From: Verrucomicrobiota bacterium
GTDB lineage: Bacteria > Verrucomicrobiota > Verrucomicrobiia > Chthoniobacterales > SZAS-18
Reading direction: 5' to 3'
Assembly (NCBI GenBank): GCA_018240025.1
Contig: JAFEGM010000082.1
Span: forward strand, 1-64,000
Length of the DNA: 64,000 nt
Below the pieces are notes generated by a model, which was given only the letters and a program-made list of their open reading frames with translations, was not told where the DNA came from and did no database searches. Both the position numbers and the translations under genes were made by a program. Below are positions 1 through 64,000 of this stretch, one piece after another. Positions within the stretch are counted from its first letter, which is position 1, and every line of letters begins with the position of its first letter.

Positions 1-1425
1 GTCGGGCTCGGCGTCGCCGTCGGAGTCGGCGTACGCGTAGGTGTCGGCGTACGCGTGGCGGTCGGCGTCGGCGTGGGCGTGAATGTCGGCGTCCGCGTCG
101 GGCTAGGTGTCGCCGTCGGAGTCGGCGTGCGCGTAGGTGTCGGAGTCCGAGTGGCCGTCGGCGTCGGCGTTTCCGTCGGAGTCCGCGTCGGCGTGGGCGT
201 GAATGTCGGTGTCCGGGTCGGGCTCGGCGTCGCCGTCGGACTCGGTGTGCGCGTAGGTGTCGGAGTCCGCGTGGCCGTCGGCGTTGGCGTGGCCGTCGGC
301 GTTGGCGTGGCCGTTGGGGTCCGGGTCGGCGTTGGGGTGAACGTCGGCGTGCGTGTCGGGCTCGGCGTCGCCGTCGGACTCGGTGTGCGCGTGGGCGTCG
401 GAGTCCGCGTGGCCGTCGGCGTTGGCGTGGCCGTCGGAGTCCGCGTCGGCGTGGGCGTGAATGTCGGTGTCCGGGTCGGGCTCGGGGTCGCCGTCGGACT
501 CGGCGTACGCGTGGGCGTCGGCGTCCGCGTCGGGCTTGGCGTCGCCGTCGGAATCGGCGTCCGCGTAGGTGTCGGAGTCCGCGTGGCCGTCGGCGTCGGC
601 GTTTCCGTCGGCGTCCGCGTCGGGGTGGGCGTGAGCGTCGGCGTGCGGGTCGGGCTTGGCGTCACCGTCGGAGTCGGCGTGCGCGTGGGCGTCGGAGTCC
701 GTGTGGCGGTTGGCGTTGGCGTGGCCGTTGGGGTCCGCGTCGGCGTCGGGGTAAACGTCGGTGTACGCGTCGGGCTTGGCGTCGCCGTCGGAATCGGCGT
801 CCGCGTGGCGGTGGGCGTTGGCGTCGCCGATGGGGTCCGCGTCGGCGTCGGGGTGAACGTCGGCGTACGCGTCGGGCTCGGGGTCGCCGTCGGACTCGGC
901 GTGCGCGTCGGGTTCGGGGTCGGCGTGGCCGTCGGGGTCGGCGTGGCCGTCGGGGTGAACGTCGGCGTCCGGGTCGGGCTCGGGGTCCGCGTTGCGCTTG
1001 GAACTGGCGTAGGCGTCGGGGTCCGCGTTGGCGTCGCCGTGGCCGTCGGAACCGGCGTGGGCGTCAGCGTTGGAGTCCGCGTGGCGCTCGGAGTCGACGT
1101 CGGACGCGGGGTGGGCGTCAACGTCGGCAAGGGCGTCGGCGTGAGGCTCGGCAGCGGCGTCCGTGTGGGCGTCGGCGTCACCGTCGCAGTCGGACGCGCC
1201 GTCGCTGTCGCGGTGGGCGTCGGCGAGACCGTGGGCGCGGCCGTCGGGGCGGCGGTGCGCGTCGGGGTCGGCGTCCGGGTGGGCTGCAGGGTGGCGCTCA
1301 AGGCCACGGTCGGCGTGGGCGTGGACGTGGGAACATCCGCCCGCGGCAGCGTCGGCACCAGGAACGGCACGACCGTCGGGGTCGGGGTCTGGGCCATGGC
1401 CAAAACCAGGGGCGTGGGCGTCGCG
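1..1425. repeat. Higher-order tandem repeat encoding the Pro/Thr tail
   Basis: The basic unit is 6 bp (one X-Pro dipeptide on the minus strand). On top of it lies a longer unit, visible from the recurring plus-strand anchor GTCGGGCT at 1, 97, 217, 355, 475, 529, 649, 769 and 871. The spacings are 96, 120, 138, 120, 54, 120, 120 and 102 bp, all multiples of 6, so the dominant unit is 120 bp (40 residues) with unit-preserving deletions and insertions. This pattern fits unequal recombination or slippage under selection for the reading frame. Copy number is likely to vary between strains and is prone to assembly error. Confidence 0.85.
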
Positions 1426-2171
1426 CGGGCGACCAGCGGCGCGGCGCCGCGGGCCTGGGCTTCGGTGATCCAGCCCACCCGGGCCAGCGCGTCCGCGTAC
1501 ACCGAGTCGACCGCGGCGGGCACGCTCGCCCGGACGCGCTCCAGGAGTTCGTTGCCGCGGGCCAGATTGCCGTTGTAGTAGGCCAGGCTGGCTTCGGCAT
1601 ACTGGCGCGCCGGCGCATTCACCCCGCCGCGAAAGCGCTGCACATAGGCGCGGGCGGCTTCGGCCCGACCTTCCAGCAGATACGTCAGGAAAACCTTGAA
1701 CTGAAGCAGCTCGCCCTCGCGCTGCTGGGAGCGCGGATTCAACTGGTCGAGCAGCGTCTCATAGCGGCTGCGGGCCGAGGCGTAGTTTTTGTAGAGGAAG
1801 GGCAGCTCGGCGTGATTGAAGCGCGCGCTCCACAGGCCCGGATCCACCTCCATGGCGCGCTTGAAGGCCTTCTCCGCTTCGTTGAAATCACGCCGGCGAA
1901 GCGCGATCAGGCCACGCAGATTGAAGGAGTCGGCCTGGTTGGGCTCGATCGCATCGGCCTGCTCGAGCAGCGCGATGGCGCCGTCGAAATCGCGCTGCTG
2001 ATAGCGCGCCGCCGCCGCCAGGTACTTCGACATGAAGTCCGAGGAAGGCGGCTTCCGGGTCGGCGTCGGCGAAGGCGTCGGCAGTGGCACCGGCGTGGGC
2101 GTCGGTCGGTTGGTCTGTCCGGGCACGGCCAGGGCCAGCGCGCCGAGGAGCGCGCCGCACAGCAGCAGCAT
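1..2171 (-). CDS. Exported TPR protein with very long Pro/Thr-repeat tail (partial, 3' end beyond window)
   Basis: I translated this frame by hand; it stays open from an ATG at 2171 to the left edge (over 720 codons). The first ~16 residues ([16 protein letters not shown]) look like a signal peptide. A short PT linker is followed by about 200 residues with two clear TPR units (motifs such as [20 protein letters not shown] and [20 protein letters not shown]), usually a protein-protein interaction fold. From about position 1425 leftward the protein is almost pure T-P-T-P with Arg, Ala, Ser and Phe insertions, for more than 470 residues. The role is unknown; an exported envelope scaffold or stalk, perhaps O-glycosylated on Thr, is inference. 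An in-frame TTG at 2189 is an alternative start. No Shine-Dalgarno site is visible. The opposite-strand frame made only of Gly/Val alternation is a shadow. Confidence 0.75.
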
Positions 2172-2369
2172 GGAAGGACGAGAGGCCAAGGGCGTCGCAG
2201 AGAGAAACGGAGCCGGCCATTGAAGAATCCTTCCCCCGCCGTGGCAACCGCCCGCTGCAGGGGAATGCGGAAATCCCGCGTCAGGGTCTGAGACCCCGGT
2301 TCGCGATGCCGGCTGTCTGCCCGGTTCTCCGCTGGCCAAAAACTGCGGCCGCCACCCGGCCGGAAAGCT

Positions 2370-2409
2370 CGTCCCACGCGTGGGACGAAATCATTCCGTC
2401 CGCGGAATG
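2370..2409. promoter_or_regulatory. Two adjacent perfect palindromes in a divergent intergenic region
   Basis: Between the minus-strand TPR gene and the plus-strand gene at 2527 lie CGTCCCACGCGTGGGACG (2370-2387, perfect 18-bp palindrome) and CATTCCG-TCCG-CGGAATG (2392-2409, perfect 7-bp arms), only 4 bp apart. There is no T-run, so they are not intrinsic terminators. Paired operator sites for a dimeric regulator are a plausible reading. I see no other gene or signal in the remaining 2172-2526. Confidence 0.45.
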
Positions 2410-2526
2410 CCGATCTTGCTCAGACACTGTTTCCCAGCCTGTCGAGGGCACTGGCCCAGAGAAAACGGCCATTTCGCCGAGGTTGGCACGGGGGTTGCGC
2501 AAAGGGCCGCCGAATCCGCCGCCGCC

Positions 2527-2847
2527 ATGAAAAAACTCCCGCCTCTCCATCGTGGTCCTGTCCGCCGCCTCTCCCTCGCGCCGTTGATCATCTGCCTCGG
2601 CGCTCTGGCGCTGCCGGCCGCGTGGGATCTGTCGCAGGCGCGCAATCCGGCGCGTCCGACGCTCTCGGCCCTACATTTCGGCGCCATGCCTTCGGCCGGG
2701 GCGGCCTGCGGGCAACCCGCGGGCGACGATAAGACCGGCCATCGCGAGAGCCGGCCGACCCCGATCTGCCACCCGGCGTCGCCGAAGGCTCCGGCACCTT
2801 CGTTGCCGAGCATCAATCTCGGCACGCTCCAGAGGCTCTTCTACTGA
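2527..2847 (+). CDS. Small exported hypothetical protein
   Basis: A 106-residue protein starting at the ATG at 2527, chosen because the basic start (MKKLPPLHRGPVRRLSL) and following hydrophobic stretch (APLIICLGALALPAAW) make a plausible signal peptide or membrane anchor; the frame is open further upstream without such a feature. The rest is Pro/Ala-rich with no recognised domain. It ends 41 bp before the efflux adaptor gene and may be its first cistron, or the frame may be fortuitous. Function unknown. Confidence 0.4.
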   Translation: MKKLPPLHRGPVRRLSLAPLIICLGALALPAAWDLSQARNPARPTLSALHFGAMPSAGAACGQPAGDDKTGHRESRPTPICHPASPKAPAPSLPSINLGTLQRLFY

Positions 2848-2888
2848 TTTCACCCCCCCACAGCGGCCACTCCCCAACACGTCCGCCA

Positions 2889-4250
2889 ATGACCAGCATC
2901 GCCAGCCACTCGCGCAACATGGAGAATCCCGGAAGCACCACGGGCACGCACGTCACCCCCAAAGTGGTGCCGGCCTTCACCCAGGTCTCCACCTCCATGG
3001 ACATCCCCCGGCCCGACCGCTCGCGCCAGAAGCGCAACCAGCGGATCATGTACGCCGGCGGCGCCGCCATCGCGCTGGTCCTGGCCACCATCGGCATCTC
3101 CCGTCTGAAGCCGGCCGCTCCGCTGGTCGAGCGCAGCTCGGTCTGGGTCGATACGGTCAAGCGCGGGCCGATGGTCCGGCAGGTGCGCGGCCTCGGCACG
3201 CTGGTGCCGGAGGACATCCAGTGGATCGCCGCCCGCACGGAAGGACGCGTCGAGAAGATCGTGGCGCGCCCGGGCAAGGCGGTCGAGCCGGACTCGGTCC
3301 TCTGCATTCTTTCGAATCCCGAGCTGACCCAGGAAGCGGCGGACGCCGAGCTCAACGAGAAAGCCGCCGAAGCCAAGCTCGCCAGTCTGCGCGTGCAACT
3401 CGAGGGCCAGATCCTCGACAAGCGGGCGGAGAACGCAAAGCTCAGGTCCGACCTCGAACAGGCCGAGCTCCAGCTGGCGGTGAACGAGCGCCTGGCCAAG
3501 AACGGTCTCGTCTCGGACCTCGACCTGAAGCTCAACCGCGTGCGCGCCGCCGATCTCCGCGCCCGTTTCGAAATCGACATCCAGCGCCTGAAGTTCTCCG
3601 AGGAATCGCTCCGGCCCCAGCTGGCCGTGCAGGAGGCCGATGTCGCCCGCCTCAAGGCCGCTAGCGAGCTCAAGCGCAGCCAGGTCAGCGCCCTCCAGGT
3701 GCGCGCCGGCATGAGCGGCGTGCTCCAGCTGCTGCCGGTCGAGGTCGGCCAGCGCGTCACAGTTGGGCTCAATCTCGCCCGCGTGGCCGATCCCTCCAAG
3801 CTCAAGGCCGAGGTGCGCATCGCTGAAACGCAGGCCAAGGACATCCAGATCGGCCAGACGGCCAGCGTCGACACCCGCAATGGCGTGGTCGCGGGTCAGG
3901 TCATCCGCGTCGATCCCGCCGTCACTAACGGCACGGTCAAGGTGGACATCTCGCTGACCGGCGACATGCCCAAGGGCGCCCGCCCCGACTTGAGCGTCGA
4001 AGGCGTGGTCGAGCTCGAGCGCCTGGCCGATGTCATCTATGTGGGCCGTCCCGCCTACGGCCAAGAGCGCGGCAAGGTCGGCCTCTTCAAGCTCAGCGAG
4101 AACGGCAGCGAAGCCTCCCGCGTGACGGTCGATCTCGGACGCTCCAGCGTGAACACGGTCGAAATCGTGGCCGGCCTCCAGCCCGGCGACAAAGTCATCC
4201 TCTCGGACATGACGAACTGGGATGCCCACGACCGCGTCCGTCTGAACTGA
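2889..4250 (+). CDS. HlyD/MacA-type membrane-fusion (adaptor) protein
   Basis: A 453-residue periplasmic adaptor for an ABC efflux system. After a cytoplasmic N-terminus of about 50 residues there is one membrane segment (residues ~54-72). The biotin/lipoyl-like half-domains flank a long charged helical hairpin (~155-260, rich in Ala/Glu/Lys/Arg). A beta-barrel region and C-terminal membrane-proximal domain follow, with motifs such as VEVGQRVTVG and AGLQPGDKVILSD. It is the first recognisable gene of a five-gene cassette (adaptor, two ATPases, two permeases). The substrate cannot be read from sequence. An internal ATG near 3000 is a possible later start, just before the basic stretch preceding the membrane segment. 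Confidence 0.85.
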   Translation: MTSIASHSRNMENPGSTTGTHVTPKVVPAFTQVSTSMDIPRPDRSRQKRNQRIMYAGGAAIALVLATIGISRLKPAAPLVERSSVWVDTVKRGPMVRQVRGLGTLVPEDIQWIAARTEGRVEKIVARPGKAVEPDSVLCILSNPELTQEAADAELNEKAAEAKLASLRVQLEGQILDKRAENAKLRSDLEQAELQLAVNERLAKNGLVSDLDLKLNRVRAADLRARFEIDIQRLKFSEESLRPQLAVQEADVARLKAASELKRSQVSALQVRAGMSGVLQLLPVEVGQRVTVGLNLARVADPSKLKAEVRIAETQAKDIQIGQTASVDTRNGVVAGQVIRVDPAVTNGTVKVDISLTGDMPKGARPDLSVEGVVELERLADVIYVGRPAYGQERGKVGLFKLSENGSEASRVTVDLGRSSVNTVEIVAGLQPGDKVILSDMTNWDAHDRVRLN

Positions 4251-4332
4251 TCCCTTTCTCCCCAGCCCCCGAGGCCGCGCTCGCCTGCGGCCCCAAGATT
4301 ATCTCCTAATTCTACCTCCAACTCCCGGCACC

Positions 4333-5052
<720 letters not shown>

Positions 5053-5113
5053 ACCGAAAAGGATCCGGGCTGAAGGTCGGGGAGGAAGGGAATTGCCTTC
5101 CGCCCGCGCTCCC

Positions 5114-5151
5114 TTCTTCCTTTCTCCTTCGTCCCACTTCCTTTTCCTTCC
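5114..5151. repeat. Pyrimidine heptamer run in the leader of the second ATPase
   Basis: TTCTTCC, TTTCTCC, TTCGTCC and CACTTCC follow each other at 7-bp intervals, trailing into TTTTCC-TTCC immediately before the ATG at 5152. This matches the TTCNTCC heptamer family at 23552 and 43753. There is no Shine-Dalgarno motif between it and the start codon. Confidence 0.5.
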
Positions 5152-5820
5152 ATGGCTTTCATCTCGCTGAAGGGGCTGGAGAAATCCGTCCCCACCAAAC
5201 CCAGTCCCACCTGGCTGCTGCGCCGCATCACGCTCGACATCGCCGACGGCGAGTTCGTGACCATCATGGGCCCGAGCGGCGCGGGGAAGTCCACGCTGCT
5301 CAACATCCTCGGCTTCTACGACCACAGCTGGGAAGGCGAGTACTGGCTCAATGACGAGCCGGTCCACAAGCTCAAGGCCAAGGACCGCGCGGCGCTGAAC
5401 AAGGCCACGGTCGGCTTCGTCTTTCAGCAGTTCCATCTGCTCGACGACCTCACGGTGGCCGAGAACATCGAGGTCCCGCTGCGCTACCGCGATCTCAAGT
5501 CGAGCGAACGCGAGGCCAAGGTGGCCGACGCGCTTGATCGCTTCGGCATCGTGGGCAAAAAGGACCTCTTCCCCTCGCAGCTCAGCGGCGGACAGCAGCA
5601 GCTCGTCGCCATCGCCCGCGCCACCATCGCCGCGCCCAAACTGCTCCTGGCCGACGAGCCGACCGGCAACCTGCACAGCGACCAGGGCCGCGAGATCATG
5701 AACCTCTTCAAGAAGCTGAACGACGAGGGCACCACCATCATCCAGGTCACGCACAGTGAGGAAAACGCCGCCCGCGGCGACCGCGTCATCCGGCTGAAGG
5801 ATGGCTGGCTCGCGACCTGA
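5152..5820 (+). CDS. ABC transporter ATP-binding protein (MacB/LolD type), second copy
   Basis: A 222-residue ATPase with Walker A GPSGAGKST, signature LSGGQQQ, Walker B LLLADEPTGNLHSDQG and H-loop VTHSEE. It is clearly homologous to the upstream ATPase but quite diverged, for example LHSD in place of LDSR and a different loop after Walker A, so this is an old duplication rather than a recent copy. Having two ATPases and two dissimilar permeases behind one adaptor suggests either two exporters sharing an adaptor or a mixed heteromeric complex. Confidence 0.92.
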   Translation: MAFISLKGLEKSVPTKPSPTWLLRRITLDIADGEFVTIMGPSGAGKSTLLNILGFYDHSWEGEYWLNDEPVHKLKAKDRAALNKATVGFVFQQFHLLDDLTVAENIEVPLRYRDLKSSEREAKVADALDRFGIVGKKDLFPSQLSGGQQQLVAIARATIAAPKLLLADEPTGNLHSDQGREIMNLFKKLNDEGTTIIQVTHSEENAARGDRVIRLKDGWLAT

Positions 5821-5914
5821 CCGGCCGCCTCTCCCAATTTCGACCTCCCACCTCGTGCCGAACGCGCTCTGACCGCACTGCTGCCGGGGCGCGTCGCCCA
5901 TCACCCGACCGCCC

Positions 5915-8473
5915 ATGACCGCCGCCCTGCGCCAGCTTTGGCGCTACCCCGCCTTCTCCGCTCTCGCCATCCTCGTCCTCGCGCTCGGGATCGGGGCGAA
6001 TGCGACCATCTTCGGGTTCATCGATGCGCTCATGCTGCAGTCGCTCAAGGTCGAGCGCCCGCAGGACCTGGTCGGCGTCTTCGACCAGAACAAGCTCAAG
6101 GAGCGCGAGTACCGCGGCATTTCCTACCCGAACTATCAGGACCTGCGGGCCGCGCTAAAGCACCCTGAGTCCCTCGCGGCCTTCAACCTCAGCCTGCTCG
6201 GATTGACCGAGCGCGAGCAGACCAAGCGCGTCTTCGCCGGTCTCGCCACCTCCAACTTCTTCCAGGTCATGGGCGCCCCGCTGGCGCTCGGACGCGGCTT
6301 CGAGAAGGCCGACGACGTCTCGGCCACGGCCTCGCCCAGCCTCGTGCTGTCGTATCCGCTCTGGCAGCGCATGGGCGGCGATGCCGCCGTGCTCGGACGC
6401 ACGCTCATCGTCAACGGTCAGTCGTTCACCGTCGTCGGCGTCACTCGGGCAGGCTTCACCGGCACCTCCGCCATCATCAGCCCGGAATTCTGGGTGCCGA
6501 TCGGCCTGACCGACCTGCTGGCCGACCTCGTCAGCGCCGAGACCGGCCGCAAGCTCGACGACCGCGCCAGCCATCGTCTGATGCTGCAGTATCGGCTCGC
6601 CCCCGGACAGACCATCGAATCGCTCAACGCGGAGCTGGCCGTCCTCAGCGCCCAGCTCGAAGCCGCGCATCCGGCAGAGAACCGCGATCGCCGCTGGGTC
6701 GCTTCGAAGCGCTCGCTCCTCAGCGTCAGCACTTCGCCGGGCACGAACGAAAGCCTCGCGCCGGTCGCGTTGCTGCTCTTCAGCATGTCAGGCGCGGTGC
6801 TCCTCATCGCCTCGCTCAATCTGGCCAACATGCTCCTCGCCCGCGCGTCCAGCCGGCGGAAGGAGTTTGCCGTCCGCGCGGCGCTCGGCGCCGGTCGCGG
6901 CATCCTCGTACGGCAGCTGTTGACCGAATGCGTGCTGCTCGCGCTGCTCGGCGGCGCCTTCGGCCTCGTCGTGGCGATGCTGGCCAACCAGGCGCTCATC
7001 AGCGCGCTCGGCCATGCGGTGCCATTCTCCATCGCGCTCGAGGTGCGGCCCAACCTCTCGATCTTTGCCGCCACCTTCGGCTTCTGCCTGCTCGCCACCG
7101 TGTTGGCCGCGCTCGGACCGGCCTTGAAGGCCTCGCGCACCGACGTCGTGCACGACCTCAAGGAGAACGCTGCCGACGACCGCGGCAGTGTCCTGCGCGG
7201 GCTGCGCTCGGTCTTCGCGCCGCGCAATGCGCTCGTCATCGCCCAGGTGGCGCTCTCGCTCGCGCTGCTCAGCGCGGCCGGCATGTTCGTCCGCAGCGCG
7301 GCTTCCGCGGCCAAGGCCGATCCCGGCTTTTCCGTCGGTACCGGTGCCCTGATCGAGATCGATCCGGGCCTGGTCGGCTACGACGAAAAGGGCGGCCGCG
7401 AGGTCCTCGCACGGCTGGTCAGCCGGCTGGCCGGCGTACCGGGCGTGCGCTCGGTCTCGCACGCCAGCGCCGTCCCCTTCGGCGTCATCCGCTTCGATCG
7501 CGCCCTGCGGGTGGTGGGCGAAGGCGGGCCGGCCAAGGAGGCCATCAGCGCGCCCTTCACCGTGGTGGGACCGAACTATTTCGAGACGGTCGGCCTGCCG
7601 GTCATCCGGGGCCGCGGCTTCAACAGTGCGGAGATGGAGCCGAGCGACGCCAACACGTCCATCATCCTCGACGAGGTGCTCGCGCGCCGACTTTTCGCCG
7701 ACCGCGAGCCGCTCGGGCAGACGGTGGAAATGGTGCGCCAGACGGTCGACAACGACGGCGAGCAGGGCGGCGGCGTGCGCGCGCAAGTCGGCACCGGCGC
7801 CGAGCCGCGGCGAACCTACACGGTCGTCGGCATCGTCCCGCCACTGCGCTTCTCGCTCTTCGACAACGGCCGCGGCGGCGCATCGTTTGTGCCGGCCGGC
7901 GCAACTTACATGGCGCTGTCCATGCTCCACGTGCAGACGGCCCCGGAAGCCGGCAGCGAGGCGGAGGTGAAGCTCCTGCAGACGCTCCGGCGCGAGATCG
8001 CCGCGGTCGATCCGCGGCTGCCGGTGCTCAGCCTCAAGACGCTGCGCTCGCACTACGCCGACAACTTCGAGGCCTGGCTGCTCAAGCTCGGCGCCCGCGC
8101 CTTCTCCGTCTTCGGCCTGGCCGCGCTCTTCCTCGCGGTGGTCGGTCTGTACGGCGTAAAATCCTACGTGGTGGCCCGCCGCGCACGGGAGATCGGCATT
8201 CGCATGGCCCTCGGCGCCGGCCGCAGTTCGGTGCTCGGCCTCATCCTGCGCGAAGGGCTGCTCCTCATCGCGCTCGGGGTGGCGGTCGGCCTGCCGCTGG
8301 CCATCGGCGTCGGACAGATCCTCAGCTCGACCCTCTACGGCGTGAGCGCCTTCGATCCGCTCGCGCTCGGTCTCCTGCCGCTCCTGCTCTGCGCCGTGGC
8401 GGCGGTCGCCAGCTACCTGCCGGCCCTGCGCGCCACACGCATCGATCCTGCCCGCGCGCTGCGCGGCGACTGA
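5915..8473 (+). CDS. FtsX/MacB-family permease of the duplicated-orphan (ADOP) type
   Basis: An 852-residue protein with two FtsX-like units. An N-terminal membrane segment (FSALAILVLALGIGANATIF) leads into a large periplasmic MacB-type core domain with the usual WQRMGG...GRTLIVNGQSFTVVGV pattern. Three more membrane segments (~288-420) carry the RRKEFAVRAALGAGR loop. A second periplasmic domain and a final bundle carry RRAREIGIRMALGAGRSSVLGLI and end in the typical RIDPARALRGD. This layout is well known in Acidobacteria and Verrucomicrobia. It lies 94 bp after the second ATPase, its likely energy partner. Confidence 0.88.
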   Translation: MTAALRQLWRYPAFSALAILVLALGIGANATIFGFIDALMLQSLKVERPQDLVGVFDQNKLKEREYRGISYPNYQDLRAALKHPESLAAFNLSLLGLTEREQTKRVFAGLATSNFFQVMGAPLALGRGFEKADDVSATASPSLVLSYPLWQRMGGDAAVLGRTLIVNGQSFTVVGVTRAGFTGTSAIISPEFWVPIGLTDLLADLVSAETGRKLDDRASHRLMLQYRLAPGQTIESLNAELAVLSAQLEAAHPAENRDRRWVASKRSLLSVSTSPGTNESLAPVALLLFSMSGAVLLIASLNLANMLLARASSRRKEFAVRAALGAGRGILVRQLLTECVLLALLGGAFGLVVAMLANQALISALGHAVPFSIALEVRPNLSIFAATFGFCLLATVLAALGPALKASRTDVVHDLKENAADDRGSVLRGLRSVFAPRNALVIAQVALSLALLSAAGMFVRSAASAAKADPGFSVGTGALIEIDPGLVGYDEKGGREVLARLVSRLAGVPGVRSVSHASAVPFGVIRFDRALRVVGEGGPAKEAISAPFTVVGPNYFETVGLPVIRGRGFNSAEMEPSDANTSIILDEVLARRLFADREPLGQTVEMVRQTVDNDGEQGGGVRAQVGTGAEPRRTYTVVGIVPPLRFSLFDNGRGGASFVPAGATYMALSMLHVQTAPEAGSEAEVKLLQTLRREIAAVDPRLPVLSLKTLRSHYADNFEAWLLKLGARAFSVFGLAALFLAVVGLYGVKSYVVARRAREIGIRMALGAGRSSVLGLILREGLLLIALGVAVGLPLAIGVGQILSSTLYGVSAFDPLALGLLPLLLCAVAAVASYLPALRATRIDPARALRGD

Positions 8474-8520
8474 TCCGCCCCTCTCCCCGCTGCTCTCCCC
8501 AGTCCAGCCACTCGCCCGCC

Positions 8521-10908
8521 ATGAAGAGTCTCCGCCAGTTGCTCCGCACGCCGCTGTTCACCGGCATCACCATCGGCACGCTCGCGCTCGGCGTGGGCGC
8601 GGCCGGCGCCGTCTTCGGACTCTACCGCGCGGTCGCCGGCTACCGCCTGCCCTTTCCGCAATCCGAGCGCATCGCGGATGTCATTTCGACCAACCTGCCG
8701 AAGTATCCCGTGTTCCGGAACAGCGCGGGCGATTTCACCAGCTGGCGGGCGGGCGCGCCGGATGTCTTCGAGAGTCTCGATGTGACCAATGCGAAGTCGG
8801 CCACGCTGATTCTCCGCAAGGGCCCGGTGCGCACGATTCTCGGGCAGGTCACGCACACCTGGTTCCAGTCGCTCCGGCTCGATCCCGTGCTTGGACGCCC
8901 TTTCCGCGCCGAGGAGGATCGCGCCGGCGCGGGCCGCGTCGTGCTCATCAGCCACAAGCTCTGGCAGTCCGAGTTCGCGGGCGCGAGCGACGTGCTCGGA
9001 AAGAGCCTCAACTTCGATGGCGAGGCGCATGAGATCATCGGCGTGATGCCCGCGGGCTATCCGCTCGGCCGCTCGGAGGAGATCGCCTGGCGGCCGCTGG
9101 CGATGTCGGCCGAGATGGCCGCTTCGCACGACTCCCGCTATCTCCGCGTCCGCGGCCGCCTGCGCGACGGAGTCACCTTCGAGCGCGCGGAGCAGCGGCT
9201 GAACGAGATCGCGGTCCAGCTCGAGCGCGAGTTCCCCGCCACCAATCTGAACTGGCGGACCAGAGTCTTCGCCGCCAACGAGAGCCTCATCGCCCCGGCC
9301 CGGCCCGCGCTGCGCATGCTGCTCTTCGGCGTGGGCCTCGTGCTGGTCGTGCTCTGCGCCAATCTCTCCACCCTCGTGCAGGTCCGCGCCGCCGAGCGCC
9401 GTCGCGAGGTCGCGGTCCGGGCCGCGCTCGGCGCCAGCCGGGCGCAGCTGATGCGCGAGGCGCTGCTCGAATGCCTGCTCCTCGGCGGCCTCGGCGCCTT
9501 CCTCGGCTGCTGCCTGGCTCAGCTCGGACGCGACGCCCTCCTGCGGCTCGCGCCCGCGGAACTGGGCGCGCTCTTCCCCGGCGGCGCCGGATTCGACCTG
9601 CTCAGTCCGCTCATCGCCACCGGCGCGGCGCTCAGCGCCATGCTGCTCTTCAGTCTGCTGCCGCTGCGACGCGCCGCCCAGGACGATCCGCTCCAGGCCC
9701 TGCGCGGCGGCAGCGCCATCGGCGGCCGCAGCCTCTCGCGTCGACTGCTCGTTGCCGGCCAGCTGGCGGTCACCGTCGTGCTGCTCAGCTGCTCGACGCT
9801 CCTGTTCGCCGCTTTCCTGCGCGCGGCCAAGCGCGATCTCGGCTACCAGCCCGACGGCGCGGTCATGTACGATGTCAGCCTGCCCCGCGCGGCCTATGGC
9901 GACGGCGCCGCCCAGACGCGCTTCGTGGACGCCTTCACCGAACGCGTCCGCGCCCTCCCGGGCGTCACCGCCGCCGCCGCGGCCTTCATCGCGCCCTCGC
10001 AGGGCGACTGGCTCACCAGCGTGCAGCCGGCCGGCCGCACCTACGCGCGGAACGAGGAACCGCAGGCCTTCCTGCAGCGCGTCAGCACCGATGGCCTCGC
10101 TGGCTTCGGCTACCGCCTGCAAGCCGGGCGCTGGTTCACCTCAGCTGACGCCGCCGGCGAGCAGGTCGCGGTCATCAGCGAGCGCCTGGCGAAGCAGGAG
10201 TTTCCAGCAGGAAATGCGCTCGGACAGCAGATCAGCGTGGGCGGCGTCGATGCCGCCGGGAAGTCGCGCGTCATCGTCGGCGTCGTGGCCGATATCGTGC
10301 AGCTCCAGCCCTCCGACCGCGTCCCCCTGCTCGGCCATGTGCTCGTGCCGTTCGCCCAGGCACCGTGGAATCAGTTCTCGGTCGTAGTCCGCTCGACCCG
10401 CTCCGGCGCGACGCTCGACAAGGAAGTGCAGGCTGCGGCGCTGGCGATCGATCCGAACCTCCCCGTGGTATCCATCGGGCCTTACCGCGAGCTCGTTTCG
10501 GAATCGCTCCAGCTCTCGCGTTACGCCATCGGCCTGGCCGGCGCTTTCACCGGCGCCACCCTCCTGCTTTCGATCGTGGGCGTCTATGGGATCGCCGCCT
10601 ACTCGGCCTCCCGCCGCACGCGCGAGTTCGGCCTGCGGCTGGCCCTCGGCGCTGCGCCGGGGCATCTCGCCCGGCTCGTCTACCGCGAGGCCTTCCTGCT
10701 CTGCGCGCTCGGCGCGGCGGTGGGCGTTCCGGCCGCCCTCGCCGTGGGCCGGTTCCTGCGCAGCGTGATCTACGGCACCGCCAGCTTCGATCCCCTCCTC
10801 TTCGCGCTCTCGCTGCTCGCGCTGGCCGGCTGCGTCCTCTTGGCCGCCTGGCTGCCCGCCCGCCGCGCCGCGCGGGTCGACCCCACCGAGGCCCTGCGCT
10901 CGGAGTAG
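8521..10908 (+). CDS. FtsX/MacB-family permease, second member of the cassette
   Basis: A 795-residue protein from the ATG at 8521 (start MKSLRQLLRTPLFTG); the frame is open far upstream but only as an overlap of the preceding gene. Architecture matches its neighbour: an N-terminal helix, a periplasmic domain with WQSEFAGASDVLGKSLNFDG, a bundle with RRREVAVRAALGASRAQLMREALLE, a second periplasmic domain, and a C-terminal bundle with RTREFGLRLALGAAP ending VDPTEALRSE. Its sequence differs strongly from the first permease, so it is not a recent duplicate. It closes the efflux cassette; the next 165 bp hold nothing I recognise. Confidence 0.88.
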   Translation: MKSLRQLLRTPLFTGITIGTLALGVGAAGAVFGLYRAVAGYRLPFPQSERIADVISTNLPKYPVFRNSAGDFTSWRAGAPDVFESLDVTNAKSATLILRKGPVRTILGQVTHTWFQSLRLDPVLGRPFRAEEDRAGAGRVVLISHKLWQSEFAGASDVLGKSLNFDGEAHEIIGVMPAGYPLGRSEEIAWRPLAMSAEMAASHDSRYLRVRGRLRDGVTFERAEQRLNEIAVQLEREFPATNLNWRTRVFAANESLIAPARPALRMLLFGVGLVLVVLCANLSTLVQVRAAERRREVAVRAALGASRAQLMREALLECLLLGGLGAFLGCCLAQLGRDALLRLAPAELGALFPGGAGFDLLSPLIATGAALSAMLLFSLLPLRRAAQDDPLQALRGGSAIGGRSLSRRLLVAGQLAVTVVLLSCSTLLFAAFLRAAKRDLGYQPDGAVMYDVSLPRAAYGDGAAQTRFVDAFTERVRALPGVTAAAAAFIAPSQGDWLTSVQPAGRTYARNEEPQAFLQRVSTDGLAGFGYRLQAGRWFTSADAAGEQVAVISERLAKQEFPAGNALGQQISVGGVDAAGKSRVIVGVVADIVQLQPSDRVPLLGHVLVPFAQAPWNQFSVVVRSTRSGATLDKEVQAAALAIDPNLPVVSIGPYRELVSESLQLSRYAIGLAGAFTGATLLLSIVGVYGIAAYSASRRTREFGLRLALGAAPGHLARLVYREAFLLCALGAAVGVPAALAVGRFLRSVIYGTASFDPLLFALSLLALAGCVLLAAWLPARRAARVDPTEALRSE

Positions 10909-11073
10909 GGCGGGCCGGGGCGAATCAAAAGCTCCTCGGACCAGCCCTGCGAGATGGCGCAGCGGGGAACTTCCGTCGCGTGCGCCTTTCTCTTCCGTCC
11001 GACCGCTCCCGCTCCTCCCAACCTGCCGCCTTGACAGTCCGGCGCTCCCGCCGAACGACGGCTGCGCTTGGTC

Positions 11074-12315
11074 ATGCCTGCCCCCGCTTTGTCCGATCCC
11101 CCGTCGCTTCGCCCGGCGGTGGCGCGACTGCTCGCGCGGCACTTCCTGGTCCACCTGCGGACGGAGGTGCAGAAGCCGGATGAGGTGCTGCACGAGGTCT
11201 TCACCGACTGGCCGGTACGGCGCATCCTCCATGACCTGATCGAAGGCGTGCAGGCGGAGTTCGGCCTGACCCCGGACGATCCGCTGCCGGACATCAACAT
11301 CATCGAGATCTGGACCGACCGGAGCGGCAACTTCGCCTACGCCGACTCCGCGTTCGTCACCTACAACGCCTTCTTCTTCCAGCGCCTGCTCGACCTGCGC
11401 GACGGCACCGCTGAGAGCCGGACGCGCATGTTCGCCACCATGGCGGAGGGCTTCCGCAGCTTCGACTACGAGGGGCGCGGCTTCACCAGTTCCCTCTTTC
11501 TGGACACCGAGAGCGTGATGCGGGAGGTGCTGCGCGAGACGGTCCGGCAGCATCTGCCGGAGGTCGCCGCCGAGGCCGAGGCGCTGATCGTGGCGCAGAG
11601 CCGCATCTTCCAGACCGGCCTGATCGAGTACTTCGAAGGGCTGCTCAAGACGACCCTGGCCGAAAACGTGCGCCTTCTGCACAACATCCTGCCCGATCCG
11701 GTCGTGACCGAGCTGCAGCAGAAAGGCTTCGTCGATCCCGTGCATTTCGAAGACGCCGCCGTCCTGTTCACCGACTTCGAGAGCTTCAGCATCCTGACCG
11801 AACACCTCGCGCCGGCCGAGGTCCTGCGACGGCTCGACCTCTACTTCACCGAGTTCGACCGCATCGCCGCGGCGCACGGCCTGGAGAAGATCAAGACCAT
11901 CGGCGATTCCTACATGGCGGTGGCCGGCGTGCCGCGGCCGCATCCCGACGCCGTGGCCGCCGTCTGCGACGCCGCCTTGGAAATGCGCGCCGCCTCCGAC
12001 CGGATCTCCGCCGGCTTCGGCCGCGAAGGCTGGCGCATCCGCATCGGCCTGCATGTCGGCCCGCTGATGGCGGGCGTGATCGGCAAGCAGAAGTTCAGCT
12101 ACGACGTCTGGGGCGCGACCGTGAACTTCGCCAGCCGCATGGAGTCCTCCGGCGAGCCGGGCCAGATCAACGTCTCGGCCGATCTCCACGCCCGCGTCCG
12201 CGAGCGTTACCGCTGGCAGCCCCGGGGCCATCAGCCCGTGAAGCGCCTCGGCACCGCGGAAATGTTTTTCCTGCTCGGGCGAAAGACGGGCGATTTCGCG
12301 GAAGTCGGAGCGTGA
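11074..12315 (+). CDS. Class III adenylate cyclase
   Basis: A 413-residue soluble protein with a C-terminal class III nucleotide cyclase domain (~220-390). Metal-binding Asp234 lies in LFTDFESF and Asp278 in KTIGDSYMA. Lys274 and the Asp of YDVWGA are the residues that select adenine, and Asn and Arg of NFASRMES are the transition-state residues, so ATP cyclisation to cAMP is expected. The N-terminal ~200 residues carry no membrane segment and no sensor domain I recognise; its ADSAFVTYNAFFFQRLLDL stretch is helical. The ATG at 11074 is preferred over TTG at 11068. No cAMP-receptor gene is in the window. Confidence 0.88.
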   Translation: MPAPALSDPPSLRPAVARLLARHFLVHLRTEVQKPDEVLHEVFTDWPVRRILHDLIEGVQAEFGLTPDDPLPDINIIEIWTDRSGNFAYADSAFVTYNAFFFQRLLDLRDGTAESRTRMFATMAEGFRSFDYEGRGFTSSLFLDTESVMREVLRETVRQHLPEVAAEAEALIVAQSRIFQTGLIEYFEGLLKTTLAENVRLLHNILPDPVVTELQQKGFVDPVHFEDAAVLFTDFESFSILTEHLAPAEVLRRLDLYFTEFDRIAAAHGLEKIKTIGDSYMAVAGVPRPHPDAVAAVCDAALEMRAASDRISAGFGREGWRIRIGLHVGPLMAGVIGKQKFSYDVWGATVNFASRMESSGEPGQINVSADLHARVRERYRWQPRGHQPVKRLGTAEMFFLLGRKTGDFAEVGA

Positions 12316-12524
12316 GGAGAGTCCGCCGATTTCCGGCCTGAACGCGGATCCGGGGAGTGGACGCACCGGCCGCTCTCAGCTAACCCTCGGGTCGGTGACA
12401 TCGGGATCAGGGGCAGGGCGACAGAGGCAAACGCAGCGCACATCGCGCCTGAGGGCTTCTTCCTCCTTCCCCCGGCCCACGCTTTGTCGCTTGAATCTTC
12501 TCTCCCGAACCTTCACCACGACCC

Positions 12525-13508
12525 ATGCTCTGCCGCGTTGCCGACTCGCTCTTCTGGATGAGCCGCTACTTCGAGCGCGCCGAAAACAACGCGCGCATGC
12601 TCGACGTGAACCTGCAGCTGCTGCTGGACTTCGATCCGCACGGACTGCCGACCACACCGGACCAGGAGTGGCGCTCAGTCATCGCCACGCTCGATGACCA
12701 GGAGGCGTTCGGAAAGCTGCGCGGCGAGGCGACGGCGGAGTCGGTCATCGACTACGTCACCTTCGAGCGCGAGAACCCGAACTCGATCCTCTCATCCGTC
12801 CACCGCGCCCGGGAGAATGCGCGCAGCGTCCGGGAGCAGATCTCCTCGGAAATGTGGGAGCGACTGAACGAACTCTACCTCTTCCTCAACGACGTCGGCG
12901 CCCGCGCGCGCTGCCAGGCGGGGCCGCACCAGTTTCTGCGCCACATCGTGGACCAGTCGCACCAGTTCATCGGCACGACCGATGCCACCATGGCGCACGG
13001 CGAGGGCTGGGACTTCATCCAATGCGGCAAGATGATCGAGCGGGCCGACCGCACCTCGCGCATCCTTGACATCAAATACCACATCCTCCTGCCCAACGGC
13101 GAGCGCGTCGGCGGCAACATCGACAACATCCAGTGGATGGCAGTTCTCCGCTCCTGCAGCGCGATGGAGGCGTACCTTAAACTCTACGTCGGCGAGGTTG
13201 CGCCGTGGAAGGTGGCCGAATTCCTCATCCTCAACGACCTCTTCCCGCGCTCGATCCGCTTCTGCGTGCAGCGGCTCGACAATGCCATCCACCGCATCAC
13301 CGGAGTGGACGAGAACCGCTTCTCCAACGAGGCCGAACGCCTGAGCGGCAAGCTGCGTTCGGAGCTGAACTACACCACCACGACCGACATCTTTCAGACC
13401 GGTCTGCACCAGTATCTCGACGGCACCCAGCTGCGCTTGATCGAGATCACGCAGGCGCTGCAGGAAGAGTACTTCGACGGCGCCTATGCGACGGCGGAGT
13501 TAGCGTAG
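12525..13508 (+). CDS. Alpha-E domain protein (COG2307/DUF403)
   Basis: A 327-residue, largely alpha-helical protein starting MLCRVADSLFWMSRYFERAE, the hallmark N-terminus of the family, with conserved motifs GWDFIQCGKMIERADRTSRILDIKYH and FLILNDLFPRSIRFC. Family members normally sit beside a circularly permuted ATP-grasp protein (COG2308) and a transglutaminase-like protease in a putative peptide-modifying operon. Neither partner is present here, so this copy looks like an orphan. The stop codon (13506-13508) lies inside the first unit of the 25-bp hairpin repeat. Confidence 0.88.
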   Translation: MLCRVADSLFWMSRYFERAENNARMLDVNLQLLLDFDPHGLPTTPDQEWRSVIATLDDQEAFGKLRGEATAESVIDYVTFERENPNSILSSVHRARENARSVREQISSEMWERLNELYLFLNDVGARARCQAGPHQFLRHIVDQSHQFIGTTDATMAHGEGWDFIQCGKMIERADRTSRILDIKYHILLPNGERVGGNIDNIQWMAVLRSCSAMEAYLKLYVGEVAPWKVAEFLILNDLFPRSIRFCVQRLDNAIHRITGVDENRFSNEAERLSGKLRSELNYTTTTDIFQTGLHQYLDGTQLRLIEITQALQEEYFDGAYATAELA

Positions 13509-13551
13509 TCCGCACTCTCCGAGCGCGTAGTCCGCACTCTCCGAGTGCGGC
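13505..13551 (+). repeat. Tandem pair of stop-codon-associated 25-bp hairpin repeats
   Basis: Two units follow each other: 13505-13526 (GTAGTCCGCACTCTCCGAGC then GC) and 13527-13551. The second folds perfectly as CCGCACTC-TCC-GAGTGCGG (13532-13550). The first has a decayed right arm. The TAG of the alpha-E gene is the TAG of the first unit. Other copies occur at 21069-21093 and, inverted, at 24336-24360. A degenerate trace, CTCGGAGAGTGG, may exist near 13660. Confidence 0.85.
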
Positions 13552-13737
13552 TGGTCGCTTGGAATCCAGCGCCCGCGGACGGGAGACCGGAGACCCGAGG
13601 CCGAAACGGGAGCGCAGAGGCCTTCCGGGACGCGCACAGCCTCAGCGCGCCCGAGGCTCGGAGAGTGGCCTCGATGACATCGACTTCATTTGCGCGCCGC
13701 GCGGTCGGTCGTTGGCTTTCCACCGGGAGTTCCCACT

Positions 13738-13959
13738 ATGAAAACGAACCGACTTCTGACGACGCTCGCCGCCCTGAGCGTCACCCTGCTGGGCGCCTGT
13801 TCCAGCACCGAAACCAACACCGCCTCCGCGCGGGCTGCCGCCAACGAGGCGCCGCGTCGGAGCTACTCACAGGACACCCTGAAGAAGACCGGCGAAGACA
13901 CGGTCGGCCGCGGACTGACCAAGGTCGATCCGTCGGTGCAGATTTCAGGCGGGCGCTGA
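13738..13959 (+). CDS. Small lipoprotein, function unknown
   Basis: A 73-residue protein with a textbook lipoprotein signal: MKTNRLLTTLAALSVTLLGAC with Cys21 as the lipidated residue (lipobox LLGAC) and Ser at +2, suggesting outer-membrane sorting. The mature part is polar and short, with no recognised domain. GGGAG at 13725-13729, 8 bp before the ATG, is one of the few convincing Shine-Dalgarno sites in the window and fixes the start. It stands alone between repeat elements. Confidence 0.75.
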   Translation: MKTNRLLTTLAALSVTLLGACSSTETNTASARAAANEAPRRSYSQDTLKKTGEDTVGRGLTKVDPSVQISGGR

Positions 13960-14103
13960 GTTTCGCGGCCTTAGACCGTGCGATGTCGTCGTTCCGCGGG
14001 GCGACGAGCCGCACGATATTGGCGCGCCCAAGCGTTCGAGGTCGGTGGGAGGGCACGCTGCGCGCGCAACCCACCCATCCGGCAAAGATCACGCTGATCT
14101 GAA

Positions 14104-14192
14104 GTCCACAGATTCAGCGGATCACCGCAGATTCGTCCGGCCGGCCGATCCACTACCTCCACGAGCTGCGTTCATCCCGGAAATCTGCGGAC
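14104..14192. repeat. Intergenic inverted-repeat element upstream of hrpB
   Basis: The left arm (from 14104, beginning GTCCACAGATT and containing CCGCAGATT) is complementary to the right arm ending at 14192 (AAATCTGCGGAC). The arms carry the recurring core CGCAGATT and enclose the palindrome GGCCGGCC. A related element lies on the other side of hrpB at 16843-16959. The rest of the 13960-14261 gap contains nothing else I recognise. Confidence 0.7.
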
Positions 14193-14261
14193 CGTCCGAC
14201 TCCGGCCTGCGCCCGATTTCCGGTTTCGAATCCGTCCGTTTCGAGCGATGCGAGGCGCTCC

Positions 14262-16835
14262 ATGCCAGCGCCGCGTGAACTGCCCATCTATCAGCTCGAG
14301 GAATCGATCGCCCTCCACCTGCGGGCCACCAACCGGCTGATCCTGCAGGCCCCGACCGGCTCGGGCAAATCGACGCAGGTGCCGCAAATGCTGCTGGAGC
14401 ACGGCTTCCTGCCGGACGGCAAACGCGCGGTCATCCTGCAGCCGCGACGTCTGGCGGCACGCATGCTGGCGGCCCGGGTCGCGCGCGAGCGAGGCGTCAG
14501 CCTCGGCGGCGAGGTGGGCTACACGATCCGCTTCGACAACCAGACCTCGCGCGAGACGCGGCTGCAGTTCGTGACCGAGGGCATTCTGCTCCGGCAGCTG
14601 CTCAGCCAGCCGCTCCTGCCGCAGGTGGGCGCGATCCTCTTCGACGAATTTCACGAGCGGCATCTCTTCGGCGACATCACGCTGGCCCGCGCGCTCGACC
14701 TCCAGGAGCGGCATCGGCCTGACCTGAAGCTCATCGTCATGTCGGCCACGCTCGAGACGGGCGTGCTCGAGAAATACCTCGGCCCGCAGTGCGAGACGCT
14801 GACCTCCAGCGGACGCACCTTTCCCGTCGACATCGACCACCTGCCCGCGCGCGTCGCCGCCTCGCAGGCGCCGGTCTGGGAGCTGGCGGCCGACGAATTG
14901 GAGCGGCTCACGCCCGAGTTCCCGCAGGGCGATGCGCTCGTTTTCATGCCGGGCGCCTACGAGATCTCGCGCACGATCCAGGAAATTCGCACCCGCCGCA
15001 CCCTTGACCGCACCTGGGTCGCGCGGCCGCTGCACGGCGAGCTTCCGCCGGCCGAGCAGGACGCCGCGCTCGCGCCGGTCGGCGAGGCCGGGCGCCGCAA
15101 GGTGGTCGTGGCCACGAACGTGGCGGAGACTTCGCTGACCATCGACGGCGTGCGGCTGGTCATCGACTCGGGTCTGGCGCGCATCGCCAAGTTCGATCCC
15201 TACCGCGGCATCAACACGCTGCTCATCGAGAAGATCAGCCGCGCCTCGGCCGATCAGCGCGCCGGTCGCGCCGGCCGCACCGCGCCGGGCTTTTGCGTGC
15301 GGCTCTGGACGCAGGACGACCACTTCGCGCGCGCCGCCCAAGAATTGCCCGAGGTGAAGCGACTCGACCTGGCCGAGATCGTTCTCACGCTCAAGGCCAG
15401 CGGCGTGCGCGACGTCCACACCTTTCGCTGGCTGGAGGCGCCCGAGCGGCGCTCGCTGGAGCGGGCGGAGCGCCTGCTGGAGAGCCTGGGGGCGATCGAG
15501 CGCGACGGCGGCGACATCACCGAGCTTGGCCGCCGCATGCTCGCCTTCCCGGTCCATCCGCGCTACGCCCGCATGTTCCTGGCCGCCGAGGAGCGCAAAT
15601 GCGTACCGACCATCGCGCGCCTGGCCGCGCTGACGCAGGGCCGGCCGCTCTTCGTCCGGCCCGTGGACAAGAACACCGAGAGCGCGCGCGAGGATCTGCT
15701 GGGCCGCGAACGCGAGAGCGACTTCTTCCTGCTGCAACGGGCGCTGCGCTTCGCGGAGAAGTCGAACTTCGATCCCGGCCGCCTCCGCCGGCTCGGCATC
15801 CACGGACTGGCCGCCCGCGCGGCCTCCGATCTGGCGGAGCAATTCCTGCGCATCGCCCGCGACGAAAAGCTCTCCACTGAGCTCGAGAGCGCACCGGCCA
15901 GCGCCGACGTGCGCAAGTGCATCCTGGCTGGCTTCGCGGACCAGGTCGCCCGGCGACTCGACAGCGGCACGCTCCGCTGCGCGTTGGTCGGCGGCCGGCG
16001 CGGCGTGCTGGCGCGCGACAGCGCGGTGGATGAGGCGCCGCTGCTGGTCATCGGCGAAGTCCGGGAAATCGAGGGTCGCGACGCCGAGCTCAACACCCTG
16101 CTCAGTCAGGCCACGGCGATCGAGGAGGATTGGCTGCGCGAGCTCTTCCCCCGCGATTTCCGCGACGAGGACGAGCCCGTCTACGACGCGCAGCAGCGGC
16201 GCGTCTTCCTGCGCCGACGCCGCTATTTCCGCGATCTCCCGCTGGCCGAGAAGCTGGTCGACGACTTCCCGCGCGATCTCGCCGCCGGCCTGCTCGCCGC
16301 CGAGGTCCACGCCGGCCGACTGCGCTTGGAGCACTACGACGAGACGGTGGAGCAGTGGGTCGCGCGGCTGAATTCGCTCGCCCTCTGGATGCCCGAACTG
16401 GAGCTGCCGCCGCTGCAGCAGGAGGATCGCCTGCCGCTGCTCGAACAGCTCTGCCTCGGTTCGTTCACCTACAATCAGATCAAGGATCTTCCCGTCCTGC
16501 CGGTGTTTCGCACCTGGCTCAATCGGCAGCAGCAGTCCTGGCTCGACGAATATGCGCCCGATCGCCTCGACATCCCCGGGGCGCGCAAGGCTCCCAAGCT
16601 CCGCTACAGCGGCACCGCCGAGCCGCCCGTCGTGGCCGCGCGCATCCAGGATCTCTACGCGGTCGAAGGCGGCCTCTACGTCGCCGCGCGCCGCGTCCCC
16701 GTGACGATCGAGGTCCTCGCGCCCAACATGCGCCCCGTGCAGATCACCAAGGATCTGGCCACCTTCTGGCGCGAGAGCTATCCGAAGCTGAAACAGGAGC
16801 TGTCGCGGCGGTACCCCAAGCACGAATGGCGGTAG
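14262..16835 (+). CDS. hrpB: ATP-dependent helicase HrpB
   Basis: An 857-residue DEAH-family helicase, full length for HrpB. Motif I is APTGSGKST (~30-38), motif II is the HrpB-style DEFHERH, motif III is MSAT, and motif VI is DQRAGRAGRTAPGFCVRLW. The helicase-associated region follows, and the long HrpB-specific C-terminal domain ends in PNMRPVQITKDLATFWRESY, characteristic of this family. Bacterial HrpB is a poorly understood RNA-helicase-like protein. It is monocistronic and flanked on both sides by related inverted-repeat elements. Confidence 0.93.
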   Translation: MPAPRELPIYQLEESIALHLRATNRLILQAPTGSGKSTQVPQMLLEHGFLPDGKRAVILQPRRLAARMLAARVARERGVSLGGEVGYTIRFDNQTSRETRLQFVTEGILLRQLLSQPLLPQVGAILFDEFHERHLFGDITLARALDLQERHRPDLKLIVMSATLETGVLEKYLGPQCETLTSSGRTFPVDIDHLPARVAASQAPVWELAADELERLTPEFPQGDALVFMPGAYEISRTIQEIRTRRTLDRTWVARPLHGELPPAEQDAALAPVGEAGRRKVVVATNVAETSLTIDGVRLVIDSGLARIAKFDPYRGINTLLIEKISRASADQRAGRAGRTAPGFCVRLWTQDDHFARAAQELPEVKRLDLAEIVLTLKASGVRDVHTFRWLEAPERRSLERAERLLESLGAIERDGGDITELGRRMLAFPVHPRYARMFLAAEERKCVPTIARLAALTQGRPLFVRPVDKNTESAREDLLGRERESDFFLLQRALRFAEKSNFDPGRLRRLGIHGLAARAASDLAEQFLRIARDEKLSTELESAPASADVRKCILAGFADQVARRLDSGTLRCALVGGRRGVLARDSAVDEAPLLVIGEVREIEGRDAELNTLLSQATAIEEDWLRELFPRDFRDEDEPVYDAQQRRVFLRRRRYFRDLPLAEKLVDDFPRDLAAGLLAAEVHAGRLRLEHYDETVEQWVARLNSLALWMPELELPPLQQEDRLPLLEQLCLGSFTYNQIKDLPVLPVFRTWLNRQQQSWLDEYAPDRLDIPGARKAPKLRYSGTAEPPVVAARIQDLYAVEGGLYVAARRVPVTIEVLAPNMRPVQITKDLATFWRESYPKLKQELSRRYPKHEWR

Positions 16836-16842
16836 GCAACGG

Positions 16843-16959
16843 GTCCGCAGACTTTCAGGATTCGACGCAGATTCTTAGCCAAATCAAGGCCACGTAGCCG
16901 AAGTCTGCTCTAGCCGATCTCCGCAGAGGATCTGCGTTCAATCCTGCCAATCTGCGGAC
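16843..16959. repeat. Intergenic inverted-repeat element downstream of hrpB
   Basis: The left arm begins at 16843 (GTCCGCAGAC...AGGATTCGACGCAGATTC). The right arm (16928-16959) is its near reverse complement (GGATCTGCGTTCAATCCTGC then CAATCTGCGGAC). The arms extend for about 32 bp around a loop of about 50 bp. It fills most of the gap between convergent hrpB and the LysR gene and shares its arm sequence with the element at 14104-14192. Confidence 0.75.
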
Positions 16960-16967
16960 CTTCAGCC

Positions 16968-17897
16968 TCACCGCCCCGCGCCCCGGCGCTTCGGCGGCTT
17001 CGCTGCAGCCTCCAGCGCATCGATCAACGCCAGCACGGTCGCGCGGCGCGCGGCATCGGTCCGCCAGAGGGCGTAAACATGGCGGGTCAGCGCCGGGCGC
17101 ACCGGAATCGCGCAAAGTCCTGCCGGCATCGGCCCGCGCCCGAGCCGCGGGATGACGGCCACCCCTAGGCCAGCCGACACGAGCGCGAGTTGCGTGGGAT
17201 GCTCGGCCGCGTTGTGGACGATGTTCGGCTCGATCCCGCTGAGGCGGAGCGTGAGCACGAGCCAGTCGTTGCAGACCGAGCCGGCCTCCCAGCTGATCCA
17301 GCGTTCGTCCACGATTTCCGACAGTTGCACGCTACGGCGCCGGGCCAGGCGGTGATCCTCGCGCACCACGAGATCAGCCTCGTCGTCGAGCAGCGGCCGC
17401 CGACTGAGCTGCTCGGGCACGACCAGCGGCGAATTGAACCAGTCCTGCACGATGATGGCGTCGAGATCGCCGCCGATGAGCGCGGCCATCGCGTCGCGCG
17501 GCTCGCATTCCTGCAGCCGCACCGTCAAGCGCGGATACTCGCTCTGCAGCTGCGCCAGCGCGGTCGGCACCAGGCCACGCGCCGAGGTGGGGAAGGCCCC
17601 GAGGTGAATCTCCCCCGCGATCGCGCCGCTCAGTGCCTCGATGTCCGCATGCGCCCGCTCCAGCCGCGAGAGCACCTCGCTGGCGTGCGGCGCCAGGACC
17701 TCAGCCGCCTCGGTCAGGCGAATGCCGCGCCCATGGCGCTCGAGCAGCGCATGGCCGAGTTCGGCCTCCAGCTTGCTCAGCTGCTGGGAGACCGCGGAGG
17801 GGCTCAAATGCAGCTCTTTGGCCGCGCGGGTTACGGAGCAATGCGCCGCCACGGCGTGGAAGCAGCGCAGGCGATTGAGATCGACAAGGTGGAGCAT
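16968..17897 (-). CDS. LysR-family transcriptional regulator
   Basis: A 309-residue regulator. The N-terminal winged helix-turn-helix (residues ~1-65) reads LNRLRCFHAVAAHCSVTRAA, then LHLSPSAVSQQLSKLEAELG; the effector-binding domain (~90-300) includes HLGAFPTSARGLVPTAL and a SAGLGVAVIPRLG loop. It is divergent from the EamA transporter at 17971 with 73 bp between them, the classic arrangement in which a LysR protein controls its neighbour. The C-terminus is basic (KPPKRRGAGR). The inducer is unknown; an amino acid or metabolite exported by EamA is inferred from context only. Confidence 0.9.
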   Translation of the reverse strand: MLHLVDLNRLRCFHAVAAHCSVTRAAKELHLSPSAVSQQLSKLEAELGHALLERHGRGIRLTEAAEVLAPHASEVLSRLERAHADIEALSGAIAGEIHLGAFPTSARGLVPTALAQLQSEYPRLTVRLQECEPRDAMAALIGGDLDAIIVQDWFNSPLVVPEQLSRRPLLDDEADLVVREDHRLARRRSVQLSEIVDERWISWEAGSVCNDWLVLTLRLSGIEPNIVHNAAEHPTQLALVSAGLGVAVIPRLGRGPMPAGLCAIPVRPALTRHVYALWRTDAARRATVLALIDALEAAAKPPKRRGAGR

Positions 17898-17970
17898 GTT
17901 TTAGAGCAACTTAACGATGCACTGAAAAACAATTCACTTTTTCCGAACGGGCAAGGGCCGTTCGTCCGGC
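17898..17970. promoter_or_regulatory. AT-rich divergent promoter/operator between LysR and EamA genes
   Basis: The 73-bp spacer is noticeably AT-rich for this genome (for example TTTTAGAGCAACTTAACGAT and GAAAAACAATTCACTTTTTC). A T-N11-A LysR-type box is plausible within TTAGAGCAACTTAA, but no single box is compelling. Any promoters for both genes must lie here. Confidence 0.45.
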
Positions 17971-18918
17971 ATGCAAACTTCCTGGCTGCGCTCGGCGGGT
18001 GTCGCCTCGCTCGCTCTCGTCCCGGGCATCATCTGGGGCGCCTCTTTCCTCTTCATCGCCGAAAGCCTGGCCATCCTGCCGCCGATGGGCGTGACCTTCG
18101 CCCGCGTGGTGCTCGGCTTCGGCACGCTCGCGCTCTTCCCTTCGGCCCGCCGGCCGATCGAGCGGGCGGACTGGCCGATGATCGCGCTGCTCGGCCTCGT
18201 CTGGCTGGCCTTCCCGCTGTCGATGTTCCCGCTGGCCGAGCGCCACGTCAGCTCCGGCCTGGCCGGCCTGCTCAACGGCGGCACGCCCATCTTCGCCGTC
18301 GCCTTCGCCGCGCTGCTGGCGGGCCGCTGGCCCGCGCGGGGTGCGTGGATCGCCCTCGTGGTCGGCGTGGCTGGCCTGCTGCTCATCTCGATTCCCACCC
18401 TCGGCGAAGGCGACAACGCCGCCTTCAGCGTCGGCCTCATCCTCGCCGCCGTGGCCAGCTACGGCCTCGCCATCAACCTCGCCATCCCGCTCCAGCGCCG
18501 CTACGGCGCGCTGCCGGTCATCTGGCGGGCGCTCGGCGTGGCCGTGGCGCTGACCGCGCCTTTGGGCCTGCCGGCTTTGGGAGAATTCCAATGGGCGCTC
18601 AAGCCCTTCCTCTGTCTGCTCTCGCTCGGCGTGCTCGGCACCGCCGTGGCCAACGTGCTGGCCGCCACCCTCGCCGGCCGCTACGGGGCGAATGCCGGCG
18701 CCTCGGTCACCTTCATCCTGCCCATCGTAGCGATGCTGCTGGGCGTCGGCGTGCGCGGCGAGACGCTCTCGCCCTGGGCCGTTCTCGGCGGCCTGGTCTG
18801 CCTCTCCGGCGCCTGGCTGCTGGCCCGCGCGCCCAGAGCCGACACCCCGGCGTCCGCGCGAACTCCGCCGCCCGAGACGGCGGTCTGCCCAGCCTCTGCC
18901 CGTTCCACCTCGCACTGA
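17971..18918 (+). CDS. EamA/DMT-family transporter
   Basis: A 315-residue inner-membrane protein with about ten hydrophobic segments in two EamA repeats, each starting with the family pattern (PGIIWGASFLFIAESLAILP; later FSVGLILAAVASYGLAINLA). The drug/metabolite transporter superfamily mostly exports amino acids or metabolites. The C-terminal ~35 residues are hydrophilic and Pro/Ala/Thr-rich. It is divergently paired with a LysR regulator that probably controls it. The start ATG at 17971 follows the GGGC-rich end of the spacer without a clear Shine-Dalgarno site. Confidence 0.88.
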   Translation: MQTSWLRSAGVASLALVPGIIWGASFLFIAESLAILPPMGVTFARVVLGFGTLALFPSARRPIERADWPMIALLGLVWLAFPLSMFPLAERHVSSGLAGLLNGGTPIFAVAFAALLAGRWPARGAWIALVVGVAGLLLISIPTLGEGDNAAFSVGLILAAVASYGLAINLAIPLQRRYGALPVIWRALGVAVALTAPLGLPALGEFQWALKPFLCLLSLGVLGTAVANVLAATLAGRYGANAGASVTFILPIVAMLLGVGVRGETLSPWAVLGGLVCLSGAWLLARAPRADTPASARTPPPETAVCPASARSTSH

Positions 18919-18927
18919 GCCATCGCC

Positions 18928-19209
18928 ATGACTCCCGAATACGCCGTCCTCTTCATGCTCTCGCTCGCCCTGGCCGCGGTCGGCGCCGCGCGCCTCGCCA
19001 TCGCCGCCCGCATCCGCGCCGATCTGCGCCGGTCCGAGCGCGAACTACCCCCCATCGCCAAGCCCGCACGTCCGCTCGCGCCGTCGGCCCCGGCTCCATC
19101 GCCGCCCCAGCCGCGGATGCGCCCGTTGTGCAGCCGAGCCTGCGTGGCGCCGGCCTCGATGACCACCCCGGGCTCGGCGCCCACATTGAGCGTGCGGGCA
19201 ATCGAGTAG
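18928..19209 (+). CDS. Small membrane protein, apparently truncated at a deletion junction
   Basis: A 93-residue frame. Residues 1-50 look genuine: a membrane segment (AVLFMLSLALAAVGAARLAI) followed by an amphipathic basic stretch (RIRADLRRSERELPPIAKPA). After about residue 50 the frame reads through DNA that is coding on the other strand (the beta-helix gene fragment, 19481 leftward), and composition changes to Pro/Ser/Cys-rich. I infer that the original 3' end was lost. Function unknown. It follows the EamA gene by 9 bp. Confidence 0.4.
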   Translation: MTPEYAVLFMLSLALAAVGAARLAIAARIRADLRRSERELPPIAKPARPLAPSAPAPSPPQPRMRPLCSRACVAPASMTTPGSAPTLSVRAIE

Positions 19210-19481
19210 CCGTTCAAATCGACCGTGATGTTCGAGCCGGCCACGGTGAGCCCTGGCACGGTGCCATTGCCGGCGAGATCGGCTGTCAGGTAGTAGGGCC
19301 CGGGCGTCGTCAATGTCTCGCCGGCCGCTGAGATCGGACGGCGCGGCTCGAGTTGATCGAGCGTCCGCATCGCGGGCGCGGGCGGACCGGGCGGCAGCAG
19401 GCTGCCCTGAGCGCGGACAACGTGGCGCGGCGCGACGGCCAGGAAGACGATCAGCAGGAGAGGAGCGGGGAGTCGTTGCAT
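19060..19481 (-). pseudogene. Truncated exported protein with beta-helix-type N-terminus
   Basis: From the ATG at 19481 there is a signal peptide (MQRLPAPLLLIVFLAVAP), then LEPRRPISAAGETLTTPGPY, YLTADLAGNG, VAGSNITVDLNGYSI and LHNGRIRGWGGDG. This is the N-terminal pattern of a family of exported right-handed beta-helix proteins common in Verrucomicrobia. The recognisable part stops near 19080; beyond that the frame continues antisense through the 18928 gene and into EamA, which cannot be native. The family normally continues for a few hundred residues, so the 3' part appears deleted. The left boundary given is approximate. Confidence 0.55.
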
Positions 19482-19624
19482 GCGCCCAAGTGGGATCGGC
19501 GGCGGGCGAATGCACGAGCGTTGCGACGAGCGGTAGCAGGGGAGCGACGAACGGTCGCCGCCGGCCGGGCGTTGCGGGCGCCTCCGCACTTGCGGGCCGG
19601 GGGCCGGCATCCCAGCATCCGACG

Positions 19625-20224
19625 ATGCATGCGATGCCTTCGGCCGAGGTGGAGGAGTTGGAGCGGGTCCGCCGGCTCTGCGATCCGGCGCATACCGCCC
19701 CGCCCACGCTGACCTTCGCGCCGCGGCCTGGGGCTTTTCTGCGGGGTGCCTGGAATCTTTGGCTGGGCTCGGTTTTCGCACCCCTCCTGCTGGCCACGGT
19801 CCCGGCCATCATGGAGGCCACGCAGCTCGAGCACGCGCGCGACGTCGTGGCGCTCGACCGGGCCCTGGCCGAGGCCCTGCCCGCCGAGGCCGCCGCGCGC
19901 AGTCGGGAGGCCGGGAAGCTGGCTGCGGAGTATTTCGGCGGTCTGCGCGGCTCGCGCTGCGCGGCCCGTCTGGCCGAACTGACCCAGGTCGGCGGCGCGT
20001 GCCACGCCAGCGCTTTCGCCCTGCGCGCGGCGCTCTATCATGTGTCACCACGCGCCGCGCTCCTGGCGCTCGCCTGGCAGGAATGGCAGGGCGGATTGAA
20101 CAACTCCGGCGCCGCGCCGTCGGATGCTTCCACCGAACTCGCCCTCGCGCAGGCGGCGCTCCTCATCGACGCCCACCTCCGCCGGACGATTTCGAGCACG
20201 CCTTTTGCTGTCACCGCGTTCTGA
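19625..20224 (+). CDS. Conserved hypothetical protein upstream of clpS
   Basis: A 199-residue protein from the ATG at 19625 (start MHAMPSAEVEELERVRRLCD; a second in-frame ATG lies 3 codons on). It is helical and Ala/Leu-rich, with a moderately hydrophobic stretch (GSVFAPLLLATVPAIM) that could be a buried helix rather than a membrane span. I do not recognise a domain. It ends 6 bp before clpS, so it is probably cotranscribed with clpS and the DUF2017 gene; a link to proteolysis is suggested by position only. Confidence 0.6.
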   Translation: MHAMPSAEVEELERVRRLCDPAHTAPPTLTFAPRPGAFLRGAWNLWLGSVFAPLLLATVPAIMEATQLEHARDVVALDRALAEALPAEAAARSREAGKLAAEYFGGLRGSRCAARLAELTQVGGACHASAFALRAALYHVSPRAALLALAWQEWQGGLNNSGAAPSDASTELALAQAALLIDAHLRRTISSTPFAVTAF

Positions 20225-20230
20225 TCCGCA

Positions 20231-20521
20231 ATGCCCGCCGCTCCCGACATTCTCGAGCAAACCGCGCAGTCGACCCAGCTCGACACGCCTTGGAACGTGG
20301 TCGTGCACAACGACCCGATCAATCTGATGAGCTACGTCACGCTCGTCTTTCAGCGCGTCTTCGAATACCCGAAGGAAAAAGCCACCAAGCACATGCTGGA
20401 AGTGCACGAACTCGGGCGCTCGGTGGTCTGGACAGGGTTGCGCGAGAAGGCCGAATTCTACGTGCAACAGCTGCATCAGCACCTGTTGCTCTCGACCCTG
20501 GAGAAGTCCGACGGAGCATGA
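20231..20521 (+). CDS. clpS: ClpS, adaptor for ClpAP/ClpCP protease
   Basis: A 96-residue ClpS. A flexible N-terminal tail is followed by the diagnostic core: WNVVVHNDPINLMSYVTLVF, with the Asn-Asp-Pro and following Met forming the N-degron pocket, then ATKHMLEVHELGRSVV and a C-terminal helix. ClpS binds bulky N-terminal residues and delivers substrates to ClpA/ClpC. No clp ATPase is in the window. Its stop overlaps the next gene's ATG (ATGA at 20518-20521). Confidence 0.93.
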   Translation: MPAAPDILEQTAQSTQLDTPWNVVVHNDPINLMSYVTLVFQRVFEYPKEKATKHMLEVHELGRSVVWTGLREKAEFYVQQLHQHLLLSTLEKSDGA

Positions 20522-21069
20522 GGATGCGCCGCGAAAAATCCGGCGGCCTCGCGCTGACCGGTCTCGATCCGTTCGCCGTCCAGCTTCTGCGCGAGATCCC
20601 CGAGGCGGGCGCGGACTCCGATCCCGCCGTGCAGGCGCGCCTGCATCCCTCGCCCGCCGGCGGCAAGCTGCAGGCCGAAGTGGAGCCCGACTGGGAGGAG
20701 TACGTGCGACCGGAATTGCGTTCGCTCTTCGAGGAGGCCCGCACGGTGGTGCAGCGCGATCTCTCGCGCATGAAGGCCGAAATCGTGGCCCAGCCCGATG
20801 GTCCGGCCGAGCCGACCTTCCGCCTCGCCATCCCTTCGCGGAACTTCGACGCCTGGCTCAGCGCGCTCAATCAGGCCCGCCTCGCGCTGGCGGCCCGGCA
20901 TCATTTCACCGAGGCGGACATGAACGACCACGCGCGCTTCCCGATCGCCAGCGAGCGGGACTTGCGGCTGTTCCAGATCGATCTCTACGGACTGATCCAG
21001 GAAATGATCGTCCGCCGCCTGGCCGGCCCCGACCTGCGCCCCGCCGCCGAGCCAGACGCGGATCTTTAG
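20518..21069 (+). CDS. DUF2017-like protein, partner gene of clpS
   Basis: A 183-residue protein whose ATG overlaps the clpS stop, so the two are probably translationally coupled. It is acidic and mostly helical, with no signal or membrane segment; motifs include WLSALNQARLALAARH and FPIASERDLRLFQIDLYGLI, similar to the DUF2017 family that follows clpS in Actinobacteria and other phyla. Its biochemical role is unknown; the conserved pairing suggests regulated proteolysis. Its stop codon directly abuts the hairpin repeat at 21069. Confidence 0.75.
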   Translation: MRMRREKSGGLALTGLDPFAVQLLREIPEAGADSDPAVQARLHPSPAGGKLQAEVEPDWEEYVRPELRSLFEEARTVVQRDLSRMKAEIVAQPDGPAEPTFRLAIPSRNFDAWLSALNQARLALAARHHFTEADMNDHARFPIASERDLRLFQIDLYGLIQEMIVRRLAGPDLRPAAEPDADL

Positions 21070-21093
21070 TAGTCCGCATTCTCCGAATGCGGC
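21069..21093 (+). repeat. Stop-codon-associated 25-bp hairpin repeat with compensatory change
   Basis: The copy folds as CCGCATTC-TCC-GAATGCGG (21074-21092). Compared with the copies at 13527 and 24336 the left arm has C to T and the right arm the matching G to A, so base pairing is kept. It begins at the last base of the DUF2017 stop codon. Confidence 0.85.
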
Positions 21094-21133
21094 TTCTCAC
21101 GAAGCGGAAGAGCTGGCAGGCCGAGGCGAGAGA

Positions 21134-21196
21134 GGAGACTGGAGACTGGCGACCGGAGACGGGAGACCGGAGACTGGAGACTGGAGACTGGAGCCC
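21134..21196. repeat. Array of nine GGAGACN heptamers
   Basis: Nine consecutive 7-bp units: GGAGACT twice, GGCGACC, GGAGACG, GGAGACC, GGAGACT three times, and GGAGCCC. They lie in the gap between the DUF2017 gene and the prolyl oligopeptidase gene. Two further units occur at 13582-13595, and an inverted array of the same family lies at 49461-49509. Neither intrinsic terminator nor promoter structure is evident. Confidence 0.85.
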
Positions 21197-21300
21197 GGAA
21201 CATAGCGCCCCACAGTTCCGCGACTGGTGCAGGAAAGGCGTGTGTCACCGCTTTGACGCTGCTCTCTGGCCGCCGATGATCGGCCTCCCCCTTAAAGCTT

Positions 21301-23445
21301 ATGTCTCGTTCACTCCAACTCGCCCTGGTCGGCGCGCTCGCGCTGCCGGCCTTCCTCGCTGCCCGCGACAATCCGAAATTGAAATACCCGGAATCGAAGA
21401 AGGTCGACCAGGTCGACGAGTACCACGGCAACAAGGTGCCCGATCCCTACCGCTGGCTAGAGGATGCCAACTCGGCCGAGACGAAATCGTGGGTCGAGGC
21501 GCAGAACGGAGTCACCTTCGCCTTCCTGCGCGGCCTGCCGGATCGCGAGGCGCTCAAGGCGCGGCTGACGGAGCTCTACAATTTCGAGCGTTACTCCACC
21601 CCGTTCTCCGAGGGCGGGCGCTACTTCTTCTCCAAGAACAACGGCCTGCAGAATCAGAACGTCATCTACACGGCCGGCAAGCTGGGCGACCAGCCCACGG
21701 TCCTGCTGGATCCGAACACGCTGGCGGCCGACGGTACGGTCTCGCTCAGCAGCTATTCGATCAGCGAGGACGGCAAGACCATGGCCTACGGCGTGCAGAC
21801 GTCGGGCTCGGATTGGATCGAATGGCGCGTGCGCGACGTGGCCACGCAGAAGGATCTGACCGACAAGATCGAGTACTCGAAGTTCAGTGGCGCGTCGTGG
21901 ACCGCTGACGGCAAGGGCTTCTTCTATTCCGCCTACGACAAGCCGGACGAGTCCTCGCGCCTGCAGAAGGTCAACTACTTCCAGAAGCTCTGGTTCCACA
22001 AGGTCGGCACGCCGCAGAGCCAGGACGTGCTGGTCTACGAGCGCAAGGATCAGAAGGATTGGGGCTTCGGCGGCACCGTCTCCGATGACGGCAAATTCCT
22101 CGTCATCCGCGTCTCCCAAGGCACCTCGCCGAAGAACCGCCTGTTCTACCGCAAGCTGGACGGCGGTCCGACCGCGCAGCCGGTGGTCGAGCTGATGCCG
22201 GAGCCCGACGCGCTCTACCAGTTCGTCGGCAATGAGGGCGACGTGCTCTATTTCCGCACCGACAAGAACGCCCCGCGCCGCCGCGTCATCGCAGTCGACA
22301 CCTCGAAGAAGGGCGCGGCGCCGGTCGAGCTCATTCCCGAGGCGAAAGAGTCGCTCGAGTCCGTTTCCTTCGTGGGCGGCAAGTTCATCTGCACGTATCT
22401 CAAGGACGCCGCCTCGGTGGTGCTCGTCTTCGACAGCAAGGGCAAGCGCGTGGGTGAGGTGAAGCTGCCGGGGATCGGCACCGCCACCGGCTTCGCCGGC
22501 CGCGCGAACAGCACCGAGACGTTCTTCAGCTTCACCAGCTTCACCGCTCCGGCCTCGTCGTATCGCTACGATCTCAAGACCGGCGCGGTCACCCCGGTGT
22601 TCCAGCCAAAGGTGAAGTTCAATCCGGCCGACTACGTCACGGAACAGGTCTTCTACAAGAGCAAGGACGGCACCAAGGTGCCCATGTTCATCAGCTACAA
22701 GAAGGGGATGAAGAAGGACGGGAAGAACCCGACCTACCTCTACGGCTACGGCGGATTCAACATCGCCATCACGCCGTCCTTCTCGGTCGCGAATCTCGTC
22801 TGGATGGAAAAAGGCGGCATCTTCGCCGTGGCCAACATCCGTGGCGGCGACGAATACGGCGAGGAGTGGCACGAGGCGGGCACGCGGATGAAGAAGCAGA
22901 ACGTCTTCGACGACTTCATCGCGGCCGGCGAATACCTCGTGGCCGAGAAATACACGTCCAAGGAGCACCTCGGCATCGGCGGCGGCAGCAATGGCGGCCT
23001 GCTCGTCGGCGCGGTCACCAACCAGCGCCCCGACCTCTTCGCTGCGGCGGTCCCGGCGGTGGGCGTGATGGACATGCTCCGCTTCCAGAAGTTCACCATC
23101 GGCTGGGCTTGGGTGAGCGACTACGGCTCGTCCGAGGAGAGCCCGGAGATGTTCAACTACCTCAAGAGCTACTCCCCGCTCCACAACATCAAGCCCGGCG
23201 TGAAGTATCCGAGCGTGATGGTCACGACCTCCGATCACGACGATCGCGTCGTCCCGGCCCACAGCTACAAATACGCCGCCGCGCTCCAGGCCGCGCAGGG
23301 CGGCGACGCGCCCGTCCTGATCCGCATCGAGACCAAGAGCGGCCACGGCGCCGGCCGGCCGACTTCCAAGATCATCGAGGAAGCCGCCGACCGCTGGGCG
23401 TTTTTGTGGAACGCCCTCGCCCCGCAGAAGCCGAGCGTGCCGTAA
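21301..23445 (+). CDS. Prolyl oligopeptidase (S9A family), exported
   Basis: A 714-residue serine peptidase that cleaves short peptides after proline. A signal peptide (MSRSLQLALVGALALPAFLAA) leads into the family N-terminus (DPYRWLED), a seven-bladed propeller (~80-430), and the alpha/beta-hydrolase domain. By codon position the catalytic triad is Ser563 (GGGSNGGLL), Asp648 (DHDDRVVP) and His682 (KSGHGAG). Length is as expected for the family. The predicted export suggests a role in scavenging periplasmic or extracellular peptides. It is followed by a strong intrinsic terminator. Confidence 0.95.
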   Translation: MSRSLQLALVGALALPAFLAARDNPKLKYPESKKVDQVDEYHGNKVPDPYRWLEDANSAETKSWVEAQNGVTFAFLRGLPDREALKARLTELYNFERYSTPFSEGGRYFFSKNNGLQNQNVIYTAGKLGDQPTVLLDPNTLAADGTVSLSSYSISEDGKTMAYGVQTSGSDWIEWRVRDVATQKDLTDKIEYSKFSGASWTADGKGFFYSAYDKPDESSRLQKVNYFQKLWFHKVGTPQSQDVLVYERKDQKDWGFGGTVSDDGKFLVIRVSQGTSPKNRLFYRKLDGGPTAQPVVELMPEPDALYQFVGNEGDVLYFRTDKNAPRRRVIAVDTSKKGAAPVELIPEAKESLESVSFVGGKFICTYLKDAASVVLVFDSKGKRVGEVKLPGIGTATGFAGRANSTETFFSFTSFTAPASSYRYDLKTGAVTPVFQPKVKFNPADYVTEQVFYKSKDGTKVPMFISYKKGMKKDGKNPTYLYGYGGFNIAITPSFSVANLVWMEKGGIFAVANIRGGDEYGEEWHEAGTRMKKQNVFDDFIAAGEYLVAEKYTSKEHLGIGGGSNGGLLVGAVTNQRPDLFAAAVPAVGVMDMLRFQKFTIGWAWVSDYGSSEESPEMFNYLKSYSPLHNIKPGVKYPSVMVTTSDHDDRVVPAHSYKYAAALQAAQGGDAPVLIRIETKSGHGAGRPTSKIIEEAADRWAFLWNALAPQKPSVP

Positions 23446-23474
23446 GTCTTTCGCAGGCCAAGGCTGACAATTCC

Positions 23475-23506
23475 AGGCCCGGTCGCGTGAGCGGCCGGGC
23501 CTTTTT
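23475..23506 (+). terminator. Rho-independent terminator after the prolyl oligopeptidase gene
   Basis: Stem AGGCCCGG / CCGGGCCT with an additional CGC/GCG pairing inside and a GTGA loop, followed directly by TTTTT (23502-23506). It lies 30 bp past the stop codon. Confidence 0.9.
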
Positions 23507-23551
23507 GCGCTCGCGATTCGACCTGCCACGCTCGAGCACGCCGCCCGACCT

Positions 23552-23579
23552 TCATCCTTCCTCATTCTTCCTTCTTCCT
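23552..23579. repeat. Four pyrimidine heptamers (TTCNTCC family)
   Basis: Units TTCATCC, TTCCTCA, TTCTTCC and TTCTTCC at exact 7-bp spacing, in the leader of the PEP-CTERM gene. The same unit types recur at 43753-43787. Confidence 0.65.
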
Positions 23580-23646
23580 GCCCACCGACGGGCTCTGCTC
23601 CTTTCGCAGCATATCGCGCCCCGCCGCTGTGCGCTTTCCTCGCGGC

Positions 23647-24200
23647 ATGCGTTTGCTTCCTGCTGCTTTCGCCGTCTTCGCCCTGCTTGCCGCACCCGCG
23701 GGGGCTCAGACGATCTACACCGTCGACTTCGACTCCACCGCCGACAGTACGACCACGGCGCCCTTCGTGGGCAGCGGCACGATCGCCATCGGAAATGACC
23801 CGGGAGCCGATGGCACGTTCGCGTACTCGGCGCTCGGAACGGTCACGTTTTCGTTCACGTTTCCCGCCTTGGGGTTGACCTTCACGAACGCGCAGATCAG
23901 CACGCCGACGAATCAGATCCTCTTCCGTTCTCGAACACGAATGCGATCGGCAGTGGGCCCCTCAGCGGGGCCATCGACTTTGGGAATTTCGGCACCGGCC
24001 TGTCGTTTCAACCGCCCGGACCGCCGCCGGGCACCGGGCTGGACCAGTTCGCCGTCCTGACCCCGAGCGAGTTCGTGATCGGCAATTACTACGCCTCCAC
24101 GCCGGTCGCGGCCGTCCCCGAGCCCGGAACTTTCCTCGCCGGCGCCGCCGCTGCCTTCCTGCTGGGCGCGTGCGCGCGCCGGCGCAGGACGGCGAACTGA
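23647..24200 (+). pseudogene. PEP-CTERM exported protein interrupted by a frameshift
   Basis: The first frame gives a signal peptide (MRLLPAAFAVFALLAAPAGAQ) and about 70 residues of a beta-rich extracellular domain (VDFDSTADSTTTAPFVGSGT). Near 23925-23935 the sequence needs a shift of reading frame. The other frame then continues sensibly (AIGSGPLSGAIDFGNFGTGL, then LDQFAVLTPSEFVIGNYY) and ends with a full PEP-CTERM tripartite signal: VPEPGTF, a hydrophobic helix and CARRRRTAN. Both halves are clearly one gene. Either it is a recent pseudogene or there is a base-count error in the assembly. No exosortase is in the window. Confidence 0.7.
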
Positions 24201-24335
24201 TGCCGGGTGCGAGCTCCCGCTCGGTGATGCGAGGGACAGCCTCGGCTTGAACGCGAGGAGCGGGCCCGCCCACCGGGAAGCCAAGACTGACCTCGGTTAC
24301 GGAGCGGATTGCAACGTCCATCGCTGCGCAAAGCC

Positions 24336-24360
24336 GCCGCACTCGGAGAGTGCGGACTAC
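24336..24360 (-). repeat. 25-bp hairpin repeat (minus orientation) downstream of the ECF gene
   Basis: An exact reverse-complement copy of the 25-bp unit at 13527-13551, with stem CCGCACTC/GAGTGCGG. Read on the minus strand it begins 32 bp past the stop of the sigma-factor gene, so as at the other loci it lies just 3' of a gene and in the same orientation. Confidence 0.85.
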
Positions 24361-24391
24361 GCTCCGCGTCGCCGCTCCTGGCCTCCGGCCG

Positions 24392-26014
24392 TCATTGCTC
24401 CGGACGGATCCAACCGCGGAGGAGCCAGGTCCAGGCCGCCACGAGCACGAGCCAGGCGGGGTGCAGCAGGAGGGCGCGGAAATCGGCCAGGAAGTTCGCC
24501 TGCAGCGCCGCGAGCGCCTCCGCTCCGGTCTGGGCGCCGCTGGCCGCCAGGCCTACGGCCAGTTCGCGCGCCACTGCCGCCAGGCCGACCGCTGCCTGCC
24601 AGCCCGCGGCGGCGAAGCCGAGCGACCAGCCGCCGAAGGCGAGCGCACCGAGCGCGAAAACGCCGAGCGCGAGGCCGCAAAAGATGCTCAGGCTCACGAC
24701 GCCGACCGTGATGCCGCCGAGGGCGATAGGCGCCACGGCCGTACCGCCGAAAGCCAGCAGCGGGCTGACCGCGAGATCGCCGACCGCGATCCACCCGACG
24801 GCCGCCCGCTCGCGCCAGGTGCGTTGCGGCGCCAGGTTCCAGGCAAAGGCGAACAACGGGAGGCCCAAGAGCCGGGCACGCGTTTCGTAGCGCCGGCCTT
24901 GCCGGACTGGAGGGACCCCGCGTGAGGCGAGTGCGGCGTCGGTCGTGCCGGTTTGAAGGCGCAGGCGGTCGATCTCGGCCGCCAGGCGCCGATCGAACCA
25001 GAAGATACCGCCCAACAGCAGGGCGAGCCACGCGGTCACGCCGAGGACGATCCAGCCGGCCGCAGGCACATAGAGCCGCCCCGCCGGGATCAAGGCTGCA
25101 GCCAGCCCGAGGCTGAGCACGAGACAGAACGGCAACACCTGGCCGCGGACGCGCCGCAGAATGAGGCGACGCTCCTCCTCCGAGCGCGCCCCCGCCGCCG
25201 CCGCGCGCGTGCCGAACCAGGCGAAGGTCAACCCGATCAGCGGCCCGACGAACGGCGCCAGTCCCACCTTCGCCAGCATTCCCGGGGCCGCCGTGGCGAG
25301 CGGCGGCCCGCTGGTCGCGCCGCTGCTGACGAGTCCGCCACCGATGACCACCGCGGCGCTTGCGCTCGTCGCCGCGACCAGCGGCAACGCCACCATGACC
25401 GCGAGCGTGAACGCTGCGCCCGGTCGGGACCGCGTCAGGCCCGATTCCACCACGCTGGCCAGTTCCGCGCGGAGCAGCGCGCGACCGCGGGAGAGCCGCT
25501 GGCGCACCGTCTCCTCGGAGAGCTCCAACGCTTCCGCGACCTGCGCGGTGGATTGCTCCTGCCGATAAAACAGGATGAGCGGCTCGCGGTATCCGTCGGG
25601 CAGCGCGGCCAGCGTGCGCCAAAGCAAGGCCGCTTCCTCCTCGCTCACCGCCCGCTCCGCGGGGTCGGGCTCGCGCGCGGCCGGCTCAGCCACGTCTTCC
25701 AGCGACGCGGCCGGCCCGCCGCGCCGCTCCTCGCGGCGCGTGGCATTGGCCGAGAGCTTGCGCACGATGCCGCAGAGCCAGGCGCGGAGCTTGTCCGGCT
25801 CGCGCAAATCGTGCAGGCGGCGCCAGGCGGTCACGAAGGTCTCCTGCGCCAGATCCTCCGAGCGGGCCAGGCTCCCGCAGGCACTGTAGGCCAGCGAGCA
25901 GACGAGCGTCTGGTAGCGCTCCACGATGCCCGCAAAGGCCTCGCGGTCGCCCGCGCAGGAGCGCTGCCAGAGCTGGGCATCGGAAGTCACGGAGAGAGGG
26001 GCGAGCGTAGTCAT
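24392..26014 (-). CDS. ECF sigma factor fused to a polytopic membrane domain
   Basis: A 540-residue protein. Residues ~20-92 form sigma region 2 (DREAFAGIVERYQTLVCSLA; DLAQETFVTAW) and ~125-182 region 4 (LPDGYREPLILFYRQEQSTA; LSEETVRQRLSRGRALLR), both intact. After residue 195 come some 340 residues with about eight to ten hydrophobic segments interspersed with Arg-rich loops (EEERRLILRRVRGQ). ECF factors are usually about 190 residues and held by a separate anti-sigma protein; here no anti-sigma gene is adjacent, so the membrane part probably tethers or gates the sigma domain in cis. The signal sensed is unknown. Confidence 0.88.
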   Translation of the reverse strand: MTTLAPLSVTSDAQLWQRSCAGDREAFAGIVERYQTLVCSLAYSACGSLARSEDLAQETFVTAWRRLHDLREPDKLRAWLCGIVRKLSANATRREERRGGPAASLEDVAEPAAREPDPAERAVSEEEAALLWRTLAALPDGYREPLILFYRQEQSTAQVAEALELSEETVRQRLSRGRALLRAELASVVESGLTRSRPGAAFTLAVMVALPLVAATSASAAVVIGGGLVSSGATSGPPLATAAPGMLAKVGLAPFVGPLIGLTFAWFGTRAAAAGARSEEERRLILRRVRGQVLPFCLVLSLGLAAALIPAGRLYVPAAGWIVLGVTAWLALLLGGIFWFDRRLAAEIDRLRLQTGTTDAALASRGVPPVRQGRRYETRARLLGLPLFAFAWNLAPQRTWRERAAVGWIAVGDLAVSPLLAFGGTAVAPIALGGITVGVVSLSIFCGLALGVFALGALAFGGWSLGFAAAGWQAAVGLAAVARELAVGLAASGAQTGAEALAALQANFLADFRALLLHPAWLVLVAAWTWLLRGWIRPEQ

Positions 26015-26120
26015 CGGCGGCAGGTGGCCGCGAGCCGCGAAAACGTGACAGCGTTTCGAAGCTTTTCGACGCTACCGGGGCGCGGGTCGATCTCCGGGGC
26101 TGCGCCGTAAGAGAAAACGG

Positions 26121-26276
26121 CCTCAAAGAACACAAAGAAACTCAAAGAAGCTGCCGGTCCGATGGCGGGCCACCCCGCTTTTAGTCCAGCTGGGACGCGG
26201 CGTCGCGCGGGCGACTGGCCCGCGGATCGCAGGAGGATCCCTGGCCAGACCTTTGAGTTCTTTGAGTTCCTTGAGG
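26121..26276. repeat. Nested inverted-repeat element between btuB-like and ECF genes
   Basis: The outer arms are made of short repeats: CCTCAAAGAACACAAAGAAA at the left (26121 on) and CTTTGAGTTCTTTGAGTTCC then TTGAGG at the right (26251-26276), complementary to each other. Inside, GCGGGCCA (26165-26172) pairs with TGGCCCGC (26216-26223), and the apex holds GTCC-AGCTG-GGAC. All layers share nearly the same centre (26190-26199), so the whole could extrude as a cruciform. Confidence 0.75.
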
Positions 26277-26294
26277 CTCAGATTTCCGTGTCCC

Positions 26295-28190
26295 TTAGCG
26301 CCCGCCGAAACTCCAGGTCGCCCCCGCGAAGAAGGCGCGCCCGGGATTCGGGTAGCGTGGCACTTCCTCGTAGCGGCGGTCGGTCAGGTTCTCGACCCGC
26401 GCGAAGAGGCGCAGCTGGGCCGTGGCCTGCCAGTGGGCCCACACACGCAGCACGGTGTAGTCGGGCACGTCGCTGTTCGGCGCGCCGAAGTTGAGCTCCT
26501 CGCGCGCATTGACGTAGCGCAAATCGAGCCCGACTGCGGCGCGTTTCCGCGGCGTACCGGACTCCGGCAGGAACTGGTACGACGCGCCGGCGGTGAGCGT
26601 GTTGCGGGCGCGGCGCGGCAGGCGGGCGCCGTCGGGCTGGCTGATGTCCGCAGCGCTGGTGCGACGGGCGTCGAGATACGTGTAGGCGGCGCGCAGCTGC
26701 AGGCCGTCGAGCGGCTCCCAGCGCACGAACGACTCCAGCCCCTGCGTGCGGGCGCGGCCGAGATTCAGCGTCTCGAAGAAGTCGTTGAACCCGATGATGT
26801 TGGAGAGGCGATTGTAGAAATAGCTCGCGCCGAAGACGACCCGCCCGCCTGCCAGGCGCTGCTCGAAGCCGGCGTCGAACCCACGGCTCTTCTCCGGATC
26901 GAGCACGTCCGTATTGAACCGAAAGATCTTATCCTGCGGCGAGGGCGGGGCGAAGCCGGTCGCGTAGGAAGTGCGCAGCGTGAGGCCCAGCTTCGCGAAG
27001 ACGTAGCTCCCTGCGACGCGCCAGGTGCCGATGGTGCCGAAGTCGTTGAAATGCTCGACCCGTCCGCCGAGCACGAGCAGCAACCCCGGCAGCGGACGCA
27101 GGCTGGCCTGGGCAAAGCCCGCGTAGCTCTCGGTCACGTCGCGCAGATACGGCTCGCCGAAGCTGGCCGGGTAGAGCGGACGATACTGCTCGGCCTTGGT
27201 GCGGCCGTAGTAGCCGCCGGCCGTGAGCGTGAGCCAGCGGGTCAGCTCGAAGTCGCCCTGCAGATCGGCCTGCGTGCGGCGGAAGACCGCCTTGGTCGGA
27301 TTCGAGCCGAGCAAGGAGTCGATCTGCGGATCGTTCACCTGCTCCTCGCGATCGAGCGTGAAGACCGCGCGCAACTTGATCGCGCTGGTCGTCTGCCATT
27401 CCACATTGGGCGCGAGCAGCCAGCGCTTGGTCAGCAGGTTGTCGGTCGGCGTGGGCGCATTGGTCGGCCCCGGATTGCTCGCATCGTCCCGCGAGAAGGT
27501 GGCCAAGACCCCAAGACGGAAGTTCGGCAGCGCGCGCGGGGACCAGCCAAAATTCCCGAGGAAGCTGGTGGCGCGATACTGGTTGTTGGGCCGGTCGTTG
27601 TCGGTGTCGAGCCGGGCACCCGCGACGAGGAAATCGACCTCGCCCAGCTTGCCGCTGGCCTGGGCGCGCTCGCGGAAGGTACCGAACGAACCGCCCTCGA
27701 ACGAGAAGCTGCCGCGCGGCGCGCCCTGGCCCCGCGACGAGAACAGCTGGATGCTGCCAGCCAGCGCCCGCGGGCCGTAAAGCGTGGATTGCGGGCCGCG
27801 CTGGACCTCGATGCGACCGAGCCCGGTGGTGGCGAGATCGGCGAAGTTGAAGGCGCCGGCGAGGCCCTGGTTGATGGCGATGCCGTCGAGCAGCACCTGG
27901 GTGTGCTCGCTCTTCAGCCCGCGGGTGAAGACGCTGGTGACCTGACCGGGGGTGCCGGTCTGGACGACATCGAGTCCCGGCACGTCGCGCAGGGCGTCGG
28001 CGACGGAGTCGATCTGCCGATTCTCCAGGTCTTCCGCGCGAAGCGTGGTCACGGCGGCGGGGACTTCCTCCTCGGGCAGCGGGAGGCGGGTGGCGGTCAC
28101 GACGACCGGTTTTTCGTCGGCCCGGAGCGGGACGACGCAGGCAAAGACGGCGGCGCCGAGCAGGGCGCGGCCGCGCAGGAATGGGATCAT
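26295..28190 (-). CDS. btuB: TonB-dependent outer-membrane receptor, probable cobalamin (BtuB-like) importer
   Basis: A 631-residue receptor from the ATG at 28190, chosen because the signal peptide starts there (MIPFLRGRALLGAAVFACVV) and because the upstream extension would lie in the riboswitch. Just after cleavage comes a TonB box-like VVVTATRL, then a plug domain (LRDVPGLDVVQTGTPGQVTS; QVLLDGIAIN; IEVQRGPQSTLYG) and a 22-strand-type barrel ending in the aromatic signature TWSFGGR. Size and plug motifs match BtuB. The cobalamin riboswitch in its leader is the main evidence for the substrate. No btuCDF genes are in the window. Confidence 0.9.
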   Translation of the reverse strand: MIPFLRGRALLGAAVFACVVPLRADEKPVVVTATRLPLPEEEVPAAVTTLRAEDLENRQIDSVADALRDVPGLDVVQTGTPGQVTSVFTRGLKSEHTQVLLDGIAINQGLAGAFNFADLATTGLGRIEVQRGPQSTLYGPRALAGSIQLFSSRGQGAPRGSFSFEGGSFGTFRERAQASGKLGEVDFLVAGARLDTDNDRPNNQYRATSFLGNFGWSPRALPNFRLGVLATFSRDDASNPGPTNAPTPTDNLLTKRWLLAPNVEWQTTSAIKLRAVFTLDREEQVNDPQIDSLLGSNPTKAVFRRTQADLQGDFELTRWLTLTAGGYYGRTKAEQYRPLYPASFGEPYLRDVTESYAGFAQASLRPLPGLLLVLGGRVEHFNDFGTIGTWRVAGSYVFAKLGLTLRTSYATGFAPPSPQDKIFRFNTDVLDPEKSRGFDAGFEQRLAGGRVVFGASYFYNRLSNIIGFNDFFETLNLGRARTQGLESFVRWEPLDGLQLRAAYTYLDARRTSAADISQPDGARLPRRARNTLTAGASYQFLPESGTPRKRAAVGLDLRYVNAREELNFGAPNSDVPDYTVLRVWAHWQATAQLRLFARVENLTDRRYEEVPRYPNPGRAFFAGATWSFGGR

Positions 28191-28323
28191 GTAGGTTGGG
28201 TCGGCGGAAAAGCCGCCCGACGACCGCGCGGCGAGGCCGCGAGCCAGCAGGGACAGGACTTCTCCGGTGTTTTCAGGCGAAACAACGTCGGGCCTTCCGC
28301 TTCGGCGGGGGCTCGTGGAGCGC

Positions 28324-28484
28324 GGCTCGGGCAAGTATTCTGACTCCTGGCTTCGCCTTCCCCCGGCCTTCACCGCTCGCCCGCGGTTGGCGGGTTCGCG
28401 ATTGGCTGCTTGCGCATCGGGGGTCGTATCCAGTTACAGCAGCGCGACTGTTCCCGGTTTTCACGGGATTCCATGCGCCGAGCC
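28324..28484 (-). ncRNA. Cobalamin (AdoCbl-class) riboswitch
   Basis: Read on the minus strand, a closing stem GGCTCGG/CCGAGCC (28484-28478 with 28330-28324) encloses the class's conserved blocks: GGAATCCCGTGAAAACCGGG, then AACAG...GCTGTAAC, and the B12 box AAGCCAGGAGTCAGAATACT followed by TGCC (28353-28330). It precedes the TonB receptor start by about 134 bases, leaving room for an expression platform. When cobalamin binds, expression of the importer is expected to fall. In the 28191-28672 gap I see only this riboswitch and the hairpin at 28523-28562. Confidence 0.93.
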
Positions 28485-28522
28485 ACCCCGGACCGCGTTG
28501 CGGCGGCCCGGGAGCGATGTCG

Positions 28523-28562
28523 AAAAGAACAAAACTGCCCGCCCGCATCGCACCGCGGGCAG
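28523..28562 (-). terminator. Hairpin with U-tract upstream of the riboswitch
   Basis: On the minus strand CTGCCCGC and GCGGGCAG form a perfect 8-bp stem with a 12-base loop (28562-28535), followed by TTTTGTTCTTTT. It has the form of an intrinsic terminator placed ahead of the riboswitch. It may insulate the riboswitch from antisense transcription starting near 28673, or the T-rich stretch may instead belong to a promoter. Confidence 0.5.
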
Positions 28563-28672
28563 CGTCGGTCAAGCATCCGCCCCGGCGGTCGACGACGAAG
28601 CAAGGGAAAGACCCTACGCTGCATTCTCGTCTTGCCCCACGCGCCGGCCTCCCTTTCATTTCCCTAATCAAC

Positions 28673-29017
28673 ATGAAGACGCCCGTCCTCCTTCTCGCGG
28701 CCCTTGCGGCCAGCGTGTTCGTCCAGGTCAGCCCGGCGCAGGAGCCCAATGTGCGCGCCCGGCGTACCTTCGTCCTGCCGCGTCCGCAGACGCCGGCTCC
28801 GAAGAGCGAGCCGACGATCGACGAAGGCAGCCGCACGGGCGGGGTCATCGGCCGTGTCACGCGGGCCGACAACCCGCTGCAGCTCATCAATCCCTTTGCC
28901 CCGGCCCGCTACGGCAGCGGCGAAAAGATGACCGACGGCAACAAATCGCAGGGCTCGCAGTCGCCCGGCGAAGAGGAGAAGCCGAAGGTGATCAAGATCT
29001 TCAGCTACGAGTTTTGA
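28673..29017 (+). CDS. Small exported protein, function unknown
   Basis: A 114-residue protein with a clear signal peptide (MKTPVLLLAALAASVFVQVSPAQ, cleavage likely after SPA). The mature part is polar and Pro/Lys-rich with a short central motif (GGVIGRVTRADNPLQLINPF, APARYGSG) and the C-terminus VIKIFSYEF. No domain recognised. It is divergent from the riboswitch-controlled receptor and 12 bp upstream of the GT9 gene, but its GC-rich codon use matches the chromosome, unlike the GT9 gene. Confidence 0.65.
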   Translation: MKTPVLLLAALAASVFVQVSPAQEPNVRARRTFVLPRPQTPAPKSEPTIDEGSRTGGVIGRVTRADNPLQLINPFAPARYGSGEKMTDGNKSQGSQSPGEEEKPKVIKIFSYEF

Positions 29018-29029
29018 GCGGGCGGCCCA

Positions 29030-30088
29030 ATGCGGCTACTATTCATCAAGCCGAAGCTAATTGGCGATGCACTGCTGATGTCGCCTGCGCTCCGCGCCGC
29101 TAGGGCGAAGTACCCCGCAGCAACGATACACGTTGTTTGTCGCAGCGGAAGCGCGGAAATCTTGGATGGGTGCAGCGAGATTGATCGTGTTTTCGCAACC
29201 GCCGCACCGAGCTCAGACGGTCGCGAACGGCGTTTGGCAGCCGAGCTTGCCCTAATCCGAGAACTGCGGCGCGAGTTCTACGATTGGGCATTCGAACTCA
29301 GCGATACTGATCGCGGCCGCTTTCTCGCACTAGCTGCCAGGGCAAATGGGCGGGTGATGCATTCATTGACGCAAGATCGGCGAAAACGCGCTCTCTTCCA
29401 CTGCATTTGGCAGCTGTCATTCCGCCAGGTGGAAGGCATTACACACCAAGCCGTCCATTCTACCTACGCCGATTGGTTTCTTGTTAATCAGGTCCTTGAT
29501 CTTGGCCAGCAACCGGCGAGTCTTTCGTATCGGCCTTGCGTTTTTGACCCGATTCGTGCTGGTCTTGCCGAAGTTGAGCCGGTACTGCCTGCCAATCGGC
29601 TCGTAATTCACGGTGGAACGCGGCTACCCAGTAAAGCGTGGCCAGATGCCCGATGGGTGGCCTTGCTTGAAGCCGTAGCCGATAGATTCGATGCCGTGTT
29701 TCTAAGTTTTGGCCCTTCTAAACGCGAAGAAGATTTTGCTCACAGACTGACACTCGTTCGACCCACCAAGATCTTTTGCCCCAGTTTTACGCTTCCGTGG
29801 CATCAACTCGCGTCTCTCCTTCAAGGAGCGAAACTTTTCGTCGGCGTTGACACCGCCGCAATGCACTTAGCCGTTGCATGCGGCTGTCCAGTTGTGGCTA
29901 TATGGGGACCAAGCTCTGCAATAAGGTGGGGGCCTTGTGGCCCGCGTGATCGCGTGGTGATCGGAGGGAAAATTGTGAGTCCGCCCTTCTCGAACAGTTG
30001 CGGCTATTCTCCCGACCGTCAGACAACTGAAAATTCTGTCGAGGACGTCATCTTGGCAATTCAATTGTTGCTGTCTGAACAAGGCTAA
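29030..30088 (+). CDS. Glycosyltransferase family 9 (heptosyltransferase-like)
   Basis: A 352-residue GT-B enzyme. The N-terminus MRLLFIKPKLIGDALLMSPA is the GT9 signature (phosphate/sugar loop). The C-terminal donor domain has VIHGGTRLPSKAWPDARWVA, SFGPSKREE and the diagnostic FVGVDTAAMHLAVACGCPVV, followed by AIWGPSSAIRWGP. GT9 enzymes add heptose or related sugars to lipopolysaccharide core or other envelope glycans. Base composition is clearly lower in GC than both neighbours, with frequent A/T-ending codons, indicating horizontal acquisition together with the next gene. Confidence 0.9.
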   Translation: MRLLFIKPKLIGDALLMSPALRAARAKYPAATIHVVCRSGSAEILDGCSEIDRVFATAAPSSDGRERRLAAELALIRELRREFYDWAFELSDTDRGRFLALAARANGRVMHSLTQDRRKRALFHCIWQLSFRQVEGITHQAVHSTYADWFLVNQVLDLGQQPASLSYRPCVFDPIRAGLAEVEPVLPANRLVIHGGTRLPSKAWPDARWVALLEAVADRFDAVFLSFGPSKREEDFAHRLTLVRPTKIFCPSFTLPWHQLASLLQGAKLFVGVDTAAMHLAVACGCPVVAIWGPSSAIRWGPCGPRDRVVIGGKIVSPPFSNSCGYSPDRQTTENSVEDVILAIQLLLSEQG

Positions 30089-30120
30089 ACATACCTCAAT
30101 TCATGCTATAGAACTCTGAT

Positions 30121-30723
30121 ATGATAGTTTGGCCTAACCACTGTGAAACAATAACAGCCCTGCATGACGCGCACACGGAAGCTTGGCATGGCCACAGAGC
30201 GTCTGTTTCTATGACTGACAGTTTTTCCATGATCGTGATTGAAAACCATAGACGTAATTTTGATCTTTGGCATGTCGAGGACGAAGCCCGACGCGAAGAT
30301 CTTGGCATCGATCACGTCTACCACGCTAAACGTAAGATCGATCGTCTGAATGCGGAGCGGAATGACCTCGTTGAGCGGATCGATCAAGCTCTTATTGAGA
30401 TGGTGCCCGTGGCCATTAACGCACCTCTCAACTCGGAGACACCTGGACAAATTATCGATAGACTATCGATCCTAAGTCTAAAGATCTTCCACATGGCAAT
30501 CGAATCCATGCGGGCAGACGCAGAGCCTTCCCATCGCGAAAACTCGGGGCATCGATTAGAGGTACTTTTTAGGCAGCGGTCGGATTTGAGTCGGTGCCTC
30601 GGTGAACTCATGACGGAAGTTTCCCAAGGGCGACGTGGCTACAGGATATATTTCCAATTCAAAATGTATAACGATCCGGCGTTTAACCCTTCGTTGTATG
30701 GACAGCGGACTAAACAAACCTAG
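30121..30723 (+). CDS. DUF4254 family protein
   Basis: A 200-residue helical protein matching the DUF4254 pattern: an early HDAHTEAWH, then VIENHRRNFDLWHVEDEARR and AKRKIDRLNAERNDLVERID, with TPGQIIDRLSILSLKIFHM toward the C-terminus. The family is commonly found beside heptosyltransferases in LPS clusters and, like here, follows a GT9 gene (32 bp gap). Its activity is unestablished; conserved His/Glu/Asp residues hint at a metal or nucleotide-sugar function. It shares the low GC content of the preceding gene. Confidence 0.8.
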   Translation: MIVWPNHCETITALHDAHTEAWHGHRASVSMTDSFSMIVIENHRRNFDLWHVEDEARREDLGIDHVYHAKRKIDRLNAERNDLVERIDQALIEMVPVAINAPLNSETPGQIIDRLSILSLKIFHMAIESMRADAEPSHRENSGHRLEVLFRQRSDLSRCLGELMTEVSQGRRGYRIYFQFKMYNDPAFNPSLYGQRTKQT

Positions 30724-30887
30724 CCTCTCACTCCGATCTGGGATAGAGAATTAGAGCCTTTCAATGTCGGCTGTTTCTCCCGCTGGTTGTGTAATCACAG
30801 GTGGGTAATGACGCCTGACGCGGCAGCTCAAGCAAATCTTTCTGCCGCTGGTTGCGGGCTTCGCCCATTGGTAAAGAGACTCCGCCG

Positions 30888-31727
30888 ATGAAGCGCGCCG
30901 CGCCTGCCAAGATCAATCTGTCGCTCCGGGTGCTGCGCAAGCGCGCGGACGGATTCCACGAGCTCGAGACGCTGATGGCTCCGCTGACGCTGGCCGACGA
31001 GCTGACGTTTCTGCCGCGGCGTGCGTTTCAGGTCACCTGCTCGGACCCCTCGCTGCCGACGGACGAATCGAACCTCGCCGTGCGCGCCGCCCGGCTTTTC
31101 CAACAGCGCACCGGCCGCGCGACCGAGGTTCGCATCGAGCTCGAGAAGCGCGTGCCGCACGGTGCCGGCCTCGGCGGGGGCAGCAGCGATGCGGCGGCGG
31201 TGCTGCTCGGACTCAACGATCTGTACGACCTGCGCCTGCCCCGCGCCGAACTCGCCGCCATGGCCGCGGAGCTGGGTTCGGACATTCCGTTCTTCATCTA
31301 CGAAGCGCCGGCCTGGTGCCGCGGGCGCGGCGAACGGGTCGAGCCGACTGCCCTGCCCGCGCCCGTCCCGCTGCTGCTGCTCAAGCCGCCCTTCCCGGTG
31401 CCGACGCCCGACGCCTACCGGCACTGGGCCACCTCGCGCGAGCTGCCGGGCATCGACTACGCTCCGCAGGCGCTGCCCTGGGGCCTGCTGGTGAACGACC
31501 TCGAGCGTCCGGTCTTCGAGAAATACGTGGTGCTCGCGACGATGAAAATGTGGCTGCGTGCCCAGCCGGAGGTGGCCGCGGCGCTGATGTCGGGCTCGGG
31601 GTCGACCATGTTCGCGGTGCTGAACGCCCCGGCCGGGGCGGCCGCGCTGGCCGAGCGGGCCCGGGCGGAATATGGCGAGTCGCTCTGGACGTGCGCCGCG
31701 TTTGCGCAACCCTCGGCCTCCGCATGA
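30888..31727 (+). CDS. ispE: 4-diphosphocytidyl-2-C-methyl-D-erythritol kinase IspE
   Basis: A 279-residue GHMP kinase of the non-mevalonate isoprenoid pathway, phosphorylating CDP-ME at the 2-hydroxyl. The N-terminal motif AAPAKINLSLRVLRKRADGF contains the conserved Lys and Asn. The ATP-binding glycine-rich loop is PHGAGLGGGSSDAAA (residues ~90-104), and the C-terminal motif is MSGSGSTMFAV. The start at 30888 gives the normal family length. Its stop overlaps the thrC start (ATGA), so the two are probably translationally coupled. Confidence 0.95.
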   Translation: MKRAAPAKINLSLRVLRKRADGFHELETLMAPLTLADELTFLPRRAFQVTCSDPSLPTDESNLAVRAARLFQQRTGRATEVRIELEKRVPHGAGLGGGSSDAAAVLLGLNDLYDLRLPRAELAAMAAELGSDIPFFIYEAPAWCRGRGERVEPTALPAPVPLLLLKPPFPVPTPDAYRHWATSRELPGIDYAPQALPWGLLVNDLERPVFEKYVVLATMKMWLRAQPEVAAALMSGSGSTMFAVLNAPAGAAALAERARAEYGESLWTCAAFAQPSASA

Positions 31728-32827
31728 GCGCAGCCACCATTCTCCACGACCGCGGGGTCATCGCCCGCTACCGCGCCTTCCTTCCCTGCATCGGTCCGCA
31801 GACTCCGGTCATCTCGCTGAACGAAGGCAGCACGCCGCTCATCCATTCGCCCAAGCTCTCCGCACTGCTCGGCCGCGGGGCGCAGGTGTATTTGAAATAC
31901 GAGGGGCTGAATCCGACCTGCTCGTTCAAGGACCGTGGCATGACGGTGGCGGTCTCGAAGGCGGCCGAGGCCGGGGCGCAGGCCGTGGTCTGCGCCTCGA
32001 CCGGGAACACCTCGGCCGCGGCTGCGGCTTACGCGGCTCGCGCCCGGCTGGGCTCGATCGTCCTGCTGCCGGCCGGCAAGATCGCGCTGGGCAAGCTCGT
32101 GCAGGCTTTCGCCTACGGCTCGAAGGTCATCGCCATCGAGGGCAATTTCGACGACGCGCTGCGGCTCGTGCGCGAGCTCGGCGAGGACCGCACCAGCGGC
32201 ATCGCGGTGGTCAATTCGATCAACCCGTTTCGGCTCGAGGGACAGAAGACCGCCTCGTTCGAGATCATCGAGGAACTCGGCGAGGCACCCGACGTCCACT
32301 TCCTGCCGGTGGGCAATGCCGGCAACATCACCGCGTACTGGCAGGGCTACCGGGAATGGCACGCGCTGGGCAAGGCGGGTCGCCTGCCCCGCATGGCGGG
32401 CGTGCAGGCGGCCGGAGCTGCGCCGATCTTCCACGATCGCCTGGTCGAGGCGCCGGAGACGGTGGCCACGGCGATCCGCATCGGCAATCCGGCCAGCTGG
32501 GACGGGGCCCGCGCCGCACTGCGGGAATCGGGCGGCCACATCGACGCCGCCACCGACGCCGAGATTCTCCACGCCCAAGCCTGGCTGGCGCGCGAGGAAG
32601 GCATTTTCGCCGAACCCGCCAGCGCGGCCTCGGTGGCCGGGCTGTTGAGGGCTCACGCGGGAGCGTCGACTGCGTTCCCGCTGGCCAGCCTGCCGGAGGG
32701 TGCCAGCATCGTCTGCGTCCTGACCGGGCACGGCCTCAAGGACCCGGAGATCGCGAAGGCAGGACTGCCCGAGATCCGCACCGTGCGGGCCGAGAAGGCG
32801 GAGATTCTGCGGGCGATGGGGGCCTGA
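31724..32827 (+). CDS. thrC: Threonine synthase
   Basis: A 367-residue PLP enzyme converting O-phosphohomoserine to threonine. The early motif is EGSTPLIHS, the PLP lysine is Lys69 in SFKDRGM, the phosphate-binding Asn is in STGNTSAAAAAYAARA, and there is a GNAGNITAYW loop near 205. Length and motifs fit the short (bacterial class I-like, plant-related) threonine synthases. It begins at an ATG overlapping the ispE stop. Pairing with ispE is unusual metabolically and probably reflects operon packing only. Confidence 0.94.
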   Translation: MSAATILHDRGVIARYRAFLPCIGPQTPVISLNEGSTPLIHSPKLSALLGRGAQVYLKYEGLNPTCSFKDRGMTVAVSKAAEAGAQAVVCASTGNTSAAAAAYAARARLGSIVLLPAGKIALGKLVQAFAYGSKVIAIEGNFDDALRLVRELGEDRTSGIAVVNSINPFRLEGQKTASFEIIEELGEAPDVHFLPVGNAGNITAYWQGYREWHALGKAGRLPRMAGVQAAGAAPIFHDRLVEAPETVATAIRIGNPASWDGARAALRESGGHIDAATDAEILHAQAWLAREEGIFAEPASAASVAGLLRAHAGASTAFPLASLPEGASIVCVLTGHGLKDPEIAKAGLPEIRTVRAEKAEILRAMGA

Positions 32828-32890
32828 AGCGGGAGGACAACGAGGGCAACAGGATGGAGAGGACCAAGGACAGCGGAGTAGCTCTTTCCA

Positions 32891-32939
32891 GCGTCCTTCC
32901 CGTCCTTCAGCGTCCTTCCCGTCCTTCAGCGTCCTTCGC
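32891..32939. repeat. 19-bp tandem repeat invading the 3' end of the YqjK-like gene
   Basis: The unit GCGTCCTTCCCGTCCTTCA is present twice in tandem (32891-32909, 32910-32928) and then partially. The minus-strand gene 33341-32907 ends inside it, so its last residues (KDAEGREGR) and stop codon are repeat-derived. The gap after thrC otherwise holds purine-rich sequence of no recognised function. Confidence 0.8.
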
Positions 32940-33341
32940 CCCCAGCCATTCGCCCGCCTTTTTGGCGATCCAGGACATGACCAGCGGCTTCAGCACCGGC
33001 AGGAGCCAGCGCCCGACGGTCGCCACCACGCCGAAGGCGGCGCCCGCGGCCACAGGCTGAGCCACCGCCGCAGCGGCCTCGGTGGCCGCCGCTTCATTCG
33101 CGCGCAGCTTGCGCGGCGGGGCGACCACGACCTTGGGCCGACGCACCCGGGCCACCAGCAGGATGACTCCCAAGCCGGCCGCCGCGCCGCCGATCCACCA
33201 GGCGGGGTTTTGGTGCACCGAATGCTTCAGCCGCGTTTTGAAATCGAGCCCCTCGCGGACGCCGCCGCCCGCCCGGGCCATGGCGGCGCGGGCGCGGGCG
33301 AGTTCGAGCAGCAGCTGGCGTTTGCGTTCGGCGTCGTCCAT
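32907..33341 (-). CDS. YqjK-like single-pass membrane protein
   Basis: A 144-residue protein. A charged N-terminus (MDDAERKRQLLLELARARAA) resembling YqjK-type proteins is followed by a membrane segment (WWIGGAAAGLGVILLVAR) and a basic stretch, then an Ala-rich and amphipathic C-terminal region. It is the third gene of an operon equivalent to yqjD-yqjE-yqjK of enterobacteria. A TTG at 33356 overlapping the upstream stop is the alternative start; ATG at 33341 is preferred. The extreme C-terminus comes from a tandem repeat. Confidence 0.6.
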   Translation of the reverse strand: MDDAERKRQLLLELARARAAMARAGGGVREGLDFKTRLKHSVHQNPAWWIGGAAAGLGVILLVARVRRPKVVVAPPRKLRANEAAATEAAAAVAQPVAAGAAFGVVATVGRWLLPVLKPLVMSWIAKKAGEWLGAKDAEGREGR

Positions 33342-33352
33342 GGCGGCAGCAT

Positions 33353-33796
33353 TCAACGAGACTCGTCCCGAATTCCTTCCGGGCGCATCGGCAACTCGCG
33401 CGTCAGCCAGTCGCGGTCCTTCCGCAGCTCGGCCAGCGTTTCGGGGAAGGCCGGCCGCAGCACCGCGGCCCGAATGCCGAGCGCGCAGAGGAAGGCCAGC
33501 AGGAAATGAGCGGCTCCGAAGGCGGTCGTGATCACGATCCAGCTCCAGCCGGTGAACGCCTGCACCAGGAAGGCGAGGCCGAGCACGAAGAAGAAGTAGC
33601 CGAAGATCAGCCCGACCAGCGCCACGACCAGAAAGACGAGCGCCCGACCGTAACGGGAAAACGCCTCCCCGGATTCGAGCCCGGCGAGTTCAATCCGCGC
33701 GGAGATGTAGCCGACGAAAGCCCCCAGCAGATGCCGGAGGCTGTCGAAGAGTCCCGGAGGGGACCCGGCCGGAGCGGGGCGCGGGCCCGAGGGCAT
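33353..33796 (-). CDS. YqjE-like (phage holin superfamily III) membrane protein
   Basis: A 147-residue protein with an amphipathic N-terminal region (DSLRHLLGAFVGYISARIEL; then AGLESGEAFSRYG) and two long adjacent membrane segments (FLVVALVGLIFGYFFFVLGL; VITTAFGAAHFLLAFLCALG). This is the YqjE/PF07332 architecture; despite the holin name these are host inner-membrane proteins linked to stress and stationary phase. The start ATG at 33796 overlaps the upstream gene's stop (ATGA), indicating coupling with the DUF883-like gene. Confidence 0.8.
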   Translation of the reverse strand: MPSGPRPAPAGSPPGLFDSLRHLLGAFVGYISARIELAGLESGEAFSRYGRALVFLVVALVGLIFGYFFFVLGLAFLVQAFTGWSWIVITTAFGAAHFLLAFLCALGIRAAVLRPAFPETLAELRKDRDWLTRELPMRPEGIRDESR

Positions 33797-34179
33797 CAGC
33801 GCCGGAACAGGATGCCGAGGACGAAGCCCACGCCGAGCGCAGTCAGGACGGCCCGCACGGGGTTCTCCTTGATGTACACCTCGGCGTCGTCCTGGAAGGT
33901 GCGAGCCTGATCGCGGGCGGTGGAGTAGTAATCGGTCGCCTGAGTGCGCCACTCCCCGGCCCGGGCCTGGGCAGCGTGGCGGAACTCCTCGGCCTTGGCG
34001 GCGGCGGCTTCGCGCCATTCGTTGGCGCGGGCCGACGCCAGATCCTTGAACTCCTGGGCCTTGGCGGTGGCGGCCGCCTTGATCTCCTCGGCGGCCCGTT
34101 TGGCGTGGGCCTTGCCGGTCTCGAAACGGCTCTGGGCTTCGGCGCTGGACTCTTCGGGATTGGGATTCTCGTTGCTCAT
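33796..34179 (-). CDS. ElaB/YqjD/DUF883-like membrane-anchored protein
   Basis: A 127-residue protein: a long Ala/Glu/Lys/Arg-rich helix (~15-100) with a near-heptad pattern (AAAAKAEEFRHAAQARAGEW) and then the family signature YIKENPVRAVLTALGVGFVL as C-terminal membrane anchor, ending GILFRR. In E. coli YqjD/ElaB tether to the inner membrane by this tail and bind ribosomes in stationary phase; transfer of that role here is inference. The start ATG at 34179 is chosen over the upstream codons because the family begins in a polar region. First gene of a three-gene operon. Confidence 0.82.
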   Translation of the reverse strand: MSNENPNPEESSAEAQSRFETGKAHAKRAAEEIKAAATAKAQEFKDLASARANEWREAAAAKAEEFRHAAQARAGEWRTQATDYYSTARDQARTFQDDAEVYIKENPVRAVLTALGVGFVLGILFRR

Positions 34180-34234
34180 GGTCTGGAGTGGAAAGGGCAA
34201 TCCTGCTTCGTGGACGGGCGGATCGCCGGTGGCA

Positions 34235-34456
34235 TCATTTCTCGCGAAAGGTAATGCGCGCCTTGGTCAGGTCGTAAGGGGAAAGTTCGACGGTGACGCG
34301 ATCCCCCGGGACGATGCGGATGAAATGCTTCCGCATTTTCCCCGAGATATGCGCGAGCACGATCTTCCCGCCAGGCAGTTCCACCCGGAACATGGTGCCC
34401 GGGAGCACTTCCTTGACCACGCCTTCGGCGGCGATCGCTTCCTCTTTGTCAGACAT
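34235..34456 (-). CDS. infA: Translation initiation factor IF-1
   Basis: A 73-residue S1/OB-fold protein that binds the ribosomal A site during initiation. Motifs: [56 protein letters not shown]. The ATG at 34456 gives the standard family length. It is encoded upstream of, and on the same strand as, the DUF883-like operon (55-bp gap) and away from infB. Confidence 0.96.
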
Positions 34457-34541
34457 TCTCAGTAATGTGCCCGCAGGCGGCGGAAGTGCCAAGGAAAGAT
34501 GAGGGAGACGTCGGTCTTCCGTGATTGAGTCGGGTCGGGAA

Positions 34542-34760
34542 GTTCGAAGCACGAAACTCGAACCGAGCGAAGCGAGATGGCCTCTCAAGCCAAATTGACG
34601 ACAGAGGCAAACTCGAAGGAATGTGAAACTCGAAGTTCGAAGATCCGCCTCCCGGTTCGATGACTCCTGCAAACAGGAGCCCAGATTTCCCGTCGGCGTT
34701 TTCGAACTTCGAACTTCGAACTTCGGACTTCCTTCGAGTTTCGAGTTTCGTTCTTCGAGT
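34542..34760. repeat. Large inverted-repeat element with heptamer arms and central hairpin
   Basis: Left-arm heptamers GTTCGAA, GCACGAA, ACTCGAA (34542-34562), ACTCGAA (34611) and ATGTGAA, ACTCGAA, GTTCGAA (34621-34641) face right-arm heptamers TTCGAAC x3, TTCGGAC (34701-34728) and TTCGAGT x2, TTCGTTC, TTCGAGT (34733-34760). The inner arm edges are symmetric about 34671, exactly where CTCCTG-CAAA-CAGGAG (34664-34679) sits. It fills most of the 34457-34809 divergent gap between infA and the M50 gene, so promoters for both must lie within or beside it. Confidence 0.85.
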
Positions 34761-34809
34761 TTTCCTCCAGGACCCTTGCGGCCCGGCCCCCGCGCCCGGA
34801 ACGTCCGGC

Positions 34810-35892
34810 ATGCGTTGGTCTTTTCCCGTCGCCCGGATCTCGGACATCGAGGTGCGCATTCACCTGACGTTCCTCCTGCTCCCGGCTTTCTTCGGTTTTC
34901 AGGCCTGGCAGACGGGCGGGCCGGCGGGGGCGCTGAATGCGGTCGTCTTCGTGCTGCTGATCTTCCTCTGCGTCCTGTTGCACGAATTCGGCCACGCCTA
35001 CGCCGCGCTGGGCTACGGCATCCGCACGCCGGACATCACACTCCTGCCCATCGGCGGGCTGGCACGCCTCGAGCGCATGCCCGAAAAACCCTCGCAGGAG
35101 TTCGTCATCGCCATCGCCGGGCCGCTCGTGAACGTGGCCATCGCCGGCGCGCTGGCGCTGGCCATGGGCGGACTGCCAGCTTTCCGGCCGGACCGGATTT
35201 TCCTGCCGGATCAGCACCTCCTGCTCCAGTTGTTTAAGGTCAACGTCTCGCTCGTTCTCTTCAATCTCATCCCGGCCTTCCCGATGGACGGTGGACGCAT
35301 TCTCCGCTCGGGCCTGGCCAGCTTCCTGCATTACGGCACCGCCACGCGCATCGCGGCGACCATCGGGCAGTACGCCGCCTTCGTGCTCGGCTTCCTCGGC
35401 GCGGTGAAGGAGAGTCCGATGCTCTTTCTCGTGGCCGTCTTCGTCTATCTGGCGGCCGATCAGGAAGCCAATCTCGCCACCCTGAAGGACTTCGCCAGTT
35501 CGCTGCGGCTGCAGGATTCGATGCTGACCGAATTCCGCTCGCTGCGCGTCGGGGCCACGCTCGGCGAGGCGGTCGACTTGGCGGTGCGCACCTCGCAGAA
35601 CGAATTCCCGGTCATCGAATCCGACGGCCGGGTGCGCGGCCTGCTGACCCGCGGTCGACTCCTCCGCGCCGTGAAGGAGGCCGGCCCGCAGGCTGCCGTG
35701 GCCGACCACATGCACGCAGACATCGAACTGGTGCCCTACTTCGCGCCCTTCTCGGTCGCGTTCGATCGCCTCCAGACCAGCCCCTGCCCGGCGGTGGCCA
35801 TCGTCGACCGCTCCGAGCGCCTCGTCGGCCTGCTCACCGCCGACTCCCTGGAAGACCTCATGACCTTGCGGGAAGCGGCGAAGCCTCGCTGA
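34810..35892 (+). CDS. Site-2-type M50 metalloprotease with CBS domains
   Basis: A 360-residue intramembrane zinc protease. The zinc-binding HEFGH lies at residues 58-62 in the second membrane segment, and the third ligand is in [12 protein letters not shown] (~156-167). About six membrane segments are followed by a C-terminal region (~230-360) with two CBS-like repeats ([40 protein letters not shown]). This is the SpoIVFB-like group III architecture in which CBS domains may sense nucleotides. The substrate is unknown; a membrane-bound anti-sigma or signalling protein is typical. The start at 34810 avoids translating the repeat element. Confidence 0.92.
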
Positions 35893-35901
35893 GGCTCGGC
35901 C

Positions 35902-35937
35902 TAGGCGATAGGGCAATAGGCAGTAGGCGATAGGGAC
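35902..35937. repeat. TAGGCGA heptamer array
   Basis: Units TAGGCGA, TAGGGCA, (one extra base), TAGGCAG, TAGGCGA and TAGGGAC lie between the M50 gene and the L,D-transpeptidase gene, 9 bp after the stop codon. It is a third sequence family with the same 7-bp period. Confidence 0.75.
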
Positions 35938-36008
35938 AAGCGAGGGGAACTGCCTGCCCTCCCCCTTGCCCGCTTGAAGCCTGCCCCGAGCATGTCATCG
36001 TGCGCGCG

Positions 36009-36680
36009 ATGAAGCTACTTCTCACTCGTTGCTCCGCGCTCGTGCTGGCCGCGGCGGCCTTAGGGCTGAATGCTTGCACCACCGTCGATTCCGGCGGCGG
36101 CGGCGGTAACTACAATGTCGTGGCCCGCCGGCCGAACAATCCAGCCGCTGTCCGGGTCAAGGTCTCGATCCGCAATCAGGCGGTCTACGTCACGGAGGGC
36201 GACCGCGTCCTCATGGCCGCCGCCACCTGCGTGGGCACGGCCTCTAACCCCACGCCGAAGGGCAATTTCACCGTCACCCGCAAGGAGGCCGGCAAGCGCT
36301 CGTACACCTACGGCTTCTGGGTGAAGGGCGATCAGATCATCGCCGGCACGTCCCGCAAACCGGTTCCGGGGGCCCGCTATGTGGGTTATCCGATGGCCTG
36401 GTGGGTCGAGTTCAAGGCCGCCTACGGCTTCCATGAAGGTTACGTGTGGCCGGTGCCGCGCACCCACGGCTGCCTGCGCCTGCACAAGACGGTGGCGCCC
36501 AAGTTCTTCGCGCTCACCCGCGTCGGCACCCCGGTCAGCATTCAGGACAGCCAGCCGGAAGATGCGACCGTCGGCCGCGGTCTGCAGCGCCCGACCGACT
36601 ACAACGACCCCGATCCTCCGGGCTCGTTCCTGATCTCGGCCCGCGCCTTCCAGCCGCCCGCCGGCGAACTGCTCCAGTAA
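36009..36680 (+). CDS. L,D-transpeptidase (YkuD fold) lipoprotein
   Basis: A 223-residue protein with a lipoprotein signal (LGLNAC, Cys23) and a YkuD catalytic domain (~48-180). The active-site motif is RTHGCLRLHK with His153, Gly154 and nucleophile Cys155. The upstream substrate-side features are NPTPKGNFTV and GFHEGY. Such enzymes make 3-3 peptidoglycan cross-links or attach lipoproteins to peptidoglycan in the periplasm. The start at ATG 36009 is preferred over GTG 36000. It ends at an intrinsic terminator 17 bp downstream. Confidence 0.9.
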   Translation: MKLLLTRCSALVLAAAALGLNACTTVDSGGGGGNYNVVARRPNNPAAVRVKVSIRNQAVYVTEGDRVLMAAATCVGTASNPTPKGNFTVTRKEAGKRSYTYGFWVKGDQIIAGTSRKPVPGARYVGYPMAWWVEFKAAYGFHEGYVWPVPRTHGCLRLHKTVAPKFFALTRVGTPVSIQDSQPEDATVGRGLQRPTDYNDPDPPGSFLISARAFQPPAGELLQ

Positions 36681-36697
36681 GCGAGCCTTCCATTCCG

Positions 36698-36728
36698 AGC
36701 CGTCGGACGCGAGTCCGGCGGCTTTTTC
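36698..36728 (+). terminator. Rho-independent terminator after the L,D-transpeptidase gene
   Basis: Stem AGCCGTCGGAC / GTCCGGCGGCT (one G-T wobble) with a GCGA loop, followed by TTTTT. It lies 17 bp after the stop codon and faces the convergent gene ending at 36763. Confidence 0.9.
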
Positions 36729-36762
36729 GTTTTCCGCGACGAGCGCAGGCTCGTCCGGACCG

Positions 36763-37239
36763 CTACGGAAGCCGCCGCAACGACGCCTTGGCCTCGAACC
36801 AGGCGGCCTCCTGGCGCAGCTCGACCTCCTGGGGCCCGGTCCGGCGGACCTTCTGCTCGATGGTTCCGCCCAGCCACGGCAGGCGATAATACGCTGATTC
36901 CCCGTCTCCTCGGACACGACCGGTGCCGCCGGGGAAGGTACGCACCCGCCAGAAATCCGGCGCCAGCCGCTGGGTCATTTCCACGACCAGTTGGCGACCG
37001 TCGGCCTGGAGGTGGAACAGCTCCACCCCGTGCAGGGCCGGCAGTCCCAGCACGCGCACCGAGGTCGTGTGGCGGACCAGATCCGGCCCCGCCCAGGCGA
37101 CGCTCGTGTGCATTGTGCCGCCCTTGAAGCGATGCATCATTCGCAACCGCAGCCGGTCGAGCGGCGCGCGCACATGCACCTTCAGCGCGGTCGGATTGGT
37201 GACCGCGAAGCGATACCGGCCCGCCCAACGGCCGCGCAT
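36763..37239 (-). CDS. Conserved hypothetical protein, start uncertain
   Basis: A frame of at least 158 residues from ATG 37239; an in-frame GTG at 37257 and longer starts up to ATG 37419 are possible. It reads as a beta-rich single domain (GRYRFAVTNPTALKVHVRAP; GIEQ-type turns such as WLGGTIEQKVRR) reminiscent of small periplasmic lipid- or carbohydrate-binding beta-barrels, but I cannot assign a family. No signal peptide is evident with the chosen start. It is convergent with the L,D-transpeptidase gene and divergent from nusA. Confidence 0.55.
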   Translation of the reverse strand: MRGRWAGRYRFAVTNPTALKVHVRAPLDRLRLRMMHRFKGGTMHTSVAWAGPDLVRHTTSVRVLGLPALHGVELFHLQADGRQLVVEMTQRLAPDFWRVRTFPGGTGRVRGDGESAYYRLPWLGGTIEQKVRRTGPQEVELRQEAAWFEAKASLRRLP

Positions 37240-37588
37240 CGACTCATAGTAGCGCACCGATTCCGCCCCCGGCGCGAGCGCTGCCGGGGTTTCAGGCCGG
37301 GGAATGAACGTGGTCGAAGGCAAGCGGAGAATAACGGTTAGGCGGAATATCCAGTTTTGGCCACTATTTTGCGCGCGGCTGGCTTCCGCCGGTAGGACTC
37401 GTTCCCCCTGTTTGTGCATGGCTGCCGCGCCGGCGGCGGGACAGCGCCGCGCACTTGCGCGGAGTGGGAGAATTTGCCCACAGCTCGGACCCAAGGGCCC
37501 GACCCACCTCCGGCTGGAGTCATGGCGGCGATCGTCTCCGCCCGTCCTGCCGTTGGCGTTTGGACGCACGACACCACCGTCTCCAATT

Positions 37589-37617
37589 TGACGCCGCTTC
37601 TGGAGCGGCTTATTCTG
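37589..37617 (+). promoter_or_regulatory. Predicted sigma-70 promoter of the nusA operon
   Basis: TTGACG (37589-37594), a 17-bp spacer and TATTCT (37612-37617) lie 78 bp before the nusA ATG, in an otherwise GC-rich region. The remainder of the 37240-37588 gap shows a short AT-rich patch near 37335-37370 but no gene; in particular rimP, the usual first gene of this operon, is absent here. Confidence 0.6.
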
Positions 37618-37695
37618 GCGGCCCGACTGATCCCGACTCAGTGCCGGCCGCGAACCCTCGCGGCGCTGCGTCAATGGGCTCAGTCTTTATTTTCT

Positions 37696-38958
37696 ATGAA
37701 CAGCGAACTGATTGCCGCCTTCGATTACTACGAGCGCGAAAAGGGCATCAAACGCGAGGTCCTCGCGGAAGCTGTCGTCAGCGCCCTGCGGACGGCCTAC
37801 ATCAAGCGCTTCGGGGAACCGAACGAGCTGCGCATCGAGCTGGCGCCGCGCACGGGTGACATTCGCGTCTTCGTGACCTGCAAGGTGGTGGAGCGCGTGT
37901 TGAACGACAATCTCGAGGTCGGTCTCGGCAAGGCCCGCCAGTTCAAGCCCAGCGCGCAGTTGGGCGAAATGGTCGAGGTGGAGATTCCCGCCACGAGCTT
38001 CGGCCGCATCGCCGCCCAGACGGCCCGCCAGGCCATCAGCCAGCGCGTGCGCATGGCGGAGAAGGAGATGCTCTTCGAGGAGTTCAAGGACCGCGCCGGC
38101 GAAATCGTGACCGGCACGGTGCGCCGCTTCGAGCGCAGCGATGTCATCGTCGACCTCGGCAAGTTCGAGGCCGTCATGCCGCATTCCGAACGCGTCTCGA
38201 CGGAGGATTACAATGTCGGCGACCGGCTCCGCGCCTACGTCCTGGCGGTCGAGAACGGCGCCGGTGGTCCCAAGATCATCCTCTCGCGCAAGCACCAGAA
38301 TTTCGTCCGCCGCCTCTTCGAGACGGAAGTGGCCGAGATCGCCGACCGCACGGTCGAGATCCGCGCCCTGGCCCGCGAGGCCGGCTACCGCACGAAGGTC
38401 GCGGTCCATTCCGCCAACGACAAGGTCGACCCGGTCGGTGCCTGCGTCGGCGTGAAGGGCAACCGCGTGAAGAACATCGTCCGCGAGCTCAACAACGAGA
38501 AGGTCGACATCATCAAGTGGCACTCCGAGCCGCGCGAAATGGTGCTGGAGGCCATCAAGCCGGCCAAGGTGAAGAACATCGTCCTCGTGCCCGAGAAGAA
38601 GACGGTCATCGTCAAGGTCGACGAGGACCAACTCTCGCTCGCCATCGGCAAGCGCGGCCAGAACGCCCGCCTGACGGCCAAGCTGACGGGCTGGGAGATC
38701 AGCATCGAGAAGGACGAATCCGTCGCCCAGCAATTCGGCAAGAAGGTCCACGCCGCCGCCGCCGGCCTGGTCGACGCGCTCGGGGTCACCGAGGCCGAGG
38801 CCGATGCGCTGGTCAATGCCGGCATGGGCGATCTCGAAACCCTTTCCTCCGTGGATGCCGACGACATCACCGGCTCCACTTCCATCGACGCGGAACGCGC
38901 CGCCTACATCGTCGAGCGCGTCCGAGCCCGCCAGTCTTCCACGTCGGTCGCGGGCTGA
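37696..38958 (+). CDS. nusA: Transcription termination/antitermination factor NusA
   Basis: A 420-residue NusA. An N-terminal RNA polymerase-binding domain (~1-125; SELIAAFDYYEREKGIKREV) is followed by S1 (~130-200; GEIVTGTVRRFERSDVIVDL), KH1 (~230-275; GACVGVKGNRVKNIVREL) and KH2 (~300-345; LSLAIGKRGQNARLTAKLTG), then one C-terminal acidic helix-hairpin repeat (ALGVTEAEADALVNAGMGDL). The ATG at 37696 gives the standard N-terminus. It is the first gene of nusA-infB-rbfA-nrnA-truB and follows a good promoter. Confidence 0.96.
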   Translation: MNSELIAAFDYYEREKGIKREVLAEAVVSALRTAYIKRFGEPNELRIELAPRTGDIRVFVTCKVVERVLNDNLEVGLGKARQFKPSAQLGEMVEVEIPATSFGRIAAQTARQAISQRVRMAEKEMLFEEFKDRAGEIVTGTVRRFERSDVIVDLGKFEAVMPHSERVSTEDYNVGDRLRAYVLAVENGAGGPKIILSRKHQNFVRRLFETEVAEIADRTVEIRALAREAGYRTKVAVHSANDKVDPVGACVGVKGNRVKNIVRELNNEKVDIIKWHSEPREMVLEAIKPAKVKNIVLVPEKKTVIVKVDEDQLSLAIGKRGQNARLTAKLTGWEISIEKDESVAQQFGKKVHAAAAGLVDALGVTEAEADALVNAGMGDLETLSSVDADDITGSTSIDAERAAYIVERVRARQSSTSVAG

Positions 38959-38993
38959 TGCCCGTCTGACCGCCAGCCCATTTGCTCTCGCCC

Positions 38994-41276
38994 ATGCCCA
39001 GCCCTTCCTCCGGATCCAAGTCCCCGACTCCGCGCAAGCGCACCACGCCTGCCTCCACCAAAAAGGAGGGTACGGCTGCCAGTGCGCCCGCGCCCGAGGC
39101 GAAGCCGGTGGAGCCGCCCAAGCCGGTCGAGACGCTGTCCCTCATCGACGACGAGCCGAAGAAGCCGCGCGTCCCGAGCACGAAGCCCAAGACTTCGATG
39201 TTCCCGCCGATCTCCAAGATCAAGGCGGCCGCGCAGTCCAAGGCCAAGCCCGCCCCCGAGCCGACGCCGGCCCCCGCGGCCCTGCCGCCTCCGCCGCCCA
39301 AGCCGGTGGTGCTCGATCTGATCGGCGGCAAACCGGAAAGGAAACCTGCCCCGGCTCCCGCCCCCGCGCCCGAACCGGCCGCCCCGGAGCCCGCTCCGAG
39401 CGCCGAGAGCGGAGCCAGCACGCCGCCACCGCCGGCCGCGCCCGTTGCGGCTGCAGCCCCCGAAGGCGAACCCGACGGCGGTGAGCCGGCGGCCGACAAG
39501 ATCGTCCACATCAAGCCGCCCATCGTGGTGAAGGCCCTCGGCGAGGCCATGGGGCTGAAGGCGTTCCAGGTCATCAAGGACCTGATGTCGATGGGCATTT
39601 TCGCCAACCAGAACCAGACGGTGGAGCCCGACGTGGCCGCCAAGGTCTGTACCCTGCACGGCTACACGTTCGAGGTCGAGAAGCGCGAAAAGGGCGCGGG
39701 CGTGCACAAGCCGGAGCCCAAGGTGCTCGAGCCCGTCGCGCCGGTGCCAGTCGTGGTGACCGACGAATCCGAGGTCCGCGCGCCGATCGTGACCTTCATG
39801 GGCCACGTCGATCACGGCAAGACCTCCCTCATGGACGCCATTCGCAAGACGCGCGTGGCGGCGGGCGAAGCCGGCGGCATCACCCAGCACATCGGCGCCT
39901 ATCGCGTCGAGGCCAACGGCCGGCCCATCACTTTCCTCGACACCCCGGGCCACGCGGCGTTTACCGCCATGCGCGCCCGCGGCGCCAAGGTCACGGACAT
40001 CGTGGTCCTGGTCGTGGCGGCCGATGACGGCATGATGCCGCAGACCATCGAGGCCATGAACCATGCCAAGGCGGCCGGCGTGAAGATCGTCGTCGCCCTC
40101 AACAAGATCGATCTCGCCTCGGCCAATCCCGACCGCGTGAAGGCGCAGCTGCAGCAGCACGACCTCGCGCCGGTGGATTGGGGTGGAAACACGGAAGTCT
40201 GTCCGGTTTCCGCCACCAAGGGCCTGGGCATCGACCATCTGCTCGAAGTCATCACGCTCGAAGCCGAGCTCATGGAACTGAAGGCCAACCCGAAGGAGCC
40301 GCCGCGCGGCACCGTCGTGGAAGCGCAGGTCGAGGCCGGCCGCGGACCCACCGCCACGGTCATCGTCCAGCGCGGAACGCTCAAGGCCGGGCACGCGTTC
40401 ATCTGCGGCCGCTTCTGGGGCAAGGTGAAGGCCATGCTCGACGACCGGAACAAGCCGGTCAAAGAAGCCGGTCCGTCCGTGCCGGTGAAGATCGTCGGCT
40501 TCTCGGGTCTGCCCAATGCGGGCGACGAGCTGGTCTTCTTCGCCAACGAGCGCGACGCCCGCGAACTGAGCGAGCAGCGCCTCGAGGACATCCGCACCAA
40601 GAAGCTGGCGCCGCCGCAGCGCGCCAGCCTCGAAAGTCTCATGTCGCTCATGCAGGGCGACGGCAAGAAGGTCCTCAAGCTCGTCCTCAAGTGCGACGTG
40701 CAGGGCTCGCAGGAGGCGCTCGTCGCCTCGCTCAACGAGATCAAGAGCAAGAAGGTCGAGTTGGAATTCGTGCACACGGGAGTCGGCCCGATCACCGAGA
40801 GCGACGTCCTCCTCGCCAGCGCTTCGCAGGCGGTCATCATCGGCTTCAACACCAAGCTCGAGAGCGTGGCCGTCTCCACGGCCAAGCGCGAAGGCGTGCA
40901 GGTGAAGCTCTACTCCATCATCTACGAGCTCATCGACCAGGTGAAGGACGCCATGGCCGGTCTGCTCGACCCGGAAACGCGCGAGTCCATCATCGGTCAC
41001 GCCGAGGTGCGCCAGGTCTTCGACCTCACCAAGGGCCGCGTCGCCGGCTGCTACGTGACCGACGGTCGCATCATGCGCAGCGGGCGCGCCCGCGTCCTGC
41101 GCCGCCGCCAGGCGGTCTACGACGGCGGCCTGGCCACGCTCCGCCGCTTCCAGGACGACGTGAAGGAAGTGCGCGCCAACTTCGAATGCGGCATCAAGCT
41201 CGGCGATTACGACGATTACGAAGTCGGCGACATCATCGAGTGCTACACGCTGGAGAAGGTCGCTCAGAAATTGTAA
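38994..41276 (+). CDS. infB: Translation initiation factor IF-2
   Basis: A 760-residue GTPase that positions initiator tRNA. The N-terminal ~165 residues are low-complexity Pro/Ala/Lys-rich, as is common. The IF2-N module (IVVKALGEAMGLKAFQVIKD) comes next, then the G domain with G1 GHVDHGKTS, G2 GGITQHIG, G3 DTPGH, G4 NKID, and domains II-IV, ending DYDDYEVGDIIECYTLEKV. ATG 38994 is preferred to TTG 38982. Gap to nusA is 35 bp. Confidence 0.96.
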   Translation: MPSPSSGSKSPTPRKRTTPASTKKEGTAASAPAPEAKPVEPPKPVETLSLIDDEPKKPRVPSTKPKTSMFPPISKIKAAAQSKAKPAPEPTPAPAALPPPPPKPVVLDLIGGKPERKPAPAPAPAPEPAAPEPAPSAESGASTPPPPAAPVAAAAPEGEPDGGEPAADKIVHIKPPIVVKALGEAMGLKAFQVIKDLMSMGIFANQNQTVEPDVAAKVCTLHGYTFEVEKREKGAGVHKPEPKVLEPVAPVPVVVTDESEVRAPIVTFMGHVDHGKTSLMDAIRKTRVAAGEAGGITQHIGAYRVEANGRPITFLDTPGHAAFTAMRARGAKVTDIVVLVVAADDGMMPQTIEAMNHAKAAGVKIVVALNKIDLASANPDRVKAQLQQHDLAPVDWGGNTEVCPVSATKGLGIDHLLEVITLEAELMELKANPKEPPRGTVVEAQVEAGRGPTATVIVQRGTLKAGHAFICGRFWGKVKAMLDDRNKPVKEAGPSVPVKIVGFSGLPNAGDELVFFANERDARELSEQRLEDIRTKKLAPPQRASLESLMSLMQGDGKKVLKLVLKCDVQGSQEALVASLNEIKSKKVELEFVHTGVGPITESDVLLASASQAVIIGFNTKLESVAVSTAKREGVQVKLYSIIYELIDQVKDAMAGLLDPETRESIIGHAEVRQVFDLTKGRVAGCYVTDGRIMRSGRARVLRRRQAVYDGGLATLRRFQDDVKEVRANFECGIKLGDYDDYEVGDIIECYTLEKVAQKL

Positions 41277-41307
41277 CCTTAGTGCTGGCCGACGCGCCGC
41301 GCGGAAA

Positions 41308-41335
41308 GCTCGAAACTCGAAGTTCGAAACTCGAA
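41308..41335. repeat. Four heptamers of the TTCGAA family between infB and rbfA
   Basis: GCTCGAA, ACTCGAA, GTTCGAA and ACTCGAA occur consecutively at exact 7-bp spacing. They are the same unit types as in the left arm of the 34542-34760 element. They lie inside an otherwise tight operon (103-bp gap). Confidence 0.85.
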
Positions 41336-41379
41336 GTCGGTAGCGGGAATCCGGTGCGCGAAAGGCCGGCGTTCCCGCC

Positions 41380-41754
41380 ATGAAGAATCGCCCCCTCCGT
41401 GTCCAGGAGCTGATCCGCAGCGAACTCGGGCAGCTCATCCTGCGCGAGCTGCGCTTCACCGCGAAGCTGGTCAGCATCCACAGCGTCAGCGTCACGCCCG
41501 ATCTGCGGCACGCGCATATTTACATGAGCGTGATCGGCACGCCGGCCGAACAGCAGGAGGCGCTGACCAAGCTGCAGGATAACCGCAGCATGCTGCAGAG
41601 CGGCCTGGCCAAGCGGGTCATCCTCAAATACACCCCGCAGCTCGCCTTCCATCTGACCAACTCGATCGAGCGCGGCGTCCGTGTGGTCGAACTGCTCGAC
41701 GACCTGCACATTCCCCCGGCCGAGGACGAGCGCCCGGAATACGAGGTCCGCTGA
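41380..41754 (+). CDS. rbfA: Ribosome-binding factor A
   Basis: A 124-residue KH-fold protein needed for 30S maturation and 16S rRNA 5' processing. Family features: N-terminal RVQELIRSELGQLILREL, SVSVTPDLRHAHIYMSVIG, and the KH-type C-terminal RVILKYTPQLAFHLTNSIER followed by LLDDLHIPPAEDE. Length is normal. Its place after infB is the canonical order. Confidence 0.94.
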   Translation: MKNRPLRVQELIRSELGQLILRELRFTAKLVSIHSVSVTPDLRHAHIYMSVIGTPAEQQEALTKLQDNRSMLQSGLAKRVILKYTPQLAFHLTNSIERGVRVVELLDDLHIPPAEDERPEYEVR

Positions 41755-41774
41755 CCGACCGACCGCCGCCTGCC

Positions 41775-42767
41775 ATGAACGCGCCCTTCGACGAGATCGC
41801 CTCCGCCTTCCGCAAGTACGAGTCGTTCTGCGTGATGAGCCATCACCGGCCCGACGGCGACGCCTACGGGTCGCAGCTGGCGGTCGCGCTCTGCCTGCGC
41901 GAGCTGGGCAAGGAGGTCGTCGTGTGGAACGAGGACGGCTTGCTGCCGAAGTTCGCCTTCCTGCCGCATTCGGAGCTCATCCACGCCCCGGCCGAGGAAA
42001 GCGAGCGCCGCTCGTTCGACTGCCTCGTCGCGGTCGACTGCTCCACCTTCCTGCGGCTCGGCCGGCCGCTGCGCAAGCTGGGCGAGGTCAAGCGCACGCT
42101 CAATCTCGACCACCACCACACCAACGAGCGCTACGGCAACGTGGTCCACATCGCCGACGCACCGGCCACGGGCGAGCTGCTCTACGAGCTCTTCGCCGCG
42201 ACCGATCTCCCCTTCACGCGGGCCATGGCGGAATGCCTCTTCGTGGCCATCAGCACCGACACCGGCTCGTTCCAGTACCGCGGCACCAGCGCCCGGACCT
42301 ACGAGATCGCGGCCGACCTCGTGCGCCGCGGAGCCGATGTCGCGCGGCTCTCGCAGGCCTGCTACGACACCCAGCCGCTGCGCCGCACGCAGTTGCTGCG
42401 CGAGGTGCTAAATGACCTCCAGCTCAGCGCCGGCGACCGCGTGGCCACCTCGGCCGTCTCGCTCGCCCAGGCCGCCGCGCTCGGGCTGCAGCCGGGCGAC
42501 ACGGAGGACATCATCAATCACCTGCGCGCCATCGACACGGTGCAGGTGGCGGCCTTCTTCGAGGAAATGCGCGTCGTTTCCTCCGGCCAGCCGGCCGTGC
42601 GCACCAGCCTGCGCTCGAAGAGCGAAGCCTACGACGTCAGCGCCATCTGCGCGCAGTTCGGCGGCGGCGGTCATCGGCTCGCGGCCGGCGCCCGCATCGG
42701 CGGCACGCTCGCCGAGGTGCGTGAGCGCGTGACCGCGGCCATCCACGCGGCCCTCGGCGCGGCCTAA
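41775..42767 (+). CDS. nrnA: DHH/DHHA1 phosphoesterase (NrnA-like oligoribonuclease/pAp phosphatase)
   Basis: A 330-residue enzyme degrading short RNA oligonucleotides and, in known relatives, 3'-phosphoadenosine 5'-phosphate. DHH motifs: SHHRPDGDAYGS (~22-33), VAVDCSTFLRLG, and LDHHHTN with the catalytic metal ligands. The C-terminal DHHA1 domain holds the substrate loop GGGGHRLAAGA. The rbfA-nrnA-truB order is widely conserved. Gaps to its neighbours are 20 and 34 bp. Confidence 0.93.
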   Translation: MNAPFDEIASAFRKYESFCVMSHHRPDGDAYGSQLAVALCLRELGKEVVVWNEDGLLPKFAFLPHSELIHAPAEESERRSFDCLVAVDCSTFLRLGRPLRKLGEVKRTLNLDHHHTNERYGNVVHIADAPATGELLYELFAATDLPFTRAMAECLFVAISTDTGSFQYRGTSARTYEIAADLVRRGADVARLSQACYDTQPLRRTQLLREVLNDLQLSAGDRVATSAVSLAQAAALGLQPGDTEDIINHLRAIDTVQVAAFFEEMRVVSSGQPAVRTSLRSKSEAYDVSAICAQFGGGGHRLAAGARIGGTLAEVRERVTAAIHAALGAA

Positions 42768-42801
42768 GCCGGCGCCGCCTCTTCCCCCTTTCTTTGCATC
42801 C

Positions 42802-43542
42802 ATGACCCGATCCCACTTTCACGGCGGCGCCGAGCCCGATGGCGTCCTTCTCGTCGACAAAGCTCCCGGCATGACCTCGCACGACGTGGTCGCCATCACC
42901 CGCCGCGCACTCAACACGAAGAAGGTCGGCCACTGCGGCACGCTCGATCCGCTCGCCACCGGCCTGCTCATCGTCGTGCTCGGCCGCGGCACCAAGATTC
43001 AGGATCTGCTCATGGCCGAGGACAAGGAGTACGTCGGCACCATGCTGCTGGGCGTGACCACCGACAGCCAGGACGCCGACGGCCAGCCGGTCGAGACGAA
43101 GCCGGTGCCGGAGGGACTCGACCGCCCGCAGCTCGACGCCGCGTTCGAGAAATTCCACGGCGATCTCTACCAGCTGCCGCCCATGGTCAGCGCGATCAAG
43201 AAGGACGGCGTGCCGCTCTACAAGCTGGCGCGCAAGGGCCAGACGGTGGAGCGCGAGCCGCGCCTCGTGCACGTCTATGCGCACGAGATTCAGGCCATGC
43301 GCCTGCCGGAGGTCGATTTCCGCGTGGTCTGCAGCAAGGGCTTCTACGTCCGCACGTATGCCCACGACATCGGCGCCACCCTCGGCTGCGGCGCGCATTT
43401 GAAGAGCCTGCGCCGCACCCGCTCCGGCCGCTTCACGCTCGAACGTGCCGTCACAGTGGACGAATTGAAGAACGCCCCGCGCGAGCAACTGCTGCAGAAG
43501 ATCATCAGCCTGCCCGAGGTCTCCCGCCTGCGGGGAGCGTAA
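42802..43542 (+). CDS. truB: tRNA pseudouridine-55 synthase TruB
   Basis: A 246-residue enzyme that converts U55 of tRNA to pseudouridine. Motif I is GVLLVDKAPGMTSHDVV, motif II GHCGTLDPLATGLL holds the catalytic Asp49, and the RNA-binding motif is YQLPPMVSAIKKDGVPLYKLAR. The C-terminal region is the short form without a full PUA domain. It is the last gene of the translation operon; a repeat element starts 6 bp after its stop. Confidence 0.95.
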   Translation: MTRSHFHGGAEPDGVLLVDKAPGMTSHDVVAITRRALNTKKVGHCGTLDPLATGLLIVVLGRGTKIQDLLMAEDKEYVGTMLLGVTTDSQDADGQPVETKPVPEGLDRPQLDAAFEKFHGDLYQLPPMVSAIKKDGVPLYKLARKGQTVEREPRLVHVYAHEIQAMRLPEVDFRVVCSKGFYVRTYAHDIGATLGCGAHLKSLRRTRSGRFTLERAVTVDELKNAPREQLLQKIISLPEVSRLRGA

Positions 43543-43547
43543 GGCAA

Positions 43548-43787
43548 GGAAGAAGGCGCGAGGAAGAAGGAAGAAGGGGAGTTTGGCCGGCGGCTTGGGG
43601 GATTCGAGGAGGAGGACGAGGACGAGGACGAGGACGATTCCGCGACTTGGTCCTCGTGCTCGTTTCGGCGCCCTTCGCGGTCGCCTCTGGGCGGCTCAGG
43701 TTGCGCTTGGAGGCGGGCGGACGAAGTTTCTCCCAAACGAGGCGCCGGCGCTTTCATCCTTCTTCCTTCATCCTTCTTCCTTCCCCC
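43548..43787. repeat. Inverted heptamer element filling the truB-cyclase gap
   Basis: Left arm GGAAGAA, GGCGCGA, GGAAGAA, GGAAGAA (43548-43575) is complementary to right arm TTCATCC, TTCTTCC, TTCATCC, TTCTTCC, TTCCCCC (43753-43787). Inside is a second inverted set: a GAGGAC hexamer run (about 43609-43636) against TCCTCGTGCTCGT (43651-43663). The element starts 6 bp after the truB stop and ends 3 bp before the next ATG. Confidence 0.8.
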
Positions 43788-43789
43788 CG

Positions 43790-44644
43790 ATGTCCGTCCG
43801 CACTGCTGGTCTGGTTCTCCTCGCGGGCGGAGTCGTGCTCGGCGGTCTCGCCGTGCGGCAGGCGCGCTCCGGGCCGCCCGTGGCGGCGCCGACGACCGCG
43901 GCGGTGACAGCGACGCCGGCGCCTACCCCTGCACCCAAGCCGAAGGTTCCGGTCGCGTACACCTACGAAGTGGTGACGAGCTACGCGCACGATCCGCAGG
44001 CCTTCACCCAGGGCCTGATCTGGCAGGACGGGGCCTTCCTCGAGAGCACCGGGCTGAACGGCCAATCGACGCTGCGGCGGGTGGAGGCAGCGACGGGCAA
44101 GGTGCTGCAAAGTGTGCCGGTCGAGGCGGAGTACTTCGCCGAGGGCATGACGGTGCTGGGGCCGCGGGTGTACCAGCTGACCTGGCAGCATCAGAAGGGC
44201 TTCATCTACGATTTGGCGACCTTTCAGCGCGTCGGGGAATTTCGGTATGCCGGCGAAGGCTGGGGGCTGACGACCGATGGCAAGAGCCTCATCCTGAGCG
44301 ACGGCAGCGCACAGCTGCGCTTCCTCGATCCGCAGACCTTCGCGGTGCAGCGGACCGTCTCGGTCAGCGTCAATGGCCGGCCGGTCGACAAGCTCAACGA
44401 ACTCGAGTTCATCAAGGGGGAGATCTTCGCCAACGTCTGGATGACGGACTTCGTCGTGCGCATCGACCCGGCCGACGGATCCGTCACGGGCATCGTCGAC
44501 CTCAGCGGGTTGCTGCCGGTGGTCGCGCGCCCGCCCGAGGCCGATGTGCTCAACGGCATCGCCTACGACGCGGAGAAGGACCGGATTTTCGTGACCGGCA
44601 AGAAGTGGGATCGCGTCTTCGAGATCCGGCTCAAGGCGAAGTAG
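43790..44644 (+). CDS. Glutaminyl-peptide cyclotransferase (glutamine cyclotransferase family)
   Basis: A 284-residue protein from ATG 43790 (start MSVRTAGLVLLAGGVVLG, a signal anchor or signal peptide), with a Pro/Ala-rich linker and then a five-bladed propeller domain of the plant/bacterial QC family. Motifs: AYTYEVVTSYAHDPQAFTQG, FLESTGLNGQSTLRRV, EFIKGEIFANVW and VLNGIAYDAEKDRIFVTGK. These enzymes convert N-terminal Gln to pyroglutamate, in this case probably in the periplasm. The longer upstream frame translates the repeat element and is not accepted. Its last 14 bp overlap the convergent glycosyltransferase gene. Confidence 0.9.
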   Translation: MSVRTAGLVLLAGGVVLGGLAVRQARSGPPVAAPTTAAVTATPAPTPAPKPKVPVAYTYEVVTSYAHDPQAFTQGLIWQDGAFLESTGLNGQSTLRRVEAATGKVLQSVPVEAEYFAEGMTVLGPRVYQLTWQHQKGFIYDLATFQRVGEFRYAGEGWGLTTDGKSLILSDGSAQLRFLDPQTFAVQRTVSVSVNGRPVDKLNELEFIKGEIFANVWMTDFVVRIDPADGSVTGIVDLSGLLPVVARPPEADVLNGIAYDAEKDRIFVTGKKWDRVFEIRLKAK

Positions 44645-45803
44645 CCGCGCCGGCCCGACGCTGCGTCAGGATCTCGTCGTAGATCCCGAAGATGTGCGCG
44701 AAGCGCGCGTCCCAGTCGTAGCGTGCAGCCACGGCGCCGGCGGCCTCGCGTCCGAGGGCGGCGAGGTCGCCGCGGGCGAAGTCCTCGATCGCCTCGGCCA
44801 GCGCCACGGGCGTGTTCGCCTTGGCCCAGTGCTCGCGCCCGGCGAAGCAAAGTCGGTCCATGCGCGTGCCGGCAATGCCACAGACGGGCGTGCCGCAGGC
44901 CTGTGCCTCGAGCGTGACCAGTCCGAACGTCTCCAGCACGCCCGGATGCACGAAGAGATCGGCTCCGCGATAGATTTCAGGCAGACGCTCCGCCGGCAGC
45001 GCCGGCAGCCACGTGACCTGCCCGGTGGCGGTCGCCAGCGATTCGATGCAGTCGCGCTCGTTGCCCTCGCCCACGATGAGGAAGTGGAATGCGCCGGGGC
45101 CGCGCCGATGCAGCTCCGCGAAGGCCGCGGCAAGCGTGCGGACGTTCTTCTCCGGGGCCAGACGGCCGACGTACGCGAGCACCCGGCCCGCGTCGGCCGG
45201 CCGCTCCCAACGCGGTCCATCGGGTCGAAAGAGCGCGGTGTCGACGCCCAGCTCCGCCAGCACCGCATTGCCCACGCCCCAGCCGCCGAGCGTCTCGATC
45301 AGCGCCGGCGAAGGCACCAGCGTGCGCGCGAAGCCGCCGTAGACGCGCCGCGCGTAGCGTTCCGCCCCTCGCACCACCAACCCGCCGAGGAACTCCCCCA
45401 GCCAGCGGCGCACGGGCTTTTCGACGTACGCCTCGATGAAATGCGAGTGGTAGTAGCCGGTCACCGGAATGCCCAGGCTGCGACCGACCGCCTGGGCGCG
45501 CCAGGCCAGCTGATACGGATCGCTGCATTCGATGAGATCGGGATGCTCCGCCTCCAACACGCGCGAGACCGCCTCCAGGTCGAGAAGCGCTCGATACTGC
45601 GTCGAACGCGAGAGCAGCGGCGAGCGCAGGAAGTGGATGCGGCAGGTCGCATCGCCTTCCACCTGCGTCTCGGCCCCGGGCACGATGAGCACGTGGCGAT
45701 CGCCCGGCCGGCGGCGACGGAGATAGGCCGCCTTCTCGGTTACGTAGCGTTTCACCCCGCCGCTGGCCGGCGAGTAGAACTGGGTCAGGTCGCAGAACTT
45801 CAC
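44631..45803 (-). CDS. Glycosyltransferase (GT4/GT1 type, GT-B fold)
   Basis: A 390-residue enzyme starting at GTG 45803 (VKFCDLTQFYSPASGGVKRY), as there is no ATG near the conserved N-terminus; the upstream frame is not homologous-looking. The N-terminal domain has the GGVKRY acceptor loop. The C-terminal domain holds VLAYVGRLAPEKNVRTLAAA, HFLIVGEGNERD, LFVHPGVLETFGLVTLEAQA and CGTPVCG, the E-X7-E region that binds nucleotide sugar. It probably makes an envelope or storage glycoconjugate; substrate unknown. Confidence 0.88.
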   Translation of the reverse strand: MKFCDLTQFYSPASGGVKRYVTEKAAYLRRRRPGDRHVLIVPGAETQVEGDATCRIHFLRSPLLSRSTQYRALLDLEAVSRVLEAEHPDLIECSDPYQLAWRAQAVGRSLGIPVTGYYHSHFIEAYVEKPVRRWLGEFLGGLVVRGAERYARRVYGGFARTLVPSPALIETLGGWGVGNAVLAELGVDTALFRPDGPRWERPADAGRVLAYVGRLAPEKNVRTLAAAFAELHRRGPGAFHFLIVGEGNERDCIESLATATGQVTWLPALPAERLPEIYRGADLFVHPGVLETFGLVTLEAQACGTPVCGIAGTRMDRLCFAGREHWAKANTPVALAEAIEDFARGDLAALGREAAGAVAARYDWDARFAHIFGIYDEILTQRRAGAATSP

Positions 45804-45979
45804 GGCGCGGAGCAGCGGGAGCAGACACCAGATTGCCCCGCCTGGCGAAGGGGTCGGTGCCGGCCCACCGGTCGGCGCCGGAGGTGACAAAATGCGAACC
45901 GATTTTCGCTCGATTTTCCCGCCCGGTCGGCGATGTCCGGCCCAGGGGCATTCCGCCCCGGACACAACTCCTTCGCACC

Positions 45980-46405
45980 ATGGCATATCAAGCTCTCTAC
46001 ACCGCCGTCGCCACTTCCACCGGAGGCCGCGACGGGTCGACCGAAACCGACGACGGGGTCGTCAAGCACACGCTCTCCACGCCCAAGCAGATGGGCGGTC
46101 CGGGCAAGGCCGGCGCGACCAATCCGGAACAGCTCTTCGCCTGTGGCTATTCCGCCTGCTTCGCCGGCGCGCTGGGCTACGTCGCGAGCCTCGAAAAGAA
46201 GCGCCTCGAGGGCGTGAAGGTCACGGCCCACGTCTCCTTCGGCAAGGAAGACAGCGGCGCCTTCGCGCTGGCGGTGAAGCTGGAAGTGCACGTCGACAAC
46301 CTCGACGCGGCCGATGCCGAGCGCCTGGTGCATGCCGCCCATCAGGTCTGCCCTTATTCCCGCGCCACGCGCAACAACATCGACGTACAACTGGCGGTGG
46401 TCTGA
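45980..46405 (+). CDS. ohr: Organic hydroperoxide resistance protein (Ohr/OsmC)
   Basis: A 141-residue thiol peroxidase that reduces organic hydroperoxides. The two redox cysteines lie in LFACGYSACFAGAL (~51-64) and VCPYSRATRNNIDV near the C-terminus, with the family's GPGKAGATNPEQLFACGY loop. The start at ATG 45980 gives full length. No OhrR-type regulator is adjacent; the spacer to the divergent glycosyltransferase gene is 176 bp and could carry its control sites. Confidence 0.94.
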   Translation: MAYQALYTAVATSTGGRDGSTETDDGVVKHTLSTPKQMGGPGKAGATNPEQLFACGYSACFAGALGYVASLEKKRLEGVKVTAHVSFGKEDSGAFALAVKLEVHVDNLDAADAERLVHAAHQVCPYSRATRNNIDVQLAVV

Positions 46406-46486
46406 CGCCGCCCAGGCGGGGAGATCCGCGCGAGCGATTGCGCCGGCCTCGCTCTGGTGTAGCGGGCGAAGTCCGTCCCAGCCCGC

Positions 46487-49330
46487 ATGGATCTCCCCAG
46501 CTTTGTCAGCGACCTGGCCCTGAGCCTCGGGGCCGTGTTGCTTGGGCTCTGGCTGCTGCGCACCAGCCTGCTGGCCCGCTCGCTGCGCGCCCTCGTCTTT
46601 CGCCGGCCCGAGCTGCGCCTGCTGGCGCCGGAGGAAGCCCCGCTCTATCTGCGGGAATGGGCCGCCGCCGTCGGTCCCGGATTGCAGGAACTCGGTTTCG
46701 AGGACGACGGCCCGAGCGAGGTCTGGGTCATCACGCTGGCGCCGGAGAAACGCTGGAACTGGCGCCATGAGGTGGCGGGCACGACTGTCACACTCGCCCT
46801 CGAGCCCGGCGCAGGCCAGGTGCCGCTTTGGAGCCTCCGCACCGACCTGACGGACGGATCGGTGGTGGTCACGCTGAATACCGCGCCGACCCGCGACCCA
46901 CTCGAGACGCCAGGCATTCACCTGGAATGCGTGCCGACCGGCGCCTTCGAGCAGGTCTGGACCCGCCACCTCGATCGGGTGCAGGCGCAGGTCGATGCCA
47001 CCGGGAGCGCCCCGCGCCCGCTCGATCGCGCCGCCGCCGCGGCCGCTTTCGCCGACGCCTCGGCGCGCGTCTGGGCGACGGAAGCAGCCGCGCGCGACCG
47101 CTACGAGCAAGTCGGCGAAGACGGCCTTCGCCTGCGCTGGACCTGGCTCTTCCGCCGGGCGGCGCGCGATTTCGTGCAGCGCCAGAAGACGCTCCAAGCC
47201 GCGGTCAAGGCGACTCCGCCGACGGTGGCGCCGAGCTTGTCCGAGCCCGCCCGCCTCGAACTCGACCTGGCGCTGGCCCAGCGGCTCGAAACCATGCGGC
47301 AGGCGCGCCGGCTTTCTCCGCGAGCCCGCCTGCTGGTCAGCGCAGCCTCGCTGGTCCTTTTCCTCGGACTCATGGCGCGGCGAGACAGCCTCGAGTTCGC
47401 GCTCCTCCTGACCGGGGCGCTCGTCTTTCACGAGCTCGGGCATCTCGTGGCGATGCGCCTTTTCGGCTCGCGCGACACATCCCTCCTCTTCATTCCGTTT
47501 CTCGGCGGCGTCGCCCTGCAGAACGACCGCCCGGCCACCAAACCGTGGCAGGAGGTGATCATGCTGCTCGCGGGCCCCGTGCCGGGACTCGTGCTCGGAT
47601 TCGCCCTGCTCGGCGCGCTGCTCGTGCTGCCGGCGGCGGCGCTCCCCAGCTGGTCGTGGATGGCCGTGGCCGTGCTGCTGACGCTGAATGCCTTCAATCT
47701 GCTCCTGCCCATTGCCCCGCTCGACGGCGGTCAATTGCTCCAGACCGCCTTCCTCGGCCGGTTCCCCCGCTTTGCCGCGCTTTTCCGCAGCGCCAGCGGC
47801 CTTGGGCTGATCGCGCTGGCCGCCTACTTCGGCAGCCCGCTCTTCGCCCTGCTGGGCCTCTTCTTCGTCTCGCGCTTGCGTCAGGAATGGCGCACCGCGG
47901 ACGCGCTGCTCGATTTGCGTCGGACCGCTCGCGCGGAAGGCTTCCGCTCGTCCGAGGAGGAACCTTGGCTGCGCCGCGTGCTGTCCCGACTGCACGCAGT
48001 GCCCGCGCTGGCGTCGCAGGACGCAGCGCGCGTCCTGGAGGCCAAACGCCTGACGCATCTGCTGCGCCAGCCCGCGGCGGGCTTTGGAACGATGCTGCTC
48101 GCCGCCGCCGGCTGGAGCCTGCCCTTCTGGCTGCCGTTCGCCGGTTTGCCGCTCTTGAACAGCTGGGCCCTTGCGGAACGCGAACGGGCCACGATCGCCG
48201 CGCAGGCGGCCGGCCTGCCGCGGGAGCGCCAGGTCGAGGCGGCCCTGCGCGACCGCCTGAGCAAACTCGCGCCGGAGGACGACGCCCGGCCCGACTACGT
48301 CGCAGCCAGCGGCCAGCGGGGTCGCGGAGAATCCCAGGTCAGCGGAGTGCTCACCCCGCAGGCCTGGGACGCGCTGGTGCGCGGCTCACAGCGGAAATTC
48401 TGGCCCCGCCCGCCGACGGCTCGCGGCGGGCCCCTCGCCCCCGAGGAGAACCTGGTCGAGCCGGATGCGATCGGCGAACTGCTCGGACGACGCCTCGAAC
48501 AGGCGCTTTCGTCGGATGATCCGGCGCCCCTCGCCGAAGTTTCGCAGACGGCCGCCCGGGTCTTCGCCCAGCTGCGTTCCTCCCCCCGGTTCGACGCGGA
48601 CCGCGCGGTGCCGGAGCTCGTCGGTGCCTGGTGCCGCGGCCTCGAACGCGCCTTGGTCCTGCGGGCTCGCCAGCGAAAGCCCGTGCCGCCGTCGGTCGCT
48701 GGGCTGTTGGTCGGCAGTCTGCCCGCGGACGAAGCCTTGGCGCAGGAGTTGCGAAATGCGCTCGGCCTCAGCTTGGCACATGCCGAAGCCTCGTGGGATC
48801 GGGCGCTGCCGCGCCCTTCTCGCCGATCCGACTGGCGCACCCTCGCGAGCGACGCCTTGGTGGCCCTGTACGAGCCGAGTCTTTTGCGCGAACAGACGGA
48901 GGCGGCCCGTCGCCTGGCCGAGTTTGCGCAAGGCTGGGCCGCGACCCCCGACCCGTGGCTACGGCTGCGCACTTTCCTAAGCCACGGGAAGGAGGATCTC
49001 GCCACGCGACATCTCCGGTATCGTGCCCGTCTTTGGGCCACCGCCGCGGTCGAGCTGGATCTCGCACGGGGTGCTCTTGCCTGGCATGCCAACTGGGTCA
49101 CTTCCGGGTCCCCGCCGGCGAATCTCGAGCAGATGCAGGCGGCCTGGTTCCAACGACCCGCGGAACATCCGCTGGATCGCCGATCGTGGAATCTCGAAGT
49201 CGCCGCCCGCGAGCGCTACCGCTTGGTTCTCGCCGCCCTGCCCCCTTCGCAGCGGCAGTCTGGCGACGTCGAAGTGGAGCCGGACGACTTGACCACCTGG
49301 GAGCTGAGCGACCTCAAGCGCGGACGTTAG
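46487..49330 (+). CDS. Large M50-family membrane protein with long flanking domains
   Basis: A 947-residue protein. An N-terminal membrane segment precedes about 240 residues of soluble, partly helical sequence. A membrane core (~285-470) carries the zinc motif HELGH in VFHELGHLVAM (~317) and the distal motif LPIAPLDGGQ (~410), as in site-2 proteases. A further membrane hairpin (~530-560) and about 380 residues of mostly helical, Arg/Ala-rich sequence follow. Known M50 proteases are about 350-450 residues, so the flanking domains are unusual and I do not recognise them. The substrate is unknown. Confidence 0.72.
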   Translation: MDLPSFVSDLALSLGAVLLGLWLLRTSLLARSLRALVFRRPELRLLAPEEAPLYLREWAAAVGPGLQELGFEDDGPSEVWVITLAPEKRWNWRHEVAGTTVTLALEPGAGQVPLWSLRTDLTDGSVVVTLNTAPTRDPLETPGIHLECVPTGAFEQVWTRHLDRVQAQVDATGSAPRPLDRAAAAAAFADASARVWATEAAARDRYEQVGEDGLRLRWTWLFRRAARDFVQRQKTLQAAVKATPPTVAPSLSEPARLELDLALAQRLETMRQARRLSPRARLLVSAASLVLFLGLMARRDSLEFALLLTGALVFHELGHLVAMRLFGSRDTSLLFIPFLGGVALQNDRPATKPWQEVIMLLAGPVPGLVLGFALLGALLVLPAAALPSWSWMAVAVLLTLNAFNLLLPIAPLDGGQLLQTAFLGRFPRFAALFRSASGLGLIALAAYFGSPLFALLGLFFVSRLRQEWRTADALLDLRRTARAEGFRSSEEEPWLRRVLSRLHAVPALASQDAARVLEAKRLTHLLRQPAAGFGTMLLAAAGWSLPFWLPFAGLPLLNSWALAERERATIAAQAAGLPRERQVEAALRDRLSKLAPEDDARPDYVAASGQRGRGESQVSGVLTPQAWDALVRGSQRKFWPRPPTARGGPLAPEENLVEPDAIGELLGRRLEQALSSDDPAPLAEVSQTAARVFAQLRSSPRFDADRAVPELVGAWCRGLERALVLRARQRKPVPPSVAGLLVGSLPADEALAQELRNALGLSLAHAEASWDRALPRPSRRSDWRTLASDALVALYEPSLLREQTEAARRLAEFAQGWAATPDPWLRLRTFLSHGKEDLATRHLRYRARLWATAAVELDLARGALAWHANWVTSGSPPANLEQMQAAWFQRPAEHPLDRRSWNLEVAARERYRLVLAALPPSQRQSGDVEVEPDDLTTWELSDLKRGR

Positions 49331-49460
49331 CGCCTTCCGTCGGCAAAGCGTCCTCGACAGCTCGCCCGCCAGCGCGTCAGGCCCTACGCGGGATCTGCTT
49401 TCGACACGTCCATCCCCACCGACGGCGCCGATGCATCATAACTCCCACTGAGCGCGTCCG

Positions 49461-49509
49461 TATCTCCAATCTCCCGTCTTCAGTCTCCCGTCTCCGATCT
49501 CCCGTCTCC
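49461..49509. repeat. Inverted GGAGANN heptamer array
   Basis: Plus-strand units TATCTCC, AATCTCC, CGTCTTC, AGTCTCC, CGTCTCC, GATCTCC and CGTCTCC lie at exact 7-bp spacing. They are the reverse complement of the family at 21134-21196. They lie in the 250-bp gap before the LolA-like gene. Confidence 0.8.
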
Positions 49510-49580
49510 GTCGCCAACCAGGTCTCCGATCAACCCCGCCGCCGCTTGCCCCCCGCGGCATTCTCTCCACCTTTCGACCC

Positions 49581-50306
49581 GTGAAACGGCTGTTGCTTCT
49601 TCCCGCCCTCGTCCTCGTCTCTGCGGCCAATGCTCAGAATGCCCCGCAGGCGCCGCTGGCGACCGAAGCGGCCGCGGTTTACGCCGAATCGCACCGGGTG
49701 CTCGATCCCGCCAAGCTCCCGCCGGCCCTGCGCAGCGTCTTCAATCGTCTGGCCGAGGCCGACACCGCGGTCATTCCGTTCATCGAGACCCGCCGCATGG
49801 GCATCATCAAGCGTCCGGTCGAGCTGACCGGCACGATGCGGTATTCCAAGAAGGCGGGCCTGAGCATCGCTTACGAACAGCCGAAGCCGCGCGTGCTGAT
49901 CATCGACGATATCGGCCTGATCGAGCGCCAGCCTGACGGACGCGAGCGCCGCATCGCCAAGAACGACCGGCCGGAGTTGACCGTGCTGACGGACGTCTAT
50001 CTCAATCTCCTGCGCGGCCGGCCGGTCGGGCTCTTCGGCGTCTGCGAGGTGTATTTCCTGGGCGATTCCAAGGGCTGGCAGATCGGTCTGATCCCCAAGG
50101 ACGATTCGCTCCGCCGCCATACCGGTCGGGTCCTGATCGGCGGTGCCGGGCGCGAGATCGCGCAGATCGCCAACCTCCTCGAGAACGGCGACACCCGCAT
50201 GCTCCGCCTGAGCAAGAGCGAGATCGATGCCAAGTTCAGCCCGTCGGTCTTCCAGAGCTATTTCCGCACGACGGCTCCGCAGGGCGGCGAGGGAGAGTCC
50301 CGCTAA
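49581..50306 (+). CDS. LolA-like periplasmic lipoprotein-carrier protein
   Basis: A 241-residue protein with a GTG start (49581) and a signal peptide (MKRLLLLPALVLVSAANAQ). The mature domain has the pattern of LolA-like proteins that precede MMPL exporters: an N-terminal linker, FIETRRMGIIKRPVELTGTM, RYSKKAGLSIAYEQPKPRVL and the C-terminal beta-barrel-closing region WQIGLIPKDDS. In aryl-polyene and related lipid clusters such a LolA homolog is thought to carry a lipid-linked product across the periplasm. It is 30 bp upstream of the MMPL gene and probably works with it. Confidence 0.8.
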   Translation: MKRLLLLPALVLVSAANAQNAPQAPLATEAAAVYAESHRVLDPAKLPPALRSVFNRLAEADTAVIPFIETRRMGIIKRPVELTGTMRYSKKAGLSIAYEQPKPRVLIIDDIGLIERQPDGRERRIAKNDRPELTVLTDVYLNLLRGRPVGLFGVCEVYFLGDSKGWQIGLIPKDDSLRRHTGRVLIGGAGREIAQIANLLENGDTRMLRLSKSEIDAKFSPSVFQSYFRTTAPQGGEGESR

Positions 50307-50336
50307 GTCCGATTCGGGCCCGTCGAGATCGTCCGG

Positions 50337-52745
50337 ATGGATGCCGCGCCCCCGCCGCGTCTCGCCCCATGGTGGGCGACGCTGATCCTGGCGGCGTTTT
50401 GTGCCTTGGGGCTCTACACCCTGCTCGGCCTGCAGCAGGCAGCGCGGCGGGTCACGGTCGACGTTCTCGACCTGCTGCCGGCCGATCAGCGCGATCCGGC
50501 CATCGCCCTGGCCCGTCAGGCGGCGGTCGGTCGGCCCGGCCGGGCCATGCTCTTTGCGCTCCACGACGCCAAGGCCCCGCAGCAGGCGCCCCAGGCGGCC
50601 GCGCAGAAGTTCACGACCGCGCTGCGCGCCGAGCCGAAGCTGTTTCGGGCGGCCTTCTGCGGATTCGATGCGCCGGCCCGCGAGCGGCTGACCAAATTCT
50701 TCTTCGATCAACGTCTCGCCTTGCGCCTGCCCGTCTGGTTCGAGACCAAGGCTCGCGCCTGGCAGGCGGAGGGCAAGGCCGGCGCGCCCGATCCTGCCTG
50801 GATGGCGGAGAAAACGGCCGCCGAGTTGCAGGAGTTCCTGGCGACGCCGGAGGCGATGGCGATGTCGGATCTCATTCCGCGCGATCCCCTTCTGCTCCTG
50901 CCCACCTTCCTCGGCGATCTGGCTGACCTGGCCGGCAGCGGATTGGCCACCGGGGCGGGCAGCGGCGACAGCGGCCTGACCGCCACCGGGCCCGACGGGA
51001 TCGCCTATGCGCTGGTCCACGCCGAGATCGGAGCGTCGCCGCTGGAGGAATCGGGGCAAACGCCCGTCTTCGCGCTGGTGAAGGCGGCGTTCGAACAGAT
51101 CCGCCAGGCGCACCCCGAGGCGGATCTGCGCCTGCGCATCGGCGGCACGAACGTCCTCGCAGCCGATACGCGGGAGCGGGTCTCCGGCGAGATGCATTTC
51201 CTGACCAACCTCTCGCTGGGCGGCATGATCCTGCTCCTGCTGTTCGCGTTCCGCACCCCGCTCGCCTTCGTGCACCTGCTGCTGCCGATCCTGACGGCCA
51301 TCACCTGGGCATGGGCGGCCTGCTTTGCGCTCTTCGGCAATGTCCACCTACTCTCGGTCATCTTCTCGACCATCCTGGTCGGAGTGGCCGTGGACTACGG
51401 CATTCTCACGCTCGGCTACGGCGAGCCCGGCCGCACCAGCCTGCGCGAGGCCTTGGCCCGGAATCGCCTGACCCTCACGATGGGCTGTCTCACGGGGGTG
51501 AGCGGATTCCTCTTCATGCTGACGAACGAGTTGCCGCTGCTGCGTCAGATGGGGCTCTCGGTCGCGCTCGGACTGCTCTTTTCGCTTTCGATCTACTTCC
51601 TCTACCTGCCGTGGATGCCGGCGCTGCGCCTGCCGCCGGCCAGCGCTGCGGCCACGCATTTCACGCCCGGCGGCCGACTCTGGCGCGCGATCCTCATCGC
51701 CCTGGCGGCCAGTGCGACGCTGGTGGCGATCGCCTCTCCGCGTTGGGGCGACAACATCCGCTCCTGGCAGCAGGAGAATGCCAAGTTGCTGGAGGATCAG
51801 CGGGCCATTCGCGCGCTCTTCGGCCGCAGCACGGAGGACACGGTCGCCCTCAGCATCGGTGACGATCAAAAGGCCGCCCTGGCGCGACTCGAATCCCTCA
51901 ACGCACTCTGCGCCCAACGCCGGACGCCGCAGGAGCGCTACCTGAATCTGGCTCGTGTGCTCCCGTCCCCCGGCCAGGCCGCCGCGGCCCGCGCCTGGTT
52001 CTCGGCCCAGCCGAAGTTCGTCGCGCAGTTGAAAGCGGCCTTCGACGAAGCCGGCTTCGAGGGCGAGAGCTTCGCGCCGTTCTTTGCCGATCTGGAGAAG
52101 TTCCTGACCAGCGCCAGCCTGCCCGATCCGGCCACGCTCCTGCCGAGTCTTCGCGAGGTGCTTCCGCTGCCGCTGCAGAACCTCTGGAGCGACGAAGGTG
52201 CCCGCCCCGCCTTCTTCGCCACCGCCCTCAGCAAATCGCTCTTCGAAAAGATCACCCCGGAGGAGCGCAGCCGGATCGGGGCCACCCCGCTCGACCAGAC
52301 GCCCACGTTGAATGCGGCGCTCGCCCGCTACCGCGACGCCGCGTTCCGGCTCGCTTCGATCGGTCTGCTGACGCTCAATTTCATCGTCATCTGCATCTAC
52401 GGCCTGCGTCGCGGCGGCTTCATGGTCGTGCTGCCGGCGGTCAGCGCGCTTTTCGCCACCGCCATGCTCGGTTTCCTCGGACGGGAACTCGGACTGCTCC
52501 AGGTGGTCGGCCTGCTGCTGGGCATCTGCCTTTCGAGCGACTACTCTATCTTCCTCGGGAGCCCTGGGTCGCTCCCGACCAATGCCCGCCGCTCGATCCG
52601 CCTGAGCGCCTGCACGACGCTGCTGTCCTTCGGCGTGCTCCTCTTCAGCAGCAATCCGGCGCTCCAAAGCCTCTGCCTGACTGTCACGCTGGTGGTTGGC
52701 TGTTCGCTCGTGCTTTGCGAAGTCAGTCAGCGACTGAGCGACTGA
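50337..52745 (+). CDS. MMPL/RND-family exporter
   Basis: An 802-residue inner-membrane protein with two MMPL halves. Each half has a first membrane helix, a large periplasmic loop and a five-helix bundle; for example LGGMILLLLFAFRTPLAFVH and then FSTILVGVAVDYGILTLGYG, with the charged GVAVDYGIL motif used for proton coupling, and in the second half LLGICLSSDYSIFLGSPG. MMPL proteins move lipids and lipid-like metabolites. With the LolA-like protein it forms a two-gene export module resembling the export part of aryl-polyene clusters, but no ketosynthase or acyl-carrier genes are nearby. Confidence 0.88.
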   Translation: MDAAPPPRLAPWWATLILAAFCALGLYTLLGLQQAARRVTVDVLDLLPADQRDPAIALARQAAVGRPGRAMLFALHDAKAPQQAPQAAAQKFTTALRAEPKLFRAAFCGFDAPARERLTKFFFDQRLALRLPVWFETKARAWQAEGKAGAPDPAWMAEKTAAELQEFLATPEAMAMSDLIPRDPLLLLPTFLGDLADLAGSGLATGAGSGDSGLTATGPDGIAYALVHAEIGASPLEESGQTPVFALVKAAFEQIRQAHPEADLRLRIGGTNVLAADTRERVSGEMHFLTNLSLGGMILLLLFAFRTPLAFVHLLLPILTAITWAWAACFALFGNVHLLSVIFSTILVGVAVDYGILTLGYGEPGRTSLREALARNRLTLTMGCLTGVSGFLFMLTNELPLLRQMGLSVALGLLFSLSIYFLYLPWMPALRLPPASAAATHFTPGGRLWRAILIALAASATLVAIASPRWGDNIRSWQQENAKLLEDQRAIRALFGRSTEDTVALSIGDDQKAALARLESLNALCAQRRTPQERYLNLARVLPSPGQAAAARAWFSAQPKFVAQLKAAFDEAGFEGESFAPFFADLEKFLTSASLPDPATLLPSLREVLPLPLQNLWSDEGARPAFFATALSKSLFEKITPEERSRIGATPLDQTPTLNAALARYRDAAFRLASIGLLTLNFIVICIYGLRRGGFMVVLPAVSALFATAMLGFLGRELGLLQVVGLLLGICLSSDYSIFLGSPGSLPTNARRSIRLSACTTLLSFGVLLFSSNPALQSLCLTVTLVVGCSLVLCEVSQRLSD

Positions 52746-52792
52746 CCGGCCCGCGCTCCGCATCGATCGAGGTCGGTAATCGACCTGGAGTT

Positions 52793-52832
52793 GGCTAAGC
52801 CCAGAAACCTCTCGTTCTCTGGCTTTTTAGCC
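52793..52832 (+). terminator. Terminator-like hairpin after the MMPL gene
   Basis: GGCTAAGCCCAGA and TCTGGCTTTTTAGCC can pair (outer GGCTAA/TTAGCC and inner AAGCC-AGA/TCTGGCTT, with one bulge), with a T-run in the right arm. A smaller GGTCG-GTAAT-CGACC hairpin lies just upstream at 52771-52785. The convergent gene ends at 52872. Confidence 0.55.
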
Positions 52833-52871
52833 TTCTTGTCATCACGGCTGGATCTCGCCACCGGGAACCGC

Positions 52872-53576
52872 TCAGCGCAGAGCCACCGGCGGATCCAGGA
52901 TCTCCTTCAGCACCAGCGCCCGGCGCAAGGCGGCGGGATCGCCCCGCAGTGAGCGCACGAGTTCCGCGGCCGGCAGCGCGGAGACGGTGCGATGGGCCGT
53001 ACCCACCGCTACCACGGGTGGCGCGACGCCGAGCAGATCCGGCAGCACGTTCACGTGCACATCGGGCCGGCTCACGTCCAACCGCGCGGCCCCGCGGAAG
53101 TCGGCCGTGACCTTGGCGCTCTCGTACTTCGGATCGACCCGGTGCATGTCCCCGGCCAGCACCTGCGGGGACGGATCGGAATCCAGCGAACGCGCCTCCG
53201 CCAGAACCGGCGCCGGCCGCGGGGCGGGCTTGGGCATCGGCGGCGGAGCGGGTCGCGACCTCGCGGGGGCCGGCGCAGGCACCGGCGGAGGCAGAGTCGG
53301 CGGAGCCTTGGGCGCCGGCGCCACCGGAGCGGGCGGCACGGCATCGGCCGGCAACCCGAGCGCCTCGAAGAACTTGCGCATGCGCTCCTCCTCGGGCGTC
53401 GACCCGCCGGGCCGCGGCGGCGGCGCAGGCGGCGGTGCCTGCGTCCGGGCCGGAGGGGTCCTCGGGCCGCCGAAAGTGTCGGTCGGCGGGGGCCCGCCCT
53501 TCTGCGCCCGGCTGTCGAAGTAGTTCTTGATGGCCACGCCGATGGCCACCAGGACGAAGATGATGAGTTGTTCCAT
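52872..53576 (-). CDS. Membrane-anchored Pro-rich protein next to floA
   Basis: A 234-residue protein. An N-terminal membrane anchor (MEQLIIFVLVAIGVAIKNYF) is followed by an intrinsically disordered Pro/Ala-rich region (~28-125) and a folded-looking C-terminal part (~130-234) with FRGAARLDVSRPDVHVNVLP and a basic end (LRRALVLKEILDPPVALR). No domain recognised. It lies 54 bp downstream of floA on the same strand, so it is likely cotranscribed and may be a partner in FloA membrane assemblies, the place NfeD takes in other bacteria. Confidence 0.65.
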   Translation of the reverse strand: MEQLIIFVLVAIGVAIKNYFDSRAQKGGPPPTDTFGGPRTPPARTQAPPPAPPPRPGGSTPEEERMRKFFEALGLPADAVPPAPVAPAPKAPPTLPPPVPAPAPARSRPAPPPMPKPAPRPAPVLAEARSLDSDPSPQVLAGDMHRVDPKYESAKVTADFRGAARLDVSRPDVHVNVLPDLLGVAPPVVAVGTAHRTVSALPAAELVRSLRGDPAALRRALVLKEILDPPVALR

Positions 53577-53630
53577 GTTCGGCGCGAGGTGGGCAGGTGC
53601 CGAGGCGGGCTCCGAACCTGCCCTGTGGCG

Positions 53631-54683
53631 CTAGCGCCCCGGAGCCTGGGTCGAACCCGTGCCGGTGCCCGGATTCGTGCTGCCCGTGCCGGTACCGGCG
53701 ATCGAAGCGCGCATCTGGGTGTCGCTTTCGATGTTCTTGAGCCGCATGTAGTCCATCACCCCCATCGTGCCGTTCATGAAGGCATGGGCCATGGCGAGCG
53801 GGACCTGCGCCTCCGCCTCGACGACCCGGGCGCGCTGCTCGGCCACCTTGGCAATGTTCTCCTGCTCGACCGCGACGGCGGCGGCGCGGCGCACTTCGGC
53901 CTTGGCCTGGGCCACGCGTTTGTCGGCCTCGGCCTGTTCGGCCTGCAGCTTGGCGCCGACATTCTCGCCCACATCGACGTCCGCAATGTCGATGGAGAGA
54001 ATGTCGAAGGCGGTCCCGCTATCGAGGCCCTTGGAGAGCACCAGCTTCGAGATGCGGTCCGGATTCTCCAGCACATCCTTGTAGGACTCGGCGCTGCCGA
54101 TGCTGGTGACGATGCCCTCGCCGACGCGCGCGATGATGGTCTCCTCCGTCGCACCGCCGACGAAACGGTCGAGGTTCGAGCGGACGGTCACCCGGGCGCG
54201 GGCCCGCACGCCGATGCCGTCCTTGGCCACCGCATCGATGGCCGACTTGCCCGACTGCGGATTGGGGCAGTCGATGACCTTCGGGTTGATGCTGGTGCGT
54301 ACGGCCTCGAGCACCGTCTTGCCGGTGCCCTTGGTGGCCAGATCGATGGCGCAGGCCTTGTCGAAGACGAGGTGAATGTTGGCCTTGGCCGCCGCGATGA
54401 GGGCCAGGACGGTGGCTTCGACATTGCCGCCGGCGAGGTAGTGCGCTTCCAACTGATCGGTGGTGAGCTGGATGCCGGCCTTCACGGCCGTGATGCGGGT
54501 GTCGGCGATGAGACCGACCGGCACGCCGCGGAAACGCATCGCCAGCATGTTGGAGAAGGACACTGGCGCGTTGGCCAGCTTTGCCCGGATCCAGACGCCG
54601 ACGAAGTTGAAGAAAACGATCGCAATGATGAGCAGGACGAGTGCTCCGACGATGACGAGTCCGATGATGAGGGCCTGAGGCAT
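53631..54683 (-). CDS. floA: Flotillin-like protein FloA
   Basis: A 350-residue bacterial flotillin (YqfA type). An N-terminal membrane hairpin ([20 protein letters not shown]) is followed by the SPFH-type core ([60 protein letters not shown]) and a long Ala/Glu/Lys coiled coil (~255-310, [20 protein letters not shown]). The tail is Gly/Thr-rich ([12 protein letters not shown]). FloA organises functional membrane microdomains and affects membrane fluidity. The start at ATG 54683 gives normal length; the longer upstream frame is antisense to the next gene. Confidence 0.94.
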
Positions 54684-54887
54684 GTGACGATCTTGTCCAA
54701 ATTCGTCGTGCAGGGAATGTGAAAAGTCCGCCATCTTCGTCACGGGCCGGGCCGCGGGGCCGGTCTTCGCGGTTGCCGGAGCGCTGGGAAGGGTCCATCC
54801 ATTTCCTCTCCGCCTTCCGAACGCTGAAGACCGGGAAATGCTGGCCTCCGGCGGGCCTTTCCTGTTTCTGATGTGGTAGATTCCGCC

Positions 54888-56648
54888 ATGCCCGAGTCCG
54901 ACACCACCACCTCCGAGGTCGAAGCCGCCGTGTCGCCGGCGGACTGCCCGCATGAGCTGGCCCGGACGCTCAGCTTGTACAAGGGTTTGGTGGAGGTGGC
55001 CTCGCTCATCAACGGCATCACCGAGTATCGTCAGCTGCTGACCGCCATCATGGACGTGGCGCGCCGCGTGATCGGCGCCGAGGGCAGCGCGCTCATCCTG
55101 CTCAATGCCGACACCGACACGCTGGAACTGGTGGTGGCGCGGAGCGTACGGGGCGAAGGCTTGCTCGCGCCGAACCTGCCGATTCCGCGCACCAGCATCG
55201 CCGGCTGGGTCTTCGACAACGCCCGCAGCGCCAACATTCAGGACGCCTACGAGGACCCGCGCTTTCACCGCGGCACGGACGCCAAGAGCGGCTTCCGGAC
55301 CAAGGCCATCCTCTGCGTGCCGCTGCGGCGCGAAGACCGGACCATCGGCGTTCTGCAGGTGGTCAATGCGGTCGGCAAGGAACACTTCGATGCGCGCGAC
55401 CAGGAAGCCTTCGAGGCCTACGCGCTGCTCGCCACCACCGCCATCGAGAAGCTGCGCCTGCTGGAACAGGAGAAGGAGGCCGCCCGTTTCGAGCGCGAAC
55501 TGGGCATCGCCACCGAGATTCAGGAGAGCTTCCTGCCCCGCAGCATGCCGCTGCGGCCAGACCTTCAGTTCGCCGCGCATTACCAGCCGGCGCGTGAGGT
55601 CGGCGGCGACTTCTACGACGTCTTCGAGTTCGACAGCGACGAAATCTATTTCGTGATCGGCGACGTGGCCGGCAAAGGCGTGCCCGCCGCGCTGCTCATG
55701 GCCCAGTCGCTCAGCTTGCTGCGGCTGATCGTGGCGCAGAATCTCGAGCCCGGCGAAGCCATGACGCGCTGGAACAAGGCCATGTGCGAGCGCATCGTGC
55801 GCGGCTTTTTCGTCACCGCCGCGCTCGGACGCATCATCCCTTCCCAGCGTCGGATGGAGATGGCCTGCGCCGGTCATTGCCTGCCGGTGCTGGTCAAGCC
55901 GGACGGCACGGCCAAGGAGATCGAAATCAAGTCCCGAGCCCCGCTCGGCATGCTGGCGAACAAACGGTACGAGACGACCTCGATGCAGTTCGAGTCGGGG
56001 GACTGGGTCGCGTTTTACACCGACGGCCTGAGCGAGAGCCACGGTCCCGGCTCACAACTGTTTGGAGTCGATCGCATTCTGCAGTCGCTCAGCCGGCCCT
56101 TCGAGAATTCCCAGGAGATCCTGAATGCGCTCTCGGAGGCCGAGATCAAGCATCGGGCTCACCTCGATCCGCACGACGACCTCACGCTTTTCGTCTTCGG
56201 CTTCCCGGCCGGCGCCTCGGAGTCGCAGTTCCCCACCGCCGATGTGGTCGTTCGGCGGACCCTCGAGTTCACCAGCGAGAGCGAGCGACTGCGCGATGTG
56301 CGTAATTTCGTGCGCGAGTTCATCGAGCAGTGCGCGACCGACCTGCAGGAGGACCTCGATCTGATCGTCCTGGGTCTGGACGAGGCCTGCGCCAACGTCA
56401 TCCGCCACGCCTATCGCGGCGAGGGTGCGAAGCCAATCAAACTGACCGCGCAGGCCGACGCCCACGAAGTCCGCTTCCGCCTGCGCGATTACGCCGGGCC
56501 GCTGCGGCGGGATGAGTTGCAGGGGCGGCCGCTGGAGGACATCCGCCCCGGCGGTCTCGGCCTGCACTTCATGCGCCGCGTGTTCGAGACCGTCGATTTC
56601 GCGTGCAAAGGAGACGGCACCGAACTCACCTTGGCCAAGCGACGCTGA
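54888..56648 (+). CDS. GAF - PP2C (RsbU-like) phosphatase - HATPase (RsbW-like) regulator
   Basis: A 586-residue cytoplasmic signalling protein. A GAF sensor domain (~45-190) is followed by a coiled linker, then a SpoIIE/RsbU-type PP2C phosphatase (~225-440) with metal ligands Asp241 (GGDFYD), Asp259 (GDVAGKG) and the DPHDDLT motif, then a C-terminal GHKL ATPase like anti-sigma kinases (~455-586) with the N-box [14 protein letters not shown] and G-box GGLGLHF. One chain thus holds both the phosphatase and the kinase of a partner-switch; no STAS anti-anti-sigma gene is adjacent. Divergent from floA (204 bp). ATG 54888 is preferred to GTG 54873. Confidence 0.92.
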
Positions 56649-56678
56649 CCCAAGTCGGCTGCGCCCGCCGTCCGTCTC

Positions 56679-60985
<4,307 letters not shown>

Positions 60986-61029
60986 GGAGCGAAATGTGGC
61001 GGGCCGCTGGAGTGAGCGGCCCGCAGCCA

Positions 61030-62862
61030 TCAACGCTTGCGGCTGGCGGCCGAGTCGCGGAAGCTCACTCCCTTGTTGTCAGGAGCACAATTCGCGCCGG
61101 GCTTCGGGTATTCTCCCGCGATCGGGCGGGGCGGAGTATCAATCAGACGGATGGCCCCCTTGGCGTTGTTCCGCCAGCCGCCCGGGTCGGCAAACTCGTC
61201 GCCGCTGTTGCGCAGCCCAGTCACCTGATCCTCGAGGCCGGTTCCGTAGGGCTGATTGATGATTGTCGGCGTGATGAAGACGAGCAGATTCCGTTTCACC
61301 CGGCTGTTCAGGCGCTCCTGGAACAGATAGCCCAGCACCGGAATGTCACCCAGCACCGGCACCTTGGTCCGCCCCTTGGAGGTTTCGTCCTGGAGCAGGC
61401 CGCCGATCGCCAGTGTGCAACCGCTCTTGATGAGCACATTCGACTCGAGCGAACGGGTGTCGATGATGGGGCTGGTGACCGTGGCGCCGCCGAACGAGAA
61501 CACCTGATCGGCGATCCGGTTGCTGATCTCCGGCTTCACCGAAAGCGTCACGTAGCCATCCTTGTTGATGGTCGGGCGTACCACGAGCGTGTTGCCGAAG
61601 GTCTTGTCTTCGAAACCGGAGAAGACGGCGGTGGCTGTCTGCTCGTTGAAGTTCAGACGCGGGACCGGCTGCTTGCGGACGATCTTGATGGTCGCCTCCA
61701 GATTGTTGGCGGTCACGATGCGCGGGTTCGCGAGGAATTCAGCGTCCGTATCCTCGTTCAGCAGCCGGAGGGTGGCGGACATCTGGGGAATCGAAAGGAT
61801 GGCCAGCTGGCCCGCCAGATTTCGTCCAAAGTCACCGATTCCGCCGCTGCGGACGAAGTCGTTCGTCCGAACGGAGCCGTTGGCATTGAACTGCACGCTC
61901 GGATTACCATAACCCTGAGCGCGGGTGCCATCCGGATTGTAGAGCGGAATCGTGGTGGTCGTGGGGAGCCCGTTCGCATCCGGCTGGCCGAAGAAAACTT
62001 GGCTGCGGTCGACCAAGCCCGCCGGCGCCGTCGCTCCGTAACGGAAGGTCTGCGGCGAGGCGGAACTGCCCAGCACGCCACCCCAGTTGATACCGTAGCT
62101 TTGGCGGGGATTGGCCGTCACTTCCACGAGGCGCGCCTCGATCATGACCTGCTTGGTCGGTGAGTCGAGCCGGCGCACGAACTCCCGCAATTTGGGGGCG
62201 TTCGACTTGAACTCGGTGAAATAGATCGTGTTCGTCCGCTCGTCGACCTGCGGCTTGATCTTGGCCTGCATCTGCCCCTCCACGAGGGCGACCGCCTTGG
62301 CCGCGTTGGCGTAGCTGAAAGTGTAGAAGTCGCTCTCGACGGGTTCGAGCGCCTTTTCGCTCTGATCCTTGACGTAGTAGATGTTGTTGTCCTGCAGGAA
62401 GAGCAGGTTCTTCGACTGGCAGATGATCTCGATCGCCCGGACCGCGGTGACGTCTTCGAGTCGGATGGTGACCGTGCTCGGGGTGGCCAGAACCTTGTCG
62501 CTGATGACCAGGTTGATGCGGGCCTGGCGCGCCAGGAGGCGCAGTACCGTACCCAGCTCAGTGCCTTCGAATTCACGGGCTCGGGCACCAGCGGCGTCAG
62601 GCGCCGCCTGCACACTGGGTTGAGCACTGACGGTCGGGGGTTCGATCGGTGCCGGGCCACCGGCCGGGGGGGGCGCCACCGGGGTGGGGGCTTCAGGAGA
62701 AGCAGCCGGGCCCGCGGGAGGCTGATTCTGGGCCAGCGTGGGGGGAGCCAAGGGCGCCGGAGCCAGAGCCGGCGGGGCGCCGGCTCCCGGCTGTTGGGCG
62801 TAGGCTGCGGTTGTGAGGCCCGCAAGCAGGGTCGCCACAAGGTGAACGTTGGACGTCTTCAT
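61030..62862 (-). CDS. Secretin (GspD/PilQ-type outer-membrane channel)
   Basis: A 610-residue protein from ATG 62862 with signal peptide (MKTSNVHLVATLLAGLTTAA). A Pro/Ala-rich linker is followed by an STN domain (GTVLRLLARQARINLVISDK), a secretin N-domain (FYTFSYANAAKAVALVEGQM; LREFVRRLDSPTKQVMIEAR) and the secretin C-domain (LNEDTDAEFLANPRIVTANN; VPVLGDIPVLGYLFQERLNS; LLVFITPTII). Secretins form the outer-membrane pore of type II secretion or type IV pili. No inner-membrane ATPase, pilin or assembly genes are near, so the system it serves is not determined. The delta-60 gene follows after 44 bp. Confidence 0.9.
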   Translation of the reverse strand: MKTSNVHLVATLLAGLTTAAYAQQPGAGAPPALAPAPLAPPTLAQNQPPAGPAASPEAPTPVAPPPAGGPAPIEPPTVSAQPSVQAAPDAAGARAREFEGTELGTVLRLLARQARINLVISDKVLATPSTVTIRLEDVTAVRAIEIICQSKNLLFLQDNNIYYVKDQSEKALEPVESDFYTFSYANAAKAVALVEGQMQAKIKPQVDERTNTIYFTEFKSNAPKLREFVRRLDSPTKQVMIEARLVEVTANPRQSYGINWGGVLGSSASPQTFRYGATAPAGLVDRSQVFFGQPDANGLPTTTTIPLYNPDGTRAQGYGNPSVQFNANGSVRTNDFVRSGGIGDFGRNLAGQLAILSIPQMSATLRLLNEDTDAEFLANPRIVTANNLEATIKIVRKQPVPRLNFNEQTATAVFSGFEDKTFGNTLVVRPTINKDGYVTLSVKPEISNRIADQVFSFGGATVTSPIIDTRSLESNVLIKSGCTLAIGGLLQDETSKGRTKVPVLGDIPVLGYLFQERLNSRVKRNLLVFITPTIINQPYGTGLEDQVTGLRNSGDEFADPGGWRNNAKGAIRLIDTPPRPIAGEYPKPGANCAPDNKGVSFRDSAASRKR

Positions 62863-62971
62863 CGCGCGTTGGTAGGTCAAGGTTGAGGCTGCAACTTAAG
62901 CAGAAAACACACCAGCCTCGCCGTTATCCAGCGAAATCGTGCGAGTGTCACGCTTTTTTGCACTGTCTCTG

Positions 62972-63646
62972 TCAAAAAATTTTTGGGTTAGTGTCACTTC
63001 CCCGGGAGGCCTCTTTGGCCGCCACGATAAACCGCCGCAGCAAGGCGGGGTCTTTGTGTCGGGGATCTGCGGGCCGCTCCACGCCGCTGGCCACATCCAC
63101 CGCCGGGGCTTGCACTATCGCACAAGCATCAGTGACATTTTCCACCCGCAAGCCCCCGGAAAGAATCCAGCGCGCCCCCGCATTTTCGCGCGCAAAGCGG
63201 GCCGCCAGCGACCAGTCCCACGCCTGCCCGGTGCCGCCTGGGACACCGGGGTGGTAGGCGTCGAGCAGGACGGGAAATCCGGCCTCCAAATACCGGGCCG
63301 CTTCGGTCAGGACCTCGACGCCCCGGACTCGCAGCGCCTTGCAGACCGAAACGCCGTCTCGCCCCAGACTTTCCACTTCTGCGCGGGATTCGTCGCCGTG
63401 CAGCTGCAGGCAATCGAACCAGCCGGTTTGCCAGATCAGGTCGAGCTCTTGCCGGGACGCATTGACCACCACCGCCACCCGCGCCACCCGGCGGGCGAAG
63501 GCCTCGAGCCAGGCGCATTCCGCCAGAGGCAGAAAGCGCTTCGACCCAGGCCAGAGATTGACCCCCACCGCATCGGCCCCCGCCTCGACCGCCAAGGTCG
63601 TCTCGGCAGCGCTCGTCAATCCGCAGACCTTGACCTGGCAGCTCAT
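62972..63646 (-). CDS. trpF: Phosphoribosylanthranilate isomerase
   Basis: A 224-residue TIM-barrel enzyme of tryptophan synthesis. Motifs: VKVCGLT (catalytic Cys7), GADAVGVNLWPGSKRF, CLQLHGDE and LSGGLRVENV, then VDVASGVERPADPRHKDPA with the phosphate-binding Ser-Gly-Val-Glu. Full family length. Other trp genes are absent. Its start overlaps the stop of the upstream response-regulator gene (ATGA at 63646-63643), an unexpected partner. Confidence 0.94.
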   Translation of the reverse strand: MSCQVKVCGLTSAAETTLAVEAGADAVGVNLWPGSKRFLPLAECAWLEAFARRVARVAVVVNASRQELDLIWQTGWFDCLQLHGDESRAEVESLGRDGVSVCKALRVRGVEVLTEAARYLEAGFPVLLDAYHPGVPGGTGQAWDWSLAARFARENAGARWILSGGLRVENVTDACAIVQAPAVDVASGVERPADPRHKDPALLRRFIVAAKEASRGSDTNPKIF

Positions 63647-64000
63647 GACTTCGGCCCCACCCGAGGCGGGAGGGAAAGGAGCGTGCGGGCGACCTTGGTC
63701 AGCACCCGATCCAGAGTGAAAGGCTTGGCCAGCAGGCCCCGGACCCCGGGTTCGGCCAGCACTTCCTGGGCGCGGGGATGATCGCCGTGCCCCGTCAGCA
63801 GGATGAGCGGAGGGAGCGGCGGAATGGGTGGATCGGCGCTTTCGTACACCGTGCGAATGAGCCGGTAAAGCAGCGCTCCGTCCATGCCCGGCATCACGAG
63901 ATCGAAGACGAAAAGGTCGTAGTGCCGTTTGAGCGCGAGTTCGAAGGCGTACTCCGGGCTGGGTGTGGCGTCGATGTGACAGCCGTCCACCAGAGACGCG
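63643..64000 (-). CDS. Response regulator receiver-domain protein (partial, 5' end beyond window)
   Basis: The C-terminal 118 residues of a CheY-like receiver domain; the frame is open to the right edge. The phosphoacceptor Asp lies in FVFDLVMPGMDGALL, the conserved Thr in ILLTGHGDHP and the conserved Lys in LLAKPFTLDRV. It ends soon after the receiver fold (TLLSLPPRVGPKS), so it has no C-terminal output domain; an N-terminal one cannot be excluded. It overlaps trpF by 4 bp. Confidence 0.85.
   Translation of the reverse strand, partial: ASLVDGCHIDATPSPEYAFELALKRHYDLFVFDLVMPGMDGALLYRLIRTVYESADPPIPPLPPLILLTGHGDHPRAQEVLAEPGVRGLLAKPFTLDRVLTKVARTLLSLPPRVGPKS

Follow-up and report, generated by a model that had tools for sequence, protein, structure and literature searches.

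How might an ECF sigma factor be kept silent and set free when it carries its own hydrophobic extension and has no anti-sigma gene beside it? This question is raised by a gene at 24392..26014 (minus strand) of a Verrucomicrobiota contig (JAFEGM010000082.1), of which we analysed a stretch of 64,000 nucleotides, hereafter the window. The gene is a single open frame that starts with ATG and encodes 540 residues, the stop codon being included in the coordinates (ORF check). Its product contains sigma region 2 (residues 30-98; 25721..25927, minus strand; Pfam PF04542, Sigma70_r2, E 1.4e-14) and sigma region 4 (residues 130-181; 25472..25627, minus strand; PF08281, Sigma70_r4_2, E 2.6e-12), both models being covered nearly end to end, and it lacks regions 1.1 and 3, as befits membership of the ECF group. 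Foldseek related the first 190 residues or so to ECF sigma structures (SigW, sigma-E; E about 1e-7 to 1e-9), and sigma structures were the sole matches returned with the whole model. The intact regions 2 and 4 and the hydrophobic extension of about 340 residues behind them, both announced by the original prediction, are therefore confirmed, and past residue 190 or so no Pfam domain was matched. We consider it rather probable (about 60%) that this ECF sigma factor regulates its own gene, is tethered to the membrane, is controlled in cis by its C-terminal module and has an acyltransferase as its target.

The fusion is no artefact, since the genome also encodes a paralogue (G000:C96:53417-54874), which aligns with residues 10-511 of the window protein at 46%, and about 30 independent full-length homologues, recovered by a scan of genome contigs and a phylum search, present the same full architecture. 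Almost all of these homologues belong to Verrucomicrobiota and most are MAGs. The same paralogue and homologues rule out that the fusion arose by frameshift or by the misjoining of a separate membrane gene, the latter named beforehand as an objection that would refute the original prediction.

The topology of the extension differs from the eight to ten membrane segments first proposed. Our prediction upheld the multi-pass character of the extension but not this number, which seems unlikely and reflects an impression given by hydropathy alone: five helices were counted, four ahead of a large repeat tract that AlphaFold2 predicts as strands (a putative beta-solenoid) and one behind it. All lie on the minus strand. 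Predicted TM helix 1 (residues 206-224; 25343..25399), detected by hydropathy, the positive-inside pattern of 22 homologues and the alignment, sits in a segment conserved across all subfamilies (RxxPGxAFTxxVxxALP), and its AlphaFold2 confidence is low. Helices 2 (residues 246-264; 25223..25279), 3 (residues 293-311; 25082..25138) and 4 (residues 322-340; 24995..25051) are predicted by AlphaFold2 together with hydropathy and the positive-inside rule, and helix 5 (residues 514-532; 24419..24475) by hydropathy. Over 22 homologues, the loops after helices 1 to 4 contain 0-2 (out), 4-7 (in), 0-3 (out) and 3-10 (in) K/R residues, respectively, a pattern that would make the sigma domain and the beginning of the repeats cytoplasmic. 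The tail behind helix 5, positively charged in the homologues (summed net charge +86, compared with +4 before the helix; 22 homologues), would likewise be inside. If the sigma domain, the repeat start and this tail are all inside, the repeat domain needs an odd number of crossings. Such a crossing of the bilayer, demanded by the charge pattern, is a puzzle rather than a result; in seven kinases with the same module, the net charge is 8 before and 17 after the helix, a difference too weak to assign a topology.

The repeat domain itself (residues 372-497; 24524..24901, minus strand; recognised by repeat period and AlphaFold2) is about 120 residues long and bears the full signature of what we call the YRS-cap pentad-repeat module: a cap YxSxxxLxGLPLxHI..., then IAxGD and five-residue A-x-G-x-x repeats. 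From about residue 404 to 492 it forms an unbroken hydrophobic tract with glycine at a five-residue period, hydropathy marking in particular residues ~404-470. The repeat unit, deduced from 555 pentads of 33 sequences, is A/S, hydrophobic, G, any, hydrophobic, with charged residues reaching at most 8% at any position. AlphaFold2 models residues 374-492 of the window protein as strands with moderate confidence, the score of this repeat region being only about 56-79, and the same domain of a homologue (L041) as an all-beta solenoid (pLDDT 93.5, pTM 0.80). The domain has no model in Pfam or NCBIfam, and the pentapeptide-repeat family PF00805 was not matched by Pfam in the window protein or in its repeat domain.

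These models must be read alongside the known tendency of AlphaFold2 to build confident false beta-solenoids on near-perfect repeats (PMC11795689). This documented bias, together with the high hydropathy throughout and the lack of a solved counterpart (no Foldseek match below E 0.001 in PDB or BFVD), would fit a bundle of short TM helices, the extension being then eight- to ten-pass and the solenoid an artefact of the method. We regard this explanation as improbable. Glycine recurs with a non-helical period (mean autocorrelation 0.35 at 5 and 0.44 at 10 residues; 23 homologues), Gly-Gly doublets appear about every ten residues, and one to five charged residues in 85 leave almost no polar loops. 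The imperfect, natural character of the repeats and their non-helical period favour a predicted beta fold, short of proof.

A solenoid of this kind could also act without any release of the sigma domain. Hydrophobic residues on all faces of the repeats need lipid or protein partners, and stand-alone solenoid proteins exist, as would suit a bactofilin-like platform for oligomerisation or polymerisation that clusters the sigma factor at the membrane, its activity being governed by assembly. Pfam recognises neither a bactofilin nor a pentapeptide repeat in the domain, and we hold this possibility to be somewhat unlikely. More speculative, and in our opinion doubtful, is the idea that the pentad repeats form a beta-solenoid that lies within the lipid bilayer and spans it, the module being then a membrane sensor that can be plugged into sigma factors, kinases and other regulators; if true, it would represent a membrane-protein architecture that is neither a helix bundle nor a beta-barrel.

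The module is not restricted to sigma factors. A domain profile search found it in 33 of 289 Verrucomicrobiota genomes; the phylum of a Planctomycetaceae record gave 15 of 199, that of a record titled Acidobacteria 16 of 149, that of a Microbacterium 3 of 150 and Pseudomonadota 0 of 150, the last an empty result obtained without a positive control. The module was not found among the viral contigs and phages searched. The architectures comprise ECF sigma, TM helices, solenoid and a TM helix; kinase and solenoid (zinc ribbon and TM helices optional); zinc ribbon and solenoid; and small stand-alone proteins. An HMM built from non-sigma members only recovered each of the 23 sigma-solenoid proteins in the test set (E 5e-33 to 3e-14), including the window protein at E 9e-15, the best shuffled sequences scoring about 0.5, and the non-repeat cap alone retrieved the window protein (E 8.9e-6). 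Therefore, the similarity is not merely one of composition, and the predicted solenoid is a portable signalling module, because it is also borne by kinases, placed behind zinc ribbons or encoded alone in other bacteria.

Among the Ser/Thr kinases, the module lies behind the kinase domain (L130, L131, L134, L137, L142, L151, L154-L159, L167-L170); many of these have an N-terminal zinc ribbon, and TM helices either follow the module or are absent. The occurrence in Bacillota is limited to one Subdoligranulum plasmid (L118 583-2971), in which the module follows the apparent C-terminal half of a helix-turn-helix regulator, whose gene start seems to have been cut off by a recombinase gene directly upstream. 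This architecture is tentative, since Pfam does not recognise the helix-turn-helix half.

The reverse situation is found within the sigma family. In our tree, its sigma domains form one group apart from other ECF factors (98/96), and within this group about ten changes are required to account for the distribution of the solenoid, well-supported branches imposing no fewer than four of these. Other members have different multi-pass or soluble C-termini. A constant sigma core with an exchanged C-terminus is as expected for a putative input module. The loci with the same core and quite different C-terminal modules (L026, L027, L031-L037, L040, L042, L043) encode other multi-pass domains, soluble repeats, or one TM helix and a soluble domain, and most of them keep the same upstream motif (see below).

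The genomic context offers no separate regulator. There is no anti-sigma gene among the neighbours tested, and an all-against-all comparison of 20 homologous loci revealed no gene recurring widely beside the sigma gene, in line with the claim that no anti-sigma gene is adjacent. The extension itself matched no anti-sigma family in Pfam or in a further domain search, which counts against the main reading. A small TPR-like repeat protein with a single TM segment at its N-terminus (L013:8110-8982, L015:2412-3275, L018:7611-8501, L021:4848-5786) was rejected as a conserved partner, as it adjoins the sigma gene in three loci and is merely near it in a fourth. In the window, a TonB-dependent receptor gene (26295-28373, minus strand) shares the strand of the sigma gene, lies immediately upstream of it and is not conserved at the other loci; this receptor and a neighbouring prolyl oligopeptidase are unaccounted for by the main reading. 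On the other side (23629-24200, plus strand), a secreted protein has its PEP-CTERM-like tail (PEPGTFLAGAAAAFLLGACARRRR) in another frame than its N-terminal part, an apparent frameshift that is either real or an assembly error. With one conserved polypeptide, a positive-inside pattern over 22 homologues and no partner gene, the proposal of a membrane-tethered sigma factor under cis control is well supported as a sequence-based prediction.

The same context bears on how the sigma domain would be activated. The window does encode two M50 proteases (both PF02163), at 34660-35892, with a CBS domain, and at 46487-49330, as had been noticed. A further RseP-like M50 is encoded elsewhere in the genome. 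Regulated intramembrane proteolysis, in which a site-1 cut would be followed by the freeing of the sigma domain by an M50 protease, thus has candidate enzymes, and it has a precedent in IutY (ECF243), processed by Prc and RseP (PMC8999054). The two window genes are, however, 9 and 20 kb from the sigma gene, and M50 genes do not recur beside it in other genomes (20 homologous loci). The module of the window protein comprises several TM helices, Pfam reveals no FecR/STN-like periplasmic domain in it, and the same solenoid serves kinases, for which release is unneeded. We know of no use of such multi-pass substrates by site-2 proteases. Activation by proteolysis therefore appears unlikely, and the specific suggestion that the two window proteases release the sigma factor is unsupported, given their distance, their lack of recurrence beside sigma genes and the RseP-like M50 elsewhere. 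Since the module is also found on kinases and stand-alone proteins, a conformational change or assembly would be more economical.

Further indications come from the DNA upstream of the gene. A family motif, TGTCACCT-N13/14-RCCAC, with (G/A)CCACT as its second block (the site can also be written TGTCAC-N15/16-RCCAC), precedes 31 of the 37 sigma genes, the window's included, at a fixed distance from the start codon, and it is found in only 0.4% of shuffles and 1% of random windows of the same loci. It accompanies the sigma family across several phyla. The window copy, TGTCACGT-N14-GCCAC (26024..26050, minus strand), would be an autoregulatory ECF promoter 36 bp upstream of the ATG; nine nucleotides separate its -10-like element from this codon, so that a leaderless or near-leaderless mRNA is probable. 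The motif is a previously undescribed, promoter-like one: its two blocks with 16-17 bp spacing have the layout of a promoter in front of the family's own genes (31/37, with the window's), recognition being putative, whereas generic ECF motifs (GGAAC...CGTC) are absent from the family's upstream regions. The -10-like half, RCCAC, departs from the CGTC usual for ECF promoters, and a dyad TCAC-N18-CAC is present in 19 of the 37 upstream regions (0.7 expected). The first of these features could point to the operator of a separate regulator instead of a promoter of the window sigma factor. This alternative has a low probability in our estimation, because the two-block layout is that of ECF promoters, such as the ECF41 site TGTCACA-N16-CGTC (PMC3426412), and because the motif tracks the sigma family across phyla at its fixed distance from the start.

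In the whole 6.3-Mb genome, the pattern has three matches: the window gene, its paralogue and, at C51:15074-15100, a site 37 bp upstream of an Acyl_transf_3 gene. A backward-pattern control yielded one match in the same genome, and a single genomic match is for this reason weak on its own; in four relatives, the motif matches were equalled by the controls (four matches), which counts against the main reading. Eight other genomes encode relatives of this Acyl_transf_3 protein (about 45% identity) beside the sigma gene (L022, L024, L038, L120, L122, L128, L129 and L090, the last from the same-genus genome G002, where the relative is partial). The acyltransferase link consists of eight adjacencies in related genomes and one genomic motif match, two independent lines that therefore converge on one target. 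A CIA30-like gene adjoins the sigma gene in four other genomes, followed in three of the four by an Acyl_transf_3 gene, and in three genomes a motif copy lies ahead of the CIA30 gene. Together, this DNA signature suggests that the window sigma factor switches on its own gene and a cell-envelope acyltransferase.

The mechanism that we favour would work as follows. A single polypeptide would present a cytoplasmic N-terminal ECF sigma domain tethered by a C-terminal input module, made of four TM helices, the hydrophobic pentad-repeat domain (predicted beta-solenoid) and one further TM helix. At rest, this module most likely keeps the sigma domain inactive, the module being the likely inhibitor because there is no anti-sigma partner. 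A change in the membrane or envelope may then be sensed by the TM-solenoid module through a conformational change, oligomerisation or the binding of a lipid or partner. The freed sigma domain would bind RNA polymerase at promoters of the family type described above, driving its own gene in a positive feedback, the membrane O-acyltransferase (Acyl_transf_3) and, in some relatives, the CIA30-like secreted protein. The promoter motif and the linked acyltransferase supply a reporter and a target, with which the signal and the activation of an orphan membrane sigma factor become testable.

To our knowledge, few sigma factors with fused membrane parts have been described, most of which combine a recognisable anti-sigma part with one or two TM helices; a literature search of partial coverage found no Verrucomicrobia ECF factors with TM extensions. 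A canonical ECF sigma factor has its cognate anti-sigma gene adjacent, in contrast to the window locus. A close likeness is with IutY (ECF243) of Pseudomonas putida, in which the sigma factor and a membrane-borne regulatory part also share one polypeptide. IutY has a single TM helix, carries a fused FecR-like anti-sigma part and undergoes cleavage by Prc and RseP (PMC8999054), whereas the window protein has no such Pfam domain and four helices before the repeats; IutY works in cell-surface signalling with a TonB receptor, and the receptor gene upstream of the window gene is not conserved across loci. The actinobacterial ECF48, ECF52 and ECF53 (e.g., SCO4117) similarly bear a C-terminal membrane extension, but theirs combines one or two TM helices with a zinc-finger anti-sigma domain (PMC8999054), while the window protein has five predicted helices and no zinc-finger family in domain searches. 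ECF41 shares with the window family a C-terminal extension without a separate anti-sigma factor and the -35 block TGTCAC; it differs by its -10 block, CGTC instead of RCCAC (PMC3426412), and by its soluble SnoaL-like extension, absent from the window protein (Pfam), which has a membrane module. Regarding the repeats, pentapeptide-repeat proteins (PF00805) and bactofilins resemble the module by their five-residue repeats or a predicted hydrophobic beta-solenoid, but the PF00805 consensus is A(D/N)LXX rather than A-hydrophobic-G-x-hydrophobic, and neither Pfam nor Foldseek gave a significant match. The Pkn-type Ser/Thr kinases of Verrucomicrobiota and Planctomycetota carry the same YRS-cap and repeat module C-terminally, with a kinase and not a sigma factor as output. 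In comparison with these systems, a conserved sigma core and its promoter are here joined to C-terminal input modules that can be exchanged; among these is a hydrophobic repeat module, so far uncatalogued, that kinases and stand-alone proteins also use.
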